Under the pieces are notes generated by a model, which was not told where the DNA came from, did not search any database, and saw only the letters and a program-made list of their open reading frames with translations. The translations under genes and the position numbers were made by a program. A stretch of 25,679 nucleotides of DNA from a virus. Positions within the stretch are counted from its first letter, which is position 1. Every line of letters starts with the position of its first letter. Below, one piece after another: positions 1 to 25,679 of this stretch. The stretch is from positions 1 through 25,679 of the IMG/VR virus record IMGVR_UViG_3300030118_002834; one strand, written 5' to 3'.

Positions 1-355
1 TATGACTAGCATCAAAAACAATACCATGAATACCAGTATTTTCTGGATTAAAAATTACATCACCATTAAAGGTGCTAGTTTGATCTACAAAAAGACCACC
101 AGTTAAGTTTGCTAAATTAAAATAGTTTGTATTTGCATCATTACCATTAGTTGCATCTTTATACATCAACTTGCCAGTATCTCCATTTGCAAACCACTGA
201 TGTGGAAAAGCAACTTGAACAGGTGTTGGATCAGTAGTAACTGGAGGTGTATTACCAAAATTATTACTTGCTAATTGTTGTAAAGCGTTTTGTATATCTT
301 CTCGAACCTGTTGACCTGTATCGTTTTCAATTATGAAATCATTATTGTTTGCCAT
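1..355 (-). CDS. N-terminal part of a tail or tail-fibre protein, cut by the window edge
   Basis: An open frame starts at the ATG at 353-355 and runs on the minus strand without a stop to base 1, giving about 118 residues. The product begins MANNNDFIIENDTGQQVRED and continues with a region rich in Asn, Thr and Gly. I recall starts of this kind in tail or fibre proteins of marine phages, but that is recognition from memory, not a search. It lies 31 bases after the host-specificity protein J homologue and is read in the same direction, which suits a distal tail component such as a side fibre. No enzymatic motif is visible in the part present. The function stays uncertain because most of the gene is outside the window. 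Confidence 0.75.
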   Translation of the reverse strand, partial: MANNNDFIIENDTGQQVREDIQNALQQLASNNFGNTPPVTTDPTPVQVAFPHQWFANGDTGKLMYKDATNGNDANTNYFNLANLTGGLFVDQTSTFNGDVIFNPENTGIHGIVFDASH

Positions 356-386
356 TTAATTTTTTTTACTTATTATACATTCTAAT

Positions 387-3300
387 TTATCCGTAACCAA
401 TAGCAACAAAAGTAAAGTCACGAGAAAATCTACTAGTTTGATACTGTGGTTGAGTAATATTAAGTGTAAAACTAGTATTAGTAATATTTGTTATTTCTAT
501 AACATCTGCTGCGTTTGGATTTAAAAGTGTAACTTCAATATGTGGTTTTAAATTTGCTCCAACACCCAAAGAAGCATCACCAGCAAAAAATGGCTTTGCA
601 AATGTGACTACCGTATCCGCAACGCTTGATGTAGTTAATGTTTGAATACTAGTTTCTGTTCTTCTATTAATTTTTACATTGCAGCCAAGTTGTTTTATTT
701 TTATATTTTGATTTAGATTTTTACATTTTAACTCTAAAACAAATCTAAATCCTCTTCCTGTAAATGTAGAATTGGTAACTTCAATAAAAGGGCAATTATT
801 AAAATCGTTTACTACATAACTTGCTCCACTAGGAGCATTATTTGTAGATTGCACTCTAAGTTTTGCATCAATATCAAAAGTTTCGTTATTAACATCTGAA
901 TCCCAAGTTCTAAATTCATCAACATCACCAATACGACTATCCCATTGAGCATCTGGTAAAAACCCAATAGCATTAATTATTTTTTCAAGCTGTACTGTTG
1001 CAACTTCTTTTAAATCTAAAATTTCCTTAAATAAATAAGACCCCTCTCCATTTGAATTTGATGTATCACTTATTACTAAGGCATCCAATGAAGAATTATA
1101 TTCAGTGTTTACTAATCCGTTCGTTGGAAACCCTTGAAATTTTGGACTTAAATTATGTTCTGCTATTGATTTAACTATTGCAGTTGTAGATTTTTTTATT
1201 TCGTTATATTGAACATTTGATGTTGGTGACGAGTTAATTATCAAAGAAGAAGCTAACAAACTAGCCCTGCCACCGTCATCTATAAATTTAAGCATGTGTT
1301 TGCCAATAAGGTTTTGAACAATTATTTCTGAAGAGTTTCCGGGGAATGTTAATTTTGTACTATCAAAGAAAAAATTACCACTCCCGTCAGTATTACTATC
1401 ATGACAATAAGCAACAAATCCTCCATGTAAAACATCAAGTTCCTCTGATTTATCAAATTTTATTTTTATTAATTCATCACTAACAGTTTCAACAAATAAA
1501 TTTTTAACAAAATCTGGTGCTTTAGTTTTTCCACTAAATGTTTTTTTCAATATTGTCGTTTCATTACTTTGTTGCCCAAAAGCATTTATTGATCTTATTG
1601 CAAATTCATAATTTCCTTTTGTTGAGTTAAAAATATCAAAATTTATTTCTGATGTTGTAATTCTTCTTGGACTTCCACCATCAATACTAAATTCTAAAAA
1701 ATATTCTTTGACACCTTGAACGGGAGTCCATGTAATTGTTATAACAGATGTAGCTCTATTATCTTGGATAATAATATTTTCAACAGCATCTAAATTTTTT
1801 GGTGGTATTGGTAAGTCAATAACTTTTTTAATTGGATCAACTATTATTTCCTGTGGTGATTCAACTATAGAATAAATTAATTCGTTATATAAAACTGCAC
1901 TAACATTATATGACGCATCTTGTTTTGACTCACTAATACTAACTACTCTATATTTTGGTAAAGAGGATACATTATTAATTTGCCTATCTATTACATAAAA
2001 AGTATTTTTTAATGGATTGCGCCTAAACGCATTTGTAGTAATAGTTTTTTGAACAAGATCAATAGATAATATTTGTTTTGTTTCAACATATTGTTTGCTT
2101 AAATTAGGATCAGTTTCATTTGCATCTGTATCTAAAACAATTGTTAGTTGCAAACTTGATGTTCCAGTACTGTCTAGGTTTGTTTTTTCAACGTCATCAA
2201 CTGTTATTACAGTAGTATCATTTTCTGTATCTGTAGTAGCAGAGACTACACGACCACTAGTTCTATCATTTGTTTTTAAAGGATCTTGTATTGCTATTAC
2301 TTGTCCGGGTCTAACAATTACGCCTGCTTCAACTGTTACTGAGAATGAAACTGTTTCACCCCTTGTAAATTGTGTTAATAAAAACCACTTTGCTGCTCTT
2401 ATTGCTTGAGTCCTTGATGTACAACCAAAAGTCTTTAAATTTTTGATGTTTATACCAAAAGCATTTTCTACATTTGCCAAATTTGAATGTAAATCTTTTA
2501 AAAATACATTTGCTATTTGTAAGTCTTGGATATCATTATCAAAATAAGATACTGTACATTGTGTAAATTTTGTTTTTTGGGATGTAGTGTTATATATAAA
2601 ACCAAATTCAGTTACATTAGCTAAACCAAATACATAACTAACATCTGTAGGTCTATCTTGAGATAATTTTAATGAGCCAACAGAGTAAAATGGTACAGCG
2701 TTCATGTTTGAACAAAAATCTCTTATTACTTCATACGCATCTTTTTTTTGTCCTAAAATTACATTGTTACTAAATCTTGGCTCTTTTGTTTCATCAGGTA
2801 AAGTTATTAATTGAGAACTATATTTACTTGCTTCATAAAAACTGTATAAATCTAATTCTTTCTCTTTTATATGTTCTCCAAACCCTTTAATAGTAGTAAG
2901 TAAATCAAATAAAATCCAACTAGGGTCATTTGTAAAAAATTTTGTAGTAGTTAGAGTTCCATTAAAAATATAATTTGAAGGATAATAAATAAAATTAAAA
3001 TTTTTAATAGTACCTAAATTTAATTGTGTAGCTCTTTTTTGATTTCTAATTACTTCGGGAGTTCTACCATTAACATCAGGTGCAGGAATTTTTATTTTTG
3101 TACCCTGTACGACGTATTTTCTAGTTGGGTACTTACCAAACTGCTCTGCGTTAAAGCGTAAACCAGCCAAAGCAAAATTATTATAAGATCTTGTTTCAGT
3201 TTTTATTTCAGTAAATGATTGAAAATTAATTTTATTTCTTTTTTTGAAATTTGTTTCATCAAGTATATTTCGACTTACTTTTATTTGAAGAGGAAAACTT

Positions 3301-4619
3301 GTAAGTATATTTTTAACAATAGTTATAAAAGAAGTTTTTCTGTTTTCAGTTGTTAAATTATCTAAAGTAAGACCCTTATCTTGTATTTTTTGATCACTAA
3401 ATTTTAAATTTGTAACCATAAATGTCCTAGTCATACCTTTTAGTTGCTCAGTTTCAAATCCAGTTATCTGTGCAGTAAATTGAGTATTTTTATTTAATCC
3501 TTGACCTAGTAATTGAAAATTTATAGTATCTCCTACTTGAAAATTACTTGGATTATTTTCGTTAATATTAATTTTATAAAATCTATCATTATTACTTCCA
3601 ACAGGATCATTAAAAAATCCAAATGTATCTAAATGACTAATTTGTATCTCATAATCTCTTGTATAACCTCTAACTGCAATACCTTTAACTTCTTCATTAA
3701 CTATAGGAAAATGAGTTTTACCATTGAACTCAATTATTTGTATTTGAAAACTAGTTGAAAATGATTTGGAACTACCATCATTTTTTGATTCTCCTAAATC
3801 AGGAAATTGTAATGTTACTCTTAATTTATCAAAATCAATTGTTGTAGAGTTTATGCTACTAGTAGTAGCCGTTACTCCAACACTTGTAGCAACTCTTGCT
3901 TGTAAAGGAGTTTGTCTACCTTGATTATTAGTATTTTCATATTTCTTACCAGTATTTTGTAATAAAATATATTTATAACTAGTAGAATCACCTGTCTTTG
4001 TGGCAGTGCCTATTTTTTGTATTATTGGTACTTTTCTAGTTTTATCAATTTCTTGTGGTGGTGATGCAGTATCAAGTCTTACTATATTTGCAAATTCGTT
4101 TACTTTAAATTGATGTGTTGTACTTGCATATATAAAAGCTATTGTCTCTGCTGGTAATTCAATATTATTACCAAAATCTAATCTATAACCAGAATCAACA
4201 TTGTTACGGTTTAAAACATCAGTTGTATTACCTGTTTTATTTACAAAGATTACTCCTGTTTTTGCAGTATTCAAAGGATCTCTTGCAACCTGTCTGCTAA
4301 CTGGGACAGTATTTTCAACAGCATCTATAAGTTCTAAAGGGTCTTGATTTGAAGTACCAGTTCTAAAGTCAACACTTACATCAGCAAAATTCTGTCTACC
4401 ATTTGTAGTTTGAATTTGTGTATCGTCTAAAAATATATTTTCTTGATAATTATAAGTTTGATCTAAGTTACCATCTTTAATACCCTCAATTTCACCATGA
4501 CAGAGCAAATCAACAATTTTTGCAAATTGTATGCTTTTAATATCATCTTGTTTTAAATTAGAGTCTTTTTTTCTTACACTTTGTTTGCCGAAAAAAGAAT
4601 CAGATACTAGTTTTACCAC
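387..4619 (-). CDS. J: Tail tip host-specificity protein, lambda gpJ-like
   Basis: This 1410-residue protein is the largest in the window and sits in the position of lambda J, straight after the I homologue. J proteins form the central tail tip and bind the host receptor. The N-terminal part has the typical 'IVDLLCHGEIEGI' segment (about residues 34-46). A central 'DPSWILFDLL' region at about residue 565 is characteristic of the J/TipJ family. Two fibronectin type III-like segments follow at about 937-1035 and 1040-1120, and the C-terminal third is the variable part that would contact the receptor. The start is GTG, directly after the TAA of the upstream gene. A GGAGG ribosome binding site at 4628-4632, 8 bases upstream, supports this start. 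The family is certain; the receptor cannot be predicted. Confidence 0.93.
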   Translation of the reverse strand: MVKLVSDSFFGKQSVRKKDSNLKQDDIKSIQFAKIVDLLCHGEIEGIKDGNLDQTYNYQENIFLDDTQIQTTNGRQNFADVSVDFRTGTSNQDPLELIDAVENTVPVSRQVARDPLNTAKTGVIFVNKTGNTTDVLNRNNVDSGYRLDFGNNIELPAETIAFIYASTTHQFKVNEFANIVRLDTASPPQEIDKTRKVPIIQKIGTATKTGDSTSYKYILLQNTGKKYENTNNQGRQTPLQARVATSVGVTATTSSINSTTIDFDKLRVTLQFPDLGESKNDGSSKSFSTSFQIQIIEFNGKTHFPIVNEEVKGIAVRGYTRDYEIQISHLDTFGFFNDPVGSNNDRFYKININENNPSNFQVGDTINFQLLGQGLNKNTQFTAQITGFETEQLKGMTRTFMVTNLKFSDQKIQDKGLTLDNLTTENRKTSFITIVKNILTSFPLQIKVSRNILDETNFKKRNKINFQSFTEIKTETRSYNNFALAGLRFNAEQFGKYPTRKYVVQGTKIKIPAPDVNGRTPEVIRNQKRATQLNLGTIKNFNFIYYPSNYIFNGTLTTTKFFTNDPSWILFDLLTTIKGFGEHIKEKELDLYSFYEASKYSSQLITLPDETKEPRFSNNVILGQKKDAYEVIRDFCSNMNAVPFYSVGSLKLSQDRPTDVSYVFGLANVTEFGFIYNTTSQKTKFTQCTVSYFDNDIQDLQIANVFLKDLHSNLANVENAFGINIKNLKTFGCTSRTQAIRAAKWFLLTQFTRGETVSFSVTVEAGVIVRPGQVIAIQDPLKTNDRTSGRVVSATTDTENDTTVITVDDVEKTNLDSTGTSSLQLTIVLDTDANETDPNLSKQYVETKQILSIDLVQKTITTNAFRRNPLKNTFYVIDRQINNVSSLPKYRVVSISESKQDASYNVSAVLYNELIYSIVESPQEIIVDPIKKVIDLPIPPKNLDAVENIIIQDNRATSVITITWTPVQGVKEYFLEFSIDGGSPRRITTSEINFDIFNSTKGNYEFAIRSINAFGQQSNETTILKKTFSGKTKAPDFVKNLFVETVSDELIKIKFDKSEELDVLHGGFVAYCHDSNTDGSGNFFFDSTKLTFPGNSSEIIVQNLIGKHMLKFIDDGGRASLLASSLIINSSPTSNVQYNEIKKSTTAIVKSIAEHNLSPKFQGFPTNGLVNTEYNSSLDALVISDTSNSNGEGSYLFKEILDLKEVATVQLEKIINAIGFLPDAQWDSRIGDVDEFRTWDSDVNNETFDIDAKLRVQSTNNAPSGASYVVNDFNNCPFIEVTNSTFTGRGFRFVLELKCKNLNQNIKIKQLGCNVKINRRTETSIQTLTTSSVADTVVTFAKPFFAGDASLGVGANLKPHIEVTLLNPNAADVIEITNITNTSFTLNITQPQYQTSRFSRDFTFVAIGYG

Positions 4620-5270
4620 TTAAAAAACCTCCGAACTAAATGGTTGTGAGCCTTTTATATCTCGTCTCACCTGTAAGGTGTCAACACCTGATGAAATGAC
4701 AATTGATCCACAAAGTATCTCTCCATAAATAATAGGAATTGGAGTACCAGCAGCAACGACATTAGATATATTATTAAAAGAATAAGAAGCTCTTAAATTT
4801 GGGTCAGATAGGTTTTGATCTTGTGGATTATTATAATTTTGACCACCCCCAAGCAATGCTGCTGCTCCACTCATTGCCATTGTTGCTCCAATAGTTTGAA
4901 CAATTCCACTAATTAATTTATTACCAATAATTGATTGCTGCGCTCCAATACCTAAACCAGCAAATCCTCCAGTGTAATAATATATTGCTATTCCAATTGC
5001 AAATTTAAAAATATTTTTAACAGTATTACCCGCCCCAATAACTAAAGGTATAACTTGTATATCACCACGCATGTTAATGTCGGGATTATCTAAAGTTTTA
5101 CCATTAACTTTAATTTTATAAAGTTGATTTCCCATGTGACTCTCAAGATCAGGAAAATTTGCTTTTAAAAAACTAAATACATCTTTCGGTTTATTAATTA
5201 CAGCTTCAAAGCTAGATTGACCACAAAATTTTCGTAAAGTACCATAAATTATTATTTTTCTAAGGCTCAT
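4620..5270 (-). CDS. I: Tail assembly protein, lambda gpI-like
   Basis: This 216-residue protein lies between the K and J homologues, as in lambda. The N-terminal ~75 residues (IIIYGTLRKFCGQ... to QVIPLVIGAG) look like the ubiquitin-like fold of the lambda tail assembly I family. A Gly/Ala-rich hydrophobic middle follows (about 80-145), with segments that could insert in or lie against a membrane. The tail 'VVAAGTPIPIIYGEILCGS' at about 170-190 is typical of the family's C-terminus. In lambda, I is needed to build the tail tip and is not retained in large amounts. The start ATG overlaps the end of the K homologue by 11 bases, which suggests coupled translation. The stop abuts the GTG start of J. 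Confidence 0.9.
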   Translation of the reverse strand: MSLRKIIIYGTLRKFCGQSSFEAVINKPKDVFSFLKANFPDLESHMGNQLYKIKVNGKTLDNPDINMRGDIQVIPLVIGAGNTVKNIFKFAIGIAIYYYTGGFAGLGIGAQQSIIGNKLISGIVQTIGATMAMSGAAALLGGGQNYNNPQDQNLSDPNLRASYSFNNISNVVAAGTPIPIIYGEILCGSIVISSGVDTLQVRRDIKGSQPFSSEVF

Positions 5271-5964
5271 ATCTAAATATTTTTTTTGTTATCTTTTGAT
5301 ATTCTAAATCATAAATTTCTCTACAACTTAATTTTCCAACAGTATGATGCAAAATTGTTGAGTCTCCAATATATAAAGCAACATGACTTAACCTGTTATA
5401 CATACCTTCCATAAGCATTACATCTCCTATTTTTAAATCTTTATTTTTGATTTCTTTAAAACCTGTATCTTTAGCACACTTTTCAAATAATGGATTATTT
5501 TCAAACTCTCTTAAACTTCTAGGTCTTTCCCATCTTTTCAAAGTTATATTTTTATTAAGAGAATACCAATCATATACTAATGACCAACAATCTTGTACAC
5601 CCCATATAAATTGTCTACCAATTAAAGGATTAGTTAAATTTTCTTTAGGTTCGATTTTATTCCATAATTTATCCTTAAAACTATAAATATGCCAAGGCAT
5701 TTTTAAATAATTACAACTCAAAATATCAGCTTCCGATGCAAATGAATTAGTTACAGGATGAGAGTGAAATATACCTACTATTTCTCCTTGATCTTCACAA
5801 TTGGCATAGTCATCAGGGTCAATAGCAAAATATTCCATTGTAGACTCTGCAACATTTTTACATGGATAAAAAACTTTTTTTCCTTTTATTATTGCTACTA
5901 AACCACAAGCTTCTTTAGGGAAAAGCTTTTCAGAATATTCCTTTGCTTTTTCTTTCCAAGTCAT
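5260..5964 (-). CDS. K: Tail tip peptidase with JAB and NlpC/P60 domains, lambda gpK-like
   Basis: This 234-residue protein combines two hydrolase domains, as in lambda K. The N-terminal half is a JAB/MPN metalloprotease domain with a full JAMM signature: Glu18, His67-Ser-His69, then seven residues to Ser77 and Asp80. The C-terminal half is an NlpC/P60 cysteine peptidase with Cys126 (in DCWSLV), His194 (in LSHVALYIGD) and a third polar residue near His206/His207. All catalytic residues are present, so both activities could work. K-type proteins act at the tail tip, and the NlpC/P60 part is thought to open host peptidoglycan during DNA injection. The ATG overlaps the end of the L homologue by 4 bases. 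Confidence 0.93.
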   Translation of the reverse strand: MTWKEKAKEYSEKLFPKEACGLVAIIKGKKVFYPCKNVAESTMEYFAIDPDDYANCEDQGEIVGIFHSHPVTNSFASEADILSCNYLKMPWHIYSFKDKLWNKIEPKENLTNPLIGRQFIWGVQDCWSLVYDWYSLNKNITLKRWERPRSLREFENNPLFEKCAKDTGFKEIKNKDLKIGDVMLMEGMYNRLSHVALYIGDSTILHHTVGKLSCREIYDLEYQKITKKIFRYEP

Positions 5965-6833
5965 GCTGTTATAAACTTACCAATTCCGGGAAAATCATCT
6001 TCATTAGCAAGTTTAGATGGTGCTGTCACACCTACTAAGTCAAAAGTTGAAACTAATTCAAAACCAACAACATCTCTATCTTCTGAGATCATTCTTTCTA
6101 CAAAATATATTTCTTTATCAAATTCTGCTGTTGGGTCAGGTGATCCATAAGGATTAATATCATCAAAAAAATTTACACTATCTAAATGCTTTGCTAATGT
6201 TCTATGTCGTGTGATTTTTGCTCCCCCTAAGTTTATTGGACAAAAGAAATCACCAATTTGAAATATATTATATTGTTTAAAAAATGACGTTATAGTTCCA
6301 AATGCGTTGCTAAATTTAATTTTTGGTCTAGGCAAAGCACCATTTGTCGAATAAGTATAACCTTCAGCTTCACATGGATATTTTTCGTATGTATTACCCT
6401 GCCAAACAACACTCTGCGTATCTTTAAGATTTACACCGTTATGAAATAAATATGTAATAGGAACTGGAGGATTGGTGTTTGACTGTTTAAAAGTCACCCC
6501 ATTATCTTGACTTGATACAGATTGACTGGTTAATGATTTTACTGTAAATGTAGTATTAGAAGGTTTAGTTACAACAGTATAAAAAGTATCAATCATATTT
6601 TCAGCCTCATTACCATTAGTCAATAATTCTTTAAATTTTAAATTTACAAGATCACCTACACTCGGCATTGATAGAGTATTTGGTGCAGTTATTGTTATGA
6701 CTTTACCAGATTGCGTATAATCCATATCAACATTATTAGGTATATAATGCAAGTTCTCTACTAACTCAATTGAGAAAAAATCCAGAATTGCTATTTTATC
6801 TAAACCTTGTAAATCTGAAACAGGAATAGTCAT
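5961..6833 (-). CDS. L: Minor tail protein, lambda gpL-like, with an inserted beta domain
   Basis: This 290-residue protein has the L family pattern: 'ILDFFSIEL' near the start, 'VVWQGNTYEKYPCEAEGY' around 143-159, 'ALPRPKIKFSN', 'AKITRHRTLAKHLD' and a C-terminal 'VGFELVSTFDLVG'. L binds the tail tip between M and K/I/J, and the gene order here agrees. An extra stretch at about residues 40-117 separates the first strand motif from the rest. It reads like a small beta domain and resembles the insertion in the neighbouring M homologue. Lambda gpL carries an Fe-S cluster held by cysteines in its C-terminal domain. Only Cys154 and Cys198 are visible here, so that cluster is probably absent. The start codon is followed closely in register by the M stop (1-base overlap). 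Confidence 0.9.
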   Translation of the reverse strand: MTIPVSDLQGLDKIAILDFFSIELVENLHYIPNNVDMDYTQSGKVITITAPNTLSMPSVGDLVNLKFKELLTNGNEAENMIDTFYTVVTKPSNTTFTVKSLTSQSVSSQDNGVTFKQSNTNPPVPITYLFHNGVNLKDTQSVVWQGNTYEKYPCEAEGYTYSTNGALPRPKIKFSNAFGTITSFFKQYNIFQIGDFFCPINLGGAKITRHRTLAKHLDSVNFFDDINPYGSPDPTAEFDKEIYFVERMISEDRDVVGFELVSTFDLVGVTAPSKLANEDDFPGIGKFITA

Positions 6834-7426
6834 TATGGTTCAAATACCTGTCTAAATTTTGCTTTTAATGTAGCTGTTTTAGCATTATTTAATGTATAAG
6901 ACCAATCTTCGCAACAATATTGTCCTGCACCTGTTCGTGTGTATGTGATATTAAATTGTGCTGTAGATCCTGTATTAGCATTAGTTGTAATTTCAAATTC
7001 GTTTTGGTCGGTATATTTTTGGACTAAATAAGTTCCAAGTGGAACTATAGATGTACTACCACTAGCAGTAATATTTATAAAATCATTTAAAGCAACTCCA
7101 TGATTATTAGAACTAATTTTTCCAATAGACTTATCTGCTTCAACTTCAATTTGTACAGTTGTAGATGATATTTTTTCTGTCTCTGGTGTGAATGTAAAAC
7201 TTTGTCCCAACAATGCTTGGGTTTTTAAAAACGCATCAATTGTTCTAGCTTCTTGGTGTGTTATATGTTTAAAGTTTACATCAAAAACATTTGCATCTAA
7301 TTGTGTTGGCAAGCCAAAAACAACCCTCTGCTCAAATCCATCCCCTAATTTTGTGACCCTTACTTTTGGTTTTTCTGTTTTTTGAAAAGAAAAATCAGGT
7401 TGTATAGTTGTGGGAAAAATAGCCAT
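6833..7426 (-). CDS. M: Minor tail protein, lambda gpM-like, with an inserted beta domain
   Basis: The 197 residues match the phage minor tail protein M family at both ends. The N-terminal part has 'KVRVTKLGDGFEQRVVFGL' (21-39), then 'EARTIDAFLKTQ', and the C-terminal part ends 'DWSYTLNNAKTATLKAKFRQVFEP', a typical closing strand set. Lambda gpM is about 109 residues. The extra length comes from an insertion at about 88-166, rich in Ser, Thr, Ile and Asn, of the kind seen as small Ig-like or beta-sandwich modules in marine phage tail proteins. M joins the distal end of the tail tube to the tip. It sits between the tape measure and L genes, with no intergenic space on either side. Confidence 0.9.
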   Translation of the reverse strand: MAIFPTTIQPDFSFQKTEKPKVRVTKLGDGFEQRVVFGLPTQLDANVFDVNFKHITHQEARTIDAFLKTQALLGQSFTFTPETEKISSTTVQIEVEADKSIGKISSNNHGVALNDFINITASGSTSIVPLGTYLVQKYTDQNEFEITTNANTGSTAQFNITYTRTGAGQYCCEDWSYTLNNAKTATLKAKFRQVFEP

Positions 7427-10026
7427 TAGTTAAGAAGCCCTCCGGGTCTTTGTTCCTCAATAATAGTTGTCCTTATAACTGATCCTAACAATTCACCAAA
7501 TTCTTGGCTTTGCTCTTGATCTCCCTCAGCAGATGACCCACTAGCATCTACATTAACAACTATATTACCAACACCTCCTCCATGTGAAATTACTCCAAGT
7601 TTTCCGTCACTACCACGCTTCAAGGGCATGACACTTTCTGGTCCGGCTTCTCCCATAAGCCCTAATCCGTTTTTCATAGGAAATATTGTTGGACTATTAA
7701 TTACTCCTCCATAAGCCATTTTTGTAATTTTGCCATTGTTATAGGCATTACCATTTGCGTTTTTACCTAAAATATTATCTAAAAACCCTGTAAATGGTTT
7801 CATTATTGTTCTTTGTATAAATATTCTTGCCATATCTTTTATAATTGATTTTGCTAAATCACCGAAAGCTAATTTACCAGTCATTACGAAATTTACAAGA
7901 GCATCTTCCATACCTTTAAAAGCTTTAGAAAAAACATTTTTAACGTTACCAGCAACATCATTAACTTTTTGTTTGTAATCATCTAAAGCATTTTTCATGC
8001 CTTCAAGAACTTGGTTTTGTTTATTTGCATCATCATCAGTAACACCAACACCCTTACCACCACCAAGAATATTTGAAGCACCCTCACTTACCGTTGTAAC
8101 GACATTATTGGTAACTTCTCCAGCCTTGTCAACACCTTTTTGTATTATTTTTTTAGCATCTTTAATTGTTTTACTTGCTTTGTCTGAGACATCAACAACT
8201 ATTTCTCCAAGTTTTTGGTATGCACCTAAATAACCTCCAAAAATTTTACCTATTAATGGAATTTTAGAAAGTTGATTTAAAGTTTTTATAATAAATTCAT
8301 TTATCATTTTTACAAAAGCTTTTCCAATTCCCATAATATTGTCAACAATCTGCTTTTTAGACTCAATAAAATCTCCAACAAATTTTGCGACATTTTTTGC
8401 AAATTCAGCAAGTTGTTTTCTAAACGCAATTATTAATGTCACTCCAATTATCGCCCACCCAAAAGGGTTAGTGGCAAGAAAAATTACAGATGCTTTTGCA
8501 GCACCTAAGAATCCAAGAGCCATTCCTTTAAGTGATAAAAGTATTGGTTTGAATAATTCAACAGCACCAATAGCTTTTATGCTGCCTATACCAACTGCTA
8601 ATCCAGTTGCAGCTAATCCAGCAGCAGCAGCAGCAGATGCAATTCCTTTAACAGGAGTTGGCAATCGTGATGCAATAGTCAATAGATTATTAAGCTGTTG
8701 TGCTAAAGGGTTTAAAACAGCTATAAGAGCAGAACCAATTTGATTAGTAACGACTTGTACGTTACCCCCTAAGATTTTTGTTGTAAGTCCAAAACTTGCC
8801 ATTGCTTTTCTTGTTCTTTCTGCAACATCTCGACTATTCCTAACAGCAGTAAACATGTTTGTTATGTCCTCTTCTGTTCTACCAAGTAGTGCCAAGAACT
8901 TAGATCCCTGCTCCTGTCCAAATATTGCTTTTGCAATTTCTGCTTTTTGTCCAGCATCTTTAACACCCTCGAAATCTCTTTTTAAAGCTATTAATACTTC
9001 GTCCATAGGTTTTAAATTTCCATTTGCATCAAGAATATCTGAACTTAAAGCCTTAAAACCTTTTGTTAGTAGTTGACTTCCTCTACTTACACCTAACAAA
9101 CGACCCTCTGCACCTGTAGCTGCGATTTGTAATCTTGATAAACCACCTCTTAAGGCTGTTCCAGCTTCACTACCTTTAATACCAGCAGCAGCTAATAAAC
9201 CAACAGTAGCAGCAGTATCGTTTACAGTAAGACCAAATGTTTTAGCTACTGGAGCAGCATATTTTAATGATTCTCCTAAGTCAGATACAGTTTGGTTTGC
9301 GTTATTTGCTGATGAAACTAAAATATCAACTAAAGCACCTGTATCCTCAACTTCTAAACCAAAAGCGTTAATATTATTTGCAACAATAGAACCCATTTCA
9401 GAAAAAGCAGTTTGTGTCGCTTCAGCACCAAGAACAATACCATTAAGTGAGCCACTAATTTGGTCAGCATCAAAGCCTGCTCTTGCTAATGATGTTGCTA
9501 GTTCAGCGACTTCTTGAGGTGTGCCAGCAGCTACTTGGGCTGTTGCTCTTATACTTTCATCTATTTGTGAAAAATTAGCACCACCACCCTCTATCGCAGC
9601 AGTTTTTTTAACTTCCTCTTGGTAATTTGATGCACCTCTTACAATACCACCTATAGCACGACCAACTCCAACGGTCGCCAACATACTCGCAAGCTTAGTT
9701 CCAGTACTCGCAGCTTGCCCGTCTAAACCTTTTAATTTTCTTTTTAAATTATCTATTTGACCACCTAGTCTTTTATAAGCTTTACCACCTATCTCAGTTC
9801 TATCTCTTAATAATGTAAGTGCTTTAATATGATTTCTTAAACCTTTTGTTGTATTACCAGCAGCCCTAGCCATTCTATTAATTTCAATATTCATCTTTCC
9901 CAACTGGGCTTTGCTCATTTTTGAGCTTTTATCAAGTCCAGTAAGTTGCTTTTTAAAATCTTGTACAGATCTTGCACCCTCAACTTTTGCTTTTAATTTA
10001 AAAGTGGTGTCTAAATTTAAAGCCAT
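7426..10026 (-). CDS. H: Tail tape measure protein
   Basis: This 866-residue protein sets tail length and lies inside the tail tube; it is released with the DNA at infection. Residues 1-110 are highly charged and helical. Residues ~130-330 carry the TP901-type tape measure core (for example 'GTPQEVAELATSLARAGFDA' and 'AAAGIKGSEAGTALRGGLSR'). A strongly hydrophobic stretch lies at ~490-540, with 'NPFGWAIIGVTLIIAF' as its clearest membrane segment. Another helical region with a long repeated K/V/G pattern follows at ~560-690. The end has the lambda-like 'AFGDLAKSIIKDMARIFIQ' segment. Its place directly after the frameshifted chaperone gene is the expected one. The ATG overlaps the chaperone's stop by one base. 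Confidence 0.95.
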   Translation of the reverse strand: MALNLDTTFKLKAKVEGARSVQDFKKQLTGLDKSSKMSKAQLGKMNIEINRMARAAGNTTKGLRNHIKALTLLRDRTEIGGKAYKRLGGQIDNLKRKLKGLDGQAASTGTKLASMLATVGVGRAIGGIVRGASNYQEEVKKTAAIEGGGANFSQIDESIRATAQVAAGTPQEVAELATSLARAGFDADQISGSLNGIVLGAEATQTAFSEMGSIVANNINAFGLEVEDTGALVDILVSSANNANQTVSDLGESLKYAAPVAKTFGLTVNDTAATVGLLAAAGIKGSEAGTALRGGLSRLQIAATGAEGRLLGVSRGSQLLTKGFKALSSDILDANGNLKPMDEVLIALKRDFEGVKDAGQKAEIAKAIFGQEQGSKFLALLGRTEEDITNMFTAVRNSRDVAERTRKAMASFGLTTKILGGNVQVVTNQIGSALIAVLNPLAQQLNNLLTIASRLPTPVKGIASAAAAAGLAATGLAVGIGSIKAIGAVELFKPILLSLKGMALGFLGAAKASVIFLATNPFGWAIIGVTLIIAFRKQLAEFAKNVAKFVGDFIESKKQIVDNIMGIGKAFVKMINEFIIKTLNQLSKIPLIGKIFGGYLGAYQKLGEIVVDVSDKASKTIKDAKKIIQKGVDKAGEVTNNVVTTVSEGASNILGGGKGVGVTDDDANKQNQVLEGMKNALDDYKQKVNDVAGNVKNVFSKAFKGMEDALVNFVMTGKLAFGDLAKSIIKDMARIFIQRTIMKPFTGFLDNILGKNANGNAYNNGKITKMAYGGVINSPTIFPMKNGLGLMGEAGPESVMPLKRGSDGKLGVISHGGGVGNIVVNVDASGSSAEGDQEQSQEFGELLGSVIRTTIIEEQRPGGLLN

Positions 10027-10352
10027 TATTTTTTCTCTTTATTCATGTGTATCATGGCTTCTTGCTCCATAACTTGTATATTCTCGAAAATTTCTTTGCG
10101 ATTATTTACATCATACAAGTCAAAGAGCATTTGTAAAACAGAATAATCTAAACCTATCACACCTCCCATAGTAGTTCTCCATTGAGTCATCATTTTTATA
10201 AAAAACATAACAGATTCCCAATTTTCTTCCCATACCTCAAAATCTTTTTCTTTTCTTTGTTGGGGCAGTCCTTTAATACCTAAAACAGCAGCATCATCAT
10301 GGGATTTGTCTTCAACACCGCCATTTATAAGGTGATCTACTGCCCCTCTAAG
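10026..10352 (-). CDS. T: Frameshifted C-terminal part of the tail assembly chaperone (GT), DUF1799-like
   Basis: This frame has no proper start of its own upstream of 'MFFIKMMTQW', but it is open back to the slippery site at 10352-10358. Read after a -1 shift there, it adds 108 residues beginning LRGAVDHLIN, so the fusion with the upstream frame is 126 + 108 = 234 residues. The segment 'FEVWEENWESVMFFIKMMTQ' followed by MGGVIGLDYSVL matches the DUF1799 pattern seen in T-type chaperone parts. As in lambda, the GT fusion would bind the tape measure and recruit tail tube subunits, while the unshifted product is made in excess. The stop overlaps the tape measure start. The end of the fusion is certain; the shift itself is inferred from sequence. 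Confidence 0.85.
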   Translation of the reverse strand, partial: LRGAVDHLINGGVEDKSHDDAAVLGIKGLPQQRKEKDFEVWEENWESVMFFIKMMTQWRTTMGGVIGLDYSVLQMLFDLYDVNNRKEIFENIQVMEQEAMIHMNKEKK

Positions 10353-10729
10353 TTTTTTAGTTTCTTACCTGTTTGTCCCTCATAAAATGATTTTGTTAAA
10401 TATGTACTTAAAAATGGTATTTCTAATAAATTATCTAAATTTTCTTTATTAAATGGAACTTCTTCTTCTTCGCCTTTGTCGTTTGTAATAAAAACTTCTT
10501 CCCATCCAATAACTACTTGACGACATAAATCCGAAGGGTCAAAATCTAAAATATCATTGCCAAGTTTATCTTTTTTAGGTGTTGCTTTTTTTGCCATTTG
10601 ATTTAAAAATTTTTGGGGCATCCTTTTAAAAATGGCTTTAAATTTTACTTCTACGAAATCATCATCATCTGGGTATTCGTAATCAACTGTCCATTTAAAA
10701 GACTTAACTTTGTTAATAATTAGTGCCAT
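10337..10729 (-). CDS. G: Tail assembly chaperone, lambda gpG-like (unshifted product)
   Basis: This 130-residue protein lies between the tail tube and tape measure genes, the standard place for the tail assembly chaperone. It has a beta-rich N-terminus ('FKWTVDYEYPDDDDFVEVKF') and a pattern of 'VVIGWEEVF', 'PFNKENLDNLLEIPFL' and 'LTKSFYEGQTGKK' that resembles G-type chaperones of siphoviruses. It is acidic in the middle and lysine-rich at the end. The last codons hold the slippery heptamer where a fraction of ribosomes shift to make GT. The start codon directly follows the uridine tract of a terminator and has no Shine-Dalgarno sequence, so its expression should be low. G proteins assist tail assembly and are absent from the finished virion. 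Confidence 0.85.
   Translation of the reverse strand: MALIINKVKSFKWTVDYEYPDDDDFVEVKFKAIFKRMPQKFLNQMAKKATPKKDKLGNDILDFDPSDLCRQVVIGWEEVFITNDKGEEEEVPFNKENLDNLLEIPFLSTYLTKSFYEGQTGKKLKNLEGQ
10352..10358 (-). promoter_or_regulatory. Programmed -1 frameshift site (A AAA AAC)
   Basis: On the minus strand the G frame reads CTA AAA AAC TTA GAG GGG CAG TAG. The bases A AAA AAC form a canonical X XXY YYZ slippery heptamer in the correct phase, 12 bases before the TAG stop. A -1 shift gives an open frame that continues without a stop to 10026 and contains the DUF1799-like domain. A second, weaker run of G (GAG GGG C) lies 3 bases further on but does not fit the heptamer rule. Confidence 0.85.
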
Positions 10730-10766
10730 AAAAAAAAAGTTAGACCATGTAACGCATAGTCTAACC
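10730..10766 (-). terminator. Intrinsic terminator after the tail tube gene
   Basis: On the minus strand a perfect 7-base-pair stem (GTTAGAC at 10765-10759 with GTCTAAC at 10745-10739) encloses a 13-base loop that can add three further pairs. A G-U pair can extend the base. It is followed directly by nine U residues at 10738-10730. The tail tube stop lies 25 bases upstream and the chaperone start codon directly follows the U tract. Confidence 0.85.
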
Positions 10767-10791
10767 GTTATAGCTTAAAAGTAAATATATT

Positions 10792-11724
10792 TTATGTAAA
10801 AACTAAGGATATCTCGTCGTTACCAGCATTTGGAACTGCTGTATATGCAAGGTCAAGCATATCTATTTCATCAACTGATGCGTAAGCTGGAGCAGTTATA
10901 TTTGCCTTAGGCATATTAACAGTTAACTTATTACCATCAGTTGTACCATGTAAAAAAGTGTTATTACCACTTACATTATTTTTCGCATTTAAAAAATAAT
11001 TTTTAGTACCTAATGCAACAGCTTCAATTTGAACAGTACCAGCAGGGGTACGATTATTAATTTGTACTTCTTTAGTTCCTCCTACAAGCTCTCTGTAAAC
11101 AACATCATTATTCATGTCAAATGTAAATGATTGTAATGCACCAGCGTAGCCATGGAATTGAAAAGCACTTGTATTGTCTTTTTTAAAAACGAGAGGATCT
11201 TCTTGGTTTTGGAAGGTACAGGCTGGCATTGTTGCATCAGTAACATCATTATAGATACCAGTCATTACGAAAGTAATTGTAGGTATTGAGCCAACCTCAC
11301 AATTCAAACTGAAAGTTCCTCGACATCCTGTTAATTTGTGCTGAACACCATCTGCGTTATAAATAATCGTACAAGAATCAAAGCCACTGCTTATAGGTGC
11401 GTAAGTAACACTAGTGCCTGATACTTTATTTTGGCTAAGACCGCAGCTAGTAAGCAAAGGTGCATAAGCTGGCTCTGTTCCTTTTGTTCCACTGCCAGAC
11501 ATTTCTACCGTTATTGTTACTTGCGCTCTAATGTTTGCTAAAAGAGTATCGTAATTTCCAAGATAACTTCTTATTGTTTCTCTGGATACTTCATCTGACT
11601 GAATAGGTTCTATAGAAAGTTCAGTACATAATACAGCATTTGCTCCTCCTGTAGGGGTAGGATCTGTACCATATTGTGCTTCATCTTTTGCGAGCAAAGC
11701 TCTTAGTCTAGTCCTCTTTGGCAT
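10792..11724 (-). CDS. V: Major tail tube protein
   Basis: This 310-residue protein is in the position of lambda V, after the tail terminator and before the chaperone and tape measure. It begins 'MPKRTRLRALLAKDEAQYGT', a start shared by many siphophage tail tube proteins, and continues with a beta-rich body of short Thr/Ser/Gly-rich strands without membrane segments or catalytic motifs. The stretch 'TVEMSGSGTKGTEPAYAPLL' (about 72-91) is also typical of the family. It would form stacked hexameric rings around the tape measure. The start overlaps the small upstream gene by 17 bases. A strong intrinsic terminator follows, consistent with a highly expressed product. Confidence 0.88.
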   Translation of the reverse strand: MPKRTRLRALLAKDEAQYGTDPTPTGGANAVLCTELSIEPIQSDEVSRETIRSYLGNYDTLLANIRAQVTITVEMSGSGTKGTEPAYAPLLTSCGLSQNKVSGTSVTYAPISSGFDSCTIIYNADGVQHKLTGCRGTFSLNCEVGSIPTITFVMTGIYNDVTDATMPACTFQNQEDPLVFKKDNTSAFQFHGYAGALQSFTFDMNNDVVYRELVGGTKEVQINNRTPAGTVQIEAVALGTKNYFLNAKNNVSGNNTFLHGTTDGNKLTVNMPKANITAPAYASVDEIDMLDLAYTAVPNAGNDEISLVFT

Positions 11725-11851
11725 TTGAAGTTTCCTCTTGTGGTAAAGATTCTGTTGGTTTAGCTGGTAAGGTTTGCCTAATTAGCTTTTTTTTACCAGT
11801 TTTGGGGTCAACGAGATAATGACCTCCTTGACCAGCGTAATTATCATCCAT
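11708..11851 (-). CDS. Small hypothetical protein upstream of the tail tube gene
   Basis: A 47-residue frame fills the gap between the tail terminator and tail tube genes. It starts at the ATG at 11849-11851, 11 bases after the stop of the upstream gene, and its end overlaps the tail tube start by 17 bases. The product begins MDDNYAGQGGHYLVDPKTGK, is followed by a Lys/Pro/Glu-rich tail and ends in NAKED. Short proteins with a 'GG-Y-x-DP-x-TG' core before the tail tube gene are familiar from other siphophages, but I know no function for them. The overlap and fit in the gap argue that it is a real gene. Confidence 0.65.
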   Translation of the reverse strand: MDDNYAGQGGHYLVDPKTGKKKLIRQTLPAKPTESLPQEETSNAKED

Positions 11852-11862
11852 AATAGCGTCAT

Positions 11863-12291
11863 TTAAGTGGATAAATCAGTAGTTAATGTCTGATATACAA
11901 TAATATAGTCGCAGCTTACCACTCCGCTAGGTTGATCGCCATCAATTAAATCAAATGAGACATTTCTTGGTGTTATGTCAATTGCTTTACCGCCTAGTGT
12001 TGTATCACTTACAACCTTGTCATGAATAGATTTAACAGTGGCATCAGCAGCTTGATCGGCTGTTTGTGTTGCTGTACCTCTAACAATAACGCTTAATCTT
12101 ACATTTAATGTCCACTGAAATTTGTTAGACCTTACTTCACAGTTATCACTAATTGGTTCAACTATTAAAACTGAACCTTCTGATCTTGATACAGGTGTAA
12201 CACGACTTCTAAAAATATTTGTACCAACACCAGTAGTTCCTGCTAACTGGGTCATAAGTCCTGTAAGTATTGCTTCTCTTTTTGTACTCAT
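11863..12291 (-). CDS. U: Tail terminator, lambda gpU-like
   Basis: This 142-residue protein has the size and pattern of U-type tail terminators: 'REAILTGLMTQLAG' as the first helix, 'IFRSRVTPVSR', a strand 'GSVLIVEPISD', 'FQWTLNVRLSVIVRG', a helix 'ADQAADATVKSIHDKVV' and a closing strand pair. These proteins cap the growing tail tube to stop elongation and then join the tail to the head. It lies between the head-tail joining gene and the tail tube gene, as in lambda. Its ATG overlaps the stop of the upstream gene by 4 bases. The assignment rests on pattern and position together. Confidence 0.78.
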   Translation of the reverse strand: MSTKREAILTGLMTQLAGTTGVGTNIFRSRVTPVSRSEGSVLIVEPISDNCEVRSNKFQWTLNVRLSVIVRGTATQTADQAADATVKSIHDKVVSDTTLGGKAIDITPRNVSFDLIDGDQPSGVVSCDYIIVYQTLTTDLST

Positions 12292-12578
12292 GTTTTACTA
12301 AGTGAAATTAATGATAGTTTGCCGTCATCTTCCATGCGTTTTGATCTAACTTCATATTTTTCTCTTTTGCCATTAACATGGATTATTAATTTATCTCCTA
12401 AACTTACATCTTCAAAATCCTTTGTAATTACTTGTAAGACATAATCAGTTGAAATCATCATATCTCCCGCAAGTATTTCATCAGGCATATTAAAAATACC
12501 TTTTTTTATTGTTCCGTTAAAATCCACATCTTGACCTAAATCAGCAAAATATGTATTTAAGTTTTCTTCAATAATCAT
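12288..12578 (-). CDS. Head-tail joining protein, lambda gpFII-like
   Basis: This 96-residue beta-rich protein has a short N-terminal helix (MIIEENLNTYFADLGQDVDF), then 'GIFNMPDEIL', 'STDYVLQVITKDFEDVSLGD' and 'KREKYEVRSKRMEDDGKLSL', a pattern like the FII/phage attachment family that forms the head side of the tail joint. Position, between head and tail genes and before U, agrees. Its start lies 2 bases after the U tract of a terminator. The only Shine-Dalgarno sequence available, GAGGG, is inside the 3' arm of that hairpin, so its translation may depend on opening of the hairpin. Confidence 0.7.
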   Translation of the reverse strand: MIIEENLNTYFADLGQDVDFNGTIKKGIFNMPDEILAGDMMISTDYVLQVITKDFEDVSLGDKLIIHVNGKREKYEVRSKRMEDDGKLSLISLSKT

Positions 12579-12580
12579 AT

Positions 12581-12603
12581 AAAAAAGCCCTCACAAGAGG
12601 GCT
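12581..12603 (-). terminator. Intrinsic terminator after the head gene block
   Basis: On the minus strand AGCCCTC (12603-12597) pairs perfectly with GAGGGCT (12592-12586) around a 4-base loop (TTGT), followed by a run of five to six U at 12586-12581. The stem is GC-rich in an AT-rich genome. It lies 7 bases after the stop of the small head protein and 2 bases before the next start codon. Confidence 0.92.
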
Positions 12604-12610
12604 AAATATT

Positions 12611-12994
12611 TTAACTATATTTTTTAACACCAATTAAATTAATGCTAAAAGTAAATGATGGTGTAGAACCCCCAATAGTTTGAACAATTTTTACAAATCT
12701 TTCTGCACTATCTTTTGATATTACAAGTGTTTGCATTGATGCTGAATCTGTTACTTGAGTAAACGTTGCCCCAGACAGGTCTGTATAAGTACCGCCAGTT
12801 GTATCACATTCAGTTAATTTTACATCCAAAGTTGGACTAGAGCCAGTGCCAGCAGCACTATCTAAAACCAACAGTACATCACCATCAAACTCTAATAAGT
12901 CAATGGCTGCACTCGTAGCTGTAGCTGTTTTTGCTGCAGTTGCGACTCCAGCCGTAACTGTTAGTTTATCTAAATTTTGTTGTAAGACAGACAT
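12611..12994 (-). CDS. Putative head decoration or small head protein
   Basis: This 127-residue protein follows the capsid fusion and the 102-residue gene. It is rich in Thr, Ala, Ser and Asp and looks all-beta: 'ATATSAAIDLLEFDGDVLLV', 'SPTLDVKLTECDTTGGTY' and a final 'SFTFSINLIGVKKYS'. No enzymatic motif, membrane segment or signal peptide is visible. A good AGAGG ribosome binding site lies 8 bases upstream. Its location between the capsid and the block-ending terminator, and its compact beta pattern, fit a decoration protein or head fibre subunit. A role as a general virion protein of the Ig-like type is also possible. I do not recognise a named family. Confidence 0.6.
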   Translation of the reverse strand: MSVLQQNLDKLTVTAGVATAAKTATATSAAIDLLEFDGDVLLVLDSAAGTGSSPTLDVKLTECDTTGGTYTDLSGATFTQVTDSASMQTLVISKDSAERFVKIVQTIGGSTPSFTFSINLIGVKKYS

Positions 12995-13005
12995 TTAATT
13001 TACCT

Positions 13006-13314
13006 CTATTTTTTAGTTGCTTCTTCTATTTGTGTAAGAAGCGTTGATTTGTTAAGCCTTTTATCAAGATCTAAACCGAGAGTGCGACCATAAGTTTCTA
13101 ATTCAGCTTTTGTCATTGAGCCTAAATCAGATACCTTTTTTGCTCTTTTTTCGGATTTTGGCTTTGCTATTGGTGTTTCGGATGCTTCGTCTACAGTTGT
13201 AGCTTTACCAATCCCAACAAGCATATCGCCAATATGTTTCTCAACATCCACAACGGAGCCAGCACTATTTGGAGTGCCAGCTATCATTGTGTTTCTAAGT
13301 AGCGATACTTTCAT
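13006..13314 (-). CDS. Small head-block protein with C-terminal SAP/Rho-N-like motif
   Basis: This 102-residue protein lies 5 bases after the capsid fusion. Residues 1-40 are a short beta segment that resembles small phage head accessory proteins ('MKVSLLRNTMIAGTPNSAGS'). A charged linker with many Lys and Ser follows. Residues ~65-102 form a helix pair 'LGSMTKAELETYGRTLGLDL' and 'LNKSTLLTQIEEA', similar to the SAP or Rho N-terminal helix-extended-helix motif that often binds nucleic acid. It is in the place of lambda FI, a packaging helper, but sequence similarity to FI is not evident. A role at the capsid or in packaging is inferred from position only. Confidence 0.6.
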   Translation of the reverse strand: MKVSLLRNTMIAGTPNSAGSVVDVEKHIGDMLVGIGKATTVDEASETPIAKPKSEKRAKKVSDLGSMTKAELETYGRTLGLDLDKRLNKSTLLTQIEEATKK

Positions 13315-13319
13315 GCTTA

Positions 13320-16028
13320 TTATGTACCGAAACAGAAAGCCCCAGCCTGTTTAACTGCAAAGTCAACATCTTGAAGGGCAATAACTCGTACATTACCACT
13401 AGTTGCGCCCGCAAATGGATCAACAGTTAAATCAAGGCCAGACCAGAAGCCAATACAGAACTGACTAAAGTCTCCAAATAAAGCATCATTATTAGCGAGT
13501 TGATTTGTTGTTATAACTGGATAACCATTTATCTCGTTATTTTCAAAAACAAACTTACCTGTTCCTGATGCAACTTCTGTTGACTTTAAAGCACCTCTTG
13601 CTGAAGCATTAATTAAATAGAACATATTAGCTACATCTGCGTTTGCAGCAGCAACATCAGTTTCCATACCAATATACTCTTGGAAAGTACCAAAAGTAGT
13701 AATAGTTTGAGATCCAATTCCAGTTGTATCTTTAATACCTAATGGTTGGTTTGATGAACCAGTACCATAAATAGCAGTATGGTCTAATTTTGTAGCAATT
13801 ATTTTCGCCAAATCGTCTCTAATCATTGATTCGACGTCTATAGATGACTGCAATAACAAACGTCTTGAGTAGTCAACAAACGCTGCTACTGTTTTTGGAG
13901 TCATATTCACTTGGTCGAACGCCTGTTGGCTCTCGCTAGGAGCAGATCCCTCTCCAACAAAGAATCCAGTCGCAGTCTGCGTTAGTCTGGGAATACTTAC
14001 ATTACCTGATAACCCTGTTAAAGTTGTTGGGTTTGTTGCCATAACCGCCATGCGGTTTCTCAAAATGTCAATAAAAGATCCCGATAGTAGCTCTGTGGCA
14101 ACAAGATTACCTCCAGCAGTAGCAGTACCAACGGTTAAATCCCTTGCTAGTACTTCGTTAGGAACAAGGATACCGCTTGCTGGTTTGTCATAACGTTTTG
14201 ATGCTTCATCAGAAACCTCTCTTTCAAAAGCCGCAGCTTCTTGAGCAGCCCTGTCACTAGGATTTGCTAAAGCGTGTAATGCCCTTGTAAAAGAAAATCT
14301 TTTAATTTCTTTTTGGTCTAAACCAACTTCTGATGATTTTGTTTGAATTTGTTGTTCCACAGTGTTAAGACGATCCTCCCTGTAAGTGTTAATAGCATTG
14401 CGGGCATCCTCAATTGATGCTCCTTCTTGATTTAGTTTATGAGCTAAATCTGGACAAGAATATTTCTCGCCCATTGCTGTAATCGCATTGCTACGATTTC
14501 TTTCAGCAATTATTATGGTTTCACTGCGTTTTTGCTCTGCTTCAACGGCTTTGCTTGCAGCTTCCGTTTCTGGTTTTTGCTCCATATTGTTGGAAGTGAT
14601 ATTTGGACTAGATGACGGAGCTTGAGCCGTCAAAGCTTCCCTAGATTGCTCTAGGTTGGCTGCATTATCTTTTGGAGGAGACTCTGCAACCTTATTAGTA
14701 TCTATATTATCTTTTATTTCTATACTTCGCCCTACTCCAACTGATGCGTCTGCTGGAACTGAAACAAGGGACACTTCCATGGCCTTCCATTTTGTTACAA
14801 CCATTTGATCACCACGTTCCTCTATCTCATTTATTTGATAAGCAAAACTAACTTGAGAAATAATTCCATCCTCAACATCTGTTCGTTTTTCAACTGCATT
14901 TGGATTTCTACTCCATTTAATTGTTGCGTAACCTCTTCTGTCCTCTGAAATTTCTGCTTTCTGTACTACACCAAGAACTTCATCCCTATTGTGATTCCAA
15001 AGAAATGGAGCAGTACCATTATTTAAACGAGATAAATCGGCAGCGTTTTTATCGTGTGATAATACTTCTTGTCCAAAATACCTTTGTACTGGTTCTTCAG
15101 AACTAAAACTCATAAATAATTCATTACCATCAGACTCTATTTCTGCTTTTAATTCCCTTACTTGTACTAATGATTCGCCTTTATTTCTTTTCTTTAATTC
15201 TTTTAAATCAAGTTTTCTAAATTGTGATATTTCTTCATTATTTTTTTTCTTCTCATCATCATGATACGGACGACCCATTTCATCTTTATAAGGTTTTGGT
15301 CTACCCTCTACAGAATCTTCACTAATTGGTAAATCATTAATTTTAGTTAATGTACTAAATTTATGTCCAACTAAACGATCAGTTTTTACAAAACCACTTC
15401 CAGATGATGCTGGTCTATAAATACAGATTAAGGCAGCTGGATCTTCTGCTGTACCATCAACAGTAAAGCTGCTGTCTGGTATATCAATTGTTCCATTTCT
15501 CTCAATTTTTTCAATCATACCTCTAGCTCTTCCACCACTATTATTCCAAGAGACAAAATCACCTACTTTTAATTCATCTGGTTCTGCCTTTATATTGTCT
15601 TGTGGTTTTTCTAAAGTTGAATCCATACTTTTTTCCTTAGTGTTGTATTCATCATACATAGTTAAAACATTATCATCAAATCTTGCTCTTGCTTTTTTTA
15701 TTTGTTCTGATTTTTTTCTACTCCAACTAAAACCAGCATCTGATCCCCATGCACTCCACGCAACTCTTCCGGGACTTGGATAACCTTTTTCGCCTGCTTT
15801 AAACCCTTCTGCTTTTTTGTCAACTTCATGCCTGCTAAAAAAACTAAACATTCTCAAAGTAACGTCAACACTTAATTCTTGACCACTTAAAATTTGTGTT
15901 GCTCGTCTAGCTGCAACTGCAGTACCCCCTTTTTTACCCTGCTCTTTCCATTTTTTATATTGCCTAGCACCAGCTTTCATACCCTCAGTAGGCTTTAAGT
16001 CAATTTCAACACCATTAACATTAGCCAT
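13320..16028 (-). CDS. Prohead protease-major capsid protein fusion with N-terminal accessory modules
   Basis: One 902-residue frame joins several parts. Residues ~15-115 hold a conserved phage module ('LRMFSFFSRHEVDKK', 'GYPSPGRVAWSAWG'). Residues ~153-230 resemble a small tudor-like domain ('VGDFVSWNNSGGRARGMIEK', 'LVGHKFSTLTKI'). Residues ~285-435 are a serine protease of the HK97 prohead type, with His346 in 'LWNHNRDEVLG', Ser394 in 'SQVSFAY' and the family's 'EVSLVSVPA' at 418-426. Residues ~480-610 are charged and helical, suited to a scaffold/delta domain. Residues ~620-902 are an HK97-fold major capsid protein ('GNLVATELLSGSFIDILRNR', 'QPLGI', 'VITTNQL'). The protease would free the capsid subunit after prohead assembly, removing the rest. 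The start has no clear Shine-Dalgarno sequence. Confidence 0.92.
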   Translation of the reverse strand: MANVNGVEIDLKPTEGMKAGARQYKKWKEQGKKGGTAVAARRATQILSGQELSVDVTLRMFSFFSRHEVDKKAEGFKAGEKGYPSPGRVAWSAWGSDAGFSWSRKKSEQIKKARARFDDNVLTMYDEYNTKEKSMDSTLEKPQDNIKAEPDELKVGDFVSWNNSGGRARGMIEKIERNGTIDIPDSSFTVDGTAEDPAALICIYRPASSGSGFVKTDRLVGHKFSTLTKINDLPISEDSVEGRPKPYKDEMGRPYHDDEKKKNNEEISQFRKLDLKELKKRNKGESLVQVRELKAEIESDGNELFMSFSSEEPVQRYFGQEVLSHDKNAADLSRLNNGTAPFLWNHNRDEVLGVVQKAEISEDRRGYATIKWSRNPNAVEKRTDVEDGIISQVSFAYQINEIEERGDQMVVTKWKAMEVSLVSVPADASVGVGRSIEIKDNIDTNKVAESPPKDNAANLEQSREALTAQAPSSSPNITSNNMEQKPETEAASKAVEAEQKRSETIIIAERNRSNAITAMGEKYSCPDLAHKLNQEGASIEDARNAINTYREDRLNTVEQQIQTKSSEVGLDQKEIKRFSFTRALHALANPSDRAAQEAAAFEREVSDEASKRYDKPASGILVPNEVLARDLTVGTATAGGNLVATELLSGSFIDILRNRMAVMATNPTTLTGLSGNVSIPRLTQTATGFFVGEGSAPSESQQAFDQVNMTPKTVAAFVDYSRRLLLQSSIDVESMIRDDLAKIIATKLDHTAIYGTGSSNQPLGIKDTTGIGSQTITTFGTFQEYIGMETDVAAANADVANMFYLINASARGALKSTEVASGTGKFVFENNEINGYPVITTNQLANNDALFGDFSQFCIGFWSGLDLTVDPFAGATSGNVRVIALQDVDFAVKQAGAFCFGT

Positions 16029-16040
16029 TTTATAAATGTT

Positions 16041-16060
16041 AGATATACAACATAATATCT
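16041..16060. repeat. Inverted repeat at the minus-strand promoter
   Basis: AGATAT at 16041-16046 and ATATCT at 16055-16060 are perfect inverted copies around 8 bases. They overlap the proposed -10 element of the capsid promoter and its start site, so a protein dimer bound here could block it. An AT-rich 6-base repeat can also arise by chance. Confidence 0.4.
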
Positions 16061-16080
16061 CTTTTTTTGGTTTTTGATAA
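16052..16080 (-). promoter_or_regulatory. Candidate sigma70 promoter for the capsid operon
   Basis: On the minus strand TTATCA (16080-16075, 4 of 6 matches to the -35 consensus) and TATTAT (16057-16052, 5 of 6 to the -10 consensus) are 17 bases apart. Transcription would start near 16045 and give a leader of about 17 bases before the capsid ATG. The -35 box directly abuts the -35 box of the plus-strand promoter. Confidence 0.5.
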
Positions 16081-16110
16081 TTGCCATATTTAAAATATAT
16101 ATGTTATACT
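16081..16110 (+). promoter_or_regulatory. Candidate sigma70 promoter with extended -10 for the plus-strand gene
   Basis: TTGCCA (16081-16086) and TATACT (16105-16110) are 18 bases apart. A TG at 16102-16103 makes an extended -10 element. Transcription would start near 16117, just before an inverted repeat and 47 bases upstream of the ATG of the plus-strand gene. In AT-rich DNA single boxes are weak evidence, but the extended -10 and the matching gene make this the best promoter in the window. Confidence 0.65.
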
Positions 16111-16117
16111 AATAGTA

Positions 16118-16139
16118 GTTAGAGAATGATAACTCTAAC
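16118..16139. repeat. Inverted repeat in the leader of the plus-strand gene
   Basis: GTTAGAG at 16118-16124 and CTCTAAC at 16133-16139 are perfect inverted copies around 8 bases. The repeat begins at the expected transcription start. It could be an operator for a dimeric regulator or a 5' hairpin in the mRNA. No U tract follows, so it is not an intrinsic terminator. Confidence 0.55.
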
Positions 16140-16163
16140 GTTTACCCAAATGAGGATTTTAAA

Positions 16164-16988
16164 ATGAGAGACACATCTTTTTTAGGAAAATTATTAGCAC
16201 TAACTGAAAGTACTAATAAACATGAAGCAGATTTAGCAAAAACTAAATTACTGCAACAACTAGAGAAAAGAGGTATTGATTTAAAACAACTAGAGCAACA
16301 ACTTGGTGATATGTCTGTTGTTGAGGAGGAAATAGAAGTAATAGCTTTTAGATTTGGATCACCTTATAAACGTATTGATCCAGCAGTAGATATTATTATT
16401 AGTGCGGTTGCTGATTACTATAATGGAAAAATTGTTTATACACCTTATAAACTAGAGAGAACTGGAAACCAAAAACACCAAAAAGAATATATTAAAGACT
16501 CAAAAGGTAAAATATATAGACAAATAGAAATAAGTGCTAGTAAATCTAGGCAAATAGAAATTGAATTATACGGAGATTATCTTATACAAGCATTACAAGA
16601 TGAATGGGCAAGACATTGTCAAACCGATCCATTTGTAGTTGCTATGAATGGTACAGCCTATAGAAATGATTTTAGAAAAAACTGGGCATGGAAAGTACAA
16701 GAAAGATTTGAGCAAATGAAAAGAGATGAGCAACAAAATGGTAGGCAATTAAAATTAGCTAATAAAACAATTAATGTATCCGCACTAGCTGTAGTAAACG
16801 CTAATAAAAATGAGTTAGCAAAGGTTGAAGAATTTTACGCAGAACGTTATCCAAGTTTTGGTAAATCAAGTGGTGGATATACAGGTGGTAGTACTAGCGG
16901 TGCAATGGCAGGAAGTACCGCTGGAAGTAAAGTAGGTTTAAGCAGACAAATGTCAGGTAACAGTCAAAAACGTTTATCTGGTTATTAA
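16164..16988 (+). CDS. DUF2786-like protein of unknown function
   Basis: This 274-residue protein is the only plausible gene on the plus strand. Its start 'LGKLLALTESTNKHEADLAK' and 'LLQQLEKRGIDL' (residues ~7-40) match the DUF2786 pattern, a short helical domain found in phages and bacteria. The middle (about 55-200) is mixed alpha/beta, with 'AFRFGSPYKRIDPAVDIIIS' and 'DYLIQALQDEWARHC'; no catalytic signature is clear to me. The C-terminal ~45 residues are a low-complexity Gly/Ser tail with 'GGYTGGSTSGAMAGSTAGSK'. A GAGG ribosome binding site lies 8 bases before the ATG and a good promoter lies upstream. The gene sits between portal and capsid, convergent with the portal gene with 3 bases between the stops. 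It could be a regulator or an accessory (moron) gene; neither is shown. Confidence 0.8.
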   Translation: MRDTSFLGKLLALTESTNKHEADLAKTKLLQQLEKRGIDLKQLEQQLGDMSVVEEEIEVIAFRFGSPYKRIDPAVDIIISAVADYYNGKIVYTPYKLERTGNQKHQKEYIKDSKGKIYRQIEISASKSRQIEIELYGDYLIQALQDEWARHCQTDPFVVAMNGTAYRNDFRKNWAWKVQERFEQMKRDEQQNGRQLKLANKTINVSALAVVNANKNELAKVEEFYAERYPSFGKSSGGYTGGSTSGAMAGSTAGSKVGLSRQMSGNSQKRLSGY

Positions 16989-16991
16989 AAA

Positions 16992-18464
16992 TTACTCTGT
17001 TGCTATTGTTGGTGTTACATCTAGATCAAGGTCTAGTTGTACACCAATATCATTTAAGGTTTCTTTCTCTGCTTTAATTTGTTCTACATTATCTTCAAAA
17101 TCAATACCTAACATAGATGTTATTTGTGATTTAGTATAATATCCTGCTGCCTCACCAAGTCTAAATGCTTCAATTTCTTTTTTAGGGTCAACCCAACTCC
17201 AACCCCTTGTTTGCCATTTTGGTGAAGCATACCTCTCAGGACTTAATTCGTAGTCTGGTAAATTTAGTACACCTGATAAAACGGCTGCGTCTAAAAATTC
17301 TTCAAAAATTCTTTGATGGAAATTTTCAACAAAATATGTTTGAAGCATTTTCCAATGTTCTCTATCTTCTAACAAACTTAATCTTGAACTACTGTAGTTA
17401 GTTTCAGAAAAATCACGACTAATAGTTTCGTAAGAAACACCTAAACCAGATGCAAACCTTCTAATTTTGGCTCTTACAAAACTCTCATATTGTGAATCAG
17501 GTGAACTAATGTTTGGTACTGTAATTTCCTCTCCCGGATTTAAATATTTAAAAACACCCGCCTCAAAATCTGTAAGTCTTTGCTCTGCTTCTACATCATC
17601 TGCTTCAAGTTCTCCTTCAGTTGAACTAATAAAGCCCATTAAACTTGCGCCCGCACGAGCTCGAATTACAGCTGCACTCTCATAACCCGACAACTGGTGC
17701 ATGTCATCCATTATTGAACTAAAAAATGGTACTCCTCTATTTTGTGCTGGTCTCTCAGGTAAAAATAAATGTATTATTTCGCTAGCGTTAACAATAGTAT
17801 GTTTTTGTTCAGTGTAATTATCTTTGAAAAAATAATCACCCGGATGTCTATTTAAAAAAGCGTATCTTTGTGGTCTACCAAATCTGTCAACCTCTATACC
17901 CATTCTCCACTCATTACCCTTACGCAAAACTTTACCAGTATAATCATCATCTACTAAGTCAGATTCTATAATCTCAAGTGCTAATCCAACTTTACTTTTT
18001 CCAAATTTTTTACGAATAATTCTAAAAAATACTTCACCACTTTCAACCAATGCACCAACCATCATATTTTCTAACATAAAAAAACTTTTTTGACCTGATA
18101 CATCACAATGATCTCTTTTACACCATTCTCTCCAAGCCTTATCTATCATCATGCTTAATCTTTTATCTTTTTTTCTTCCACGAAGTGACGGTACATTGCA
18201 TTGCAGTTTTATACCTTGACCAATAACATTAATTTGTGTTGTTCTCTTGGCTTGTTTTGCATAAGGGTTATCTCTGCATAATTGACGGCTACGGTCTCTT
18301 AATTTTCTTAAACTAGTTTTAATTTCTGCATCTGCTGAAGTATTGCCCGAAACCCAACCTTCAGTTAATCGAGATAAAGCTGCCCCTGCATAACGTCTTC
18401 GTTTGAATTTTGTTACCTCTGGTTCCTTTGTAAAAAGTTTTGAAATAGGAGTGTACCAAGCCAT
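16992..18464 (-). CDS. B: Portal protein, lambda gpB-like
   Basis: This 490-residue protein belongs to the lambda-type portal family. The opening 'RRYAGAALSRLTEGWVSG' and 'LRKLRDRSRQLCRDNPYAKQ' followed by 'INVIGQGIKLQ' is the classic N-terminal pattern of that family. The motifs 'EIIESDLVDDD', 'IIHLFLPERPAQNRGVPFFS' and 'LGVSYETISRDFSETNYSS' occur in the expected order, and the protein ends in a short acidic tail. The portal forms the 12-fold ring at one vertex through which DNA enters and to which the tail attaches. It follows the gpW-like gene with 2 bases between them, as in lambda. The capsid operon is separated from it by the plus-strand gene. Confidence 0.95.
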   Translation of the reverse strand: MAWYTPISKLFTKEPEVTKFKRRRYAGAALSRLTEGWVSGNTSADAEIKTSLRKLRDRSRQLCRDNPYAKQAKRTTQINVIGQGIKLQCNVPSLRGRKKDKRLSMMIDKAWREWCKRDHCDVSGQKSFFMLENMMVGALVESGEVFFRIIRKKFGKSKVGLALEIIESDLVDDDYTGKVLRKGNEWRMGIEVDRFGRPQRYAFLNRHPGDYFFKDNYTEQKHTIVNASEIIHLFLPERPAQNRGVPFFSSIMDDMHQLSGYESAAVIRARAGASLMGFISSTEGELEADDVEAEQRLTDFEAGVFKYLNPGEEITVPNISSPDSQYESFVRAKIRRFASGLGVSYETISRDFSETNYSSSRLSLLEDREHWKMLQTYFVENFHQRIFEEFLDAAVLSGVLNLPDYELSPERYASPKWQTRGWSWVDPKKEIEAFRLGEAAGYYTKSQITSMLGIDFEDNVEQIKAEKETLNDIGVQLDLDLDVTPTIATE

Positions 18465-18466
18465 AA

Positions 18467-19048
18467 TTAACCTCTGTTCCTTATATAAAGATTATGTGGA
18501 TTACCTAAACCATTTGCAATTGTTTCGGCTTTTTTCTCCCTTACTAATATTGCTTTTAATCTATCCCTTAAAATAATTAATTCTGATAAATCATATTTTT
18601 TAACATCACGATTTCCTATTTTATATTCTTGTACTACACCACCATTATATATTGCTCTAATAGCTGCTTCTATTGCGTCAAAGTCTTTTTGTGCTTGTGT
18701 TCTACCGTCTAATGCCTGTGGATTATTTCCACTAAAAGTAAGATTCGGTAAAACTTCAAATTTGCCGGATGCTATTGTTTGTTTTTCTGCTCCTGATTTA
18801 TTTGCGACTGCTTGGTAATACCAAAAACCAGTTGAAAAAGTTTCAGTTACATCTGATGCTAAATTAAATTGAAAACCATCAGAGTGAGCAGTGCTTGTTG
18901 CTGTAGCTCCTATAAAATCAGTATTAGTTCTAAAATAATAAATTACTGTCCATTCTGGACTAGATATTGGATTGTTAAAGTTATCCGTTGTTGCATTAAG
19001 TCGCCATTGAATAAAATCACCAGCCCTAAATTTCTGGGGAAATTTCAT
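18467..19048 (-). CDS. W: Head-joining protein with gpW-like C-terminal domain and beta N-terminal domain
   Basis: The gene is in the place of lambda W, between large terminase and portal. The C-terminal ~70 residues ('DFDAIEAAIRAIYNGGVVQE', 'DLSELIILRDRLKAILVREK') have the helix-turn-hairpin-helix pattern of gpW, which plugs the portal after packaging. In front is a beta-rich domain of about 115 residues ('GDFIQWRLNA', 'WTVIYYFRT', 'FWYYQAVANKSG') that lambda W, at 68 residues, lacks. I chose the ATG at 19046-19048 (193 residues); it lies 5 bases after the terminase stop and has a weak GGTAGA upstream. A TTG at 19069 would add 7 residues and overlap the terminase gene. Confidence 0.7.
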   Translation of the reverse strand: MKFPQKFRAGDFIQWRLNATTDNFNNPISSPEWTVIYYFRTNTDFIGATATSTAHSDGFQFNLASDVTETFSTGFWYYQAVANKSGAEKQTIASGKFEVLPNLTFSGNNPQALDGRTQAQKDFDAIEAAIRAIYNGGVVQEYKIGNRDVKKYDLSELIILRDRLKAILVREKKAETIANGLGNPHNLYIRNRG

Positions 19049-19052
19049 AGAT

Positions 19053-20930
19053 CTACCATTGTGTAACAAATTTAGGCTTTTCAGCCTTTCTTCTTCTTAG
19101 CTTATCAATATTTTCGTTATTTTCCTTTATTTTGCCCTTAATTCTCCCTCTTTCTTCATAAACGTCCCAAATTGTTCTTCTATCTCGTTTTTGATATAGT
19201 CTATGTAAACCAGCATAAGCGTAAACTAACGTATCCAAAGCTTCATTACGTGCAGATGATTTTTTTACCCATTCTCTTATTGGAAAACCTTTTACAAATC
19301 TAATAATCTGTTTTTCTGCTGTTAGTTGTTTAAAATATTCTTCGTCTGCTTTTACATTAAAATGTAAATATCCAGCACCACTCTCAACATGACGTAACCT
19401 TGAAAATAATGTGGTTTTAATTGTATCTGTACCAACTGTAAATAATTCTGCACCTTGTTTAATAACTCTTCCTTTCCAATTTAAATCTAATTTTTTTCCT
19501 TTTCCTATAGGTGGTTTATCTTTAATACTTGCACCTTTTATAGCAATTACACCATACTTTCGTCTGTCTCTTGTGTAAGCGTAAACTTCACTAGTATAGT
19601 GACCACCAGAATCCACAGCTATGACATCAGGTTTAATTGTATTACCTAATTCATGTCTATAAGGCCTAAGTAATAATTGATCAAGTTGTTTCCATAATTC
19701 ATTACTTCCGGGATCTCCATAAATTTCCTGATGATCAATTAACCAACCTTCTTCACCCCTACCCCATGCCCAAACACTAATTGCAAGTCTATTATCTTGT
19801 ACGTCAACTCCTGCAGTAAGGACAACAGCTTTTTCTGGTATCATATTGGACTCATAAGACTCAACTCTTTCCATTAATACGTCAGCACCAACTTTTGCTG
19901 CGTAGTTTTCTTCGTAAGTTTCTCCAAGAACTGTATTTACAAAAGTTTTTAATCTTTGTGGGTCGGCTTTTGCTTTTAAAAAATCATCAACAATCTCTTC
20001 CCAACCTTTCCAACCCAATGGAGAATATAAACCATTTAAATGAAATCCAGCAGTTTTACCGTCACTTGGAGCAGTTGCTCTCCATTCACCACGTTCTAAA
20101 AAATAGTGTTTATCTTTTTCTACAAATTTTTTACCACAACTTTCACATTCATATTTAACAGTTTTAGGATTATTATCTTTCCATTTAACTTGACTCCATT
20201 TTAAATATTGCATGTGACCGCAGTGTACGCAGGGAACATAATATCTGCGTTGGTCACTTTCTAAATACTCTTGTTCAATACGACTAAAATCTTTAATAGT
20301 TGGTGTTGATGTCATTAAAATTTTTCTTCTGCTAAATGTCATTGTTCTTTTTTCAGCAAGACTTACAGCATCTCCTTCATTATCTAGGTCAGGTGGAAAA
20401 GCATCTATTTCATCCATAAAAATATAACGACAAGGCATTGATCTTAAACCTACGGCACTATTAGCACCAGTTAAAACCATTATTCCTCCCGGAAAATCTT
20501 TTGAAAACATAGTATTGCCACTATCTCTACTTCTGGCAGGAGCTACTAAATTACTTAAAATAGGAGTATCATTGATAAGCCCTTCTAATCGTTGACGACT
20601 TAACCTTTTTGCCATTTCTAGGGTGGGTTGAATGACAAGCATACTGGCGGGTGAATTAGAAATTACATAACCTAACCAATTTGATCCCGCTTCAGTTTTT
20701 CCAAGTTGGCTCGCAAACTGTAGGACAACTCTTTGTATAGGATTGTCTGTAGATAAACAGTCCATAGGTTCTATTAAATAAGGTGTTCGTTTGTTTTTCC
20801 ATGCCCCTGCTTCGCTACTTGATTTACTACTTAAAATTCTATGTTTTTCAGCCCACTCAGAAACATTTAATGGTTCCTCAAACTGCAAACAATTAATACA
20901 GTCTTTTATTAATGTTTTAACTAATGTCAA
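19053..20930 (-). CDS. A: Terminase large subunit, lambda gpA-like
   Basis: This 625-residue protein is the packaging motor and nuclease of the lambda A family. The ATPase part has a Walker A variant 'QLGKTE' at 75-80, Walker B 'YIFMDEIDAF' with Asp173-Glu174, and the coupling motif 'LMTSTPT' at ~205-211. A zinc-ribbon-like CxxC pair follows (Cys234/Cys237 and Cys262/Cys265). The nuclease part has 'GVDVQDNRLA' with Asp376, 'VIAVDSGGHY' with Asp440 and a late 'ALDTLVYAYAGL', giving the acidic residues of an RNase H-like active site. The start is TTG: the first Met is too late to include the conserved 'WAEKHRIL' segment. The start overlaps the small terminase by 14 bases and has an AGAGGGG site 10 bases upstream. 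Confidence 0.96.
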   Translation of the reverse strand: MTLVKTLIKDCINCLQFEEPLNVSEWAEKHRILSSKSSSEAGAWKNKRTPYLIEPMDCLSTDNPIQRVVLQFASQLGKTEAGSNWLGYVISNSPASMLVIQPTLEMAKRLSRQRLEGLINDTPILSNLVAPARSRDSGNTMFSKDFPGGIMVLTGANSAVGLRSMPCRYIFMDEIDAFPPDLDNEGDAVSLAEKRTMTFSRRKILMTSTPTIKDFSRIEQEYLESDQRRYYVPCVHCGHMQYLKWSQVKWKDNNPKTVKYECESCGKKFVEKDKHYFLERGEWRATAPSDGKTAGFHLNGLYSPLGWKGWEEIVDDFLKAKADPQRLKTFVNTVLGETYEENYAAKVGADVLMERVESYESNMIPEKAVVLTAGVDVQDNRLAISVWAWGRGEEGWLIDHQEIYGDPGSNELWKQLDQLLLRPYRHELGNTIKPDVIAVDSGGHYTSEVYAYTRDRRKYGVIAIKGASIKDKPPIGKGKKLDLNWKGRVIKQGAELFTVGTDTIKTTLFSRLRHVESGAGYLHFNVKADEEYFKQLTAEKQIIRFVKGFPIREWVKKSSARNEALDTLVYAYAGLHRLYQKRDRRTIWDVYEERGRIKGKIKENNENIDKLRRRKAEKPKFVTQW

Positions 20931-21417
20931 TTGTCTTTAACCCCTCTAAACATTCTCTTATTTCAGTAGAAATAATATTATGAATCTTAGCCGAATCAGA
21001 TTCAGCAGCAACTATTGGTGAAATTCTATCAGGTATTGTTCTTAAGTTATCTCTGACTTGTAAATGTAATTTGGCTAACGCTAATTTTAATTCGTCGTAA
21101 GGTACTAATTTTTTTGACCTTTCTTCAAATTCTAATTTTTGTAACCTTGCTGCGTACATTTCTTTTATAGCCCTATTAGCTGCTAATGATGGCATTGGTG
21201 ACTTTTGACTTTGATCTATATATTCTTTTGGTTTTATTTTTGTTAATACTGGCGAACTACGACCTAAAGCTGCATCTAATTCCTTATCAGCCTTATCAGG
21301 GTCAATATACCATTTACGACCAATTTGTTTAGCACTTGGAATCATACCGTTTCTTAGATATTTTGTTACCATTGCTCCACTTACTTTTCTGTGATTTGCG
21401 TAAGCTTTTGCGTCCAT
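20917..21417 (-). CDS. Terminase small subunit, lambda Nu1-like
   Basis: This 166-residue protein lies directly before the large terminase, as Nu1 does in lambda. Its first ~50 residues form a winged helix-turn-helix of the Nu1/MerR-like type: 'YANHRKVSGAMVTKYLRNGM' followed by the wing 'KQIGRKWYIDPDKAD'. This part would recognise the packaging site on phage DNA. The rest is mainly helical and charged ('NRAIKEMYAARLQKLEFEER', 'LALAKLHLQVRDNLRTIPDR'), suited to dimer formation and contact with the large subunit. The start follows the QueE stop by 2 bases, so the terminase genes are probably on the same transcript as the modification genes. Its end overlaps the large terminase start. Confidence 0.88.
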   Translation of the reverse strand: MDAKAYANHRKVSGAMVTKYLRNGMIPSAKQIGRKWYIDPDKADKELDAALGRSSPVLTKIKPKEYIDQSQKSPMPSLAANRAIKEMYAARLQKLEFEERSKKLVPYDELKLALAKLHLQVRDNLRTIPDRISPIVAAESDSAKIHNIISTEIRECLEGLKTIDIS

Positions 21418-21419
21418 GA

Positions 21420-22076
21420 TTATCTAACACCCATATATTTATGAGTTTGAATACTTATTCTCCATTGATTATCCATTGCTGTTTGTACACATAAATTAGT
21501 ATTTTCTTCTTTTTGACTTACTGGTTGTAGCCATACTAACTTGTCGTACTTAACATTTTTAACCAATTTTTCTAGATTTTTAACGTCTTTTAAGCAATTT
21601 ATTGGCATTTTAAGCTCATTTGCACGATTTAGTGCTGTATTAAGTATTTTTAAACCTCCACCCATGTTTATCTTTGGACTTACCGTTACAAATGTTTTTT
21701 CATATACTTTAATTTCATGAGTACCACTAGTTTCAAGTTGAACTGTACCAACATCCGATAATAGTTTAGTTAATTTAAAAATATCTTGAGAGCAAGGCTC
21801 ACCGCCAGTTAGGACAAAATGTCTTGGTCTTAATTTAGTTACAATATCAACAATTTTAAATTCGTTAACACTAGCCCACTTTGGGCTGTCTTTAATTTTT
21901 TTTAGCATTTCATTTATTGTTATTTCGTGTTTATCTAAACCTTTTGACCATGTATGTTTAGTATCGCACCAGTGACAACCCACTGGACAACCTTGCAATC
22001 TAATAAAAGTTGCTGGTGTACCTGTCCAAAATGCTTCCCCTTGAACAGTATCAAATATTTCGTTAATTCTTAGCAT
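21420..22076 (-). CDS. queE: 7-carboxy-7-deazaguanine synthase (QueE)
   Basis: QueE is a radical SAM enzyme that turns 6-carboxy-5,6,7,8-tetrahydropterin into 7-carboxy-7-deazaguanine. The 218 residues fit the family size. The N-terminus 'FDTVQGEAFWTGTPATFIRL' is the family signature, the Fe-S cluster motif is Cys30-x3-Cys34-x2-Cys37, and 'LTGGEP' at 89-94 is the SAM-binding GGE motif. 'HKYMGVR' closes the protein in the usual way. All key residues seem present. It overlaps the phosphoribosyltransferase gene by 14 bases and is the last modification gene before the terminase. It works with FolE and QueD, encoded upstream. Confidence 0.95.
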   Translation of the reverse strand: MLRINEIFDTVQGEAFWTGTPATFIRLQGCPVGCHWCDTKHTWSKGLDKHEITINEMLKKIKDSPKWASVNEFKIVDIVTKLRPRHFVLTGGEPCSQDIFKLTKLLSDVGTVQLETSGTHEIKVYEKTFVTVSPKINMGGGLKILNTALNRANELKMPINCLKDVKNLEKLVKNVKYDKLVWLQPVSQKEENTNLCVQTAMDNQWRISIQTHKYMGVR

Positions 22077-22446
22077 AGTAATTTAATTTATCATTTTCAG
22101 CGTTACTAACATTTTCCCAAGCAAAAATAATCCAATCATTACTGCCTGTATATTTATAAGAATCAAACCATGTTGGTTTCTCTTTTGATATTAAAACAAA
22201 ATATGTACAATTTACATAATCCTTATATTTTTTCAGTGTTTTACCCGAATCATATATATCGTCAACAATTAAACAATTATCTTGAGGTAAATCAAGCAAA
22301 GGAATATTTAAATAATGACTTAATTTAACAGCTAAACACAAACCACCTCTAGGAATACCATAAATACCAATAAATTTTTGATTTTTATATTTTTTATAGG
22401 CATATTCAATACCTTTATCAAAATCAAACCAACTAAATTTAATCAT
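22063..22446 (-). CDS. Type I phosphoribosyltransferase
   Basis: The 127 residues carry the two hallmarks of a type I phosphoribosyltransferase: 'GIPRGGLCLA' (about 30-39) and the PRPP-binding loop 'CLIVDDIYDSGKTL' (58-71) with Asp62-Asp63. The enzymes transfer a ribose-5-phosphate to a base or, in a minority, act as regulators. The pattern 'PRGG' and the short size suggest a relative of xanthine/guanine phosphoribosyltransferases, but the hood region that sets substrate choice is short and I cannot name the substrate. It lies between QueD and QueE, overlapping QueD by 4 bases and QueE by 14, so it is part of the modification operon. A salvage role for guanine released by base exchange is a possible link. 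Confidence 0.85.
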   Translation of the reverse strand: MIKFSWFDFDKGIEYAYKKYKNQKFIGIYGIPRGGLCLAVKLSHYLNIPLLDLPQDNCLIVDDIYDSGKTLKKYKDYVNCTYFVLISKEKPTWFDSYKYTGSNDWIIFAWENVSNAENDKLNYYAKN

Positions 22447-22895
22447 GGTAAATAAATAGCAGAATTTGTATCATGCTCTTTAACTTCTATTTGTGTAACT
22501 TTACAACGACCATTAAATTCACTTTTACTTAACCAAGTATTAGCTAATTCATAAACTTTATAAGCAAACATTTCACAACCAACTCCATCCTCTAAAATTA
22601 CTAATTGTAGTAAACCTAATTTTTCACCCTCTTTAAACCATTTTATATGAGGGTCGTTTTTATCAATTAATGTTTTATGGTCAAATGTATCTCTAAAAGT
22701 TTGCTCTAATTTTTTCATACCACCAAAATCAACAACCCAATTACGTTCATCTAAATTTTCCGCTTCAAATACTATTTTTATTTCTAAAGAGTAACCATGT
22801 AAAAATCGACAATGTGATTTTGCTTTGTATTGTCTAAAGCAGCAGCTAAAACCTTTTGTTGCTTTATATGTTTTTGTAGATTTAAATTTACCCAT
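22443..22895 (-). CDS. queD: 6-carboxytetrahydropterin synthase (QueD-like)
   Basis: QueD converts dihydroneopterin triphosphate to 6-carboxytetrahydropterin, the substrate of QueE. The 150 residues have the fold pattern of the family: 'HCRFLHGYSLEIKIVFEA' with Cys29 at the place of the catalytic Cys, 'WVVDFGGMKKLEQ', 'FDHKTLI' with Asp72-His73, and a late 'QIEVKEHDTNSAIYL' with the catalytic Glu region. Two of the usual zinc ligands differ: the first 'AAH' is Cys18-Cys19-Phe20 and the 'HGH' is His33-Gly-Tyr35. This variant also occurs, as I recall, in other phage and bacterial QueD-like proteins. It overlaps FolE by one base and the next gene by 4. Confidence 0.88.
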   Translation of the reverse strand: MGKFKSTKTYKATKGFSCCFRQYKAKSHCRFLHGYSLEIKIVFEAENLDERNWVVDFGGMKKLEQTFRDTFDHKTLIDKNDPHIKWFKEGEKLGLLQLVILEDGVGCEMFAYKVYELANTWLSKSEFNGRCKVTQIEVKEHDTNSAIYLP

Positions 22896-23572
22896 TATTG
22901 ATAACCCTGACCCTTAAATATATCCATTAATTCGCTTCTTGCTTCGGGTGTTGTTCTGAAAATACCCCTCATGACACTTGTAACCATTTCAGTTTCATTA
23001 TCTTTAACACCACGCCATGTCATACATTGATGTTTAGCTTTAATTATTACTGCTAAACCTTTTGGTTTTATTAGTTTTTCTATAGTGTCTGCTAATTGTA
23101 TTGCTGCTTCTTCTTGAATTTGTGGTCGAGACATAACCCAATCGGTAATTCTATTAAATTTACTTAAACCAATAACACGATCACTAGGTATTACACCAAT
23201 CCAACATTTACCAATGATTGGCACTAAATGATGAGAACAAGCAGACCTAACACTAATAGCACCGACTGTATAAATTTCATCAAGTTTTTTTGCATTTGGA
23301 AAATCAGTAACTTTTGGCATTTTTGTGTATCTACCTTTAAATACTTCTGTTAAATACATTTTTGCAACTCTATTTGCGGTGTCTTTTGTGTTGTGATCAT
23401 TTTTTGTGTCAATAATTAAAGTTTCTAAAAGTTCTTGTAATTTACCGCTTACTTCTTTTTGTAAAAGATCAAGTTCATTTTCTTGTATAAAATCAGCAAT
23501 ATTATCATTAGCAAAATAACTAGCTTTTGCTAACTCAAGTCTTTGTTTAATAGTTTTGTGAATTGGTGTCAT
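22895..23572 (-). CDS. folE: GTP cyclohydrolase I (FolE)
   Basis: FolE opens GTP to 7,8-dihydroneopterin triphosphate, the first step to both folate and 7-deazaguanine. The 225 residues are the normal size. The zinc site is present: Cys112 and His115 in 'SACSHHLVPI', and Cys183 in 'HQCMTWRGV'. The conserved 'IGLSKFNRITDWVMSRPQIQ' (134-153) and 'TIEKLIKPKGLAVIIKA' complete the family pattern. In this context it supplies QueD rather than folate. The ATG overlaps the methyltransferase stop by 4 bases and its stop overlaps the QueD start by one, showing tight coupling. Confidence 0.96.
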   Translation of the reverse strand: MTPIHKTIKQRLELAKASYFANDNIADFIQENELDLLQKEVSGKLQELLETLIIDTKNDHNTKDTANRVAKMYLTEVFKGRYTKMPKVTDFPNAKKLDEIYTVGAISVRSACSHHLVPIIGKCWIGVIPSDRVIGLSKFNRITDWVMSRPQIQEEAAIQLADTIEKLIKPKGLAVIIKAKHQCMTWRGVKDNETEMVTSVMRGIFRTTPEARSELMDIFKGQGYQ

Positions 23573-24147
23573 AATTTTTGTAATTCGATTGATAATAAAG
23601 TTTCTTCATGTGTTTTAGGATTAGGGTGTTTTAAACGGTTTAAATAAAATTCTTTTTCAACTACATAACTTAATTTTTTTATTTGTTTTATTTTCCAGTA
23701 GGTAAATAAATTACATAGATTTTTTTCGGTTCTAAAAAATTTTGTTTCATTAATGCTGTTATATTTTTTATCAGCTAAATTTTTATTAACAAACTGGATT
23801 ACTAATATTCTTTTTACATTACTACAAAATAGATGAGTAAATAAATTAGTAACCTCTTTGTCCTTTAAATAATGAAGTAAATATCTCATTACCACTAAAT
23901 CACAATCAGGTTTATAAGTTTTTATATCTTCAACAATGTCAGGTTTTTTTGTAGGGTCTATATCAATACTTAAACTATTAGGAATATATTTTTTTAATAA
24001 CCCATTAGCACCACCATAATCTAAAACTTTACCTTCAGTATTTACACCGTTTAACATTGCTGGCATAGCATCATCATATAGTAGTTTTGATGTTGTATCT
24101 TCCCAAGTTCCAAAGTCTGTTCCTTGATCTATATTAAAAGTTTTCAT
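23569..24147 (-). CDS. Class I SAM-dependent methyltransferase, substrate unknown
   Basis: The 192 residues have a Rossmann-type SAM site: motif I 'KVLDYGGANGLLKKYI' (about 40-55), an acidic end of strand two 'SIDIDPTKKPDIVEDI', and 'CDLVVMRYLLHYLKDKEV' in the place of motif IV. These mark a small-molecule or protein methyltransferase of the Methyltransf_11/25 type; no DNA-methylase DPPY/NPPY motif is seen. The C-terminal half is lysine- and asparagine-rich. It overlaps DpdA by 4 bases and FolE by 4, so it belongs to the modification operon. It might modify the deazaguanine base or an unrelated target. Confidence 0.8.
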   Translation of the reverse strand: MKTFNIDQGTDFGTWEDTTSKLLYDDAMPAMLNGVNTEGKVLDYGGANGLLKKYIPNSLSIDIDPTKKPDIVEDIKTYKPDCDLVVMRYLLHYLKDKEVTNLFTHLFCSNVKRILVIQFVNKNLADKKYNSINETKFFRTEKNLCNLFTYWKIKQIKKLSYVVEKEFYLNRLKHPNPKTHEETLLSIELQKL

Positions 24148-24983
24148 TTTTTCACTCCTATTTGATATAAATGATTAAAACCTTGTGCTAATAAATCAAA
24201 AGCTAAATTTGTTGCTAATGCAAGAAATAGTTTTGTTTTTGTATGTCTTTCAATATCTACACTCATGTGAACACCACTTCTAGCACATAAATTTCTTGAG
24301 TAACTTTTACCTCCATGCCAAGATTCTTTTTTTGCCATTTTATAAGGGTCTATTCCTAGTCTTTTTATAGTGTTAATTATTTGTTCGTTTGGTTTGTTTT
24401 TAAATTCTTTTTTTTGTATAGTAGCAAATTTGCCTTTGCCTAAATAAAGCCTTAATGCACCATATCTTGCACCAGACTCCCATGAACTACTGTCACACAT
24501 ATAAGGTTTATATGCTTTTATATATTCGATATTTGTAAAACCTAGTAAATGAACTTTTCTACCTTTTGCAGCACTCATAATTCCATTAACATAACCTTTT
24601 CTTTTTTTACCCATAAAAGCATTAATACCACCAAATCCAACGACGTCACTTTTAGTGTAAAAATAATCTATTGCTGCTTTATCCTCTCCCGGAGTATAAA
24701 TTGGAACAGGTTTAAACCCACGTTCTAACATTATCTCAAAATTTTTTGCTGTTTTATCTGCGTCCCCTATAACGTCTAATGAAAAATACCTCCAAGGTTT
24801 TGGATTACAAGTTTCTACAAATTTACAATAATCATCTAATTCAATTTTTTTTCCTGTTTGCCATGCTGTAAATGCACCACAATCTAAAAGAAACCTCATT
24901 CTATCTTGTGGAAAGTTTTTCATTTTATCCATAAGATCTGGTGTACAATACGGATAAGCAACTAGAACATTTAATTTATCCAT
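24144..24983 (-). CDS. dpdA: DpdA-like deazaguanine DNA transglycosylase
   Basis: This 279-residue protein has the TIM-barrel pattern of the tRNA-guanine transglycosylase (TGT) superfamily in its short phage DpdA form. Signs are 'RFLLDCGAFTAWQTGKKI' with Asp34, 'WRYFSLDVIGDADKT' with Asp70, 'PVPIYTPGED', 'VVGFGGI' (114-120), 'VHLLGFTN' with His145, and 'CDSSSWESGARYG' with Asp164. DpdA exchanges guanine in DNA for a 7-deazaguanine base. The typical zinc site of tRNA-modifying TGT enzymes is not visible. The linked FolE, QueD and QueE genes support a DNA-modification role. The start overlaps the ParB-like stop by one base. Which base it inserts cannot be told from the sequence. Confidence 0.85.
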   Translation of the reverse strand: MDKLNVLVAYPYCTPDLMDKMKNFPQDRMRFLLDCGAFTAWQTGKKIELDDYCKFVETCNPKPWRYFSLDVIGDADKTAKNFEIMLERGFKPVPIYTPGEDKAAIDYFYTKSDVVGFGGINAFMGKKRKGYVNGIMSAAKGRKVHLLGFTNIEYIKAYKPYMCDSSSWESGARYGALRLYLGKGKFATIQKKEFKNKPNEQIINTIKRLGIDPYKMAKKESWHGGKSYSRNLCARSGVHMSVDIERHTKTKLFLALATNLAFDLLAQGFNHLYQIGVKK

Positions 24984-25573
24984 TATTTAATTTCGATAAC
25001 TATATTGTTGCTACTACAATATTCGTTAAGATTTTTGATTACCTTGTCTTTATTTTCTTCATCTAACAAGACAGTAAATTTTGCTTGAATTGCATCTAAA
25101 TGTTCATCATCATTTTTTATTACTTCTTCTATATCAGTTGCCCACCCATCTTCTTGCAAAGATTTTAATTCTTCATCGCTCCAACCTAAAATATTTAAAT
25201 CAAAATCTTGAAGGTTTAACTTAATTATTTCTTCTGCTAATAAGTCCTCGTTCCAAGTAGCATTTTCAGCTAATTTATTATCTACAAGTATATATGCCTT
25301 TTTTTGATTTTCGCTTAAATGGTCTAAAACAACTACAGGAACAACCTCTAAAGCTAATTCTTTTGCTGCGGACAATCGACCATGACCAGCAACAATGCCG
25401 TCGTTACTATCAACCAAAATTGGATTAAGAAAACCAAACTCAACAATGCTTGCTGCTATTTGTGCTACTTGTTGCTCGCTATGTTCTCTAGCATTTTTTT
25501 CATAAGGTTTAAGTCTATCCAAATTCCATAACTCAATTTTTTGAGCCATAGTTACGCTATATTTATTATTCAT
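24983..25573 (-). CDS. ParB/sulfiredoxin-fold DNA-associated protein
   Basis: The protein has a ParB N-terminal-like (ParB/Srx) domain of about 110 residues: 'LDRLKPYEKNAREHSEQQVA', 'IVEFGFLNPILVDSNDGIVA', 'GHGRLSAAKEL' and 'DNKLAENATWNEDLL'. The GHGR box is the nucleotide-binding/catalytic signature. The C-terminal ~70 residues are acidic and helical, without the helix-turn-helix of chromosome-partition ParB. Free-standing ParB-like proteins of this kind are common in phages, often beside DNA-modifying enzymes. I chose the ATG at 25571-25573 (196 residues), with a weak GGA 8 bases upstream. An ATG at 25585, one at 25552 or a TTG at 25627 are alternatives. It overlaps DpdA by one base. Confidence 0.82.
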   Translation of the reverse strand: MNNKYSVTMAQKIELWNLDRLKPYEKNAREHSEQQVAQIAASIVEFGFLNPILVDSNDGIVAGHGRLSAAKELALEVVPVVVLDHLSENQKKAYILVDNKLAENATWNEDLLAEEIIKLNLQDFDLNILGWSDEELKSLQEDGWATDIEEVIKNDDEHLDAIQAKFTVLLDEENKDKVIKNLNEYCSSNNIVIEIK

Positions 25574-25679
25574 TTTGGTTTCCATGACCTGATAATAGTG
25601 CGTTACATAAAAAAATGCTAGTCCCAATTAACCATATTTGGTGTCTAACACTAAAAAAAGAACGAGGTTGGCAAACACC
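25574..25679. other. Upstream edge of the operon, no clear gene
   Basis: No complete gene fits this 106-base stretch. On the minus strand one frame stays open from the window edge to the TAA at 25565-25567, which overlaps the ParB-like ATG, and another is open from the edge to a TAA near 25627; either could be the end of a gene beyond the window, but neither shows a recognisable domain. An imperfect inverted repeat (GTGT at 25642-25645 and ACAC at 25649-25652) is present. I see no convincing promoter boxes. Confidence 0.35.

What the first reader, a model, noticed from the sequence alone, without database searches (positions are those of the whole stretch)
21420..25573. Compact 7-deazaguanine DNA modification operon placed directly before the terminase
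FolE, QueD, QueE and a DpdA-like transglycosylase lie in one run of genes that overlap by 1-14 bases, together with a ParB-like protein, a methyltransferase and a phosphoribosyltransferase. Known phages with folE/queD/queE/dpdA replace guanine in DNA with 7-deazaguanine derivatives and so resist host restriction. Here the cassette continues with only a 2-base gap into the small terminase gene. The coupling to packaging, and the extra genes, are not features I know from described phage sets.
Basis: partly seen in the sequence, partly recalled or inferred. Interest (0 to 1): 0.8.

Follow-up and report, generated by a model that had tools for sequence, protein, structure and literature searches.

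The report
Phage DNA-modification operon with QueC-replacing methyltransferase
A virus of bacteria carries, at the very end of its genome and just ahead of its packaging genes, a gene set that swaps guanine in its DNA for a modified base; one standard enzyme of that set (QueC) is missing and an undescribed methyltransferase family sits in its place, which predicts a DNA base not yet seen.

Summary
In detail: ParB-DpdA-MT-FolE-QueD-PRT-QueE-TerS-TerL, one overlapping minus-strand run at 19053-25627. DpdA, FolE, QueD and QueE are identified by profiles, motifs and, for DpdA, homology to the dPreQ0 phage CAjan. The window end is a natural genome terminus shared by relatives.

What is new: QueC, the preQ0-forming enzyme, is absent. 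In most relatives the gene directly after dpdA is queC or gat-queC. Here, and in 18 other non-redundant viral loci, it is an undescribed class I methyltransferase family beside dpdA; QueC occurs in 1 of those 18 loci against 53 of 57 others. The family is missing from 50,697 phage records and was not found in a GTDB species scan. DpdA's base-reading loop changes with it in the nearer lineages (GGLV to GGIN). Most likely the phage inserts a base derived from 7-carboxy-7-deazaguanine and caps the carboxylate as a methyl ester. The chemistry is inferred, not shown. New variant of a known kind.

The parts
25586..25679 (-). genome left terminus (cos-like end, GGTGTTTGCCAACC...) and leader before the first gene
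   Evidence: Relatives' contigs end at the same base; L095 appears to span the junction, with a TGGTGTTTGG-like sequence between another ORF and ParB
24983..25585 (-). ParB_N-domain protein, DpdB-like partner candidate (ATG at 25585; longest ORF reaches 25627)
   Evidence: PF02195 E=1.4e-7; phrog_620 E=8e-55; ParB near DpdA in 52/57 non-MT and 16/18 MT loci
24144..24983 (-). DpdA DNA-guanine transglycosylase, 279 aa; D34, D70, D164 invariant; loop GGIN at 118-121
   Evidence: phrog_887 E=1e-30; hhalign to CAjan DpdA 99.7%, E=7e-26; AF2 pLDDT 89 with viral DpdA fold hits; conserved residues
23569..24147 (-). class I SAM methyltransferase of an undescribed family, in the slot held by QueC in relatives
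22895..23572 (-). FolE, GTP cyclohydrolase I
   Evidence: PF01227 E=5.3e-49; phrog_2197 E=7e-53
22443..22895 (-). QueD, 6-carboxytetrahydropterin synthase-like; variant lacking two of the three usual zinc histidines
   Evidence: PF01242 E=2.2e-18; phrog_2389 E=3e-43; alignment A5
22063..22446 (-). PRT, type I phosphoribosyltransferase, purine PRT-like; proposed guanine salvage
   Evidence: PF00156 E=1.6e-9; nearest solved structures purine/xanthine PRTs, 1vdm E=1.7e-12; homologous to the N-terminal domain of VpKK5 FolE
21420..22076 (-). QueE, 7-carboxy-7-deazaguanine (CDG) synthase, radical SAM motif CPVGCHWC
   Evidence: phrog_2076 E=4.8e-40; 49% identical over 98% to a Salmonella chromosomal radical SAM protein beside a queD-like gene
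20917..21417 (-). TerS, terminase small subunit
   Evidence: phrog_57 E=6.6e-25
19053..20930 (-). TerL, gpA-type terminase large subunit
   Evidence: PF05876 and PF20454, E below 1e-90

Best explanation
A phage 7-deazaguanine DNA-modification cassette of the known FolE-QueD-QueE-DpdA kind, sitting between the packaging terminus and the terminase genes, in which preQ0 formation (QueC) has been replaced by a methyltransferase. Proposed mechanism: FolE, QueD and QueE turn GTP into 7-carboxy-7-deazaguanine (CDG). DpdA, helped by the ParB-like protein, exchanges guanine in finished phage DNA for the CDG-type base. The methyltransferase caps the carboxylate, most likely as a methyl ester, either on the free base or, as favoured slightly by the MT-less sister L014 having the same DpdA loop, on dCDG in DNA. 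The purine phosphoribosyltransferase turns the guanine released by each exchange back into GMP, feeding FolE. Because all genes lie in one overlapping run with TerS and TerL, new DNA can be modified just before packaging, and the base protects it from restriction. Shown by sequence: gene identities, order, missing QueC, MT-DpdA pairing, DpdA loop change. Inferred: substrate of MT, product base, order of the two last steps, guanine recycling, ParB role, co-transcription, protection from restriction. Component estimates: a 7-deazaguanine derivative in DNA 0.9; CDG-derived rather than preQ0-derived 0.7; methyl ester about 0.4.
For: DpdA, FolE, QueD, QueE identities. QueC absent from the window record and from the records of MT-bearing relatives, including 40.8, 59.6 and 62.4 kb contigs. 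The slot holds QueC in L012 (E=4e-64) and Gat-QueC in L028, and MT in window, L002, L003, L004, L092, L109-L112. QueC in 1 of 18 MT loci vs 53 of 57 other DpdA loci, Fisher p=3e-12, MT beside or near DpdA in all 18. MT family conserved (F12, G13, D43, G45, G46, N48, G49, D62, R88, H92, Y93, Q118, R139, R171), class I fold with BioC, a carboxyl O-methyltransferase, as top structural match. L150, a QueC-less cassette, holds an unrelated methyltransferase whose best family matches are two carboxyl methyltransferases, BioC and trans-aconitate methyltransferase. DpdA residue 121 is N in 11 of 14 loci scored as QueC-less and 0 of 57 with QueC/Gat-QueC; it lies in the loop matching the TGT Leu231/Ala232 switch that flips when preQ1 replaces guanine; CAjan, a dPreQ0 phage, has V there. 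PRT closest to purine PRTs and fused to FolE elsewhere.
Against: No modified base has been measured. The window is a 25.7 kb fragment and no relative is proven complete, so a distant QueC is not excluded. L171 has both MT and QueC. The exclusion statistic is not corrected for relatedness: independent-pair tests had too few pairs, and one origin of the N121 DpdAs is not rejected (p-AU 0.53). The more distant MT-linked DpdAs do not have N121. PMC3660597 reports that the Ala232 side chain of TGT makes no substrate contact, and the hhalign match that equates the loops is weak. The class I fold is generic, so BioC as top match is weak evidence for carboxyl methylation.
Confidence: 0.5

Rival explanations
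1. The phage uses the host's QueC (or one elsewhere in its genome) and inserts preQ0; the methyltransferase tailors preQ0-derived bases or does something unrelated.
For: Many bacteria have QueC; the record is incomplete; L171 has both genes. CAjan-type phages carry dPreQ0 with a complete set (PMC6884629).
Against: 53 of 57 relatives without MT carry their own QueC, so relying on the host would be unusual. DpdA's base-reading loop differs from the preQ0-type loop in the nearer QueC-less lineages.
Confidence: 0.17
2. The MT-like protein removes the carboxyl group (a functional analogue of the predicted decarboxylase DpdL, known to me from the abstract of Cui et al. 2023), giving 7-deaza-dG.
For: It would also explain QueC loss and a DpdA with a changed pocket; a CDG decarboxylase (DpdL) was predicted for phages with 7-deaza-dG (own knowledge; paper not held).
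Against: The SAM-binding motif D43-G45-G46-N48-G49 is invariant in 19 members and the fold is a SAM methyltransferase. No homologue in CP220, a phage that I recall carries 7-deaza-dG.
Confidence: 0.12
3. No tailoring of the base: DNA carries dCDG itself, and MT is an independent enzyme, for example a DNA or protein methyltransferase.
For: L014/L015 lacks both QueC and MT and has the same DpdA loop, consistent with plain dCDG, a base reported in phages (own knowledge of Cui et al. 2023).
Against: MT is beside or near DpdA in all 18 loci across several gene orders and DpdA subfamilies, which is not expected of an unrelated gene.
Confidence: 0.15
4. The cassette modifies tRNA (queuosine pathway) rather than DNA.
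For: FolE, QueD and QueE are shared with queuosine synthesis.
Against: DpdA is of the phage DNA type and only weakly related to E. coli TGT (hhalign probability 1.5%) but strongly to CAjan DpdA (99.7%).
Confidence: 0.03

Closest known systems
dPreQ0/dG+ cassettes of phages CAjan and 9g (FolE, QueD, QueE, QueC or Gat-QueC, DpdA; Hutinet et al. 2019, PMC6884629)
   Same: FolE, QueD, QueE and homologous DpdA; same route from GTP to CDG
   Different: No QueC; MT in its place; cassette at genome terminus before terminase; ParB-like gene and separate PRT
Left-end cassettes of mycobacteriophages Typha/Bipper and CRB2 (PMC6392294)
   Same: ParB, DpdA, QueD, QueE, FolE run directly before the terminase at the left genome end (Typha); Typha lists no QueC, and Bipper is reported to lack it (PMC6884629)
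   Different: Typha has an unassigned 141-aa gene after DpdA instead of MT and no listed PRT; CRB2 has QueC
Bacterial dpd island (DpdA with ParB-like DpdB; PMC12839542)
   Same: DpdA paired with a ParB-like protein
   Different: Bacterial system takes preQ0 and makes dADG with DpdC; no DpdC or restriction genes seen here
Flavobacterium phage vB_FspM_immuto_3-5A (MW353176)
   Same: QueD, QueE, PRT, FolE and DpdA in one region
   Different: Has QueF and a formyltransferase-like gene; no MT of this family
BioC malonyl-ACP O-methyltransferase
   Same: Class I methyltransferase fold; top structural match; chemistry proposed here is the same kind (carboxylate to methyl ester)
   Different: 10-13% identity; no sequence family match; a working analogy, not membership

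Membership tests
phage 7-deazaguanine DNA-modification cassette | FolE, QueD and QueE encoded together | tested here: met
phage 7-deazaguanine DNA-modification cassette | DpdA transglycosylase with conserved aspartates | tested here: met
   phrog_887 E=1e-30; CAjan match; D34, D70, D164 invariant
phage 7-deazaguanine DNA-modification cassette | 7-deazaguanine base present in DNA | not testable with these tools
   needs LC-MS/MS
dPreQ0/dG+ subtype | QueC or Gat-QueC (PF06508) encoded | tested here: not met
   none in the window record or in MT-bearing relatives except L171; records may be incomplete
TGT/DpdA superfamily | structural similarity to TGT-family proteins | tested here: inconclusive
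   Best viral fold matches include annotated DpdA-type proteins, TM up to 0.83, but no TGT among the 50 listed PDB matches; the top ones are TIM-barrel and Rossmann proteins with low scores. Sequence homology to phage DpdAs is clear
class I SAM methyltransferase | Rossmann MTase fold with SAM motif I | tested here: met
   model pLDDT 82, 542 PDB matches at E<=0.001, methyltransferases at the top; invariant D43-x-G-G-x-N-G-L
carboxyl methyltransferase (BioC-like) | sequence family match or assayed activity on a carboxylate | tested here: not met
   no NCBIfam carboxyl-methyltransferase match; activity not assayed
DpdL / DpdM / DpdN tailoring enzymes (Cui et al. 2023) | homology to those proteins | tested here: inconclusive
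   paper not held; no homologue in CP220, immuto, phi13:1, Typha or VpKK5
DpdB | ParB-like protein needed with DpdA | tested here: inconclusive
   ParB_N domain and pairing with DpdA; no DpdB match in PADLOC; need for it not testable

The most novel reading that the evidence does not exclude
The DNA of this phage group carries 7-(methoxycarbonyl)-7-deazaguanine, a methyl ester of CDG, made by a dedicated methyltransferase family that has replaced QueC in several lineages: a new DNA base and a new enzyme family, unknown in cultured phages.
Probability: 0.38. Interest if true: 0.78.

Novelty: new variant of a known kind. Interest (0 to 1): 0.6.

Why it matters
Eight 7-deazaguanine derivatives are, to my knowledge, reported in phage DNA. 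A conserved enzyme family that takes QueC's place next to DpdA in uncultivated viruses predicts another one, gives named genes to test, and points to residues in DpdA that may choose which base enters DNA. The interchangeable gene after dpdA (QueC, Gat-QueC, MT, none) shows how phages could change the chemistry of their DNA by swapping one or two genes. Wrapping the cassette with terminase at the genome end, also seen in mycobacteriophages, suggests modification timed to packaging.

Tried and rejected
(1) Novelty of the cassette-terminase junction: rejected after Typha and CRB2. (2) ParB as a foreign extra: rejected, it travels with DpdA. (3) DpdA outside the family: rejected, though PDB fold search found no TGT among its top matches. 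(4) MT as a known DpdL/M/N: no homologue in the phages checked, papers not held. (5) MT in cultured phages or bacterial genomes: none found. (6) A clean count of independent MT gains: not reached; few transitions, one clade not rejected. (7) Finding contigs across the terminus by pattern: only L002 and the L003 contig matched. (8) Distance correlation of MT with other genes: MT tracks ParB, QueD and DpdA, not FolE, but this is confounded by phage relatedness. (9) PADLOC match for DpdB: none. (10) A second occurrence of the L150 methyltransferase: none.
Full report
OBSERVATION. The window (IMG/VR record, 25,679 bases) holds one minus-strand run: ParB-like (ATG at 25585), DpdA, methyltransferase (MT), FolE, QueD, phosphoribosyltransferase (PRT), QueE, TerS, TerL. 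Pfam and PHROGs support every assignment except MT, which matched only weakly. Overlaps are 1, 4, 4, 1, 4 and 14 bases and the QueE-TerS gap is 2 bases, as reported. The rest of the window is head and tail genes of a lambda-like siphovirus plan.

GENOME END. L002 and L003, from other metagenomes, have the same order at 64-96% protein identity and end at exactly the same base as the window (GGTG...). L012, L014, L020, L022, L023 and L025 start at that base or one base before. L095 appears to run across the point, with another ORF on the far side. The window's right end is therefore most likely a natural genome terminus (cos-like), so the cassette lies between the packaging site and TerS.

THE PLACEMENT IS NOT NEW. 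Mycobacterium phage Typha has ParB, a small ORF, DpdA, a 141-aa ORF, QueD, QueE, FolE, one small HTH-domain gene and then terminase from its first gene on, and the CRB2 paper describes a like region, naming ORF1 a possible DpdB because DpdB is a ParB-family protein usually found with DpdA (PMC6392294). In the bacterial dpd system DpdB is a ParB-like ATPase (PMC12839542). ParB was found near DpdA in 52 of 57 non-MT and 16 of 18 MT loci.

A SWAPPABLE REGION. In close relatives with 83-89% identical TerL the region between ParB and TerS holds other genes: a 509-aa ParB-domain protein, a 157-aa ORF that looks HAD-like to me and a 217-aa methyltransferase (L020; L018 and L019 have ORFs of the last two lengths), or a PAPS reductase-like protein, a 174-aa protein and, in some, a GNAT and a 135-aa protein (L022-L026).

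THE SLOT AFTER dpdA. In L012, otherwise like the window, the gene between DpdA and FolE is QueC (PF06508 E=4e-64); in L028 it is Gat-QueC; in L014/L015 it is absent, and the 49.7-kb L015 contig has neither QueC nor MT. Among DpdA relatives in viral contigs QueC is the usual neighbour. The window has MT there. Scans with MT alignments found 25 viral loci. In 18 non-redundant loci MT is beside or near DpdA every time, in several different gene orders, and QueC occurs in one (L171), against 53 of 57 DpdA loci without MT (p=3e-12, not corrected for relatedness). Of the four others, L132 has a divergent QueC-like domain (E=0.001) and L150 carries a different methyltransferase. Large MT contigs of 40.8, 59.6 and 62.4 kb have no QueC, though none is proven complete.

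THE MT FAMILY. It has no match in 50,697 phage records with five diverse queries, none confirmed in one genome of each of 84,980 prokaryote species, and none in CP220, phi13:1, immuto, Typha, Baskent_P4_1 or VpKK5. Nineteen members share a SAM motif (D43-x-G-G-x-N-G-L) and invariant R88, H92, Y93, Q118, R139, R171. AlphaFold2 gives pLDDT 82; Foldseek gives class I methyltransferases, first BioC, which methylates a free carboxylate (the BioC reaction is established knowledge). The fold is generic, so this is only a hint. L150, a QueC-less cassette, has an unrelated methyltransferase whose best NCBIfam matches are BioC and trans-aconitate methyltransferase, both carboxyl methyltransferases, below their cut-offs; it is a single case.

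DPDA COVARIES. The model has pLDDT 89. It matches viral DpdA models and, by profile, CAjan DpdA (99.7%), while the PDB search gave no significant match and E. coli TGT aligned only weakly, over the GGIN and CDSS regions. Between QueC-linked and the nearer MT-linked DpdAs the sharpest differences are V121 to N121 and R98 to P98. N121 is in 11 of 14 loci scored as QueC-less and 0 of 57 QueC or Gat-QueC loci; the preQ0 phage CAjan has V. The matching TGT loop carries the Leu231/Ala232 peptide that flips when preQ1 replaces guanine (PMC3660597), although that paper finds no contact by the Ala232 side chain. MT-less L014 shares N121, so the inserted base may be CDG itself, with methylation afterwards in DNA. 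The N121 DpdAs may be one clade (p-AU 0.53), and the more distant MT-linked DpdAs lack N121, so independent replication is limited.

PRT. Its nearest solved relatives are purine and xanthine phosphoribosyltransferases, and it is homologous to the N-terminal part of the VpKK5 FolE protein. Each base exchange frees one guanine; a guanine PRT joined to FolE would return it to the GTP pool. This is inference.

MECHANISM AND STATUS. GTP to CDG by FolE, QueD and QueE follows established pathway knowledge (summarised in PMC13329287). Insertion of a CDG-type base by DpdA, carboxyl methylation by MT, guanine recycling by PRT and a helper role of ParB are inferred. The most probable reading is a new variant of a known modification kind, with a predicted new base that a short expression experiment can confirm or refute.

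Noticed in passing
window 22443-22895: QueD here and in several relatives has FRQ...HCRFLHGY where the usual QueD has HR...KCRxLHGH: two of the three zinc histidines are replaced while the catalytic Cys is kept.
   Followed up: partly
L018-L026, between ParB and TerS: The same terminal region holds other gene sets in close relatives: ParB-domain protein plus methyltransferase, or PAPS reductase-like plus GNAT; probably other DNA-modification or anti-restriction modules.
   Followed up: partly
L150:4234-4983: A second, unrelated methyltransferase (BioC/trans-aconitate methyltransferase-like) in a QueC-less DpdA cassette.
   Followed up: partly
L166:2043-2468 (Typha gp004): 141-aa protein without any Pfam match in the QueC slot of a QueC-less mycobacteriophage cassette.
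   Followed up: partly
L132:5990-6589: Divergent QueC-like PP-loop protein (PF06508 E=0.001) in the slot.
   Followed up: no
window 13320-16028: Prohead protease (Peptidase_S78) and major capsid protein in one 902-aa gene.
   Followed up: no
window 16164-16988 (+): Lone plus-strand gene (DUF7168-like, phrog_421) between portal and capsid genes, kept in relatives.
   Followed up: no
window 25590-25610: TGTAACGCACTA lies shortly before the ParB start in the window and in L002, L003, L012, L014, L020, L022 and L023: possible promoter or terminase-binding element.
   Followed up: no
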